DNA of 32,121 nt from Nostoc sp. TH1S01 (lineage in GTDB: Bacteria; Cyanobacteriota; Cyanobacteriia; Cyanobacteriales; Nostocaceae). The translations under genes and the position numbers were made by a program. Position 1 is the stretch's first letter. Each line of letters begins with the position of its first letter. The stretch is taken from positions 1 through 32,121 of the forward strand of contig JAGKSW010000198.1 of assembly GCA_018993265.1 (NCBI GenBank), written 5' to 3'. Below are positions 1 through 32,121 of this stretch, piece by piece. The notes beneath the pieces were generated by a model. That model searched no databases, was not told the DNA's origin, and saw only the letters and a program-made list of their open reading frames with translations.

Positions 1-303
1 CATTACCAAATATCTGATTTGCCGCTAGACGTGAGGACTTGGACTTGTCCTAGCTGCGGTACTCATCACGATAGAGATGGTAATGCGGCGATGAATATTA
101 GAGCCGAAGGTATCAGAATGAGCCAGTTGCTTGCGGGGGGAACCCCCGTTGTGCAAACTGGCGTGCTTTCCTCCTCTGGGACGGGGGAGAAGATCGCCAA
201 TGGAGAGGATGTAAGACCAATTCGCGGACGCAAATCCAAGATGCGGCAATCTTCTGTGAAGTTGGAAGCCCACTCTGTACCCGATAGGGTCAGCCTTGGG
301 TAG
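1..303 (+). CDS. tnpB: TnpB (IS200/IS605- or IS607-type transposon RNA-guided nuclease), C-terminal part only
   Basis: The reading frame is open from base 1, so the gene begins outside the window and only about the last 100 residues are seen. They contain the second half of the TnpB zinc ribbon (CPSCG) followed by [11 protein letters not shown], the block that holds the last RuvC catalytic aspartate. This is a hallmark of the TnpB/OrfB family, whose members are RNA-guided nucleases encoded by small transposons. The remaining basic, low-complexity tail (GRKSK, VKLEAH) is usual for cyanobacterial copies and suggests an intact C-terminus. The 3' end of tnpB and the transposon right end normally encode the guide (omega) RNA; a GC-rich hairpin at 134-148 (6-bp stem, GAA loop) may belong to it. 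The stop codon at 301-303 lies inside the beginning of the next gene. Whether the full element is intact cannot be judged here. Confidence 0.88.
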
Positions 304-3300
304 TTCACATAGCACACTTCGCATTCGCCTAGTATTTCTTGTCCTTTTAGCTGTTGTTCCAGCACTAGGATTAATTCTGCACAGTGCTTCCGAACAACGG
401 CGTACCGCTACAGTAGAAGCACAAGAACAAACACTAAGGCTGGCAAGATTGGCAGCTAATAACCAAAAGCAGGTGATAGAAGGAACTCGTCAACTGCTGA
501 TGATCTTGGCACAGTTACCAGTGGTGCGTCAGGGAAACTCAGCGGGGTGTAATCAATTACTGGCGGATATTCTCAAACAACATTCAGCTTATGCTAATTT
601 TGCTGTGCTGAATTCTCAGGGAAATACTATCTGTTCTGGGGTGCCTTATTCTGGTGTGGGAAATGCCAAAGACCGCACTTATTTTCAACGTGCTGTGCAA
701 ACCCGGAAATTTGCAGTTGGTGATTATCAAATCGGCCGTAGCACTAAAAAAGCTACCTTAAATTTTGCTTACCCAATTTTAGATAAAACCGGGCGTGTGC
801 AAACTTTGATTGTTGCTGCACTGGATTTAGGGCAGTTAAACCAGTTGGCGGCGCAAGTAAAAATGCCCCCAGGCTCAGTGTTGAGTGTGGTTGATAACAA
901 TGGAATACTTTTAGTCCGCTATCCTAATCCGCACGCTTGGGTTGGCAAATCTATCTCGTCAGATGCTCTCACAATGATGAAAAATGCTCAGGGTGAGGGG
1001 ATTGATGACGTAACGAGCCTGGATGGAGTACAGCGAATTTTTGCTTTTGTTTTTATAGGCGATAATCCACTCAATCCCGATGGATATATTCGAGTGGGAA
1101 TTCCTAAGTCGGCAGTTCTGTCCAATGTTAATAGTTTGTTATTCAAAAATTTAATTAGTTTAGGTGCGGTGACTTTTTTGGCGATCGCAGCTGCTTGGAT
1201 AGGTGGAGATATTTTCTTTCTCAGACAAATCAAATCTTTGGTGCAAACAGCCAAGATATTAGGTAGTGGTCAACTCAACACACGTACTAGACTTTCTCAT
1301 CTATCGGGAGAATTTGGTCAACTGGCGCAAGCAATTGACGAAATGGCCGCCGCACTAGAAGCACGGGAGATGGCGATCACTTCTTTGAGCCAAAATATGC
1401 AAACTTTATTTGAGTTAATTCCTATCGGCATTCTGATCACAGAAGATATGGAATTTCAGGATGTCAAATCTAACCCCGCATTTGCTGAAATGTTAGGTAT
1501 CTCCCCAAACATTAATGTTTCGGCGACTCCTGTAAATGCAACACCTCCAAATTATAAAATTCTGCGGGATGGCAAGGAACTTTCCCCAGAAGAATATCCG
1601 CTACGCTATGCAGCCTTGCATAATACCGAAGTTAAAGGCACAGAAGTTGATATTGTCCGGGGTGATGGTAGTGTATTTAATTTATTTGGTTATGCAGCCC
1701 CCTTAGTTGATCAGCAAGGTAATCCAAGGGGAGCGGTAGCAGCTTTTTTGAATATTACTGAACGTAAGCAAACCGAAGAACGCACACATCGATTGATGAG
1801 CCAGGTGCAAGAGCAAGCCAATATATTAAATGCGATTCTCTCGGCTTCGGTGGATCATATTTTTATTTTTGATCGGGATGGTCGTTATCAGTATGTCAGT
1901 ACTGGCGGCGCTGCTGTTTTTGGTTGGAAACCAGAGCAAATGTTAGGTAAGACTTGGCAAGAACTGAATTTTTCCCCAGAAACTTTGGCAACGATGCGTC
2001 AGTTAGATAGCCAAAGGGAAAAAGTCATGGCTACCGGACAACCCATCAAGGCAGAAAGTGAATATTGTGACGCTGATGCAGTCCATTGTTACGAATATAT
2101 TTTGGCTCCTCTATCTAATCCTGAGCAAGCGATTGCAGGTGTGATTGCCATATCCCGTGATATTAGCGAACGGCAAGCTGCACTGCGTGAACTTCTGCGA
2201 ACTGAACAAGCACTACGCCACAGCGAACAACGCCTGCGACTTGCACAAAGAGCGGGCAAAATTGGCACTTGGGAGTGGAATTTACGAACTGGTGAGGTAT
2301 CTTGGTCGGAAGGAATCTGGGATATCTTGGGATTGGAAATAGGTACAGAAGAACCTGGATTCAGACCTTGGGTTGATTTTATCCACCCTGATGATCGCCC
2401 ACGCATTATGGCAAGCGTAGAAAAAGTCTTAGCAGAAGGTCAAGACTATTATGACGAATTCCGCATTGTTCGCCGAGATCACACAATTGTTTGGTTAGCA
2501 TCCAAAGGTAAAATTATCCGCAATGCAGATGGACAAGCTAAACGGTTTTTAGGAGTCAACATTGACATTAGTGAACGCAAGCAAGTAGAAGCAGAACGGG
2601 AAGAATTATTGTTACGTGAACAAGCGGCGCGAGAAGCGGCTGAAACTGCCAACCGCATCAAAGATGAATTTTTGGCGGTATTGTCTCATGAATTGCGAAC
2701 ACCACTGAATCCGATTCTAGGTTGGATTACATTACTGCGGACTCGCAAATTAGATCAAGAAAAAACAGCGATCGCGTTGGAAACCATCGAACGCAATGCT
2801 AAATTACAAACTCAACTCATTGGCGATTTATTAGATATTTCCCGGATTTTGCAAGGCAAATTAACACTGACGATTTCACCTGTTGATTTAGCAACAATTA
2901 TTGCAGCGGCCCAAGAAACAGTCAGGTTAGCAGCCGAAGCTAAATCAATTGAAATTTATACCGAAATCCCACCGGATATCCCGTCTTTTATGGGAGATGC
3001 TAGCCGTCTGCAACAAGTAGTGTGGAATTTGCTGACGAATGCTGTAAAGTTTACTCCAACTGGTGGCGAGATTAAAATCAAGTCGGAGTCTGCTGCTAAT
3101 TATGTCCAGATTCAAGTGAGCGATACAGGTAAAGGCATTACGCCAGAGTTTTTACCTTATGTTTTTGAAACTTTTCGTCAAGCTGATAGTGCCACAACTC
3201 GGAAATTTGGTGGACTAGGATTAGGGTTAGCAATTGTGCGTCATATTGTGGAAATGCACGGCGGTACAGTTCACGCCCATAGTCTCGGAGAAGATAAAGG

Positions 3301-3769
3301 AGCGACCTTTACAGTCAAGTTACCACTGATATCTACAGTTTTCCAATCCAATCAAAATCCCACATTAGCCAAAAAATTATTGGATTTACAAGGCTTGCAA
3401 GTGCTAACAGTCGAGGATGAACAAGATACCAGAGAATTACTAGTGTTCACAATTCAGGAGTATGGCGCACAAGTGAAAGCTGCTGCATCCGCTGATGAAG
3501 CATTAGAAATTTTAAAACAATCTCAGCCGGATATTTTAGTATGTGATATTGCTATGCCAGAGATGGACGGCTACACACTCATCCGTCAGATCAGAACTTG
3601 GCCCAAAGAACAAGGTGGACAGATCCCGGCGATCGCCCTTACAGCTTATGCTGGAGAATCAGATCACAAACAAGCCCTCGCCGCAGGTTTTCAAAGACAC
3701 TTATCTAAACCTGTGGATCTGGAACAATTAGTAGAAGCGATCGCTAGTTTCTGCAAGGTTGGATTTTAG
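296..3769 (+). CDS. Hybrid sensor histidine kinase (Cache-HAMP-PAS x3-HisKA-HATPase-REC)
   Basis: A 1157-residue membrane sensor kinase with its own receiver. Order by approximate residue: membrane segment 11-29; extracytoplasmic Cache-type sensor about 35-280; second membrane segment 286-305; HAMP 307-360; three PAS domains at about 369-490, 508-630 and 643-768; HisKA with phospho-acceptor His798 in the motif [11 protein letters not shown]; HATPase_c with N-box Asn911/Asn915 and the glycine boxes DTGKG and GLGLGLA; REC with phospho-acceptor Asp1084 in [10 protein letters not shown]. All catalytic residues are present, so it should be active. The signal is not predictable. The only in-frame start near the N-terminus is TTG at 296, with AGGG 6 nt upstream; an in-frame TGA at 257-259 blocks a longer form. 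The start codon and ribosome site lie within the tnpB coding end, so the native 5' end may have been replaced by transposon DNA. No partner regulator is adjacent. Confidence 0.93.
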
Positions 3770-3822
3770 ATTGAGAATGGTATCAGTAAACCTCTACTCC
3801 CAACTCCCTATATTTAACAAAT

Positions 3823-4245
3823 TTAAATTAACTGTTTGGCTACCCGATCAAGATTTTTGCGAATTTCTAAAGTGGCGACACCAGTGGTTGCACCTGCGTC
3901 CTCAGCCGAATATTGAGCGGCAAATTTTTTGACTGCGGCTACAGTTTTTGGCCCATAAAAGGGATGATCTTTGGGTAAGTCGGCTTTGACAACTACATTC
4001 AACTCATATTGCAAAATTCTGATCACTTCTTCCGCTTTCGCCATTGTTTTTGGCCCGACTACGCCATCTACTTGTAGTCCATAGTCTGCCTGAAAGTTTT
4101 TGATTGCTTGTATAATTTTAATGGTTGTGAGTGGCGAATTATCTTTACTAACTGGAAACCCCTGCCCCAAAGCAGCAAAATCTTGAGCTAGATATCCTAA
4201 TCCAAATAAAACAGAACGGAATTGAGCATTGGTGTAGGTAATCAT
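3823..4245 (-). CDS. Small protein with two peptidoglycan-binding-like repeats
   Basis: A 140-residue protein starting at ATG 4245. It carries two helical repeats of the PG_binding_1 type: residues about 42-68 (IKNFQADYGLQVDGVVGPKT, the typical core) and a looser second copy at about 75-112 (ILQYELN ... FYGPKTVAAVKKF). Such domains usually bind cell-wall peptidoglycan. No signal peptide and no catalytic domain are visible, so it is either a free-standing wall-binding module or a cytoplasmic protein that has reused the fold. It lies convergent to the histidine kinase (53 bp between the two ends) and about 100 bp downstream of the phosphatase gene on the same strand. Cyanobacteria have many such short proteins of unknown role. 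The domain call is good, the biological function unknown. Confidence 0.75.
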   Translation of the reverse strand: MITYTNAQFRSVLFGLGYLAQDFAALGQGFPVSKDNSPLTTIKIIQAIKNFQADYGLQVDGVVGPKTMAKAEEVIRILQYELNVVVKADLPKDHPFYGPKTVAAVKKFAAQYSAEDAGATTGVATLEIRKNLDRVAKQLI

Positions 4246-4343
4246 ATTTGCTAAAGCTCCACATCTTCAGGCGGCAAGATTCTATTACTGAGTAATTGGG
4301 TTTTATCCATTAACATTAGCTACATCAATAATTGATGCAATTC

Positions 4344-6614
4344 CTAATGGAACACATCATTATTTGGTAGCAGTTGAGTTTCAAACCGAGAGTAAACCAG
4401 TTCAGTTGTATACCAGGAGGAAAACCAGTATAAATCTTGAATGACTTTACCAGCAAGACTTTCATCTGTCGGTTCAAACTGCACTAATGCTAAATTATTC
4501 ATCCCAACTACTTCTTTTCCATCTTGAAACCACTTGGATCTCCAGAACATTAAAAATTGTAGCGATCGCAACTTCGCTTTTTCTGGGCGGTTCCAAGGGG
4601 CAATAAAACTTAATACATCAATGGCTAAATCCGCAGTTTGGGTTTTTTGCCGGGGAATTAACTCCAGCGCACAACGCCAATCAGGATGAAGCGCGTTTTG
4701 GCGCTGCCATTGTTTAGCAGAAACTTCTACCATATCAGCCGGATGATTCCAACCTAACCAATATCTAACTTTCTCTGGTAACAGCCAATTTTTCAATTTG
4801 GTATGAATTAACCGCGTGAGAAATTCTTCATTTTTTAACGCACTACAAGTTAATTGCACCAATACAGATGACGATTGCGAATAAATATCTTGATGAGATA
4901 AACGCACCACCGAACTATAGTGAATATCTCCAGACAAGACAATTACTTGTTGACGCTGAGCAAATAAAGTCGTAAGAAATTGCGCTAATGCTTTTGTATG
5001 AATATTCCACGCATCACCCACATCTGTAGAAAAAACTTTGTCGTTTTTTAAATGCCAATGATGCACCAAATCTATGACTTTTAAGCCAAATACATTGGTA
5101 GGTGCAATCACAAATGTAGCGGGAATATTCGTTTTTTCTTGTAAAGGTGTCAGCAGTTGTTGTTTTAAAGTATAAGCTGATAACAATCTTGGCGGAGCGA
5201 TGGGTTTTTCGTCGGCTGGATAGCCCCGCCAAGTCCGGGTATCGAGAACAATCACTTCATGGATAGGACTGCGAATAATGTAATGCCAATTGAGAGATTG
5301 GGCATGTCTGGCTAAAACTAATGTTGAATCATCTTGAGTAAACTTTGGTAAGCCTGTGAGAGAATCTGTATCTGGTAGACCAACATAACGAGCGATCGCT
5401 TGATCGGCATAACTATCTGTACCGTGAGAAGCTGACCAAATTTCCGCCGCCGCCAGCAGTTTTTCTCCAGATTGACCAAAGGCGAATTGTTCAGGTGTAT
5501 TTCCCCAAGCTTGAAATATACTGTAAGCTAACAGGGCATTCTGCACCACCCGCCGCCCCAAAGGTTTACCCAAAACGCGCAAACACCAAGCTTGATTCAA
5601 ATTCCAGTCATCGCTGACATCGTGGTCATCAAAAATTGTGTAGGTGGGAATATTCGCCAAAGCACGCCGCACTTTTCCCAAAGTATAAATGAATTGTTGT
5701 AAATCTTTGACTTCTCGATTCCAGTTTTTGATACCTTGGCGATCGCTGGTTACTTCTTTTCCTGGAGGAAATTTCCTTGGCCAGCAAACAGGCGACCAAG
5801 TTAATAAATAAGCCGCGTAATATTCTCCCAAACTGAGAAGATGACTGTTAACTTTACTATATTTGTTATGTAATCCGGCGGTAAAACCAGCTTGTTCTGT
5901 CGCCACTTCCGCCCGTTGTCTGGTAGGTAATTCCTTGGGGGTGCAATAAATTGGGCTGACAGGTAACTTTTCTTCCCAACCCAATAAAATATCACCCAAA
6001 TGAGTCGCCACCCATAAGGAAGGATCAGCAACATCATCACCATAAATTTGGTCTCCCGTGAGAAACAATTGCTGGGGACGACGTTGGGGTTGATTTGCTG
6101 TAGTTGCAATTAAACCATCTAGAATTGGTAACGCATCCAACCCATGACCATGTGGTTTGCGACAAGAAGCGTGGACAATTTTTAAATCTTGCAGACGGCT
6201 GGGAGGTAAAGCAAAGGTTGGTTGTTGATGGTCAAAATAACTAATGCTATCTGCGGCAAAACTCTGAGAACTTAATGCTTGGGATAGAGTGCGCCGTTCT
6301 GCACCACAGATAAATTGTAAGTTGTAGGCGTAGATGCGATCGCCTACCAGATGGTTGCCATCTTGACATTGAGCCGTTACCGCTACAACATGCAGATTTT
6401 CACCCAAAGCAACTGTAGGGCGTTGCCCAGTCAACAAACAATTTCCTAATGTTGCGCCATGATTTGTTGTTTCATAAACCTTCAGTTCTACCAGACAAGA
6501 CTGCTTGAGGGCTATCCATACCGTCACGGCTGTTGATTCAGTATGTTTTAGCATTGGCCCTGCCAAAATTAGCGGCAGTTCTGTTATAAACTCGCTTCCA
6601 AAAGGGTTATGCAT
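4344..6614 (-). CDS. PhoD-like metallophosphatase (alkaline phosphatase D family)
   Basis: A 756-residue protein with the metal-binding motifs of the PhoD/metallophosphoesterase superfamily: an N-terminal beta-rich domain (about 14-125), then HASCRKP (148-154), LTGDQIYGDD (185-194, Asp188), FDDHDVSDDW (328-337, the Asp-Asp-His-Asp cluster) and LSGDIHYSS (559-567, Asp562 and His564). PhoD enzymes use Ca and Fe to hydrolyse phosphodiesters and monoesters, supplying phosphate. Classical PhoD is exported by Tat, but no twin-arginine or Sec signal is visible from the ATG at 6614, so this longer cyanobacterial subfamily is probably cytoplasmic or its substrate differs. It follows the malic enzyme gene on the same strand after 108 bp. 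No Pho box was identified. Family assignment is firm; substrate is not known. Confidence 0.88.
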   Translation of the reverse strand: MHNPFGSEFITELPLILAGPMLKHTESTAVTVWIALKQSCLVELKVYETTNHGATLGNCLLTGQRPTVALGENLHVVAVTAQCQDGNHLVGDRIYAYNLQFICGAERRTLSQALSSQSFAADSISYFDHQQPTFALPPSRLQDLKIVHASCRKPHGHGLDALPILDGLIATTANQPQRRPQQLFLTGDQIYGDDVADPSLWVATHLGDILLGWEEKLPVSPIYCTPKELPTRQRAEVATEQAGFTAGLHNKYSKVNSHLLSLGEYYAAYLLTWSPVCWPRKFPPGKEVTSDRQGIKNWNREVKDLQQFIYTLGKVRRALANIPTYTIFDDHDVSDDWNLNQAWCLRVLGKPLGRRVVQNALLAYSIFQAWGNTPEQFAFGQSGEKLLAAAEIWSASHGTDSYADQAIARYVGLPDTDSLTGLPKFTQDDSTLVLARHAQSLNWHYIIRSPIHEVIVLDTRTWRGYPADEKPIAPPRLLSAYTLKQQLLTPLQEKTNIPATFVIAPTNVFGLKVIDLVHHWHLKNDKVFSTDVGDAWNIHTKALAQFLTTLFAQRQQVIVLSGDIHYSSVVRLSHQDIYSQSSSVLVQLTCSALKNEEFLTRLIHTKLKNWLLPEKVRYWLGWNHPADMVEVSAKQWQRQNALHPDWRCALELIPRQKTQTADLAIDVLSFIAPWNRPEKAKLRSLQFLMFWRSKWFQDGKEVVGMNNLALVQFEPTDESLAGKVIQDLYWFSSWYTTELVYSRFETQLLPNNDVFH

Positions 6615-6722
6615 AAGTGACTTTTATCTGCGTGTATCTGCGTACATCGGCGGTTAATTTATTCCCCTCTTTTTTGTTGTTTCTCTGGGACAGGCAAGCT
6701 GCCCATCCCACAAGAATTATAA

Positions 6723-8114
6723 TCAACTCTTGGCAATACCTTCTTCACGGGCTGCTCTTTGTACAGCCGCCGCCACAGCCGGGGCGACACGTGCATCAAA
6801 CACAGAAGGAATAATATGTTCAGGACTCAAATCGCTGGGGTTGACCAAAGAAGCGATCGCACTGGCAGCTTCTAAGTACATTGTGGTAGTAATTTCTTGA
6901 GCGCGACAATCTAACGCACCCCGGAAGACTCCGGGAAAAGCCAAAACATTGTTAATTTGATTTGGATAATCACTGCGCCCTGTCGCCATTACCGCCACAG
7001 TTTTGCTAACTAATTCTGGCTGAATTTCGGGAATGGGATTGGCCATAGCAAACACAATGGGGTCTTTCGCCATTGCTTGCACCATTTCAGGGGTTAAGAC
7101 TCCTGGGGCGCTAACACCAATAAAGACATCTGCACCTTGCATTGCACCGGCTAATGTCCCTTGGGGTTTCACCGCAAATTCTTGTTTTTCTTCTGTCAAG
7201 TCAGTGCGGCTGGTGGAAAGAATACCTTTGGAATCACACATCAAAATTGTTTGCGCCCCAGCTTTCCGCAGTAACCGCGCGATCGCCACACCCGCAGCAC
7301 CCGCACCGTTAATTACAATCCGGATGTCAGCCATTGATTTATTGACTAATTTCAACGCGTTGTATAATGCTGCTAAAGTGACAATCGCCGTTCCATGTTG
7401 GTCATCATGAAATACTGGGATATCTAATTCTTGCCTTAATCTTTGTTCAATTTCAAAACAGCGGGGCGCAGCAATATCTTCTAAATTCACACCACCAAAC
7501 ACAGGCGCAATTTGCTTCACCGCCTGAACAATCTCATCAGTATTTTGCGTAGCTAGACAGATAGGAAAAGCATCTATCCCCGCGAATTCCTTAAATAGCA
7601 TAGCTTTACCTTCCATCACAGGTAAAGCCGCCGCCGGGCCGAGATTGCCCAATCCCAAAACTGCACTACCATCGGTAACAATAGCGACAGTGTTTTGCTT
7701 AATTGTCAGATTGTAAACTTCTTCTGGTTTGTCGGCGATCGCTTTACAAATCCGCCCTACACCAGGAGTATAAGCCATTGCTAAATCTGAAACACTTTTC
7801 AGGGCAATGCGGCTGGCGATGCTAATTTTGCCACCACGGTGTAAATTAAATGTGCGATCGTAAACATCTACCAGCTTAATGTTTGGTAGGGCTTTGATTG
7901 CTTGGACAATCGTTTCAGCATGTTCTGTACTAGCCGCATCAACTGTAATATCGCGGGTAGATTCTTGACGGGTTTGTTCAATTAAATCTATTTGACCAAG
8001 ATTACCACCACAAGTTGCGATCGCTTGTGTCACTGATGCCAACATCCCGATGCGGTTAGGAATCTGCAACCGGAGTGTCAAACTAAAACTGGAATTAGGA
8101 GTTAGGTCTGCCAT
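6723..8114 (-). CDS. Malic enzyme with N-terminal ACT domain
   Basis: A 463-residue enzyme that oxidatively decarboxylates malate to pyruvate with NAD(P). Residues about 12-90 form an ACT domain ([17 protein letters not shown]), a ligand-binding regulatory module found in many cyanobacterial malic enzymes. The catalytic part shows AYTPGVG (Tyr115), the catalytic lysine in MEGKAMLFK (Lys170), the metal ligands in NLED (Glu212/Asp213) and HDDQHGT (from 236), and the Rossmann motif NGAGAAG (269-275). An acidic residue in MCDSKG after the second Rossmann strand suggests a preference for NAD, though that is inference. The start is ATG at 8114. In cyanobacteria the enzyme feeds pyruvate and reductant, relevant to dark carbon flow and to heterocysts. 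It lies downstream of psbA on the same strand, separated by 233 bp with a hairpin, so it is probably transcribed separately. Confidence 0.93.
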
Positions 8115-8230
8115 TGTGATTTTGGAATAGTGAATTTTAGATTTTATATTGAATCGCTGAGTAAAAATCTAGACTAAATTAAAATCTACAAAGCTACTTT
8201 TTTCTCCCTACTCCCTATTTTCCCATTAAG

Positions 8231-8267
8231 AAGCGATCGCCTTGAGGGTTAATCAATGCGATCGCTT
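8231..8267 (-). terminator. Inverted HIP1 pair downstream of psbA, possible terminator
   Basis: Arms AAGCGATCGC (8231-8240) and GCGATCGCTT (8258-8267) are perfect complements, 10 bp, with a 17-nt loop, about 80 bp past the psbA stop. There is no clear U-run after it on the minus strand, so it could stabilise an RNA end rather than terminate, or simply be two HIP1 sites facing each other. Confidence 0.35.
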
Positions 8268-8347
8268 AATTTTGGTTCCGAATTTTTACATCAAGAATCT
8301 TACATTACGCAGCTACTTGACGGCTATATAAACGCAACAGTAATTTA

Positions 8348-9430
8348 TTAACCTTGAATTGCTGGGGTTTGCCAAGCCACAGGCAAAGCATCACCCCCAG
8401 CTAAATCTAAAGGAAAGTTGTGTGCATTGCGTTCGTGCATCACCTCAATACCCAAGTTGGCACGGTTAAGAATATCCGCCCAAGTATTAATCACCCGTCC
8501 TTGAGAATCAATCACCGATTGGTTAAAGTTGAACCCATTCAAGTTAAATGCCATTGTGCTGATACCCAAAGCGGTTAACCAAATACCCACCACAGGCCAA
8601 GCAGCCAAGAAAAAGTGCAACGAACGGGAATTGTTAAAGCTGGCATATTGCCAAATTAATCGCCCAAAGTAACCGTGAGCCGCCACAATACTATAAGTTT
8701 CTTGTTCTTGACCAAACTTATAGCCATAGTTAAGAGATTCCGATTCTGTCGTCTCTCTCACTAACGAAGAAGTGACCAAAGAACCGTGCATCGCACAAAA
8801 CAGAGAACCACCGAACACCGCCGCCACACCAAATTGATGGAAAGGATGCATCAAAATATTATGCTCGGCTTGGAACACTAACATAAAGTTAAAAGTGCCG
8901 CTAATACCCAAAGGCATCCCATCGGAAAAACTACCCTGACCAATTGGGTAAATTAAGAAAACAGAAGTTGCTGCTGCTACAGGTGCAGAGTAAGCTACAC
9001 AAATCCAAGGACGCATCCCCAGACGATAGCTTAACTCCCATTGCCGACCAAGCCAGCAAAAAATACCAATGAGAAAATGCAGAATAATTAACTGATAAGG
9101 GCCGCCGTTATACAACCATTCATCCATTGATGCCGCATCCCAAATCGGATAAAAGTGCAAACCAATGGCATTAGATGTGGGGACAACTGCACCTGTAATA
9201 ATGTTATTGCCGTATAATAAAGAACCAGAAACAGGTTCACGGATGCCGTCAATATCGACGGGAGGCGCAGCAATAAAAGCAATAACAAAACAGATGGTAG
9301 CAGTTAACAAAGTCGGAATCATTAACACACCAAACCAGCCGATATAAAGCCGATTTTCTGTGCTAGTTATCCATTCACAAAACCTTGTCCAGAAGTTACC
9401 GCTTTCGCCTCTTCTGAGAATTGTGGTCAT
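8348..9430 (-). CDS. psbA: Photosystem II reaction-centre protein D1, divergent variant
   Basis: A 360-residue D1 protein, the standard length. D1 binds the P680 chlorophylls, pheophytin, QB and most ligands of the oxygen-evolving Mn4CaO5 cluster in the thylakoid. All key residues are at canonical positions: TyrZ Tyr161, His190, Asp170, Glu189, His332, Glu333, His337, Asp342 and Ala344 (processing site, followed by GG); His198 for P680; His215 and His272 for iron; Ser264 and Phe255 in the QB pocket. So it should support water oxidation, unlike ChlF or 'rogue' D1. Position 130 is Gln, as in low-light D1 forms, although the surrounding sequence ([19 protein letters not shown]) looks more like the Glu130 high-light group. 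Gly80, Phe158 and Thr286 argue against the microaerobic D1'. Unusual residues include Trp126 (usually Tyr), Trp260 (usually Phe) and Leu285 (usually Phe). No good Shine-Dalgarno sequence precedes the ATG. No other photosystem gene is adjacent. Confidence 0.97.
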
Positions 9431-10077
9431 AACTGTAATATTGATAAAGTATTAACAACAAACTCTCTCAATTCCGCAAAATGAATTGAGAATTATCAGC
9501 TTTTTCAAGACTTTGCCAAATACCTTCTCCCTATGCGTCGGGAGATTCTATTTACCGCCTCACACCAGATACCCTGCTAATAACTTTCCCTAGGGAGATG
9601 GTTTTATCAAAGAAGAATTTTTACCGACTCTATAAGATCCGGTTTTACATTAACTATTTGTATTTTTCAATAAATTAAAATTAAGTTTTGCTAAGTAATT
9701 GTAATAAAGTACCAGTGCGAGTGTTTTTCCAAAAAGGCTAGCAATTAAAATTGCTCATCCAAGTCAAGCAATAATATCCTGAAAAAATTGGGATTGAACA
9801 GATTATTTGATAATAAAAAAGATACTTTGATTTTAAAGTATCTCCAGATTTAATCACTGAGTATCAGAGCAATAATAAAGGATTTAAAAAGTGAAACTTT
9901 TTAGATATTATTTAGGAAATATTATTTTATATTTTAAAGAGTTAAAATATAAAAATGAAGATATTTTATCAATTCTTTACATTAAACGTCTAGAAAGCCA
10001 CTTCCTACAGAATATAGCAAGTTCTCTGCCTTCCTATAGGACAATGGCTATGAGATTTACATTTATAAAAATCACGA
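9431..10077. other. AT-rich intergenic region upstream of psbA
   Basis: About 650 bp with no convincing gene. It should hold the psbA promoter and leader (psbA is read leftwards from 9430), but I found no clear pair of promoter boxes. A 7-bp hairpin (AGCAATT/AATTGCT, 9740-9755) and the terminator-like hairpin listed separately are the only structures. A GTG-started frame at 9891-10085 is very AT-rich and is not called. Confidence 0.6.
9815..9843 (-). terminator. Rho-independent terminator for the 85-residue protein gene
   Basis: On the minus strand the arms AGATACTTT and AAAGTATCT form a perfect 9-bp stem with a 6-nt loop, followed directly by a run of T residues (TTTTTTATTA). It lies about 235 bp past the stop of the gene at 10078-10335 and upstream of psbA, so it would keep that transcript from reading into psbA. 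The stem is AT-rich. Confidence 0.6.
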
Positions 10078-10335
10078 TTAATTAGTTGGTGGTTCGTACC
10101 AAACTTCAAGTTTATTAAGTTTTTCTCCAACAATGTTCCTATACAACTCTAGTGAACGGTAAATTTGATCGGCGCTGGGTTTTCCATGAGCGAAAATTGC
10201 ACAGTAAAAGTTATGAATTTCTTGGTGAGTGATTTCACCGTCTTTAACATACTGTTCAATCATGGATTTTAATTTTTCCAGTTCCAGAGCTTCTTCTGGT
10301 GTAGGTTCTTGAGCTAATGGTCGTTCAACTTTCAT
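10078..10335 (-). CDS. Small conserved-looking cytoplasmic protein, unknown function
   Basis: An 85-residue acidic protein starting at ATG 10335. It has an N-terminal charged helical stretch (about 12-32, rich in Glu and Leu) and a central segment with aromatic residues (EIHNFYCAIFAHGKPSADQI). There is no signal peptide, membrane segment or known motif. Codon use and residue composition look like a real gene rather than a chance frame, and a T-run hairpin lies downstream (9815-9843). I do not recognise the family. It sits alone between psbA and the large kinase, 270 bp downstream of the kinase stop on the same strand, with no functional hint from context. Confidence 0.65.
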   Translation of the reverse strand: MKVERPLAQEPTPEEALELEKLKSMIEQYVKDGEITHQEIHNFYCAIFAHGKPSADQIYRSLELYRNIVGEKLNKLEVWYEPPTN

Positions 10336-10605
10336 GTCATCTTTCCATAAGACTATGATTTTTGTAGAACGAATCGCAAATAGAGATTCGTTTGTTTTAC
10401 AGACCTTGTATTTGGTTTTTGCTCATTTATTGGCTAACAAAAACAGTTCGGTATACAAGTTATACAGGAAAGTTGAGGATTTTGTGAGGAAGTTGCGCGA
10501 CTTTCAGTTATACACGTCAATCAGCATGAAAATGCTCACGCTACATTCGCATAACTTTGTTTGCGTCTGTGCGTGAGGTTGAAAACATTGATTGGCTGCT
10601 ACTGC

Positions 10606-13600
10606 TTATATCGGCAACTGGATAATAAACTCCGTTCCTTCACCAGGTGTAGAATTCACCTCAATACTTCCACCATGTTTTTCTATGATAATTTGACGAG
10701 CGATCGCTAATCCTAAACCTGTTCCTTTACCGACTGGTTTGGTAGTAAACAAGTGATCAAAAATTTTCTGCTTAATTTCAGCAGAGATTCCTGTGCCATT
10801 ATCTTTAATGTAGATTAATGCACTCTTATTCTCTTCATTAAGTTTGGTAGTCAGCGTAATCCGATTAGGATTAGCTTTAATATCATCTAGATTACGTCCG
10901 ATATTTGATTCTTCCAAAGCATCGATAGCATTAGCAATCAAATTCATAAATACTTGACTAAGTTGACCAGGAAAACACCTCACTAATGGGATGTCATCAT
11001 AATGTTTGACAACTTCAATTGCGGGACGTGCTTGGGAAGCTTTCAAGCGATGCTTGAGAATTAAAATTGTACTGTCGATAATTTCATGGAGATTACAAAC
11101 ACTTGGTTTTTGAGTATCTCCTCTAGAGAAGGTACGCAAACTTAAACTGACATCATAAATTCGATTTATTCCCTCTTGCATCGAAGCAATTAATTTAGGT
11201 AAGTCTTCCCGCACATATTCCACATCTACATCTCGCAAAGTTTTGGTAATTTCTGGTGCTGGCTGAGGATAGTATTCTTCATATAAATCAATTACCTTTA
11301 ACAAGTCTTGTATATACTCACTTGCGGGTTTTAAATTGCCAATAACGAAGCCAATGGGATTATTAATTTCATGGGCGATACCTGAGACTAAATTACCCAA
11401 AGTAGACATTTTCTCGCTCTGCACTAATTGCAGCTGCATTTCCTTCATATCAGACAGTGAAGACTCTAATTGTTTGGCATAGTTTTGGGCTTGCTGATAT
11501 AGTCGAGAGTTTTCTAAAGAAATTGCTGCTTGAGATGTAATTAAATTTAAAATCTTGATATTTTCTTTGGGAAATGCACTGGCAATTAGTCTATTTTCTA
11601 AGTACAAAATGCCAATGAATTTACTCTGATAGAAGATAGGATTACATAAGATTGAAATTGGTTTATGACTTTGTATATAAGGATTAGATTGATAATTAGG
11701 CTCAGCAAGAGCATCGTTAATTACTAAAACTTCTTGAGTTCTCGCAACATACTCAACTATAGAAATAGGGATATTTACACTTGCTTTTACCGGAGTGGAT
11801 TGCAGAATAATGGACTTATTTTCTATATTATTAATTGCTTCGATAAATAATTCATTATCTTTCAGTAAGATTAGACAAACTTTTTGAGCAGCAGCATTTT
11901 CGAGAATTATCCGCAAGAGATTTTCTAACAGCTTATCGAGAACTATTTCGCTACTAATTGCTTGTGATGCTTTAAGTATTGTTGCTAAATCTAAAACTCC
12001 ATCATTGGTACTCGTTGTTCCCGCATAATCAATTTTGGTTGTGGCGATCGTACGAGTAACATCTATTGCTGATCTTTTATTATTGATACTACGAATAATT
12101 AAATTATTGTAATTTTCATCTAAATATTGAACTTTGGCTACAGCCCCCCAATGAATATAACCATAATAAGCTTCAGTCATATAAGTCTTGGCAATTTTTT
12201 CTTTACCAAAATCTAGATAACATTTAGCAGCTAGTTCATTTGCCAAAGCTTCCTCGGCGATATAGCCATTCTGCTTAGCTCCCGTAATAGCACGATCATA
12301 CAAATCTATTGCTACTTGAAATTTACCTAATACTCTAGCTTTTTCGGCTTCTACCAACTCATATTTATGTTGAAAGTTAGATGGTGCTTGTGTAGCCCAC
12401 TTTTTCATTTGCTTTTGGTTAGCTGTTATTTGTTTTAAATATTGCTGTTTTTGTAAAGAGGAAGCTTGATCATAAAGTGCTGTCAGAGCTAATGAGTAAT
12501 AAAAATTATTAGCAACATAAATAAGTAAGCCAACATTATCTGTATGAGTTTTCTCTGCTAATATGGCATTTTCTCTGGCTAGCTCATATTCATTAAACAA
12601 ATAACATATTATAGTTTTGCATCCATAATAAAAACCCTTAAATGAGTAATTTTTCAATAGCTCAGATGTCATTGTAATTTCATCAAAAGCCTCACCAATT
12701 AAAATAGATTTTTGTGGTGACTTTGCTCGTAAATTTAAAGCTGCTTGTCTAAAAAGGCTGGTAGCTGCTGCTAGAGATTCCAGCTTTAATTTCTGCATTA
12801 AATCAACATAGCCAGATATTTTCTGATCTACTAATTCCAAATTTTCCCCAGACAGCAAAGCATGGTACCCTGCAATCACAGCACAATAACCAGCATTTTC
12901 AATATTTCCCAACTCTAATCCGCTCTGCATCCCTTCTAAAAGTGGCGGTATAGTATCTTTAAGTTGCTCTTTATAAAAGCTAATTGTACCGTTATGTACA
13001 AAATAAACTGTTGCTTTGAGTGAGTTATCACTCATATTCGCTAGTAAATATACTGCTAGTTTACCTAATTTATATCCTGTTTCAAATTGACTAAATTTGT
13101 CAGTTAAAATAGTACCGTAAGCTGCATAACCATAAGCCGAAACAGGTGATTTACCGTATTTGATAGATAATCTAACCATCGCCAATACAGATAACAAAAA
13201 TAGAAAAGAGCCTGCCTGACTAGCAGCTGGTACAATTTGCAATAAGATTTGCATAGCTGCTAGTTTATAAGGATCAGACATTTCAGGCAATAAAGCTAAC
13301 TTTTCTATTGGTTTACCTATCAATGCTATTTTTGTTTCAATTAATGCTGATAAAACGTGTAATTTTGTGGGTTTATTGGGTAATATTACACCTAGTTCCT
13401 TCAGAGATTTAACCCCAATCTCTAAAACTTCTGGCATCTGATTTTGTGCCATGTAAGTTAACATTTTTACTTCGTACATCTTAACCTTATCGAGAACATT
13501 ATTTGCTCGATTTAAGGCAATATTCCCTAAATGATTAGATTGCTCAAAGTTACCGTTTAAATACTCTATTTCCGTGGTTTCTGTATACAAATCTAATGTT

Positions 13601-16002
13601 AATTCATAGTTCTTATGCCAAGCATCTGCTGCCAAAAGTTTTAAACCTATATTTAAATATCTAGCAGATGCCTCATAAGCAGTAGCCGCTTTTGCTTTCC
13701 TACCAGCAAGCAGATTAAGTTCAGCTAGTTCATATTTTTCAGATTCTTGCGTTAATAAATCCCAACCTACATTCAGTTGATTAACAATATCTAAAATATT
13801 TTCTGAAAGTAATTCAGCCGGAGTTTGTTCTAGCAACAAACGACCTATTTGTAGATGTGTTTCTTGTTTCTGATTTTCGGGAATTAATGAATAAGCAGCT
13901 TGTTGTATGCGATCATGTAAGAATTTGTAGCTAATTTGTTTAGAGTCAAAAGTTAATTTAGCACATTCATCCTGTTCAAAAACTAAGGGTATGCGATAAG
14001 CATCACTCAAAGGTAAAATCAATCCACATTGTAATGCTTTGTATAAATCCTTTGCAGTACTTGCCGGAGATTTACCGCTAACAATAGACAATATATCTAG
14101 CGAAAATCTATTACCAATACAAGCAGCTAGTTGCAATATTTCTTGTGTGGCAAGTGGCAGGTTTTTAATTCTGCTGGCAATTAATTCTACGATACGTTGA
14201 TCAATAATCCCAATTGTTTGGATTTTCTCTATATCCCACTGCCATGAACCACTATAAAAGTCAAAATTAAATAAATTTTCTTGATGTAATACAAGTAATA
14301 ATTGTGTTAAAAAAAATGGGTTACCCGCAGTTTTATTATAAAGTAAGCCTACTAAATGTTTCATTTTTGCTGAATTTTCATTTAAGGTATCAGCAATTAA
14401 TTGATGATAGTTATCAAGCGACAAAGCTTGTAAAACAATATTGTTAATAACCTTGCAACTTTTATTAATCTCTTCTATGGTTTGAATTAAAGGATGTGTA
14501 ATGCTAACTTCATTATTGCGATAAGCACCAATTAAAAGTAAATATTTAGTTTTCCGGTCAGTAATCAGTAATTCTATTAACTTAAGAGTGGCCGAATCAG
14601 CCCATTGTAAATCATCTAAAAAGATGACTAATGGATTATCTTTTGTAGCAAAGACGCGGATAAAGTCTGTAAAAACACGATTGAAGCGGTTTTGTGATTC
14701 TGCGGCACTGAGTGGAACTATGTCTGGTTGTTTGCCTATGACTAATTCTACTTCGGGAATTACATCAATAATAACTTTGCCATAGGACTTCACAGCTGCT
14801 AAAATCTTATGCCGCCATGCTTCAAACTTAGCATCATCTTCTGTAAGCAATTGGCGCATTAATGAACTAAAAGCCTGAATTAATGAAGCATAAGGAACAT
14901 TTCGTTGAAATTGGTCAAATTTACCACTGATGAAAAACCCTTTGGCGCGAGTGATGGGTTTATTAACTTCATTTACTACAGAAGATTTACCAATTCCTGA
15001 ATAGCCGGAAACTAATACTAGTTCACTCTTACCTTTACTAACACGTTCAAAAGCTTCTAAAAGTGAATTAACTTGAGATTCTCGGCCATAAAGCTTTTGA
15101 GGAATTAGCAATTGACTGAGAACATCTAAGCGACCAGGTGTGAAATTACAGATTTTACCTGTTTTTTCTAACTGTTCTTGACAGATTTCTAAATCTGCCA
15201 ATAATCCTTTTGCTGTTTGGTAGCGATCTTCAGCATTTTTTGCCATCAGTTTCTTGACCAGAGATGAGATGGCACTAGGAATTTCAGGGTTTAATATTTC
15301 AATGTCTGTAGGTTCTTTAGCAATATGAGAATAAACCAACTCTAAGGGGTCATGACTTTGAAATGGTAATTGCTCTGTCAGTATTTCATAAAAAGTTACC
15401 CCAAGAGAATAAAAATCGCTGCGATAGTCCAGATTCCGGTTCATTCTCCCGGTTTGTTCCGGGGACATATAAACCAAAGTACCTTCGAGTTGGTTGGGAT
15501 TAGCTAGTTGGGGTATTTCTTTATCTAAACGTGAGGCAATACTAAAATCAGTGAGTTTGACAATCCCAGTTTCTGGGTTAATGATGATGTTGGCAGGTTT
15601 AATATCTTTATGAATAATGTGATAACTATGTACAGAGACTAAAGCTTTCGCTAGTTGAATAGCAATACTCATAAAGCTCTTTAAGTCTTGTCTGCCTTGA
15701 CTTAGTAGTTGTTTTAAAGAATAGCCATTAATATCTTCAAAGACGATCGCTAGCCGATTTTTGTGGGTTTCAAGCCTTAAAACTTTGACAACCCCCTCTA
15801 AATTTAGATTCGCTGTAATTTTGTATTCATGTCTCAGACGAGCGATCGCATCTATGGAAGGATAGTCTGCTTTCAAAATTTTGAGAATAATTGGTTGTTT
15901 GTCATACGCTGATCTAGCACGATAAATAATCGTATCATCTCCTTCGTGGAGCATTTCGTTTAAGTCATACCCTGAAATTGAGTCTGCTGCTAGCATTGCC
16001 AT
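10606..16002 (-). CDS. Ser/Thr kinase - AAA ATPase - GAF - histidine kinase fusion (HstK type)
   Basis: A 1798-residue signalling protein. Residues 10-270 are a Hanks-type kinase with ATP lysine Lys41, catalytic loop HKDIKPAN (131-138) and TDFS (151-154) in place of the usual DFG. Residues about 305-600 form an AAA_16 ATPase with Walker A GYSGIGKS (333-340) and Walker B IFLDDLQWAD (460-469). A long helical, TPR-like region follows (about 700-1250), then a GAF domain (about 1355-1505), a HisKA domain with His1544 in GIAHEINNP and a HATPase domain with MNLIANAID, DNGTG and GKGTGLGLA. This architecture is well known in heterocystous cyanobacteria as HstK-like kinases, some linked to heterocyst or iron responses. 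No receiver or membrane segment is present, so an unlinked response regulator is expected. Start is ATG 16002; an in-frame ATG two codons later (15996) is a close alternative. The gene follows the A-T-R gene on the same strand, with a hairpin between them. Confidence 0.94.
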   Translation of the reverse strand: MAMLAADSISGYDLNEMLHEGDDTIIYRARSAYDKQPIILKILKADYPSIDAIARLRHEYKITANLNLEGVVKVLRLETHKNRLAIVFEDINGYSLKQLLSQGRQDLKSFMSIAIQLAKALVSVHSYHIIHKDIKPANIIINPETGIVKLTDFSIASRLDKEIPQLANPNQLEGTLVYMSPEQTGRMNRNLDYRSDFYSLGVTFYEILTEQLPFQSHDPLELVYSHIAKEPTDIEILNPEIPSAISSLVKKLMAKNAEDRYQTAKGLLADLEICQEQLEKTGKICNFTPGRLDVLSQLLIPQKLYGRESQVNSLLEAFERVSKGKSELVLVSGYSGIGKSSVVNEVNKPITRAKGFFISGKFDQFQRNVPYASLIQAFSSLMRQLLTEDDAKFEAWRHKILAAVKSYGKVIIDVIPEVELVIGKQPDIVPLSAAESQNRFNRVFTDFIRVFATKDNPLVIFLDDLQWADSATLKLIELLITDRKTKYLLLIGAYRNNEVSITHPLIQTIEEINKSCKVINNIVLQALSLDNYHQLIADTLNENSAKMKHLVGLLYNKTAGNPFFLTQLLLVLHQENLFNFDFYSGSWQWDIEKIQTIGIIDQRIVELIASRIKNLPLATQEILQLAACIGNRFSLDILSIVSGKSPASTAKDLYKALQCGLILPLSDAYRIPLVFEQDECAKLTFDSKQISYKFLHDRIQQAAYSLIPENQKQETHLQIGRLLLEQTPAELLSENILDIVNQLNVGWDLLTQESEKYELAELNLLAGRKAKAATAYEASARYLNIGLKLLAADAWHKNYELTLDLYTETTEIEYLNGNFEQSNHLGNIALNRANNVLDKVKMYEVKMLTYMAQNQMPEVLEIGVKSLKELGVILPNKPTKLHVLSALIETKIALIGKPIEKLALLPEMSDPYKLAAMQILLQIVPAASQAGSFLFLLSVLAMVRLSIKYGKSPVSAYGYAAYGTILTDKFSQFETGYKLGKLAVYLLANMSDNSLKATVYFVHNGTISFYKEQLKDTIPPLLEGMQSGLELGNIENAGYCAVIAGYHALLSGENLELVDQKISGYVDLMQKLKLESLAAATSLFRQAALNLRAKSPQKSILIGEAFDEITMTSELLKNYSFKGFYYGCKTIICYLFNEYELARENAILAEKTHTDNVGLLIYVANNFYYSLALTALYDQASSLQKQQYLKQITANQKQMKKWATQAPSNFQHKYELVEAEKARVLGKFQVAIDLYDRAITGAKQNGYIAEEALANELAAKCYLDFGKEKIAKTYMTEAYYGYIHWGAVAKVQYLDENYNNLIIRSINNKRSAIDVTRTIATTKIDYAGTTSTNDGVLDLATILKASQAISSEIVLDKLLENLLRIILENAAAQKVCLILLKDNELFIEAINNIENKSIILQSTPVKASVNIPISIVEYVARTQEVLVINDALAEPNYQSNPYIQSHKPISILCNPIFYQSKFIGILYLENRLIASAFPKENIKILNLITSQAAISLENSRLYQQAQNYAKQLESSLSDMKEMQLQLVQSEKMSTLGNLVSGIAHEINNPIGFVIGNLKPASEYIQDLLKVIDLYEEYYPQPAPEITKTLRDVDVEYVREDLPKLIASMQEGINRIYDVSLSLRTFSRGDTQKPSVCNLHEIIDSTILILKHRLKASQARPAIEVVKHYDDIPLVRCFPGQLSQVFMNLIANAIDALEESNIGRNLDDIKANPNRITLTTKLNEENKSALIYIKDNGTGISAEIKQKIFDHLFTTKPVGKGTGLGLAIARQIIIEKHGGSIEVNSTPGEGTEFIIQLPI

Positions 16003-16113
16003 TACCTTTGTTAATAAATAAAAAATAATTAATTGTTTTAACTATTTTTTAGTGAGTCACAAATTAAAGATTTTGATACTCTAGTAAGCCTTTTTTTTGT
16101 GAAATTGAAATAC

Positions 16114-16150
16114 CTAAATTCCCGAATTAGGTGATAAATCGGGAATTTAG
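16114..16150 (-). terminator. Strong hairpin just after the A-T-R gene
   Basis: Arms CTAAATTCCCGA (16114-16125) and TCGGGAATTTAG (16139-16150) are perfect 12-bp complements with a 13-nt loop, starting 7 bp past the stop of the A-T-R gene. No immediate U-run follows on the minus strand; a TTTTC follows on the plus strand. It probably ends or protects the A-T-R transcript and separates it from the kinase gene. Confidence 0.55.
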
Positions 16151-16157
16151 TTTTCTA

Positions 16158-19100
16158 TTAATAATTTAGAGCTGCTGGATTTGGAAATTGTCTGGTCAAG
16201 AACTGTCTATCAAAGTTGGGTAGGTATTGCCTAATCAAATTCTGATCTATTGTTGGACACTCAATATTAGTACCCTCAATAGCCTGAAGGACGTTTTCTG
16301 TAAGGAAGTTAGGAGTGCGATGGTGTAATTCTAAAATCGTGCTGCGGTCTTGATAGACTTTCTCTTGGAAGAATGAAATCAATGGATGCAAGGGATTAGT
16401 GGTTGACAAGGTAGATAGAGCATTCAACCAGTTTTTTGGAGAAATCTTTTGTAGGGGATAACCCAACTCTTGAATGTATTCAAATATTTCTAAATGACTT
16501 AATTCTTTTTCTTGGGGTACAAGGATGTTGTACTTACCACCTGTATATTTTGCATCTAATGAAAGATGAGCGATCGCAGCAGCCACATAGTCTACAGGTG
16601 TTGGAACCCATCTTTTTTCGGGAAAATCGGGATACATACCCATCTGAATGCAACCACTAATAAAGCGGTAAAACATATCATTGAGGTTAGCAACTTTAGT
16701 TTGTCTGTGTCCGGAAATAAAACCTGGACGGTAGATAGAGACTGCTAATCCTTTTTCTTGGGCTGAGTGCAACATCCTTTCCGCAACCCACTTTGACCTT
16801 ACATATCCATACTCTACGGACATAATTCCTTCACAGAGATCAATGTCAAGCTCTTCTGCAACATCATTGATACCCAATAATGATGTGATTGAGCCATAAA
16901 CAGCCAGAGTAGACAGATAGTGCAGCGTTTTATGACGACGATGAGCAGCTAATGTCAAAATATTTGCAGTGCCATCGACATTAGATTTTTTGATGAGTGA
17001 GTAAGGTTTGATGTAATTCGTATCAGCCGCCACATGATATATTTGGTCAACTTCCTCTGCTAGTTGGTCAAATAATTCTGTTGGCAGTTGTAATTGTGGT
17101 TGCTCGATGTTGCCAGTAATCACACTTACCTGCGCCAGTTTTGCTGTCGGGATCTGATATTGAATGAAAGTTGCCCGCAGCCTTTCCATTGCAATAGCCT
17201 GACTTTCTGCCCTGATCAAGCAATAAATTTTTCGATAGCTGCCTCTTGTCAACAGTTCATCAAGCAAGTGTGCGCCGAGAAAACCTGTCGTACCTGTAAT
17301 TAATGCACAGTCATATTTAGCTTGTGGTGGTTGTTGGCAAATTGATGTATTCAAATTTGGAGAGAGTACTGCTTCTGCCTTTAAGTCAATGTGTCTATCA
17401 CTAGCGACACTTTCGCTTTTGAGCTTAAACTGCTCTAATAATCTGGCAACATCCGATGGTGTCGGATATTCATAAATCAAGCGAGAAGGAATAGTGACAC
17501 CAAAATCGCGTTCGAGTCCATATAAGACATGTGCTATGCACAGTGAACTGCCACCTATCTCAAAGAAATTAGTATGAGGCTTGCAAGTTCCAGTAGGCAA
17601 TTCTAAAGCTTCATCAAAAATTACCGCTATTTTGGTAGAGTTATCCATCGTATCGGTAATAAAAGATGGTGTTTGAGGCAGTTCTGGTAAAGCATTGCGG
17701 TCTACTTTACTGCGATTAGGAAGCAAAGGCAATTCGTCCATGAACACAAAACGTGTAGGCACCATATAATCTGGTAACTGTTCGGCGGCAAAGCGTTGTA
17801 GGTGCTTTTCTGTCAAAAATTGCCCAGCTTTAGGAACGATATATGCAGCCAGCATCGATACACCATAATTTTCTGGCACATCGCTACTTTCTATACGTGT
17901 AGTTCTAATTGCTTTAACTGCATTCGTCTGTACTCCAGGATGTTGAGCAAGTATCATTTCTATTGCTTCTATTTCTATACGCTTGCCCCGAATTTTCACC
18001 TGATGATCTGATCTACCGGCATAGTGTAAAAGCCCAGGATGATGCGGATCTTCGCAAACGATATCACCTGTTTTATAAATTTTGCCGATACCAAAAGGGT
18101 TATCTAGAAAACGAGAACTGGTAATCTCAGGTTTATCTAGATAGCCTTTACCTACTCCCATACCACCTACATATAGCTCGCCCTTTTCCCCACGCTGACA
18201 AAGCTGAAGTTCGTCATCAAGGACATATAGCTCTACATTTGGCAGTGCATAGCCAATGGGCAGGCTAATATCCTGTTGCTTGAACTCGTACATTGTGCAA
18301 CAAACGGTTATTTCTGTTGGCCCATAGGCATTGAAAAAACGGGTTTGGGGTGAAACCCAAGCTTTCGCAAGTGATATAGGACAAGCTTCACCACCTACCA
18401 CCACCATGCGTAAATCAGGTAAATGATTGCGGAAAGGTGTAAGTGTTGCAAGTACGGAAGGAGGTAGCATCAACCATTGCACTCGGTGTTTTGTGATAAA
18501 GTTTGCTAAAAGTTGCCCAGGAAGCATTTGCTCTCTAGCACCTAGTACTAATGTGGCTCCACCACATAATGCTGTGAAGATTTCCCAGACTGCTGCATCA
18601 AAACTGATAGAAGCAAACTGTAGTAAACGTAAACCTGGTTGGACATTAAAAGTTTTACAGCTAGCTTCTGCAAGATTCAGCAAACCTTGATGGGTAAGCA
18701 TTACACCTTTAGGTACGCCTGTAGAACCAGAGGTATAGATAATGTAAGCTAATTGGTCAGGCTCTATGGAAGGTAACGAAGCTGATGTAATTAAAGGTTG
18801 CCAGACTGTAGGAGTGTCTAAAAAACACATTTGTCCATCTAAACCACTCTGCCGCATGGCTGGCTCAATATCAAAAGCAAACTTTTGCTGTGTCAGAATC
18901 GTGGTTAATTTAGCATCAGCAATCATGTAACTGAGCCGCTGACGAGGTAAATCAGGGTCAAGAGGAACAAAAGCTGCACCTGCTTTTAAAATGGCACAGA
19001 TTGCAATTATCATTTCAAAAGAAGGTTCAATACACAATCCAACTAAACTATTGGGTTTGAGCCAACCTTGTGCTGTTAAATATTGAGATAACTGTTCTGT

Positions 19101-19232
19101 TCGCTGCTGTAATTCTCTGTAAGTAAACTGCTGATCTTCTATTACAACAGCCAATTCATCATGATATTTTGCAAAAATGCAATCGATTAAAGAAACAACG
19201 GTTTGATGTATTTGGTAGTTTTGAGTATTCAT
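16158..19232 (-). CDS. NRPS-like A-T-R protein: adenylation, carrier and thioester-reductase domains
   Basis: A 1024-residue single module without a condensation domain. The adenylation domain (about 15-520) shows YTSGSTGVPKG (166-176), FDAAVWE (211-217), NAYGPTE (301-307), GRSDHQVKIRG (406-416) and the catalytic Lys509. The carrier domain (about 530-600) has FFEIGGSSL with phosphopantetheine Ser563. The reductase domain (about 640-1015) is an extended SDR with GTTGFLG (647-653) and Tyr810/Lys814 (YGYVRSK). Known relatives (Lys2, carboxylic acid reductases, NRPS terminal reductases) activate an acid, load it as a thioester and release it as an aldehyde using NADPH. The pocket residues, aligned by eye with GrsA, read D-A-W-M-V-G-A-V-C-K, which suggests a hydrophobic amino acid; this is inference. 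I chose ATG 19232 over a TTG nine codons upstream; neither has a clear ribosome site. No other biosynthetic genes are nearby. Confidence 0.9.
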   Translation of the reverse strand: MNTQNYQIHQTVVSLIDCIFAKYHDELAVVIEDQQFTYRELQQRTEQLSQYLTAQGWLKPNSLVGLCIEPSFEMIIAICAILKAGAAFVPLDPDLPRQRLSYMIADAKLTTILTQQKFAFDIEPAMRQSGLDGQMCFLDTPTVWQPLITSASLPSIEPDQLAYIIYTSGSTGVPKGVMLTHQGLLNLAEASCKTFNVQPGLRLLQFASISFDAAVWEIFTALCGGATLVLGAREQMLPGQLLANFITKHRVQWLMLPPSVLATLTPFRNHLPDLRMVVVGGEACPISLAKAWVSPQTRFFNAYGPTEITVCCTMYEFKQQDISLPIGYALPNVELYVLDDELQLCQRGEKGELYVGGMGVGKGYLDKPEITSSRFLDNPFGIGKIYKTGDIVCEDPHHPGLLHYAGRSDHQVKIRGKRIEIEAIEMILAQHPGVQTNAVKAIRTTRIESSDVPENYGVSMLAAYIVPKAGQFLTEKHLQRFAAEQLPDYMVPTRFVFMDELPLLPNRSKVDRNALPELPQTPSFITDTMDNSTKIAVIFDEALELPTGTCKPHTNFFEIGGSSLCIAHVLYGLERDFGVTIPSRLIYEYPTPSDVARLLEQFKLKSESVASDRHIDLKAEAVLSPNLNTSICQQPPQAKYDCALITGTTGFLGAHLLDELLTRGSYRKIYCLIRAESQAIAMERLRATFIQYQIPTAKLAQVSVITGNIEQPQLQLPTELFDQLAEEVDQIYHVAADTNYIKPYSLIKKSNVDGTANILTLAAHRRHKTLHYLSTLAVYGSITSLLGINDVAEELDIDLCEGIMSVEYGYVRSKWVAERMLHSAQEKGLAVSIYRPGFISGHRQTKVANLNDMFYRFISGCIQMGMYPDFPEKRWVPTPVDYVAAAIAHLSLDAKYTGGKYNILVPQEKELSHLEIFEYIQELGYPLQKISPKNWLNALSTLSTTNPLHPLISFFQEKVYQDRSTILELHHRTPNFLTENVLQAIEGTNIECPTIDQNLIRQYLPNFDRQFLTRQFPNPAALNY

Positions 19233-20281
19233 TATAATTACAGATACGTATTTGCTCAAAAAATGCGAAATTAAAGATAGGTAGATAGCACTTGATAAAA
19301 CTAAAGTCTTAAAGCATATTTCTTGAATTCGAGAATAAAACTATTAGCAATTTCCATTTGCTTAATCGATGCTCCGAGATTATGGATAATTTTTACGTGA
19401 CTTGTAAAAATAATTTTGGCTCAATTAACTGCATAGTTAAAAGTAGAGTATCCAGATATTAATGATGAGATATCAAGCTATTGATATTCAAAAAAATTAT
19501 CGAAAGAAAGAGCCTTTTCAAAGTAGCTAGTATTCACAAGAGATTAAAAACTTGTATAAACTACGATTTATTCTAATGTCCACAAATTTATATTTAGATA
19601 TTTGTTTAACAAGTTAACGTAAACATTTTTTAACATGGCTTTTAAAAGCATCATCTAAATTTCTGAATAGAAAAATCTGAAGCTAGAAAATTATCTTGCC
19701 ATAGCTTGTATGAAATATCTAGGTGTTAATTCAAATCTTTAACTTTATAAAATAACTATATAAAATACCTATGCAAAGATATTTAAGTATATGATGCGAA
19801 GTTAACCTTGCTTTTATCAAATAGCTAATAAAGGTTTTAATCAATAATTTATGAATAATTTATTTTTTCTAAATCAATTAGAAGAAAACCCATACTGTAA
19901 TTTAAAAATTTAAAGTAATTATACGTAAGTAGTACAAGGAGTATTTTGTTACAGTGGTTTTGAAATAGCGATAATTTTCAATCTAGACAGGACTATATCC
20001 GGAGACGAAAAATCAAGGGTTTGAGCAAGGGTGTAAGGGTATAGGGGTGTATGTGCTTAGTTGCTTGACCTAAGTCACAATCTATTCTCAAATCTGCTGG
20101 GCCTTCTATTGGTATCGAGCAATAGGTTCATCTGTTTGTTTTTTGATCAGGGGCTTGCTATTGCAAGATGTTTGTGAAATACTACCTCTTAATACGGTAA
20201 ATCAGTAAAGATTTAGTAGTATTTATCAGGACACACCATAAAAAATCCTGTCCTCAAAGGAATTGTGGACTAATTCTTAAG
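19233..20281. other. AT-rich 1-kb gap between divergent genes
   Basis: No gene is supported on either strand. The left part should hold the promoter of the A-T-R gene (leftward), the right part that of the dienelactone hydrolase (rightward). A short degenerate G-rich heptamer run lies at about 20027-20052 (AGGGTGT, AAGGGTAT, AGGGGTGT). An isolated TCCGGA occurs at 19998-20003, without a convincing -10 partner. I see nothing else structured. Confidence 0.5.
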
Positions 20282-21043
20282 ATGACAAACACAGGAATTC
20301 GTACTAATCAAGTCAAAGTCCCAAACGGCGATTTGCAGATTGGCGCTTATCTAGCAGAACCTGCCAAAGAAGGGAAATTTCCCGCCATCATCGTGATTCA
20401 GGAAATATTTGGAGTCAACATCCATATTCGGGAAGTTGCAGAAAAACTAGCTAACGAAGGGTATGTAGCGATCGCACCAGCATTATTTCAACGGACTGCA
20501 CCAGGTTTTGAGGCGGGTTACACCCCGGAAGATATTCAACGAGGTCGCGCCGCTAAAGATCAGACAAAAGCCGAAGAGATATTGAGTGATATTCAAGCAG
20601 CGATCGCTTATTTGAGAACTTTACCAAATGTCCAAGGAGATGCGATCGGTTCTATTGGTTTTTGTTTTGGTGGTCATGTTGTTTATCTAGCAGCTACCTT
20701 ACCAGATATTAAAGCTACAGCATCATTTTACGGTGGCGGTATTCCCAGCACTACACCTGGTGGTGGAGAACCTACAATTACCCGGACTCCAGATATTAAA
20801 AACCCAATTTATGCCTTTTTTGGTACAGAAGATAAAGGCATTCCTTTAGAACAAACCGAACACATAGAAGCGGAATTAAAGAAACATGGAATTCCCCATC
20901 AAATCTTCCGCTATTCTGGTGCAGAACATGGCTTTTTCTGTAATCATCGCGCCAGCTATAATGCCGAAGCCGCGGCTGATGCATGGAATCATGTTTTAGA
21001 ACTGTTCCAGAAAAATCTGCAATTGCAGCCGGTCTCAGGCTGA
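20282..21043 (+). CDS. Dienelactone hydrolase family protein
   Basis: A 253-residue alpha/beta hydrolase of the dienelactone hydrolase (carboxymethylenebutenolidase) family. The catalytic triad is visible: Cys128 in the nucleophile elbow GFCFGG (126-131), Asp184 in FGTEDKGIP and His216 in GAEHGFF. The family's conserved Glu41 is in IQEIFGVN. The founding enzyme opens dienelactone in chloroaromatic breakdown, but cyanobacterial members have no proven substrate and probably hydrolyse some ester or lactone in the cytoplasm. The start is ATG 20282. The gene stands alone on the plus strand; a long hairpin lies 61 bp after its stop. Family assignment is secure, physiological role unknown. Confidence 0.92.
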   Translation: MTNTGIRTNQVKVPNGDLQIGAYLAEPAKEGKFPAIIVIQEIFGVNIHIREVAEKLANEGYVAIAPALFQRTAPGFEAGYTPEDIQRGRAAKDQTKAEEILSDIQAAIAYLRTLPNVQGDAIGSIGFCFGGHVVYLAATLPDIKATASFYGGGIPSTTPGGGEPTITRTPDIKNPIYAFFGTEDKGIPLEQTEHIEAELKKHGIPHQIFRYSGAEHGFFCNHRASYNAEAAADAWNHVLELFQKNLQLQPVSG

Positions 21044-21104
21044 ATTGCTAATGCAACATAACTCCTCCTTACCTCAACAACCTCTGCCATAAATTTGATG
21101 ACTT

Positions 21105-21139
21105 GGTAATTGGTAATTAGCAAATAATTACCAATTACC
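21105..21139. repeat. Long hairpin built from a GGTAATT heptamer, terminator-like
   Basis: Arms GGTAATTGGTAATTA (21105-21119) and TAATTACCAATTACC (21125-21139) pair perfectly over 15 bp with loop GCAAA. Each arm is two copies of GGTAATT, the kind of short tandem heptamer repeat spread through Nostoc-type genomes. It follows the hydrolase gene by 61 bp and could end that transcript, but it has no U-run. Confidence 0.7.
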
Positions 21140-21235
21140 CATCTTTACTTGACATTTTAATTCAGAAATTTATTAAGTCAGATTGCTCTGGCTGTGATTT
21201 GTCGTGTCTAGCTTTTCGCCAATAATTTCAAAAAC

Positions 21236-21547
21236 ATGGTAACAGCGTTAAAAGAATTCAAAATTAATATCTTTCGCGGTTTTTCTATTTTCATAATGCC
21301 AGGGATATTTACTATTTCTACAACCTTAGTTAGTTGCTCAGTTGAAACCCCAAAATCAGAAAATAAAACCACAGGTTTTACAGCTAAAATTGTCCACATG
21401 GGATATCAAAGCTCTGGAGATTTAGTCAGACTCAAAGGAGTATTAGAAAAGCGTTTACAGCCTTTAGGTGTAACTGTCGATTGGGCGCAATTTGCAGCCA
21501 GCGAACAATATGCAGAAATAACTCCGAAAACTATTAGCCAGAGATAA
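21236..21547 (+). pseudogene. ssuA: Truncated ssuA (aliphatic sulfonate ABC transporter, substrate-binding protein)
   Basis: A 103-residue frame that matches only the beginning of an SsuA-type binding protein. Residues 1-34 look like a signal peptide, with a possible lipobox ending at Cys34 (TLVSC). Residues about 50-88 (KIVHMGYQSSGDLVRLKG, then a block ending VDWAQFAAS) match the typical start of the mature domain. Normal SsuA is about 320-350 residues, so more than two thirds are missing. After WAQFAAS the sequence runs into [14 protein letters not shown] and stops, which could be the native C-terminus joined by an internal deletion. Four bases separate its stop from the ssuD start, so the original ssuA-ssuD order is retained. 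It is unlikely to bind substrate. It could still be transcribed and carry the promoter for ssuD. Confidence 0.8.
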
Positions 21548-21551
21548 GATT

Positions 21552-22688
21552 ATGGAAATATTTTGGTATTTACCGACCCAAGGCGATGAAAGATATTTAG
21601 GTACAACAATTGGCAGACGACAAGCCAATTATCCCTATATGCAGCAAATTGCCCAAGCTGTGGATAAATTAGGCTACGGTGGGATGTTAATTGGGACTGG
21701 ACAAAAGCAAGATACTTGGATTGTGGCTGCTTCTTTGATTCCGGTAACGCAACGCTTACGGTTTTTGGTGGCGTTTCGTCCCGCAATTATGTCACCATCG
21801 TTAGCGGTGAGGATGGCTGCTACCTTTGACCAACTTTCTAACGGTCGCATTATTTTAAACGTAGTAACTGATGGCGACGCTAAAGAATTAGCCAAAGATG
21901 GCATTTTCTTAGACCATGACCAACGTTATGAATTGACTGATGAATTTTTAACAATTTGGCGATCGCTTATGCAAGGCGATGAAGTAACTTTCAAGGGTCG
22001 TCACTTGCAAGTTGAGGGCGCTAAATTGCAAATCCCGCCTGTACAAAAGCCTTACCCTACCTTATATTTTGGTGGTTCTTCTGATGCGGCTTTACAAGTT
22101 GCAGCCAAACACATTGATGTCTATCTCACTTGGGGCGAACCACCAGCCCAAGTAGCCGAAAAAATTAGTAAAGTTCGCCAATTAGCCTCCCAACAAGGTA
22201 GAACAGTCCGTTTTGGGATACGGATGCACGTTATCGTCCGGGAAACTACCCAAAAAGCTTGGGATGCAGCTAACGAACTGATCAAATATTTAGATGATGA
22301 CACAATTGCAGCCGCTCAAAAACGCTTCTCCCAGTCAGAATCAGAAGGACAACGGCGGATGGCGCAGCTAAATAACGGTAGCCGCCAAAACTTAGAAATT
22401 AGCCCTAATTTATGGTCTGGTGTGGGCTTAGTGCGGGGTGGTGCAGGTACAGCCTTAGTTGGAGATCCAGACACAATAGCAGTGAGAATGCTGGAATATG
22501 CTGATTTAGGAATTGATACCTTCGTATTCTCCGGCTACCCCCACTTAGAAGAAGCTTATCGCGTTGCTGAATTACTGTTCCCTCGCTTACCGCTGCAAAC
22601 TTCTCAAATCTCCATACCACAACAACTACCAACCCCCTTTAACGAGTTTGTCACCAAGACAGATTTACTCAAACCTCAGCCTGTGTAG
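21552..22688 (+). CDS. ssuD: FMNH2-dependent alkanesulfonate monooxygenase
   Basis: A 378-residue flavin monooxygenase that cleaves alkanesulfonates to aldehyde and sulfite, using FMNH2 from a separate reductase. The length matches E. coli SsuD (381). Family blocks recalled from E. coli are present throughout: FWYLPTQGD near the start, YFGGSSDAA (172-180), YLTWGEPP (191-198), [12 protein letters not shown] (221-232, with the active-site Arg224 and His226), [18 protein letters not shown] (283-300) and [11 protein letters not shown] (327-337). The E. coli position PTGRSCED is GTGQKQD here, so the cysteine found there is absent. The start at ATG 21552 follows the ssuA remnant by 4 bp. No ssuB, ssuC or flavin reductase gene follows, so sulfonates would have to enter by a transporter encoded elsewhere. 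The reading frame is intact with no sign of decay. Confidence 0.93.
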
Positions 22689-22726
22689 GTAGTTTTAGGC
22701 GATCGCCCTTATTTCGACGATAAGAT

Positions 22727-22760
22727 AAATTAGAGGCGTATAAACTTACGCCCCTAATTT
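22727..22760 (+). terminator. Hairpin after ssuD
   Basis: Arms AAATTAGAGGCGTA (22727-22740) and TACGCCCCTAATTT (22747-22760) pair over 14 bp with one A/C mismatch and a 6-nt loop, 38 bp past the ssuD stop. No U-run follows, so it is a likely 3' end stabiliser or weak terminator. Confidence 0.45.
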
Positions 22761-22876
22761 CTATACTCACAAAATATTTCTTTACTAGCAATAAACTATA
22801 AGTCAATACGGTTCAGTTAAGGTGATGAGAGTTGATTTCTCAATTTCTGCTCTACCTATCAGACAATGAGCAAGAT

Positions 22877-22925
22877 TTGGGGGAGAATCCCCCAAGCCCC
22901 CAATTGGGGGACGGTTGCGTCCCCC
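22877..22925. repeat. Cluster of overlapping G/C-run palindromes
   Basis: Three palindromes overlap: TTGGGGGA/TCCCCCAA (22877-22895, loop GAA), CCCCCAATTGGGGG (22897-22910), and GGGGGAC/GTCCCCC (22906-22925, loop GGTTGC). They cannot all form at once. C-runs continue to about 22933. This type of G5/C5 repeat is common between genes in heterocystous cyanobacteria; here it fills part of the otherwise empty gap between ssuD and glnB (22689-23182). Confidence 0.75.
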
Positions 22926-23056
22926 AAACCCCCTGCAAAATCATTTTTTCGTTTTTTGTTGAGTTATTATTTGTTGGTTTTTTTTTGATTTAGCTTTCTT
23001 ATCTGAACTGTATTGAACTATAAGTGGGAAATGAGAATTTTGAATTTTCACAGTAG

Positions 23057-23132
23057 GCGTTGCTGATTTTAGAGACGAAAAAACTCTGAAAGTTAAACTT
23101 TCGGATTTTGTCCACCTCACTTTCAGCAACGC
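23057..23132. repeat. Inverted repeat pair, possible small MITE or IS remnant
   Basis: GCGTTGCTGA at 23057-23066 is repeated in inverted orientation as TCAGCAACGC at 23123-23132, enclosing 56 bp. A second small palindrome (GAAAGTT/AACTTTC) lies between them. The spacing suits a very small non-autonomous element, and GCGTTGCTGA resembles ends I associate with cyanobacterial insertion sequences, but no transposase or clear target duplication is visible. Confidence 0.4.
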
Positions 23133-23149
23133 TGACTATTTTGCCAACA

Positions 23150-23177
23150 AATAGACGCGATCGCTCGCGCCTCTATT
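23150..23177 (-). terminator. Bulged hairpin after glnB
   Basis: AATAGA-CGCGA (23150-23160) pairs with TCGCG-CC-TCTATT (23165-23177) with a two-base bulge and a TCGC loop containing part of a HIP1 site. It begins 6 bp past the glnB stop on the minus strand. No U-run follows. Confidence 0.4.
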
Positions 23178-23182
23178 CAGCT

Positions 23183-23539
<357 letters not shown>

Positions 23540-23616
23540 TTAATAGGTTCGTTTATCTATCTAATCAGATCAACCGTCTGACATTCTTACCAATAACGCG
23601 ATTACAAAAACATAAT

Positions 23617-23630
23617 GTAATAATCGCAAC
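23617..23630 (-). promoter_or_regulatory. Possible NtcA binding site upstream of glnB
   Basis: GTAATAATCGCAAC (plus strand) fits the loose NtcA core GT-N10-AC and matches GTA-N8-TAC at five of six bases. It lies 96 bp upstream of the glnB start. glnB is a known NtcA target in cyanobacteria, but no good -10 box was seen at the expected distance, so this is tentative. Confidence 0.3.
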
Positions 23631-23790
23631 TTTTTTTAAAGTGTCTGGTCTTTGTCTATGCAGTATTGGCATCACAGATGGAAGTCTGAGAGATTTAGAG
23701 GAGTAAGGAGCGAGGTGAAACTTGCTTGATTTTCCTTAAACATAGAAAAATTCCATATTTAAGTAGATTTGTTAACAATTCATAGCAAAA

Positions 23791-24393
23791 TTAGTTACTT
23801 TGGTGTGCAAATAAGGGTCGCACAATTAAATACCCAGCACCAAAAGCGGTAAGCATAACTAACACAATAGTAATGACTAATCCCCAACCATTAATTTCCT
23901 TCTTTTCAGCTTCCTTAGAAGGATAATAACTGACAGGCTGCTCCTCGATAAAGATTGTTTCTGGCAGGTGAGAACTGATGTTTACTACAGGTACCGAAAA
24001 AGGACGGCGTTTGGCTTTGGGTGCTTCTGGTGGACGCGGACTCGCTGACTGTGAACGAGGGCGTGCTTCCTTTTTTCGTGGTTTGGCTATATTTTTCACT
24101 TCACTTGTAGCACGGGGAGGAGAGTTACTATCCTTACTCTCAGGGCTACGGAAATCAACTAGCTTTTGCAAGTGTGAGACAGACTGCAAGACTTTGGTAA
24201 TTTCTTGGCGGAGAAATTGATTTTCTTGTACTAGTTGTTGATTTTTAGCGGTGAGTGCATCTAATTGTGCCTGGGTTGCTTCTAACTCTGCTGCCAATTC
24301 CCGATATACGTACAATGGCACAGAGGGCGGATGATTTGGAGAAGCGGGCCGTTTTGCAGAGTGGCTATGAACAGCTGCTGTGGTTGTTCGCAT
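23791..24393 (-). CDS. Coiled-coil protein with a C-terminal membrane anchor, unknown function
   Basis: A 200-residue protein of unknown function. Residues about 29-78 form a strong heptad-type coiled coil (ELEATQAQLDALTAKNQQLV). Residues about 82-135 are a basic, proline- and serine-rich linker (RPRSQSASPRPPEAPKAKRR), likely disordered. A single membrane segment lies at about 170-191 (LVITIVLVMLTAFGAGYLIV), followed by a short tail, so the protein is probably tail-anchored with the coiled coil in the cytoplasm. Start ATG is at 24393. It sits upstream of glnB on the same strand, with 269 bp between, so co-transcription is uncertain. I do not recognise a family; it looks like a cyanobacteria-specific protein. 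Confidence 0.75.
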   Translation of the reverse strand: MRTTTAAVHSHSAKRPASPNHPPSVPLYVYRELAAELEATQAQLDALTAKNQQLVQENQFLRQEITKVLQSVSHLQKLVDFRSPESKDSNSPPRATSEVKNIAKPRKKEARPRSQSASPRPPEAPKAKRRPFSVPVVNISSHLPETIFIEEQPVSYYPSKEAEKKEINGWGLVITIVLVMLTAFGAGYLIVRPLFAHQSN

Positions 24394-24583
24394 CGGTGAA
24401 TTGGTATCAAAAGTTAAGGTAATGGAATTTTACAGAGATGTTATGAGAAATGGCTAGATATGAAACTATGCCCAAGAATAATAGATAAATGCCGAGATAG
24501 CAAAGATTTTTTTTGGTCGAATCAATACCTAAAAATCGCTATAACAAGCAACTAACAACTTACAATATTCCACTAAACACAGG

Positions 24584-25405
24584 TCAATTTCGTAACAAAG
24601 GAAAAAAGTGTCCTACAGGGCCTTGACCTTTGCCAATACTGAGTGAGTAAGCAAGAGCAGTTGTAACATAGTCTTTCGCCTGTTTGACAGATGTTAACAA
24701 ATCCTTGCCCATGGCCAGATTAGCGGCGATCGCAGCTGATAATGTACAACCCGTACCGTGGGTATTTTGCGTGTCGATTTGTTGTGTTGTCAAGAGTTCT
24801 AAACGATTGCCATCAAACCAGATATCCACCCCACGGGCATTGCCTTGCATCCCGCCACCTTTAACTAAAACAGTTTGCGCTTTTAAGTTACGGTGAATAG
24901 TTTGGGCAGCAGCCCTCATATCATCTAGAGTATTAATCGGGAAACCGCTTAAAATCTGTGCCTCATGGCGGTTAGGGGTAATAATAACTGCCTGGGGAAT
25001 TAATTGCTGACGTAACGTCTTAATAGCATCATCATCAATTAACTGCGCCCCTGTACGGGATACCATCACCGGGTCAACCACTAAATTCTTAATTTCTAAA
25101 GCTTCCACTTGCTGGGCAACAGCCGCGATAATTTCTTGATTTAGCAACATTCCCGTTTTCGCTGCTTGAACGCCAATATCCTCGCCTACAGCTTGTATTT
25201 GGGCGATAACTGCCTCTGGTGGCATCGCATCAACTCGCGCCACTCCCAAGGTATTTTGCGCTGTCACGCAGGTTACAGCACTAGTACCGTGGACACAATG
25301 AAAGGCAAAGGTGCGTAAATCAGCTTGTATTCCCGCACTACCGCCACTATCAGAACCAGCAATAGTCAAAGCAACGGGTATTTTGGATGTTGTTTCAGTA
25401 TTCAT
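24584..25405 (-). CDS. thiD: Hydroxymethylpyrimidine / phosphomethylpyrimidine kinase
   Basis: A 273-residue ribokinase-fold enzyme of thiamine synthesis that phosphorylates hydroxymethylpyrimidine twice to give HMP-pyrophosphate. Visible motifs: the substrate loop IAGSDSGGSAGIQAD (15-29), DPVMVS (111-116), TPNRHEA (143-149), VKGGG (181-185) and the anion-hole GTGC (217-220, following NTH) where the catalytic cysteine sits. Length is normal for single-domain ThiD; there is no ThiE fusion. The start is ATG 25405. The gene stands alone, flanked upstream by a G-rich tandem repeat. No TPP riboswitch was identified in the 150 bp upstream, which consists mostly of repeats. Confidence 0.95.
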   Translation of the reverse strand: MNTETTSKIPVALTIAGSDSGGSAGIQADLRTFAFHCVHGTSAVTCVTAQNTLGVARVDAMPPEAVIAQIQAVGEDIGVQAAKTGMLLNQEIIAAVAQQVEALEIKNLVVDPVMVSRTGAQLIDDDAIKTLRQQLIPQAVIITPNRHEAQILSGFPINTLDDMRAAAQTIHRNLKAQTVLVKGGGMQGNARGVDIWFDGNRLELLTTQQIDTQNTHGTGCTLSAAIAANLAMGKDLLTSVKQAKDYVTTALAYSLSIGKGQGPVGHFFPLLRN

Positions 25406-25407
25406 AA

Positions 25408-25470
25408 GGGTAGGGAGTGGGGAGTGGTGAGTTGGGAGTTGGGGTGTGAGGGTATGAGGGTGTGGGGGGA
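25408..25470. repeat. Degenerate G-rich short tandem repeat
   Basis: A run of imperfect units such as GGGAGTGG, GGAGTGGTGA, GTTGGGAGTT and GGGTGTGAGGGTATGAG directly upstream of the thiD start. It resembles the low-complexity heptamer or octamer repeats (STRR) of heterocystous cyanobacteria. Confidence 0.6.
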
Positions 25471-25522
25471 CAAGGTAGAAGCAATGACCAATGACATTTG
25501 ACCGCTTCTAGAGTCAATTAAT

Positions 25523-25561
25523 TTCATACTTCATACTTCACACTTCACACTTCATACTTCA
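25523..25561. repeat. Heptamer tandem repeat TTCATAC/TTCACAC (STRR)
   Basis: Five consecutive 7-bp units starting at 25523, 25530, 25537, 25544 and 25551 (TTCATAC, TTCATAC, TTCACAC, TTCACAC, TTCATAC), then a partial unit. The last bases contain the stop codon of the lipoprotein gene, so the repeat has spread up to, or supplies, the gene's 3' end. Confidence 0.9.
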
Positions 25562-27154
25562 GTTGACCTTCAATAAAGGATTTGGTTGCGGGTTTTGGGG
25601 TCTGGTTTGTGGCACAACTGTAAGATAAGGTTGCAGTTTTTCGGAGTCAACCCAGCCAGAGTAATATTTTACGCTGGTAGATTTAGGAGAAATCTCAACT
25701 AACTCTAAATCACCGCGCATCGCATTCCAATTCATTGGGAATTCTGGGTTAAATTCTCCAGAACCGATACCTTGAGGGCCACCACCAACTAAATTGAGGG
25801 AGACTTCATCTAAGGCACGGATAAAGCGTTGTCCATTCCAGTGCCATTCAAAACCAGGCCATTCAATAGATGGTTTTCCTGGTGGTAAAGAACGCCCAAA
25901 CTCATACTTACTTGCACCTTCATTGAGTTTTGCTGTGAAGCCTTGAGGATATGTCAATTCGTAACGTCCCTTGTTTGTTTGGAAATTTACAGGACTCCAC
26001 CACAAAACTTCTACAGTCTCATTAGCAGCCAAGGATGCAGCAGACTTTTTATTAGTTGAGGCACTATAAATTGGTAATGTTTGTGGCACCTTAGCCATTG
26101 CAGTAAAGCGCCAACAAGACCAATTTTCTGGGTTATTAGCAGCTTGCCATTTCACTTGGCAAACTCCATTAGCACTACTAACCCACAGAATGTTATTTTC
26201 TACTCTGATTTTGTCAGGAATTGCCCCAACTAAAGGACTGTTATGTGTGTTGTAGGTACTTAAAGAATTATCAGGACGATAAGCAACTAATCCCTTGGCA
26301 GGAATGTAGAGATTTCCTTCACCACTAACATTAGTACCCATCCAGAAAGTTGGATGATTTGCATCGCCAGTAATGGCTAAATCTGTAATTTGTGTAAATG
26401 CTAGGGCTTCTGGTTGAATCAGGCTAAATTTATCAGTTTTTGGGTCATAACTAACAATAGTAGCAATGCCGTTGTTACCTTCACCTTGCTCAAAGGCAAT
26501 TGACCACCAAATCTTGTCTCCATAAATTAAACTAGATGTAACTCTTGGAACACCTAACAAATTTCCTTCAGCAGAAAATCCAGCTTTCACTGCTGCATTC
26601 TGCAAATCTTTAAGAGTGTAAAGAGTTTGGCGCTGAGGAGTTTTACTATTAGGTGTAATGAGTTCAAAAACAATTTTATCTTTGGTTGGGTCTGGTACAT
26701 CTGGTCTGGAGAGATTATTATTTGAACCTAAAGAATAATTTGGCTCTTGGACAACTCGATACTGATAAGTTTTACCCTGAAAGTTAATATTTTTGAACTT
26801 GGGATTTACTATATCTTGAGTAAAGGCTGCATAGTTTGTTGGTGGCTGTAAATCCTTGGGTAAAGTTCCTTGTTGTACTGTCCAAGTGTTATTAGCCCGA
26901 CAGAAAACAAAATCCTGCTTTAGAGTTTGAAATTTTATCGTGTCATCATCCGCTACAATATTACGAATATGCCAATCAAACCTGTCATAAAAGCCTTCGT
27001 TTTTATTTTGTCCTGGTAAAGTAACAACCTCAGCTTTAGGACAGTTTTCTACTTGTGCTTTTACGGTATTTGTAGCTTGAGAAATGCCGTCAATACCAGA
27101 ATCACAAGCACAAATAAGTAATAATAAACCTAAAAAAGCAATATTTTTTTGCAT
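25559..27154 (-). CDS. Predicted lipoprotein, large hypothetical
   Basis: A 531-residue exported protein. Residues 1-17 form a short signal peptide ending in a lipobox (LLLICAC, Cys17), so it is probably lipid-anchored. The rest is rich in Trp, Asn, Gly and short beta-type segments, with a recurring pattern of hydrophobic strand followed by turn (DKIWWSIAF, TFWMGTNVS, NNILWVSSA, CQVKWQAAN), which suggests a beta-propeller-like fold; this is inference. A Pro/Gln-rich tail ends the protein. No catalytic motif is visible and I do not recognise the family. Start ATG 27154. The stop codon lies in a heptamer repeat array. The next gene upstream on the same strand (27386-27823) is 231 bp away with a palindromic repeat between. 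Confidence 0.78.
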   Translation of the reverse strand: MQKNIAFLGLLLLICACDSGIDGISQATNTVKAQVENCPKAEVVTLPGQNKNEGFYDRFDWHIRNIVADDDTIKFQTLKQDFVFCRANNTWTVQQGTLPKDLQPPTNYAAFTQDIVNPKFKNINFQGKTYQYRVVQEPNYSLGSNNNLSRPDVPDPTKDKIVFELITPNSKTPQRQTLYTLKDLQNAAVKAGFSAEGNLLGVPRVTSSLIYGDKIWWSIAFEQGEGNNGIATIVSYDPKTDKFSLIQPEALAFTQITDLAITGDANHPTFWMGTNVSGEGNLYIPAKGLVAYRPDNSLSTYNTHNSPLVGAIPDKIRVENNILWVSSANGVCQVKWQAANNPENWSCWRFTAMAKVPQTLPIYSASTNKKSAASLAANETVEVLWWSPVNFQTNKGRYELTYPQGFTAKLNEGASKYEFGRSLPPGKPSIEWPGFEWHWNGQRFIRALDEVSLNLVGGGPQGIGSGEFNPEFPMNWNAMRGDLELVEISPKSTSVKYYSGWVDSEKLQPYLTVVPQTRPQNPQPNPLLKVN

Positions 27155-27295
27155 GACAAGTTCTCATCTATGAACAAAGATTGAATATTTCTTATCTCTT
27201 ATATTGACTACAATTTATCTCAACAATATTTCCGAAATTTTTAGTAAAAAAATAATTAATTTGGCAAAAAATCTTTATAGATAAAATTTCAGGAA

Positions 27296-27334
27296 ATTAT
27301 ATCCCCGACTTCTTGAAGAAGTCGGGGATATAAT
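27296..27334. repeat. Near-perfect palindrome, 19-bp arms
   Basis: The arms pair without mismatch around the single base 27315; the core is CCCCGACTTCTT and AAGAAGTCGGGG, flanked by AT pairs. It lies between two minus-strand genes and could act as a terminator, but there is no U-run. The motif is one I recognise as a dispersed palindrome of Nostoc-type genomes. Confidence 0.85.
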
Positions 27335-27385
27335 AGTAATTCGCTTCTCAATATACCTTGCAATTTCCTATGATTTAGGACTGCT

Positions 27386-27823
27386 TTAAGATGGGCTTTG
27401 TTCCCCATGTAAATTTTGTAATGCTCCCTGTAAATACTTAGCCCATTGCGCTGCTAAAGGAATTTCTGTAAATGGGACAAGTATAGATTTAGCGGGTTCA
27501 GCAATAACAAATTCTAATTTGATATCTCGACCTTTTGTAGGTGGTGTTTCTATATTGATGCTGGTGTCATTTACCAAAAGATTGATTTCTTTGACATCCA
27601 GCAAAGAAAAAGTTTCTAAATTGATTGGGCCTTTTGGTGTGGGTTTGCCCCAAGTTAGATTGTTATCTTTTTGACCTAATACTGCATAAATATCATATTT
27701 AGCTCGTTCAAATTGTTCTGCCCAAGTCCGATAAGCTTCGACTTTTTGATATTCTTTAGAGCCTTGCCAAGCTAACCAAAAAAAAGCTATCAACAAAGGC
27801 AACCATAAAAGACCACGTTCCAT
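27386..27823 (-). CDS. Small membrane-anchored protein, unknown function
   Basis: A 145-residue protein. An N-terminal hydrophobic segment (residues about 4-20, GLLWLPLLIAFFWLAWQG) is followed by charged, soluble sequence, so it is most likely a membrane-anchored protein facing the periplasm, or one with an uncleaved signal. The middle (about 70-110) has alternating hydrophobic residues typical of beta strands (INLLVNDTSINIE, IKLEFVIAE). No known motif is visible. It is divergently placed against the subtilase gene, with 120 bp between the two starts, so the two may share a regulatory region. Start ATG 27823. Confidence 0.7.
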   Translation of the reverse strand: MERGLLWLPLLIAFFWLAWQGSKEYQKVEAYRTWAEQFERAKYDIYAVLGQKDNNLTWGKPTPKGPINLETFSLLDVKEINLLVNDTSINIETPPTKGRDIKLEFVIAEPAKSILVPFTEIPLAAQWAKYLQGALQNLHGEQSPS

Positions 27824-27943
27824 CGTTTAAATAATCCTGAGTCGTAAGTGAAAGTTTAACTAACTAAAGTGACAATTACACCAATCAGGGATGTAAATAA
27901 GTTATGTTAGTGAGCAAACTGGCAAAAGCGGTAACGAGTTAAT

Positions 27944-29788
27944 ATGAGAAGGCTATTATTATTGTGCCTGTTTATTATTGGGCTGGGTGCTGCTGTTTTT
28001 GGATTTTTAAATTTTCAAGGACTAGCAGCTAAAGGCGATTTTGAAACGATTGTGCTTGATTTTCGGGAAGATATTCCTAAAGATGAAATAGACCGAGATT
28101 TGCAAGCGATCGCTCAACAATACAACGTTACACCCCAATTAGATAATAAGTTTTCTGCACAAGACAATGTGTATATTATCAAAGGCGATCGCCAAAGACT
28201 CAAAGAACTGAAAAAATCTCAGTTTGCCAAAGCCACAGAATTTATTGAACCAAATTACATCTATAGAATTCCCCCAGAACCTCAAACCACTGTTCTTGGA
28301 GAACTCACCCCGCCCCAAAATAACGAGGCCAAACCTTCCTTAATCGGCCCCAACGACCCATATTACAGCAAGCAGTGGAACCTCCACAAAATCGGCATTG
28401 AAGGCGCGTGGACTGAAACCAAAGGTAGTGGCATCACCGTTGCAGTCATTGATACTGGTGTTACCCAGGTACGCGATTTAAAGGAGACAAAATTTGTCAA
28501 AGGCTACGATTTTGTGAATGACCGAGAACAAGCCGCCGACGACTACGGTCATGGTACACATGTTGCAGGTACAGTGGCCCAAGCTACCAATAATCAATAT
28601 GGTGTCGCGGGTGTTGCTTACGAAGCCAGTCTGATGCCGCTAAAAGTATTGAATGAGTACGGTGGTGGTACAGTTGCTGATATTGCCGAAGCCATTAAAT
28701 TTGCCGCTGATAAAGGTGCAGATGTCATTAATATGAGCCTGGGTGGTGGTGGTGAAAGCCAGTTAATGAAAGATGCTATTGATTATGCCCACAGAAAAGG
28801 TGTAGTTATTATCGCGGCGGCTGGCAATGAAAGTGCCAATGGTGCAAGCTATCCAGCCCGTTATCCCCATGTTATTGGTGTTTCCGCCTTCGGCCCAGAG
28901 GGTGAAAAAGCAGACTACTCTAACTATGGTGCTGGCGTAGATATTTCCGCCCCTGGTGGTAGTGACACTGGCAAGATTTTGCAAGAAACCATCAACGAAA
29001 ATGGCGAAAGTGAATTTTTGGGACTCAAAGGTACAAGTATGGCTGCGCCTCACGTTGCGGGTGTAGCAGCTTTAATCAAAGCTAAAGGTATAGAAAATCC
29101 CGATGACATTTTAAAAGTTCTCAAACAGTCAGCCAGAGTCATTCAAGATGATGGGTTGAACTATTATGGCGCTGGACAACTCAACGCCGAAGCCGCAGTT
29201 AAACTAGCAGCCCAAGGACAAATCAGTTTCCCAGATTTCTTCCGGTGGTTGCGTGATAACGGTTATATTAACCCTGGCTTTTGGATAGATGGCGGTGTCG
29301 TAGCACTGTTACCTAAGCTTTTAATGGTAGTCGGTTCCTATTTACTGGCTTGGTTTTTACGGGTTTATTTCCCCTTTACCTGGAGTTGGGCTTTATTTAG
29401 TGGCTTAACTTTTGGCAGTTCTGGGTTATTCTTCCTCAAAGGCATCTATATATTTGATTTACCCCAGTGGCCTTTCCGTCTGTTAGGCAGTTCTCTACCT
29501 GAGTTGGGTAACACCCTACAAGGTACCAATGCTTTTAATCCTTTATTTGCCAGTGTGTTAATTCCCCTCTTGCTGATTGTATTACTGTTAGGGCATACGA
29601 CTGGGAAATGGTTTGCCGTTGGTTCTACCTTGGGTGTAGCAGCTTGCTTGACAGTCAGTGCAATTTATGACACCGCCGTTTGGGGTTTGGGTGATGGTGA
29701 TTTAGCCAGAATATTCTTAATTGTTAATGCCCTACTTTGCTACGGACTAGCTCGTTTGGCAGTTAACAACGAAAGGCAAGTGGCATAA
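27944..29788 (+). CDS. Subtilisin-family (S8) serine protease with C-terminal membrane domain
   Basis: A 614-residue protease. An N-terminal hydrophobic segment (4-23) directs export or anchors it. Residues about 33-110 look like an inhibitory propeptide. The S8 catalytic domain spans about 140-420, with Asp170 (VIDTGV), His203 (YGHGTHVAGT), oxyanion Asn295 (AAAGNES) and Ser365 (GTSMAAPH), so all catalytic residues are present. The C-terminal 190 residues hold about five hydrophobic segments (about 452-472, 478-500, 534-551, 557-577, 588-606), which is unusual because most subtilases are soluble. The protease domain therefore probably sits on the outer face of a membrane, held at its C-terminus. 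Start ATG 27944. The gene is divergent from a small membrane protein gene and is followed by a heptamer repeat and the 77-residue gene. Confidence 0.93.
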   Translation: MRRLLLLCLFIIGLGAAVFGFLNFQGLAAKGDFETIVLDFREDIPKDEIDRDLQAIAQQYNVTPQLDNKFSAQDNVYIIKGDRQRLKELKKSQFAKATEFIEPNYIYRIPPEPQTTVLGELTPPQNNEAKPSLIGPNDPYYSKQWNLHKIGIEGAWTETKGSGITVAVIDTGVTQVRDLKETKFVKGYDFVNDREQAADDYGHGTHVAGTVAQATNNQYGVAGVAYEASLMPLKVLNEYGGGTVADIAEAIKFAADKGADVINMSLGGGGESQLMKDAIDYAHRKGVVIIAAAGNESANGASYPARYPHVIGVSAFGPEGEKADYSNYGAGVDISAPGGSDTGKILQETINENGESEFLGLKGTSMAAPHVAGVAALIKAKGIENPDDILKVLKQSARVIQDDGLNYYGAGQLNAEAAVKLAAQGQISFPDFFRWLRDNGYINPGFWIDGGVVALLPKLLMVVGSYLLAWFLRVYFPFTWSWALFSGLTFGSSGLFFLKGIYIFDLPQWPFRLLGSSLPELGNTLQGTNAFNPLFASVLIPLLLIVLLLGHTTGKWFAVGSTLGVAACLTVSAIYDTAVWGLGDGDLARIFLIVNALLCYGLARLAVNNERQVA

Positions 29789-29836
29789 AATATCAGGGAA
29801 TAGTAAGTGGGGAATTTTTACTAATTCCCACTTTCT

Positions 29837-29868
29837 ACTCAGCACTCAGCACTCAGCACTTAGCACTT
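29837..29868. repeat. Heptamer tandem repeat ACTCAGC (STRR)
   Basis: Units ACTCAGC at 29837, 29844 and 29851, then ACTTAGC at 29858 and a partial ACTTA. It ends 4 bp before the ATG at 29872, where a ribosome binding site would be expected, so the repeat occupies the leader of the next gene. Confidence 0.9.
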
Positions 29869-29871
29869 ATT

Positions 29872-30105
29872 ATGAGCATCACAATTACAGGTACTATCGA
29901 ACGTCGTGATATTGGTATGGGCGCTTGGGCTTTAGTTACAGATGACGGCGCAACCTACGAAATTCTCAAAGGCGCTGATAAAAGCTTACTCAAAGCTGGG
30001 CAGCAAGCTAAAGTCACAGGAAAGGTGCGTGAAGATATTATGACAGCAGCAATGATTGGCCCAGCTTTAGAAGTTAAATCTTTTGAGATCCTTAATTCTC
30101 ATTAG
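29872..30105 (+). CDS. Small beta-rich protein, unknown function
   Basis: A 77-residue protein starting at ATG 29872. The pattern of short strands and glycine turns (ITGTIERRDIGMGAWALVTD, TYEILKGA, AKVTGKVRE) suggests a small OB-fold or similar beta barrel. There is no signal peptide or membrane segment. It follows the subtilase by 83 bp on the same strand with a heptamer repeat between, and its last 14 bp overlap the end of the convergent thioredoxin-like gene. No Shine-Dalgarno sequence precedes it, because the repeat sits there. It looks like a conserved small cyanobacterial protein; I cannot name its role. Confidence 0.72.
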   Translation: MSITITGTIERRDIGMGAWALVTDDGATYEILKGADKSLLKAGQQAKVTGKVREDIMTAAMIGPALEVKSFEILNSH

Positions 30106-30415
30106 CAGTGGGATTTAAAACTGCTTGCAGACGGCTTCTAAATTCGCCTTTGGGATGTCCGCCTTTAACTTCACCAATAATCTGAAATTCTCCCTCTGGA
30201 GAATCACAAATAATATAAGTAGGCCATCCCATCTCTGATTTATCAGGATACTGGGTGAGCAAAATTTTCCGATATTTGCGATAAGTAGCTGTATCTTGCA
30301 TTTTCACATCAATAAACTGCAAACCCAATTCTTCAGCTACTTTTTGGTCATAAAAAGCCATCTTATGGCAGATGCCGCAGTCTTCAGAAGAAAATTTAAT
30401 TACAGCTAAACTCAT
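30092..30415 (-). CDS. Thioredoxin-like protein with CGIC motif
   Basis: A 107-residue thioredoxin-fold protein. The N-terminal strand LAVIKFSS leads into EDCGICHKM, with Cys13 and Cys16 as the redox pair, and GWPTYIIC (63-70) carries the cis-proline Pro65. The CGIC pair is not the canonical CGPC, so the protein may be a reductase or a disulfide-handling variant rather than a classical thioredoxin. I chose ATG 30415 because AGGGAGG lies 11 nt upstream; a longer frame begins with TTG at 30445 and would place that ribosome site inside the gene. It is convergent with the 77-residue gene (14-bp overlap). It is the last protein gene before the tandem RNA array, so by memory of Nostoc it may be the neighbour of the hetF region. 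Confidence 0.85.
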   Translation of the reverse strand: MSLAVIKFSSEDCGICHKMAFYDQKVAEELGLQFIDVKMQDTATYRKYRKILLTQYPDKSEMGWPTYIICDSPEGEFQIIGEVKGGHPKGEFRSRLQAVLNPTANEN

Positions 30416-30426
30416 ATAATTTTGCG

Positions 30427-30433
30427 CCTCCCT
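30427..30433 (-). promoter_or_regulatory. Ribosome binding site of the thioredoxin-like gene
   Basis: AGGGAGG on the minus strand, 11 nt upstream of ATG 30415. It decides the start against the TTG at 30445. Confidence 0.65.
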
Positions 30434-31072
30434 GTAAACAGGCAATAAATGCTACCATACTTTTTCAAAGTAAACATCTTACTAAGGTATGAGTAATTGA
30501 GGGTAGCGCAATTCATGAAAATTTAAGTAAAAAATTCAGAATTTTATCTAAAAAAAATAATTTTCAGGAAATAGTCATAGTGAAGAAATGCTGTTGACTA
30601 TGCCACAGAATTTAGCCGAAACCTAAGCTATAGCTTTGTTCCAGGTTGGAAAATGAACTCAAAAAAATTAATTTTTAGCAATCTGTAATCTGGTTTTGAC
30701 AAATCAGTAGAAATCTGACTATAAACTATGATAGGATGTACAAACTTACGATTCTCATACAGGGTAGCTTCTGCAAAGCAACTGAGCGATCGCAACAATA
30801 TTTCCACAATCCATCTGCTGCTTGCTAATAGTAGAAGGTAAATAAGTGAGTTTAATCTTATAAACACTAAAAGTGTTTGATAAACTCTATCGGTGGCATG
30901 ATAACTGCGAAGATTCAGATTCAAGTTAAGTCAATAAATGCTGACACTGATAGTCAAAAAACACCATTTGCACTAGTATATTGTCTGAAACTTGCGCTAG
31001 AATATACGCCTAAGCAACTACCAACAAAAGACAATAATTGTCTCAATAACTTTCAAGTAAGTGTTAGGTAAT
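30434..31072. other. Non-coding stretch before the RNA array
   Basis: About 640 bp without a supported gene. It should contain the promoter of the thioredoxin-like gene. One HIP1 site is at 30785-30792. A 98-codon minus-strand frame at 30628-30924 has no coding character. If the array lies in the leader of a plus-strand gene beyond the window, that gene's distal promoter could be here; I could not point to it. Confidence 0.5.
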
Positions 31073-31103
31073 CCAGGGAGTTAAGTATCAGGGTACATCT
31101 ACC
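31044..31103 (-). ncRNA. Array unit A, degenerate NsiR1-like copy
   Basis: It keeps the core (31085-31103, GTATCAGGGTACATCTACC) and the best TCCGGA in the array (31134-31139), but the T-run and hairpin at the 3' end are missing, so termination would be poor. The left limit is only estimated from the 60-nt length of other units. It retains a perfect 12-bp inverted repeat around the hexamer (31105-31116 with 31137-31148). Confidence 0.3.
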
Positions 31104-31169
31104 AATTAATTGTTCCAAGGTCTAGCAAAGTCTTCCGGAACAATTAATATAAAGGTTTTTGGGTGCTTC

Positions 31170-31229
31170 AAAAGCAAAAATATAGTTGTATCTACCAAGC
31201 AGGAAAGTTAGTTATCTTAGTACAACTAC
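31170..31229 (-). ncRNA. Array unit B, degenerate NsiR1-like copy
   Basis: The core is altered (GTTATCTTAGTACAACTACC, from 31211). TCCGGA is intact at 31262-31267, 33 nt or more upstream of the predicted 5' end. No clear terminator hairpin or T-run is present at the expected 3' end, so the copy may be dead or read through. Confidence 0.3.
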
Positions 31230-31305
31230 CAATAATCTGTTTCTAGGATTTAGAAGTATGTTCCGGATAAAAATTCCAAAAATCAGTATGCTGCTAAAAC
31301 AGCAT

Positions 31306-31364
31306 AAAAAAATCTACCAGTTATGGCCAGTGCATAGGGGAGTTAGTTATTAGGGCGCGTCGAT
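31306..31364 (-). ncRNA. Array unit C, diverged NsiR1-like copy
   Basis: The core begins at 31346. The RNA would end in a T7 run (plus-strand A7 at 31306-31312) but its hairpin is weak (TATG/CATA). The upstream hexamer is TCCGAA (31400-31405). The inverted repeat around it is retained with a new sequence, TATTTATTCG (31373-31382) and CGAATAAATA (31402-31411). Confidence 0.5.
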
Positions 31365-31444
31365 TGATAATTTATTTATTCGAGAATTTATCAACATCTT
31401 CCGAATAAATATGCAATAATCATGGTTGCTATTTACCAAATATT

Positions 31445-31503
31445 AAAAAATCTCCCAGTAATGTCAGATAAATAGGAGATTTATTTATCAGGGTGCATTT
31501 ATA
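31445..31503 (-). ncRNA. Array unit D, diverged NsiR1-like copy with intact terminator
   Basis: The core begins at about 31485. On the minus strand AAATCTCC and GGAGATTT (31475-31482 and 31448-31455) pair perfectly over 8 bp and run straight into the T-run (plus-strand A6 at 31445-31450), a textbook terminator, although the stem sequence is unlike that of the young units. The upstream hexamer is TCCGCA (31537-31542), and the inverted repeat around it is lost. Confidence 0.6.
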
Positions 31504-31586
31504 AAAATTATTTGGTTCGAGATTTAATTAACATCTTCCGCAGAAAACATATATAATTACTTTACTTCTGCTGAGATGTTGCTAGT

Positions 31587-31646
31587 AAAAAAATCCTCCT
31601 AGCCAGTGTCAGCCAGCTAGGGAAGAAAGTTATCAGGTGCATCTAC
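31587..31646 (-). ncRNA. Array unit E, NsiR1-like RNA
   Basis: A predicted 60-nt RNA. The terminator stem on the minus strand is CCTAGC/GCTAGG, six Watson-Crick pairs with a 12-nt loop, followed by AGGA and T7 (plus-strand A7 at 31587-31593). The upstream hexamer is CCCGGA at 31678-31683. The core lacks one G compared with the other young units. Confidence 0.7.
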
Positions 31647-31712
31647 CAATTAATTGTTCTGTTCTCAAATCGCATCTCCCGGAATAATTTTTCACAAAAA
31701 GCATCATCTACC

Positions 31713-31772
31713 AAAAAAAATCCCCCAGCCAGTGTTAGCCAGCTAGGGAAGAAGTTATCAGGGTGCATCTAC
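31713..31772 (-). ncRNA. Array unit F, NsiR1-like RNA
   Basis: A predicted 60-nt RNA. The minus-strand terminator stem is CCCTAGC/GCTGGGG with one U-G pair, followed by GA and T8 (plus-strand A8 at 31713-31720). The upstream hexamer is CCCGGA at 31804-31809, about 32 nt from the predicted 5' end. Confidence 0.72.
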
Positions 31773-31838
31773 CAATTAATTGTTCTGTTCTCAAATCGCA
31801 TCTCCCGGAACAATTTTCCACAAAAAGCATCATCTACC

Positions 31839-31897
31839 AAAAAAATCCCCCAGCCAGTGTTAGCCAGCTAGGGAAGAAGTTATCAGGGTGCATCTAC
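31839..31897 (-). ncRNA. Array unit G, NsiR1-like RNA
   Basis: Almost identical to unit F. The terminator ends in T7 (plus-strand A7 at 31839-31845), and the upstream hexamer CCCGGA is at 31929-31934. Confidence 0.72.
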
Positions 31898-31963
31898 CAA
31901 TTAATTGTTCTGTTCTCAAATCGCATCTCCCGGAACAATTTTCCACAAAAAGCATCATCTACC

Positions 31964-32024
31964 AAAAAAAATCCCCCAGCCAGTGTTAGCCAGCTAGGGG
32001 AGTAAGTTATCAGGGTGCATCTAC
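31964..32024 (-). ncRNA. Array unit H, NsiR1-like RNA
   Basis: Terminator stem as in unit F, with T8 (plus-strand A8 at 31964-31971). The upstream hexamer has changed to CCCAGA (32056-32061), so its promoter may be weaker, but the inverted repeat around it still pairs (AATTGTTCTG with CAGAATAATT). Confidence 0.68.
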
Positions 32025-32089
32025 CAATTAATTGTTCTGTTCTCAAGCTGCATCCCCCAGAATAATTTTCAACAACAAGCATCATCTAC

Positions 32090-32121
32090 AAAAAAAATCC
32101 CCCAGCCAGGGTTAGCCAGCT
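32090..32121 (-). ncRNA. Array unit I, 3' part only, cut by the window edge
   Basis: The plus-strand A8 (32090-32097) and the first part of the terminator stem region are present and match units F-H. The core and promoter lie beyond the right edge, which shows the array continues. Confidence 0.6.

Follow-up and report, generated by a model that had tools for sequence, protein, structure and literature searches.

The small RNA genes at the right end of the window form an NsiR1 array that is separated from hetF in this genome. The region is probably an ancestral NsiR1 array that lost its hetF neighbour in the ancestor of one clade and is now a trans-acting cluster rather than an antisense locus of hetF. 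The window, i.e. the whole stretch of DNA analysed here (32,121 nucleotides of Nostoc sp. TH1S01, genome G000), is the entire contig C170, which ends inside the array. We computed the family identity of the array, the anatomy of its units, the location of hetF elsewhere in the genome, the confinement of this separation to one clade, the presence of several NsiR1 loci and the conservation of the 5' parts of the divergent units. In PCC 7120, the two roles of NsiR1, antisense control of hetF and trans repression of a hetP-like gene, are difficult to separate, and this array allows one to ask what NsiR1 does without hetF as a neighbour.

The array and its units, together with the gene that flanks them on the left, are as follows.

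31043–32121, minus strand: NsiR1 tandem array of eight units and a cut ninth, with RNAs predicted to be read leftwards (Rfam RF02399, TRF, direct repeats, our own model R1, unit table).
31043–31104, minus strand: unit 1, a putative sibling whose seed differs at one position, carrying exact TCCGGA at −35 and no T-run (23.7 bits with RF02399, below the gathering score; 30.7 bits with R1).
31171–31232, minus strand: unit 2, a divergent putative sibling with exact TCCGGA at −35 and a changed 5' region (spacing, promoter, synteny).
31305–31366, minus strand: unit 3, a divergent putative sibling with a changed 5' region, T-run kept (position, promoter, synteny).
31444–31504, minus strand: unit 4, a divergent NsiR1 unit (33.9 bits with RF02399, below the gathering score; 43.2 bits with R1; conservation).
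31587–31648, minus strand: unit 5, near-canonical NsiR1 with one C missing in the seed (52.3 bits with RF02399, above the gathering score).
31714–31774, 31839–31899 and 31965–32026, minus strand: units 6, 7 and 8, canonical NsiR1 units, each having the exact seed, a hairpin and a T-run (72.2, 72.2 and 76.4 bits with RF02399).
32091–32121, minus strand: a ninth unit of which only the 3' half is present before the contig ends (27.5 bits with RF02399, truncated).
30092–30445, minus strand: gene for a 117-residue CxxC (CGICHKM) protein, 'trx' by motif, a conserved downstream neighbour of the array (synteny in relatives).

The earlier note had proposed NsiR1 as the identity of this array, and the Rfam covariance model bears this out. 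Four of the seven RF02399 matches in the window, all on the minus strand, exceed the gathering score of 39 bits (52.3 to 76.4 bits, E down to 7e-15); the array is NsiR1 (RF02399), with matches far beyond chance for four units. The three other matches (31444–31504, 32091–32121 and 31043–31104) are weaker or cut. Model R1, built on a set of 30 NsiR1 sequences that includes three window units, finds the same seven matches. Units 2 and 3 are matched by neither RF02399 nor R1 and are identified by their spacing, promoter and synteny. The count of eight cores and a partial ninth given in that note is recovered by direct repeats, TRF and the unit table. TRF reports direct repeats at 31587–32121 with a period of 126 and a score of 924, and a separate direct-repeat search agrees. 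The predicted 5' ends of the eight units, all on the minus strand, lie at 31104, 31232, 31366, 31504, 31648, 31774, 31899 and 32026, and the units are spaced 125–144 nt apart.

Units 5–8 are near-identical and display the complete set of RF02399 features (a length of about 60 nt, a conserved 5' region, a 3' hairpin and a T-run), while units 1–4 are divergent and display this set in part. The seed UGGUAGAUGCACCCUGAUA is exact in units 6–8, which fold with energies of −19.1 to −22.0 kcal/mol; it is short of one C in unit 5 and diverges in units 1–4. Across the 30 NsiR1 sequences, the 5' region is nearly invariant and five of the 13 stem pairs carry double-sided changes, as would be expected for a seed followed by a terminator. 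A TCCGGA-like hexamer (the DIF1 motif, as defined in the available part of PMC6133370) with at most one mismatch is found at −35 to −39 in seven units: it is exact in units 1 and 2, TTCGGA in unit 3, TGCGGA in unit 4 and TCCGGG in units 5–7. Such a hexamer had been described before every RNA, which is correct except for unit 8, where there is none within one mismatch. The T-runs, described as lying about 60 nt from the 5' end in most units, are present in seven of the eight units, unit 1 being the exception, and start 52–55 nt from the predicted 5' end. Terminator-like sites in the region number 10, all on the minus strand, versus 1.1 expected in shuffles; the number of sigma-70-like promoter sites is what chance would give (5 versus 5.8 expected).

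The expectation that hetF lies next to the array, on its right, fails. The only hetF match in G000 is located inside another contig (C172:60867–63332, in 77,717 bases), 14.4 kb and 60.9 kb from the contig ends. HetF was identified in the relative G003 by NCBIfam model NF045509 and a CHAT domain. With 150 of 1618 candidates scored, RF02399 has no match (E up to 1) upstream of the G000 hetF on C172. The nearest 1.5 kb on that side contain no NsiR1 core, and R1 gives no match there at E up to 0.1; one 21.7-bit NsiR1 match, at C172 53387, is on the other side of hetF. The cis-antisense layout of PCC 7120, in which hetF is beside the array on the opposite strand with a leader overlapping NsiR1.1 (the available text of PMC8406250 places the hetF start site inside nsiR1.2), is not found in G000.

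What adjoins the array instead appears to be moaA. Contig C20 of G000 ends in a partial NsiR1 unit adjoining moaA, and the CxxC gene, the array and moaA share one contig in five relatives (G001, G004, G008, G009 and G010), which points to the right side of the window array most likely joining C20 and moaA in G000 as well. A thioredoxin gene is found next to the array in place of moaA or hetF in G005 and G006. In the four relatives looked at with a different arrangement (G003, G007, G013 and G016), the CxxC-protein gene and the NsiR1 array are followed by hetF, and by this synteny the window array looks like the ancestral NsiR1 locus.

The separation is confined to one lineage. hetF is found in 19 of the 20 genomes searched. 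In 10 of the 19, the 1.5 kb upstream of hetF carry NsiR1 cores on the opposite strand, and in the other nine they do not, with G002 contributing 348 nt before its contig end versus 1.5 kb for the other loci. R1 detects no NsiR1 at E up to 0.1 in the nine uncoupled loci. Within the genus of the window genome, 9 of 11 genomes have no NsiR1 found upstream of hetF. An NsiR1 match over the cut-off is present in 49 of 60 relatives. In a scan of named genomes, which kept the best 80 of 211 relatives and in which linkage was counted by the core motif (the model matches being the best 300 of 484), 76 of the best 80 loci have an NsiR1 core upstream of hetF. No core is present in 6 kb upstream of hetF in Nostoc sp. 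CHAB 5844, N. spongiaeforme FACHB-130 and Nostoc sp. FACHB-280, nor in the 392 nt examined in one further named locus.

In a HetF tree of 91 rows (72 of the 80 named loci and all 19 genome loci; seven duplicates and L180 were left out, and L182 is in the tree and was not scored), the nine uncoupled rows form one clade with an SH-aLRT support of 99 (quick method), sister to the coupled G003 and G007. The coupling state changes once on this tree, and none of 500 shuffles is as low. The uncoupled hetF genes start with MEFHIS and have a new conserved leader; the coupled ones mostly start with VTQEFHIS. One comparison of the named loci used 72 of 77 and set aside L106–L108 as well as five loci whose start is off the pattern. 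The distance from hetF to the nearest NsiR1 over the cut-off is at least about 484 kb in G008 and 587 kb in G006, both single-contig genomes, and 1.08 Mb on the main contig of G004. The hetF match of G006 (L099, G006:C1:2197038-2199047) contains one in-frame stop and covers residues 3–676 of the 834 in the query. The literature searched, which reached part of the NsiR1 papers, contains no description of NsiR1 away from hetF that we could find.

The window array is one of several NsiR1 loci in the genome. At least ten RF02399 matches exceed the cut-off in G000 (150 of 1618 first-look candidates scored): four in the window, four on C244, one on C155 and one on C98, and a weaker one (36.6 bits) is found on C43. 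None of 14 control genomes reaches the cut-off. The copies on C98 (L016 1501–1551) and C43 (L081 4990–5047) are solo and NsiR1-like, with a hairpin and an exact TCCGGA at −34 and −38, respectively, and share little with the array units beyond the seed and the promoter motif. Matches resembling the C98 copy (about 49–52 bits) occur in seven other genomes.

The C155 copy (L006 6229–6673) and a sigma-factor-like gene are positioned head-to-head, the copy being about 140 nt upstream of the gene, in the geometry of NsiR1.1 and hetF, and the same arrangement is found in G005, G006 and G009. In G000 this gene is an 80-residue fragment with no family match in Pfam or NCBIfam; its G006 homologue scores 36.8 bits with a sigma-70 superfamily model (cut-off 42.9 bits). 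The C155 copy would be antisense to the leader of this gene if the transcript of the latter starts further upstream. The gene at this contig end was first taken for hetF, an assignment dropped since its relatives are mostly frames of about 400 residues and the G006 homologue has this sub-cut-off resemblance to sigma-70. The C244 array (L005) has a Mn-catalase gene on one side and, on the other, a gene whose RelB-like match is below the cut-off. A second NsiR1 array in G008 (L067) is found beside a NACHT-HEAT gene (by Pfam, on the G008 protein only), and a gene similar to it is beside an array in G004 (L077, the second array) and in G006.

Once hetF is no longer its neighbour, the array could be maintained by a trans role. 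According to the available part of PMC9045159, NsiR1.1 of PCC 7120 represses hetF by antisense, and the hetP-like gene alr3234 is repressed at its start codon by NsiR1.4. G000 has three HetP-family genes. The NsiR1 5' region is predicted to pair with the start of the MNYQ-type hetP-like gene at −17.1 kcal/mol (an energy reached by 15 of 1000 shuffles and by 6 of 121 other ORF starts) and with that of the MHQ-type gene at −16.4 kcal/mol (34 of 1000 and 8 of 121); either type may correspond to alr3234. Within the uncoupled clade, the predicted start-codon pairing is kept in all nine MNYQ-type and in eight of nine MHQ/MYQ-type genes (L210 was left out). Comparable pairing is found in none of 11 genes for hetP itself (best −10.7 kcal/mol). 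One HetP-family gene, hetP, is found in each of the coupled G003 and G007 (L191 and L190), and three or four are found in the nine uncoupled genomes. The case for hetP-like genes as trans targets is suggestive: the energies are only moderately unusual, and coding constraint also conserves the starts of these genes.

The array could also be kept by hetF itself, if NsiR1 still regulates it in trans through a seed match in the new leader, which we consider somewhat unlikely. The seed complement GCATCTA does occur about 60 nt before hetF in all eight aligned uncoupled leaders (the alignment leaves out G002) and in G002, as well as at −81 to −90 in 68 of 77 other named loci, and identical copies partly regulate hetF in PCC 7120 (PMC9045159, available part). 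However, the pairing in the nine uncoupled leaders is matched or beaten by 11, 43, 53, 95, 119, 123, 129, 165 and 174 of 500 shuffles, and the best pairing site in G009 is a different one. Moreover, the entire new leader is conserved and not the seed match alone, and an alignment of the old with the new leader fails around the GCATCTA site.

The divergent units bear on whether the whole array or only its identical copies matter. In an alignment of the locus from six genomes, units 1–4 are conserved one by one. In comparison with G003 and G007, unit 1 is identical at 22–23 of its first 25 nt, unit 2 at 24 and unit 3 at 22; for positions 26–62 (37 nt), the numbers are 25–28, 25–27 and 35–36, respectively. 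The unit 2 promoter is identical at 41 of 45 positions in both relatives. Unit 4 has no aligned orthologue in G003 (the row labelled unit 4 for this genome in the unit comparison is G003 unit 3) and 21 of 25 identical positions in G007. The identity at four-fold sites is 0.52 for hetF (G003) and, on 35–37 sites only, 0.59 (G003) and 0.69 (G007) for the CxxC gene. Three spacers are 0.55–0.88 identical, and positions 26–62 of units 1 and 2 are no more conserved than spacers; unit and spacer identities come from the best local alignment, which raises both alike. The 5' parts of units 1–3 are more conserved than synonymous sites, which suggests that these units encode working sibling RNAs.

Units 1–4 might instead be decaying edge copies that do nothing themselves, so that the identical copies alone are of consequence. 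This is consistent with the loss of the T-run in unit 1, with the spacer-like variation of positions 26–62 in units 1 and 2, with the lack of a unit 4 orthologue in G003 and with the divergence of edge copies in PCC 7120 too (PMC9045159, in its available part). Decay does not agree with unit 2, whose promoter and 5' part (24 of 25) in G003 and G007 are conserved above four-fold sites and most spacers, nor with unit 3, in which both parts of the RNA (22 of 25 and 35–36 of 37) are, and we regard it as rather unlikely.

The left flank raises the question of what is transcribed from the promoters of units 1 and 2, which are poor in terminators. The CxxC protein belongs to no Pfam or NCBIfam family and has one match each in 18 of 20 genomes; its gene adjoins the array in relatives. 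Exact TCCGGA at −35 of both units points to 30092–30445, and the gene keeps its place next to the array both in relatives with hetF and in those with moaA at the opposite end, so that the two DIF1 promoters could mainly serve to transcribe the CxxC gene in heterocysts. About 660 nt separate unit 1 from this gene, however, and some relatives have T-runs at the end of unit 1, which makes such a role improbable. The noncoding block between the gene and the array (30640–31066) contains two stretches that are 112–118 of 121 and 119–134 of 136 identical in six relatives. Rfam finds no match in it except NsiR1 nearby. A structured RNA is not claimed for this block, whose fold from five sequences shows a double-sided change in one of its 101 predicted pairs, and an ORF at 30899–31066 was dismissed by eye on the alignments, where substitutions affect the amino acids and the G008 frame stops early. 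Finally, that the locus is an ordinary NsiR1–hetF pair as in PCC 7120, with hetF missing only due to a contig end in repeats, is hardly credible: the contig does end inside the array and hetF does adjoin it in G003, G007, G013 and G016, but the single hetF match of G000 has 14.4 kb of contig upstream with no NsiR1 match (150 of 1618 candidates scored), and the NsiR1 unit at the end of C20 adjoins moaA, in the order seen in five relatives.

In the mechanism proposed for the trans-acting cluster, each unit has its own DIF1-type promoter motif (that of unit 8 being outside one mismatch) and, except for unit 1, a 3'-terminal T-run, and would give rise to a minus-strand RNA of about 60 nt in early heterocysts; transcription in the NsiR1 family is HetR-dependent and heterocyst-specific. 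These RNAs would act in trans via their nearly invariant 5' region, UGGUAGAUGCACCCUGAU, which may pair across the start codon of commitment-delaying hetP-like genes, and the divergent units would be siblings with partly different targets. A wider reading, offered tentatively and with the odds somewhat against it, combines all loci. The NsiR1 of one Nostoc clade, freed from hetF, would have become a dispersed trans-acting family, in which the old array holds conserved siblings with changed 5' regions and new targets, the C155 copy may have acquired a sigma-like gene as a new antisense partner, and the solo C98 and C43 copies keep little beyond the seed and the exact DIF1 hexamer. Its main targets would be the hetP-like genes of commitment; in the coupled G003 and G007, hetP is the only one of them found. 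This clade separates the two roles of NsiR1 naturally, and its strains with complete genomes can show which of them keeps the array. The comparison of relatives also indicates that divergent array copies can be conserved, testable siblings and not decay.

The best-known relative of the array is that of PCC 7120, with 12 tandem NsiR1 copies upstream of hetF (PMC9045159 and PMC8406250, available parts). The two are alike in family score, tandem organization, a promoter for each unit and TCCGGA-like −35 hexamers, and, as far as the available text on PCC 7120 goes, in having identical central and divergent edge copies. Unlike in PCC 7120, hetF is not beside the G000 array, where moaA probably is; G000 has further NsiR1 loci on other contigs; and seven or eight canonical or weaker units are seen in an array whose end is missing. 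The array of Nodularia spumigena CCY9414, described in the available part of PMC3610870 as 12 short repeats upstream of hetF, likewise repeats an RNA of this family in tandem, but its position upstream of hetF, shared by 76 of the best 80 named loci, is not that of the G000 array. The G000 loci also resemble sibling small RNAs in general (PMC4211561) in comprising several related copies, which may or may not be redundant. They differ in that the divergent copies are kept in one array with a promoter for each unit, and in that the solo loci elsewhere share little except the seed and the promoter motif.
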